Source: Nitrospinota bacterium
Lineage (GTDB): Bacteria > Tectomicrobia > Entotheonellia > J063
Direction: 5' to 3'
Assembly (NCBI GenBank): GCA_003696125.1
Contig: RFHZ01000427.1
Coordinates: 1-8,018, forward strand
Length of the DNA: 8,018 nt
Each line of letters begins with the position of its first letter. Position 1 is the first letter of the stretch. The notes under the pieces are model-generated. The model had not been told where the DNA came from and ran no database searches. It saw nothing but the letters and a program-made list of their open reading frames with translations. The position numbers and the translations under genes are program-made. Below are positions 1-8,018 of this stretch, in pieces.

Positions 1-1211
1 GCCACCATGCCCCGGGCAAAGAAGGGGATCGCTTCCAGGCGCCTGCGGGCTGCTTCATCCCACTGGAGCTGGCAGGAGACCTCCTGCCCAAAGGTCTGCT
101 CAGGGGGAAGGTCGATCAGGGTTCCTCCGTACCGTCCAGGCTGGTAGGCACAGGCCGGGTCCTCGGCCAGGTAATCCCCGTAGGTGGCATAGGCCCGGCA
201 CCGGCATCCCCCGCAGATCTTCCGGAACTCACAGTCCCCACAGCGTCCGCTCAGCTTCAGCGCTCGCAGATCCTGGAATACCCTGGCCTGCTCCCACAGC
301 TCCGGGAAAGAGGCCTCGCGCAGGTTCCCTACCGGCAACGGCATGTACGGGCAGGGGGTCACCTCTCCGGTAGGGGTGATGCGACAGTAGTACCTGCCGG
401 CCGGACAGGAGCCATGGGCAAAATTTTTCAGCAGTGGAGATGTGGGGTCCCGCTCCCACAGGATACGGCGGAAGTGGGGAGCACACTTGGCACGAATCAG
501 CAGGGTATCTGTCCTTTTCACCGGCAGAGCCCATGGATCTCCCGGTGAGGACGGCTGTCTCTTCTCCTCTCCCACCCCCTGTACCCGGGCCAGGTAGGTC
601 AGGATCTGCTCGTACTGGAGGGCAGAGATGTCGGTGAGCTTCTCGCCTCGTCCGGTGCGCACCAGGAAGAAGAAGTTGAGGGCCCTGGCCCCCTTCTCCC
701 TGGCCAGCTCGATCATGGCCGGGATTTCCCTCACGTTCCAGTCGGTCACCGTCATGTGGATGGAGAAGTCGAGCCCTTCGGCCTGGAGCACTTCCATGGC
801 ATTGATCGCCTTCTGCCAGGCACCGGGAAGACGTCGAAACGTGTCGTGTTTGTGGGGATCGGTGGAGTCGAGACTGATAGAGGCTCCCACGATCCCATGC
901 TGGCGCATGAGCCGGGCCTCTCTTTCCCGCAACAGGACGCCACTGGTGCCCAGGACCACGGTGAACCGCTTCTCCGTGGCATACGCGGCCAGCTCGAAGA
1001 GGTCGTGGCGCAGCAACGGTTCACCACCGGTGAGGATCAGGAAGACCTGCGGGTTGACCCGGGCGATGTCGTCGATGATCCGGCGACACTCGGCCGTGGA
1101 GAGCTCCTGAGCGCTCTCTCCCTTCCCCCAGGCGCTCAGGTAGCAGTGTGCACAGAAGAGACTACAGCGTTGGGTCAGGTTCCAGGAGATGGAGTAGGGG
1201 GTATAGCTCAT
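1..1211 (-). CDS. Radical SAM/SPASM protein, AhbD/NirJ-like, with C-terminal PCP_red-like domain (partial)
   Basis: The frame is open from an ATG at 1211 to the window edge: 403 complete codons, no stop, so the 3' end is missing. Seen: the radical SAM cluster motif CSLFCAHC (C16, C20, C23), which binds the [4Fe-4S] that cleaves S-adenosylmethionine; TGGEP at 61-65; and a SPASM-type cysteine region (C243, C269, C276, C287, then CGDC, C333, CGGC and C354) holding auxiliary clusters. The stretch ITPTGEVTPCPYM followed by GNLREASFPELW is typical of the heme-maturation radical SAM enzymes AhbD, AhbC and NirJ. AhbD decarboxylates iron-coproporphyrin III to heme b in the siroheme-dependent pathway. 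From about residue 384, WDEAARRRLEAIPFFARG looks like the start of a PCP_red domain, best known from light-independent protochlorophyllide reductase subunit B. A purine-rich ribosome site (GGGGGAAGAAGG) precedes the ATG. It follows the GAF gene by 44 bases with no clear terminator, so co-transcription is likely. The tetrapyrrole substrate is inferred; another SPASM maturase role is possible. Confidence 0.85.
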   Translation of the reverse strand, partial: MSYTPYSISWNLTQRCSLFCAHCYLSAWGKGESAQELSTAECRRIIDDIARVNPQVFLILTGGEPLLRHDLFELAAYATEKRFTVVLGTSGVLLREREARLMRQHGIVGASISLDSTDPHKHDTFRRLPGAWQKAINAMEVLQAEGLDFSIHMTVTDWNVREIPAMIELAREKGARALNFFFLVRTGRGEKLTDISALQYEQILTYLARVQGVGEEKRQPSSPGDPWALPVKRTDTLLIRAKCAPHFRRILWERDPTSPLLKNFAHGSCPAGRYYCRITPTGEVTPCPYMPLPVGNLREASFPELWEQARVFQDLRALKLSGRCGDCEFRKICGGCRCRAYATYGDYLAEDPACAYQPGRYGGTLIDLPPEQTFGQEVSCQLQWDEAARRRLEAIPFFARGMV

Positions 1212-1255
1212 GCCCTTCTTCCCCCTTTTGGGTTTTCGGGTCGATCCTCCGGGAA

Positions 1256-3670
1256 TCAGGGCAGGGACTGTACCGCTTCCCTGATCTCCTCAGGAGAGAG
1301 TGCCTGGTCCGGAAGCCGGGTGTGCACGGTAACCCGGAGTGCCTTCAGTCCCTGAATACCCTGCAGGTCCTCCAGATCGACCTCTTCTACACTCTCTGTT
1401 ATGTACCCGAGTGACTGCAGGTACTCGATATATTCCCGGTACTCCAGCGCTTCTTTGCTTTGCGAGTAGACGATGGCGATCTTCCCTGGCTGCGTCAACC
1501 GCTCCGCCCTGCCCCGGATCCTGGCCTTATCGATCCGCTTCTTCATGATCTCGTACCGGATATTGTAGGTGCCATCCACATCGAACCGCTTCTCGTCAAA
1601 GCGGAAGCGGATGGAGAGGGGGGTATCCTGCACCAGGATCAGGTGAGCGGTTTCTAACGGGACCTTGAGTTGTCCTTTTAGCTGTTCCGTTTTGCTGGCG
1701 ATCTCGCACATGACCAGGAGTTGCCAGAGGCGAATGTTCCGCAGGTAGAGGCGATCGAACTTCCCATCCGGTACCAGGGAGCCCCCGATATAGATGCCAT
1801 ACTCGACCCCATCACTCTTGTGCTTTTCGAAGTAGTGGGGAAACATGGCCTGCGCCTTCTCCTCTGCCCTTTCCAGGTGGGTGGCAATGGTCTCGTTGAT
1901 CAGGGTCACACTCTCCTCAAAATCCTTGCGCCGGCGATAGAGAGTGCCTCGTTCTGGATCTAAGACGTGACGATACGCGTCGATCTGCGCCTGTACATCC
2001 GCTCCAAATTCCTGGAGATGAGGGAAAAGCGGCTCCACATCACGCCGTAAGAAGTCGAGAGTAGCCAGCTCATCTCCGGAACTCAGCCCGGACTCGATCT
2101 GGGTGATATGCTTGTCGATCCGGTAGATCAGCTCATCCAGAAAGGGGAGGGGACGGTGGGTACGGGCCAGCCGGATGATGGCGCGGGCAAGTTTTAGATG
2201 CTCGACCAGGTCCCCTTGAATCGCCGCATTGCGCTGGGTCGAGGACCCGCGGATATCGGAGACACCGTAAAGCGGGTAGACCTCATCAAAGACGATCGGC
2301 TCCATCTCCCCGCCCCGACCAGCCTTTTGCCGGGCGAGGAAGTTGAGGGCAGCCTGTTGGAAGCGCCATTCGACCACCGGATGAATGGCGGTGCACTGCT
2401 CTTTGATGATGGCCTGTACCCGGGTGTTGAGTTCCTCTATGCTCCGCTTGATGGCCATGGAGAAGAGGGGAAGCACCTCCTGCAGCTTGAGCACATTGAT
2501 CGCGTTTAGCTCTCCCGGATGGGGGGAGCCGAGCTCCAGCATGCCGATCAGCTCGTCCTGGTAGTACAGGGGAGCGACCACCATGTTCCGGATCCCCTGC
2601 CGGAGGATCTCCTCTTCGATAGAGGAGCGGTGAGCATAGGTGGCCAGATCCTCGATGACCAGGGGTTTCCCTTGCCGTACCGCCTGCTCGTACACCGACC
2701 CGTGGAAATCGGAAAACCGGTAGTGGGCGGAATCGGCGAAGATACAGCTCTGCTCGATGTGGCATCCGTAGTTGAGGAGAAAGACCTGATCCCCCTGGAT
2801 GGCGGCCAGTCCCAAGACCAGGTGCGGCTGGCGCAGGAGGGTACGTAGCAGGGTCTGGAGCTGGGCAAACCTGGCCGCAGAGAGCACCGATTCCCGCTCG
2901 ATCAGGTCACGCTTGAGCGAGGAGAGGACCTCCTGATCCGTCACATCGACGGCGGTGACCACGGTAAAGCCGTAAAAGGTGAAGTGCTCTGGGGGGATAA
3001 GCTCCATCCAGACGTGGAGATCGGTGACGTTGGCCAGCAGGCGTTTCTTCTCTGCCTCCCCTAACCGGGGAAGGGGTCCGGTCAGCTTCAATTCCAGGAA
3101 TTGCGGATCAAAAGAGATTTTAAAGTGCCGATCCAGGCCGGTAGCCGGATCTTTGGTGGTAAAGATGAGCGGGTAATCGAACTGCAGATCGATGTCATAG
3201 AATTTCCTGCCGATATAGAGATAGGCACGCAGCAACCGTCCCCAGGATAAGGCCTCCTTATCGAGATTGGCCTGCGCGGCCAGTGTCCCGTCTGCCGCCA
3301 GGAAAAGGCGCTGGAAACAGGGAGTGGCATAGAAACTGCGCAGTTGGAAAGGGAGGAGGGCGGCCGAGTACTCCCGTTCCCAGCGGGCCGGGGGGAAGAC
3401 GAGGGTCATGAGAACATCGATCAGTTCGCGGTGTTTCTCGATAAGAGAGAGGTCGGTAATCGGTTCCAGCAGGGCCGGTGTCTTTTCCAGTTCGGCCTGA
3501 ATCTGCGCGAAGAGGAGTGCCTTTGCCTGCTGCTTTCCTTCCACCACCCGCTCCCAGCGGGCAAACAAGGGAGCCAGGCTGAGATGGCAGGGAAAAGGAA
3601 ACTCCCGGATAGCCTGAGGAGAAACGGCAACTGCTTGGTTGATGGAAAGGTCTTGCTGCTGGTCAGACAT
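1256..3670 (-). CDS. Large GAF-domain protein of unknown function
   Basis: 804 residues from the ATG at 3670, preceded by GGGAGAAGGACAG. The frame stays open upstream to 4231, but that stretch crosses the intergenic promoters and runs antisense into the pentapeptide gene, and it is low-complexity translation, so the internal start is preferred. Seen: an N-terminal mostly helical region (1-250) that resembles no enzyme I know; a GAF-type domain at about 262-410 (IEDLATYAHRSS, NMVVAPLYYQDELIGMLEL); then a long region with the conserved-looking blocks VYPLYGVSDIRGSSTQRN (465-481), GIYIGGSLVPDGKFD (625-639), NIRYEIMKKRIDKARI (703-718) and RLTQPGKIAIVYS (724-736). No signal peptide, membrane helix, kinase, GGDEF or HD motif is visible, so it is likely cytoplasmic. 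From memory, proteins of about 780-800 residues with these blocks occur as uncharacterised GAF proteins in Bacteroidota and others. GAF domains bind small ligands or cofactors, so a sensor or scaffold is possible. It precedes the radical SAM gene in the same direction. Confidence 0.88.
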   Translation of the reverse strand: MSDQQQDLSINQAVAVSPQAIREFPFPCHLSLAPLFARWERVVEGKQQAKALLFAQIQAELEKTPALLEPITDLSLIEKHRELIDVLMTLVFPPARWEREYSAALLPFQLRSFYATPCFQRLFLAADGTLAAQANLDKEALSWGRLLRAYLYIGRKFYDIDLQFDYPLIFTTKDPATGLDRHFKISFDPQFLELKLTGPLPRLGEAEKKRLLANVTDLHVWMELIPPEHFTFYGFTVVTAVDVTDQEVLSSLKRDLIERESVLSAARFAQLQTLLRTLLRQPHLVLGLAAIQGDQVFLLNYGCHIEQSCIFADSAHYRFSDFHGSVYEQAVRQGKPLVIEDLATYAHRSSIEEEILRQGIRNMVVAPLYYQDELIGMLELGSPHPGELNAINVLKLQEVLPLFSMAIKRSIEELNTRVQAIIKEQCTAIHPVVEWRFQQAALNFLARQKAGRGGEMEPIVFDEVYPLYGVSDIRGSSTQRNAAIQGDLVEHLKLARAIIRLARTHRPLPFLDELIYRIDKHITQIESGLSSGDELATLDFLRRDVEPLFPHLQEFGADVQAQIDAYRHVLDPERGTLYRRRKDFEESVTLINETIATHLERAEEKAQAMFPHYFEKHKSDGVEYGIYIGGSLVPDGKFDRLYLRNIRLWQLLVMCEIASKTEQLKGQLKVPLETAHLILVQDTPLSIRFRFDEKRFDVDGTYNIRYEIMKKRIDKARIRGRAERLTQPGKIAIVYSQSKEALEYREYIEYLQSLGYITESVEEVDLEDLQGIQGLKALRVTVHTRLPDQALSPEEIREAVQSLP

Positions 3671-3751
3671 CTGTCCTTCTCCCTGGGAGCACGGAGAGTG
3701 GAGCAGGGTTCCGTCTCTCCGTTCAAGGGATAAAATCCATGGTTTTCCCGT

Positions 3752-3780
3752 ATTGTACCAGGGAAGGACAGCCAGTGCAA
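3752..3780 (-). promoter_or_regulatory. Candidate sigma-70 promoter for the GAF/radical SAM unit
   Basis: Reading the minus strand, TTGCAC (3780-3775) is separated by 17 bases from TACAAT (3757-3752). The -10 matches consensus at 5 of 6 positions, the -35 only at 3 of 6. Transcription would start near 3745, giving a leader of about 75 bases before the ATG at 3670. The placement is sensible, but the weak -35 makes this tentative. Confidence 0.4.
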
Positions 3781-3821
3781 GCAGAGGCCGATTCGGATCT
3801 TGAACAACAGGGTTTTTTCTG

Positions 3822-3850
3822 TTGACTCCTTCTGGCTCCTCCGCCATAAT
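3822..3850 (+). promoter_or_regulatory. Candidate sigma-70 promoter for the pentapeptide gene
   Basis: TTGACT (3822-3827), a 17-base spacer and CATAAT (3845-3850). Both hexamers match consensus at 5 of 6 positions and the spacing is optimal. Transcription would start near 3857, leaving a leader of about 135 bases that contains the palindrome at 3892-3904. It lies about 40 bases from the opposing candidate promoter, so the two could interfere or share a regulator. Confidence 0.6.
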
Positions 3851-3891
3851 GCCGGTACCTTTTCGATGACTTTCCCACAGTCGGTCTCTAT

Positions 3892-3904
3892 TGGGAAGTT
3901 CCCA
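3892..3904. repeat. 13-base perfect palindrome (TGGGAA-G-TTCCCA)
   Basis: Six-base arms with a one-base centre, roughly 35-47 bases downstream of the expected start of the pentapeptide transcript. It shares the core GnGAAnTTCnC with the palindrome at 5007-5019. A repressor-type operator in the early transcribed region is possible. Chance is also possible, because a 6-1-6 palindrome is expected about once per 4 kb. Confidence 0.4.
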
Positions 3905-3991
3905 TGGATACAAGAAGTACCTGATCCGCGGCCTGGCCGGAGCGGTAAAAGGGTAACACCTTTCTGGCGGGAGCAAAGAGGAGAAGAGCAG

Positions 3992-4951
3992 ATGAGCAGT
4001 GAGCAACGGAAGACGCTTCCCCCTGAGGCGATGGATAATGCAGAAGCGGTAATCAAGGCCCTGCACCGGCAGGGAGAATCCCTCAGCAGGTATGACCTCT
4101 CCCTGCTCCATCTGGAGAAACTCCACTGGGAACGGGCTCCCCTCCAGCGCTGCCGCCTGGTGGGAGTCTATCTGGAGGAGGCAGAGCTGGTGGAGGCTGA
4201 CCTGGAAGGGGCCGTGCTTGCCCGGGCCCATCTCGAGGGAGTCGTTTTCAGGGGAGCCAGATTGTGTGGGGCTGACCTGAGCGGTGCCTGTCTACAGGGG
4301 GCCGACCTGTCCCGGGCAGACCTCCGGGGGGCATGCCTGCGTGCTGCCCGTTTAGAAGGGGCTTCTCTGGCCGGTGCCATCCTGGACGAGGCCGATCTCC
4401 GCGAAGCGGATCTGAGCCGGGCCGATCTGCGGGAGGGTTCCCTGAGAGAGACCCTGGCCGAAGGGGCGTGCTTCAAGGAAGCCCTCCTCGATCGTGCCAC
4501 CCTGCACTGGGCCATCTTGGGGCGTGCCTCCCTGCAGCGCGCCTCCCTCAAAGAGGCGGATCTGCACAGGGCCAATCTGGTGGGGGCTGATCTACAGGGT
4601 GCAGACCTCTCGCAGGCTTCCCTGCTGCGTACCCGACCCGGGTCGGCTAATTTTCGGGGTGCTCTCCTCATCGGTACAGACTGTACCCTCTCTATCCTGC
4701 GTCAGGTCAACCTGCGGGAGGCTACCCTGGAGCAGGTAAATCTCTCTAACGCCACCCTGGACCGGGCCAACCTGCGGGGAGCAGTTCTCCGACGACTCCT
4801 CTTCCGCCGGACCAACCTGGTCAATGCCGATCTGCGTGGAGCAACCGTCGAGATAGAGGGGATCGACTTCGGGGAGACGAACTGGTGGAATGCTTATTGG
4901 GATGATGCCATCCGCTCCCAGCTTGAAGCCCGCTTCCCCCGTCCAGAATAA
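3992..4951 (+). CDS. Pentapeptide-repeat protein
   Basis: 319 residues. The ATG at 3992 has AGGAG at 3979-3983, eight bases upstream. An in-frame TTG at 3800 lies upstream of the promoter and is rejected. Seen: after a short helical N-terminus (1-35), a leucine or another mostly hydrophobic residue recurs every fifth position from L36 to V286, with A(D/N)Lxx units such as GADLSGACLQGADLSRADLR. That is about 51 consecutive pentapeptides, the only central-position misfits being A156 and P216. Such repeats fold as a right-handed four-sided beta helix, so about 13 coils are expected. The C-terminus (FGETNWWNAYWDDAIRSQL) is a helical cap seen in other family members. There is no signal peptide or membrane segment. 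A hand count of residues 36-290 gives about 36 acidic and 34 basic residues, so it is not strongly acidic like the gyrase-binding DNA mimics MfpA and Qnr. Function is unknown; a protein-binding scaffold is the neutral guess. Confidence 0.92.
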   Translation: MSSEQRKTLPPEAMDNAEAVIKALHRQGESLSRYDLSLLHLEKLHWERAPLQRCRLVGVYLEEAELVEADLEGAVLARAHLEGVVFRGARLCGADLSGACLQGADLSRADLRGACLRAARLEGASLAGAILDEADLREADLSRADLREGSLRETLAEGACFKEALLDRATLHWAILGRASLQRASLKEADLHRANLVGADLQGADLSQASLLRTRPGSANFRGALLIGTDCTLSILRQVNLREATLEQVNLSNATLDRANLRGAVLRRLLFRRTNLVNADLRGATVEIEGIDFGETNWWNAYWDDAIRSQLEARFPRPE

Positions 4952-4995
4952 CTTGACGATGTTCCATTTGCATTTTAGCGCAGAGCACGCTGAGG

Positions 4996-5019
4996 CCGCA
5001 GTCTGCGGTGAATTTCACC
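4996..5019. repeat. Two tandem 6-1-6 palindromes before the hydrolase gene
   Basis: CCGCAG-T-CTGCGG (4996-5008) and GGTGAA-T-TTCACC (5007-5019) are both perfect and share two bases. Their centres, 5002 and 5013, are 11 bases apart, about one DNA turn, so two protein dimers could bind the same face. In RNA the two would form alternative hairpins because they compete for the shared GG. The ribosome site AGGAGG follows at 5035-5040. They could therefore be an operator or a translational switch; neither is proven. Confidence 0.5.
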
Positions 5020-5045
5020 TTGTCGAGGTAAGAGAGGAGGGATCG

Positions 5046-5660
5046 ATGCTGATCAAGCGCTTTGTCTTTGATAATCACCCCCATGGGGCCAACAGCTATC
5101 TCGTCGCCTGTGAAGAGACCGGGGAGGCGGCCCTGTTCGATATCGGGGAGGTGGCAGAAGAACTCCCCTCCTTTCTCCAGGAACACCACCTGACCTTAAA
5201 GTATCTCGTGCTTACCCACACCCATACCGATCATGTCGGTGGACTCCCCTGGCTGGTCGAGCGGTTTCAGGTTCCGGTCTACTGGAATCCCAAAGAGGCT
5301 CCCATCCTGCAGAGGACCGCCGAGCGGCGTCAATGGGACTGCGATCCTCTCTCCCTCCTGACCCATGTCGTTTTAGACGGTACCACCCTTTCCCTGGGCA
5401 CCTATACCTTCACCGCCTATGAGATTGCGGGTCATACCCCGGGAGGGACCGCCTTTTGTACCGATCAGGTCGCCCTGGTAGGGGATATCCTCTTTGCCGG
5501 GGCGGTAGGAGGAACCCCCACCCCGGAAGCCTATGCCAGGCAGATCCAGGGGATCAAGAGCAAGCTCCTTCCCCTGGGGGATCATGTCCGCGTGTACAGC
5601 GGACACGGTCCGGTCACCACCCTCGGTATCGAGCGACTCTTTAACCCGTTTCTCACCTGA
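5046..5660 (+). CDS. MBL-fold metallo-hydrolase, glyoxalase II-like
   Basis: 204 residues, the usual size for small YcbL/GloB-type hydrolases. Seen: the metal-binding motif HTHTDH (H58, H60, D62, H63), then GHTPGG with H130, GD with D147, and SGHGP with H187. This is the complete set of ligands for a two-metal site. The N-terminus (NSYLVACEETGEAALFDIG) is the standard opening strand pair. These enzymes hydrolyse thioesters such as hydroxyacylglutathione, or related esters, in the cytoplasm. The C-terminal glutathione-binding domain of classical glyoxalase II is absent, so the substrate is unknown. The ATG at 5046 has AGGAGG five bases upstream and begins where homologous folds begin. An earlier ATG at 4890 would overlap the pentapeptide gene by 62 bases and add unrelated sequence. 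It lies 94 bases after the pentapeptide gene and is probably transcribed with it, subject to the palindromes in between. Confidence 0.93.
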   Translation: MLIKRFVFDNHPHGANSYLVACEETGEAALFDIGEVAEELPSFLQEHHLTLKYLVLTHTHTDHVGGLPWLVERFQVPVYWNPKEAPILQRTAERRQWDCDPLSLLTHVVLDGTTLSLGTYTFTAYEIAGHTPGGTAFCTDQVALVGDILFAGAVGGTPTPEAYARQIQGIKSKLLPLGDHVRVYSGHGPVTTLGIERLFNPFLT

Positions 5661-5763
5661 AGCTTCCCTGTCAAACCGCTCAGCCTCGATACGGGTAGCA
5701 AGGAGGAGAGCAGGATTTCTTTCTGGCTGTAATGCTTTCTGGAGAAGGGAAGGGGAGGGAAAG

Positions 5764-5794
5764 AAAAAAAATTTCCCCTTTGGGGCAAAAGGGG
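5764..5794 (-). terminator. Terminator-like hairpin on the minus strand
   Basis: On the minus strand, CCCCTTT (5794-5788) can pair with AAAGGGG (5781-5775) around a six-base loop. After three A residues comes a run of eight T residues (plus-strand A-run 5764-5771). The three-base gap weakens it, and no minus-strand gene lies immediately upstream of it. On the plus strand the A-run comes before the hairpin, so it would not end the hydrolase transcript. It could stop antisense transcription, or simply be a curved A-tract upstream of the promoter. Confidence 0.3.
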
Positions 5795-5795
5795 C

Positions 5796-5824
5796 TTGAC
5801 AAAAAAAGAGCTTAACCTAATAAT
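5796..5824 (+). promoter_or_regulatory. Near-consensus sigma-70 promoter for the iron-sulfur gene
   Basis: TTGACA (5796-5801) is a perfect -35, followed by a 17-base spacer and AATAAT (5819-5824), which matches the -10 consensus at 5 of 6 positions. Transcription would begin near 5831, giving a leader of about 105 bases. The flanking sequence is AT-rich with an upstream A-run. It is the strongest promoter in the window. Confidence 0.7.
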
Positions 5825-5832
5825 ATAGGCTA
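5813..5832. promoter_or_regulatory. Imperfect inverted repeat covering the -10 (candidate operator)
   Basis: TAACCTA (5813-5819) and TAGGCTA (5826-5832) are inverted copies matching at 6 of 7 positions, with six bases between. The spacer and the arm edges form the -10 hexamer. A dimeric regulator bound here would block RNA polymerase. The arms do not match the FNR or LexA sites that I know. A second inverted pair, CTTGAC (5795-5800) and GTCAAG (5846-5851), flanks it. Confidence 0.4.
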
Positions 5833-5935
5833 CTTTTAAATCAACGTCAAGTCCCTGGCAGAAGAAGATCGGCGGTAAACGGCGCGAGGTTGGCCGTATA
5901 TATAGATAGGCTGCTTTGAAAAGAGGAGGCCTTCT

Positions 5936-7906
5936 ATGGCTGGCAGGTGGGGATTGGTCCTTTGCAATTGTCGCCAACACGAGTCCCTTGCCCCCCTGCG
6001 ACTCGCGCTGTCCATGCCGTGTGTGCAGATTTCCGCCCATCCAGAGCCTGATCTGGACACCCTGACCCGTTTTGTCCAGCAGGAGGAGTTAGATCACCTC
6101 TTGATCAGTTGTTGTCAAGACCCGGGGGTCTTCTCGCAGTCCCTGGCTTCTGCCCTTTCTCCTCCCCCTCTCCTCCACTTCCTCGATCTGAATAGCCGGT
6201 GCTTCTGGGTACATCCAGATCCTGTCCAGGCCCAGGCCAAGGCGATTCGCCTGGTACGGGGGGCCATGCAGGCGGCCGAAGCCCAGGAGGAGCCGGCCTA
6301 TAATCCATTAAGCGCCGGGAAACGCATCGTGATCGGAGCCGAGACCCCACAGGGTTTAGTCCTGGCCGCTCGCCTGCATCAGGTGGCCCAACCCCTTTTG
6401 CTCCTGGCCCCGCGTGTTTCCCTGGCCGGGGGAGATGGAGACAAGGAGGAACTCCCCTATACCCTGGTACGGGGACAGATAGTGGCGGTCAGGGGTCGGC
6501 TGGGGGATTTCCGGGTCACCATCGAAGAGCGATATGCAGACACAACGCGTCGCCAGGACCTCCCGGCGGCTCAGGTGGTCATCCTCCTCCAGACCGTTGC
6601 CCCGCCGATCAAAAAGCGGACCGGCTGCCATGTGCTGGTCGATCCCGGCGAGGCGGATCTGGAGAGAGTCGTTCAGGAGGTTCAACAGCTCATCGGCCAC
6701 TTCCTCAAACCGGTGCATGTCACCTATCAGGAGACGATATGCGCGGGAGGGGCGGCAGATCAGGAGGCGTGTGGACGCTGTATCCCGGCCTGCCCGTACG
6801 ATGCGATCAGCCGTGATCCCCGTAACCATCTCCGTATACGGGTGGATCAGATGACCTGTGAGGGGTGTGGAGCCTGTACCGCTGCCTGCCCCACCTCGGC
6901 GCTCCGTTTCACCGATCCCTCTCCTCGCCAGCTTTACTCCCGGCTTGCCGCCTTCCTCTCCCCTTCCAACGGTGACGGAGAAGAACGGCCGGTCGTTCTC
7001 TTTCACTGCGGTGAGGAGGGGTACCGGGCCCTGGAGACGGCGGCACAGCAGTCGATCCCCTATCCGGCCAACGTCTTCCCGATCGAAGTCCCCTGTCTGC
7101 GTTTCGTTTCCCAGGCTTATGTCCTGGCCGCCTTCCGCCTGGGGGCGGCCGGGGTCGGTTTCCTGGGTTGCGAGAGCTGCCAGCATGGGGAGCGAGAGCT
7201 CTTCTACCAGCAGTACGATTTCTGTCGCTTGATCCTGGAGGCCTTTGCCCTGGGGACGGAGCGGCTACGACTCATCACGACCGAGCAGGGGAGGGAAAGG
7301 GAAGCGATTGCTACCTTGACCCGCTTTGCCGAAACCGTGGCTCCCAGTCCCCTTTCCCGGGATGGACACCCGATGGGGGTGGTGGATCACCGGGAGGTTA
7401 TCCGGGAGGCGATAGCCGTCTTTATCGAGCAGTTGGGACAAGAGCCGGGACGCCGCACCTTTACCGCACCCCATCCCTTTGCCCTGGCCGAGGTCGATGC
7501 TCCTGGCTGCACGCTGTGTCGTTCCTGTGTCAATGTCTGTCCTGTGCACGCCTTCCGTTTTGCAGAGGAGAGCTTTTCCCTCCAGCTCCAACCCATCGCC
7601 TGTGTGGCGTGTGGACTGTGTGAGACGGCGTGCCCGGAACGGGTCATCACCCTGCGCCATGAGATCTATCTGGAGCGTGATGCCCTGGAGTATCAGGTCG
7701 TGGCCCAGGACGAGATGATCCCCTGTACCAGGTGTGGGAAACCTTTTATCAATAAGAGAGCGCTCGAAGCAGTGGAGGCCAGGCTCCTCTCCCTGGACTC
7801 CCTGCTCGATGCCTTTCAGGGGAAACGACGCCATCTCCTCCGCATGTGTCCAGACTGCCGGGCGGTTGCCGCCATGTTCGAGGTGCAGAGGGGCTGGGAG
7901 CCGTAA
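5936..7906 (+). CDS. Multi-cluster 4Fe-4S protein with MvhD/FlpD-like core, formate-dehydrogenase-associated type
   Basis: 656 residues. The ATG at 5936 has AGGAGG six bases upstream. Order of parts: an N-terminal region (1-120) with LCNC (C10, C12) and CC (C59, C60); a region starting IVIGAETPQG (131-140) that resembles a worn-down nucleotide-binding fold; ferredoxin module 1 (C269, C279, C282, C286P; then C308, C311, C314, C318P); an MvhD/FlpD-like segment (352-440) with C358, C387, C412 and C415; ferredoxin module 2 (C525, C528, C531, C535P; C556, C559, C562, C566P); and a C-terminal CTRCGKPF (C597, C600) with CPDC (C638, C641). Up to four [4Fe-4S] clusters are expected. There is no signal peptide, so it is cytoplasmic. 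From memory, this layout, including the displaced first cysteine of module 1 and the CxxCGKPF end, is found in proteins encoded beside formate dehydrogenase, TorD, DUF3305 and DUF3306 genes in proteobacteria. An electron-transfer or molybdoenzyme-assembly role is inferred. Confidence 0.88.
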   Translation: MAGRWGLVLCNCRQHESLAPLRLALSMPCVQISAHPEPDLDTLTRFVQQEELDHLLISCCQDPGVFSQSLASALSPPPLLHFLDLNSRCFWVHPDPVQAQAKAIRLVRGAMQAAEAQEEPAYNPLSAGKRIVIGAETPQGLVLAARLHQVAQPLLLLAPRVSLAGGDGDKEELPYTLVRGQIVAVRGRLGDFRVTIEERYADTTRRQDLPAAQVVILLQTVAPPIKKRTGCHVLVDPGEADLERVVQEVQQLIGHFLKPVHVTYQETICAGGAADQEACGRCIPACPYDAISRDPRNHLRIRVDQMTCEGCGACTAACPTSALRFTDPSPRQLYSRLAAFLSPSNGDGEERPVVLFHCGEEGYRALETAAQQSIPYPANVFPIEVPCLRFVSQAYVLAAFRLGAAGVGFLGCESCQHGERELFYQQYDFCRLILEAFALGTERLRLITTEQGREREAIATLTRFAETVAPSPLSRDGHPMGVVDHREVIREAIAVFIEQLGQEPGRRTFTAPHPFALAEVDAPGCTLCRSCVNVCPVHAFRFAEESFSLQLQPIACVACGLCETACPERVITLRHEIYLERDALEYQVVAQDEMIPCTRCGKPFINKRALEAVEARLLSLDSLLDAFQGKRRHLLRMCPDCRAVAAMFEVQRGWEP

Positions 7907-7933
7907 AGAGTGATGATCAGGAAGAGGGAAGCG

Positions 7934-8018
7934 ATGCGAGAAAAGGGACGCAGAGGGAAGAAAGATGGGCGGCGGAAAGGAAAGGAGTTTATGGATGCCG
8001 CGCTCGATGCCTATATCC
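7934..8018 (+). CDS. Start of an unidentified downstream gene (partial)
   Basis: A frame open to the right edge begins just after the iron-sulfur gene. Three in-frame ATGs are possible: 7913 (six bases after the stop), 7934 (GAGGGAA upstream) and 7991 (GGAAAGGAG upstream but only three bases away). The stretch before 7991 would encode a very basic, low-complexity peptide, mostly R, K and G, so 7991 (MDAALDAYI...) may be the true start and the purine-rich stretch just leader. Only nine residues follow, too few to assign a family. In related clusters a TorD-like chaperone or formate dehydrogenase gene sits here; that is expectation, not observation. Confidence 0.35.
   Translation, partial: MREKGRRGKKDGRRKGKEFMDAALDAYI

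Follow-up and report, generated by a model that had tools for sequence, protein, structure and literature searches.

The window, the whole stretch of DNA that was analysed, comprises the 8,018 nucleotides of contig RFHZ01000427.1 from the Nitrospinota bacterium assembly GCA_003696125.1. On the minus strand, positions 3-1211 encode a Radical SAM/SPASM protein like the NirJ2/AhbD heme-synthesis enzymes, with a C-terminal piece resembling PCP_red (PF08369), both matches being below their cut-offs. Positions 1256-4231, also on the minus strand, encode a large protein in which GAF was the only domain recognised; translation probably begins downstream of the first codon of the longest frame. On the plus strand, a gene for a pentapeptide-repeat protein (3800-4951) is followed by one for a metallo-beta-lactamase-fold hydrolase (4890-5660), and no link to formate dehydrogenase was seen for either. 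The last complete gene of the window, preceded immediately on its 5' side by AGGAGG, which resembles a ribosome-binding site, encodes the iron-sulfur protein that is the subject of this analysis (Table 1). Annotation of its family goes no further than '4Fe-4S binding protein' or 'hydrogenase iron-sulfur subunit'.

Table 1. Features of the iron-sulfur protein gene and of the open reading frame that follows it
Feature	Position in window	Strand	Basis or remark
HdrA/MvhD/HycF-like mosaic iron-sulfur protein, CDS	5936..7906	+	656 aa, ATG start
HdrA N-terminal domain, residues 1-120	5936..6295	+	hhalign; C10, C12, C59 conserved
Remnant HdrA thioredoxin-reductase-like part, FAD subdomain only, residues 121-258	6296..6709	+	VIA-align
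First 2x[4Fe-4S] ferredoxin module, residues 269-330	6740..6925	+	Pfam Fer4 families
FlpD/MvhD domain, residues 353-468	6992..7339	+	PF02662, 61.1 bits
C358, predicted [2Fe-2S] ligand	7007..7009	+	MvhD alignment, family and FlpD conservation
C387, predicted [2Fe-2S] ligand	7094..7096	+	MvhD alignment, family and FlpD conservation
C412, predicted [2Fe-2S] ligand	7169..7171	+	MvhD alignment, family and FlpD conservation
C415, predicted [2Fe-2S] ligand	7178..7180	+	MvhD alignment, family and FlpD conservation
HycF-like module, residues 515-651	7478..7888	+	second 2x[4Fe-4S] ferredoxin and metal quartet
Small conserved ORF, start (KGKEFMDAALDAY...)	7934..8018	+	tblastn; cut by contig end

The AlphaFold2 model of the protein had a mean pLDDT of 90.5 and a pTM of 0.90. 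Sequence and structure comparison gave the domain order HdrA N-terminal domain, remnant FAD subdomain, 2x[4Fe-4S] ferredoxin module, FlpD/MvhD domain and HycF-like 2x[4Fe-4S] module with a CxxC...CPxC quartet. Since the matches to HdrA, MvhD and HycF lie along one protein of 656 residues, it is read as a mosaic in which a HycF-like module is joined to an HdrA-MvhD core; the source systems of both parts handle formate dehydrogenase. The cysteines of the first ferredoxin module are C269, C279, C282 and C286 and C308, C311, C314 and C318, of which seven are invariant in all 93 family members and C311 is present in 83.

The family profile aligned with HdrA-MvhD over residues 4-465 (against 26-724, E 2e-32, hhalign), and residues 1-125 alone matched HdrA with a probability of 96% (E 2e-9), compared with at most 0.4% in shuffled-column controls. 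Residues 2-342 of the model were superimposed on HdrA with Z-scores of 12.5-13.1 (VIA-align), and Foldseek agreed for both HdrA and MvhD. The remnant FAD subdomain (residues 123-258 of the model) fitted that of HdrA (7bke_A) with a Z-score of 12.5 and a deviation of 2.6 Å over 132 residues; its sequence match alone was weak (E 0.01). Flavin binding by residues 128-258 is doubtful because the glycine motif is degenerate and reads GAETPQG. The VIA-align matches for this stretch were filled by thioredoxin-reductase folds, which were read as the remnant FAD subdomain and not taken as a sign of flavin binding. The protein scored 124.5 bits against a cut-off of 1100 for full HdrA identity, and the FAD-subdomain match was limited to residues 128-258. 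Residues 1-470 are thus a reduced HdrA-MvhD fusion, with a degenerate FAD subdomain as all that is left of the flavoprotein part.

The FlpD/MvhD domain matched positions 1-119 of the 123 in the PF02662 (FlpD) profile with an E-value of 1.4e-16 and 61.1 bits, the gathering cut-off being 22.3. The same domain scored 65.1 bits in a whole-genome search with PF02662, which found no second FlpD domain in the source genome. Residues 349-479 of the model were superimposed on MvhD (5odh_D) with a Z-score of 14.8 and a deviation of 2.5 Å over 131 of 137 residues (VIA-align), and the segment gave a TM-score of 0.84 and an rmsd of 1.7 Å against 8rvu_F (Foldseek). Residues 356-420 contain LFHCGEEGYRALE, VPCLRF and GCESCQHGE, with cysteines exactly at positions 358, 387, 412 and 415. 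When the PDB was searched with phmmer, six MvhD-type sequences matched and all four cysteines fell on MvhD cysteines. The MvhD/FlpD-like order of cysteines described in the initial annotation, and the match to PF02662 that it implied, were thus borne out.

The columns of C358, C387 and C412 were cysteine in all of a comparison set of 41 other FlpD domains, drawn from diverse genomes, and each of the 41 had a further cysteine 2-7 residues after the C412 column. The fifth canonical FlpD cysteine, the second of a CxxC, was present in 32 of the 41 domains and is missing from the 656-residue protein. The C-x2-C spacing of C412 and C415 is rare (1 of 41), C-x4-C being usual, and the loop that carries these two residues is the lowest-confidence part of the domain (pLDDT of 65 for the block 411-420). 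A [2Fe-2S] cluster is present in MvhD and in the homologous ElpC (PMC12350162). Because the four cysteines are conserved throughout FlpD domains, we infer that C358, C387, C412 and C415 are [2Fe-2S] ligands. The segment is a true FlpD/MvhD domain with the four FlpD-invariant cysteines, so that the extra cluster proposed from the first reading of the DNA, of the [2Fe-2S] type, is likely to be present in the protein, and the predicted site is very probably functional.

Three genomes of the same class (G001-G003) encode proteins 52-57% identical to the 656-residue protein. A single-sequence scan of genome contigs returned no relatives; a scan with an alignment, run over the genomes of bacteria and archaea, did detect them and gave the best 80 loci. 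These loci belonged to SAR324 (44%), Methanophagales, Methanocellales, another euryarchaeote (Ods02) and many Pseudomonadota. Full-length homologues were also present in plasmid records of Alphaproteobacteria (about 28% identity) and haloarchaea (about 26%), and the homology to Pseudomonadota members covered 97% at 28% identity.

Twelve of the 93 members kept the four cysteines, with 12, 12, 12 and 10 cysteines at positions 358, 387, 412 and 415, respectively, and serine in place of C415 in two Methanophagales members. None of the 81 Pseudomonadota homologues had a cysteine at any of the four positions. As the positions were either retained (12 rows) or all missing (0 of 81), the cysteines appear to be kept or lost as a set, beyond chance, and not to vary freely among homologues. 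Alignment error is argued against by the C-terminal quartet, invariant in 93 of 93, and by the ferredoxin cysteines, which are nearly so. PF02662 made no call on three Cys-less proteins examined, and the fold was therefore examined by profile-profile alignment, in which the Cys-less FlpD segment alone matched FlpD profiles with an hhalign probability of 93%, while 20 shuffled-column controls gave at most 0.7%. The suggestion that proteobacterial relatives from formate-dehydrogenase clusters keep this fold and have lost the cysteines was therefore correct.

That the Pseudomonadota members work without the four cysteines, that the C-x2-C spacing at C412 and C415 is unusual and that serine can stand at 415 in Methanophagales might mean that the cysteines are a relic, persisting by descent or binding zinc in a domain that is only a scaffold. 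Relics without a function would be expected to disappear singly, however, whereas three of the cysteines are present in every one of the 12 deeply diverged rows and the fourth in 10 of them, archaea at about 26-28% identity among these rows, and their positions equal the FlpD-invariant set, so that a relic is distinctly unlikely and a cluster site remains the preferred reading.

Trees were calculated from residues 1-480 with the four cysteine columns removed and were rooted on eight HdrA-MvhD proteins. The Cys-less proteins formed one clade (support 100/100), for which a single loss suffices; the cysteines were lost in one event, on the Pseudomonadota stem. The 656-residue protein, G001-G003 and SAR324 formed another clade (100/100); of the Cys-keeping members these are nearest to the Cys-less clade, to which they are sister (97/92). 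A single clade of all Cys-keeping members was rejected by the AU test (p-AU 0.016), a result that fits an ancestral state that was retained rather than a derived clade. The Cys-keeping state of the 656-residue protein is thus ancestral, and the 'intermediate form' of the initial annotation is right in the phylogenetic sense.

The descent of residues 1-470 from an HdrA-MvhD fusion raised the possibility that the protein is part of a working, bifurcating Hdr-type complex with HdrBC-like partners, and genomes of Methanophagales members do have HdrB over the cut-off. The best HdrB match in the source genome, however, scored 44.7 bits against a cut-off of 345, the range over the class relatives, the source genome included, was 44.7-55.7 bits, and HdrB was also below the cut-off in SAR324, Ods02 and the Pseudomonadota examined. 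There was no other HdrA in the source genome, where matches to the HdrA2 model were the gene for the 656-residue protein itself and generic ferredoxin or Rossmann pieces, and no hdrBC gene was found in any neighbourhood read. In addition, most of the flavoprotein part of HdrA is deleted and the glycine motif of what is left is degenerate. Since HdrB was not found and the source genome has no other HdrA or FlpD, a working Hdr complex with the 656-residue protein is unlikely; participation in a bifurcating complex is highly improbable and, in the source genome, largely refuted. The proposed link to Hdr therefore stands as ancestry and falls as a working connection.

The C-terminal part proved to be HycF-like, which goes beyond what had been noticed before. 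Residues 515-648 of the model were superimposed on HycF (7z0t_F) with a Z-score of 10.3 and a deviation of 2.2 Å over 130 of 136 residues (VIA-align), and the module matched PRK12387 with 58 bits. The metal quartet C597-x2-C600-x37-C638-P-D-C641 is invariant in 93 of 93 members. In formate hydrogenlyase, the HycF quartet, CxxC-x34-CPxC, was found to be an unexpected single-metal site near the FdhF interface (PMC9474812). The metal bound by the quartet of the 656-residue protein could be zinc.

The family gene is fixedly associated with formate-dehydrogenase genes. FdhA, FdhB, FdhD, TorD, DUF3305 or DUF3306 markers were found at 91 of 93 loci in a search reaching about 9 kb where the contig allowed, the two marker-free loci being on contigs of 8.8 and 12 kb. 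A TorD-like gene was present in 84 and FdhA in 81 of the 93 loci, and Mrp/ApbC Fe-S carriers were encoded nearby in 38. In G001-G003, the family gene is followed directly by FdhD, then by a small conserved ORF and, where the locus is intact, by TorD and FdhA; in G002 there is a transposase-like ORF downstream of the family gene and FdhA lies elsewhere. The order in SAR324 (L045) is FdhA, FdhB, an NrfD-like and a cytochrome-like ORF, the family gene, a small ORF, TorD, a MoeA-like ORF, ABC-transporter-like ORFs and FdhD, where FdhB is FDH3_beta over the cut-off and the MoeA-like and ABC-transporter-like ORFs were identified by eye only. In the archaea (Methanophagales and Methanocellales; L046, L114), the family gene ends on or beside the TorD start.

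No formate-dehydrogenase gene is present on the contig of the window, which stops 112 bases past the stop codon. The small ORF that begins there comes directly after the family gene, at the place where G001-G003 have FdhD. Its tblastn matches (L034, L035, L148/L033, L045) are located between the family gene or FdhD and the TorD/FdhA genes, and the ORF was found only in formate-dehydrogenase clusters of the window's class and of SAR324. The source genome has its own FdhA, with a Tat motif, on another contig (C875), which shares no end overlap that would join it to the contig of the window. There was no FdhD match in this fragmented genome (990 contigs), though FdhA is present.

Not all of the neighbours are formate dehydrogenases. 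Cys-keeping members in Natronorubrum, Ods02 and a divergent paralogue of G003 adjoin PhsA-like Tat molybdoenzymes instead (L036 7797-9941, in G003 C2; L037; L058), so that the clients of the family may be wider than formate dehydrogenase.

A twin-arginine motif was found in 81 of the 83 catalytic subunits near the family gene. No Tat signal was seen in 76 of 80 rows of the family protein, nor in the 656-residue protein itself. With the enzyme Tat-bearing and the 656-residue protein not, the family protein is expected to be cytoplasmic and the mature enzyme outside. The Hdr-type electron transfer put forward in the initial annotation is at odds with this arrangement, the enzyme in relatives being exported across the membrane from the family protein.

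Several observations favor a role before export, 1) the opposite locations of the two proteins, 2) the adjacent TorD and FdhD genes and 3) the Mrp/ApbC carriers in 38 loci. NapF offers a precedent: in Rhodobacter this protein, cytoplasmic and with four clusters, binds NapA and is required for the Fe-S assembly of NapA (PMC10609526). By analogy, and with moderate confidence, we favor the view that the family protein serves Tat-exported formate dehydrogenases of the FDH3 type as an accessory that resides in the cytoplasm, carries several iron-sulfur clusters and has a redox or maturation role before export. It would dock in the cytoplasm on the apo or precursor catalytic subunit by means of modules that are at home in formate-dehydrogenase complexes elsewhere (MvhD-FdhAB, HycF-FdhF). 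The cluster at C358, C387, C412 and C415 would be electronically joined to the flanking [4Fe-4S] modules, and electrons or Fe-S clusters might be handed over during maturation and proofreading, together with TorD and FdhD and before export, in a NapF-NapA-like manner. Within this relay, the [2Fe-2S] site would be the ancestral element; Pseudomonadota could do without it and would keep the fold only as a scaffold.

The main rival of a maturation role is that the family protein is a catalytic electron-transfer subunit through which formate electrons pass to a soluble acceptor, as with MvhD. Methanogen MvhD joins FdhAB or MvhAG to HdrA (PMC12350162, PMC6085437), and clusters in all of the modules would make a relay. 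Such a subunit would, however, lie on the other face of the membrane from catalytic subunits that bear Tat motifs in 81 of 83 cases, the loci encode their own FdhB and membrane subunit, so that the acceptor side is taken, and the source genome lacks HdrB and any other FlpD domain. A catalytic electron-acceptor role is accordingly considered unlikely.

In E. coli, FdhE is needed only for the exported formate dehydrogenases (PMC10609526). It was missing from 20 of the 22 genomes searched; of the 21 genomes with a family member, 19 lacked it and two, both Shewanella, had it. The distribution of FdhE is narrow, and its absence is therefore consistent with replacement by the family protein but is no proof of it. 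Searches of the open-licence literature found no paper describing the family, nor genetic or biochemical work on its members; its sole trace there is SO_4506 of Shewanella oneidensis, an 'iron-sulfur cluster-binding protein' beside FdhT whose transcript level changed in a RyhB study (PMC5826389) and whose membership is suggested by its description and position. More tentatively, an Hdr-type core may have lost its flavin chemistry and gained a HycF-like module to become, in archaea and bacteria, a cytoplasmic factor dedicated to the redox maturation of Tat-exported formate dehydrogenases and of certain PhsA-like molybdoenzymes, replacing FdhE, with the [2Fe-2S] relay discarded once in Pseudomonadota.

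In many bacteria and archaea, a gene of this widespread family stands beside those of exported formate dehydrogenases, and the family touches on the question of how these enzymes are loaded and checked without FdhE. The mosaic ties parts of methanogen bifurcation, formate hydrogenlyase and respiratory formate dehydrogenases into one family, and the occurrence of the family in two natural states, one with the [2Fe-2S] cysteines and one lacking them, makes the contribution of the extra cluster directly testable.

Among known systems, HdrA2, the MvhD-fused type Ia HdrA, agrees in the succession of its parts, from the HdrA N-terminal domain through the Rossmann/FAD subdomain and the ferredoxin module to the MvhD domain. 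About 450 of its residues, however, map to residues 121-260 of the 656-residue protein, which lacks most of the flavoprotein part, has a degenerate glycine motif and carries a HycF-like module in addition; HdrBC is not encoded with it. MvhD, VhuD and FlpD (PF02662) share with this protein the fold (Z 14.8) and the four cysteines kept throughout FlpD domains; here the domain is fused inside a larger protein, the second cysteine of the CxxC is missing, C-x2-C replaces the usual C-x4-C, and Mvh hydrogenase or Hdr was not found. HycF/HyfH of formate hydrogenlyase aligns end to end with residues 515-651 and has the two [4Fe-4S] clusters and the quartet in common, with a spacing of CxxC-x34-CPxC compared with CxxC-x37-CPDC, but in the 656-residue protein the module is C-terminal on an HdrA-MvhD core, and the family is encoded beside a Tat-exported formate dehydrogenase, not in a hydrogenlyase. 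NapF likewise serves a molybdoenzyme exported by Tat, as a poly-[4Fe-4S] accessory in the cytoplasm (PMC10609526), a functional analogy only, as the domain architecture beyond the ferredoxin motifs is not common to the two. The '4Fe-4S binding protein' of Pseudomonadota FDH3 clusters, of the Shewanella SO_4506 type, is a full-length orthologous family with a gene neighbourhood like that in the class relatives and SAR324, distinguished from the 656-residue protein by having none of the four FlpD cysteines in any of 81 members.
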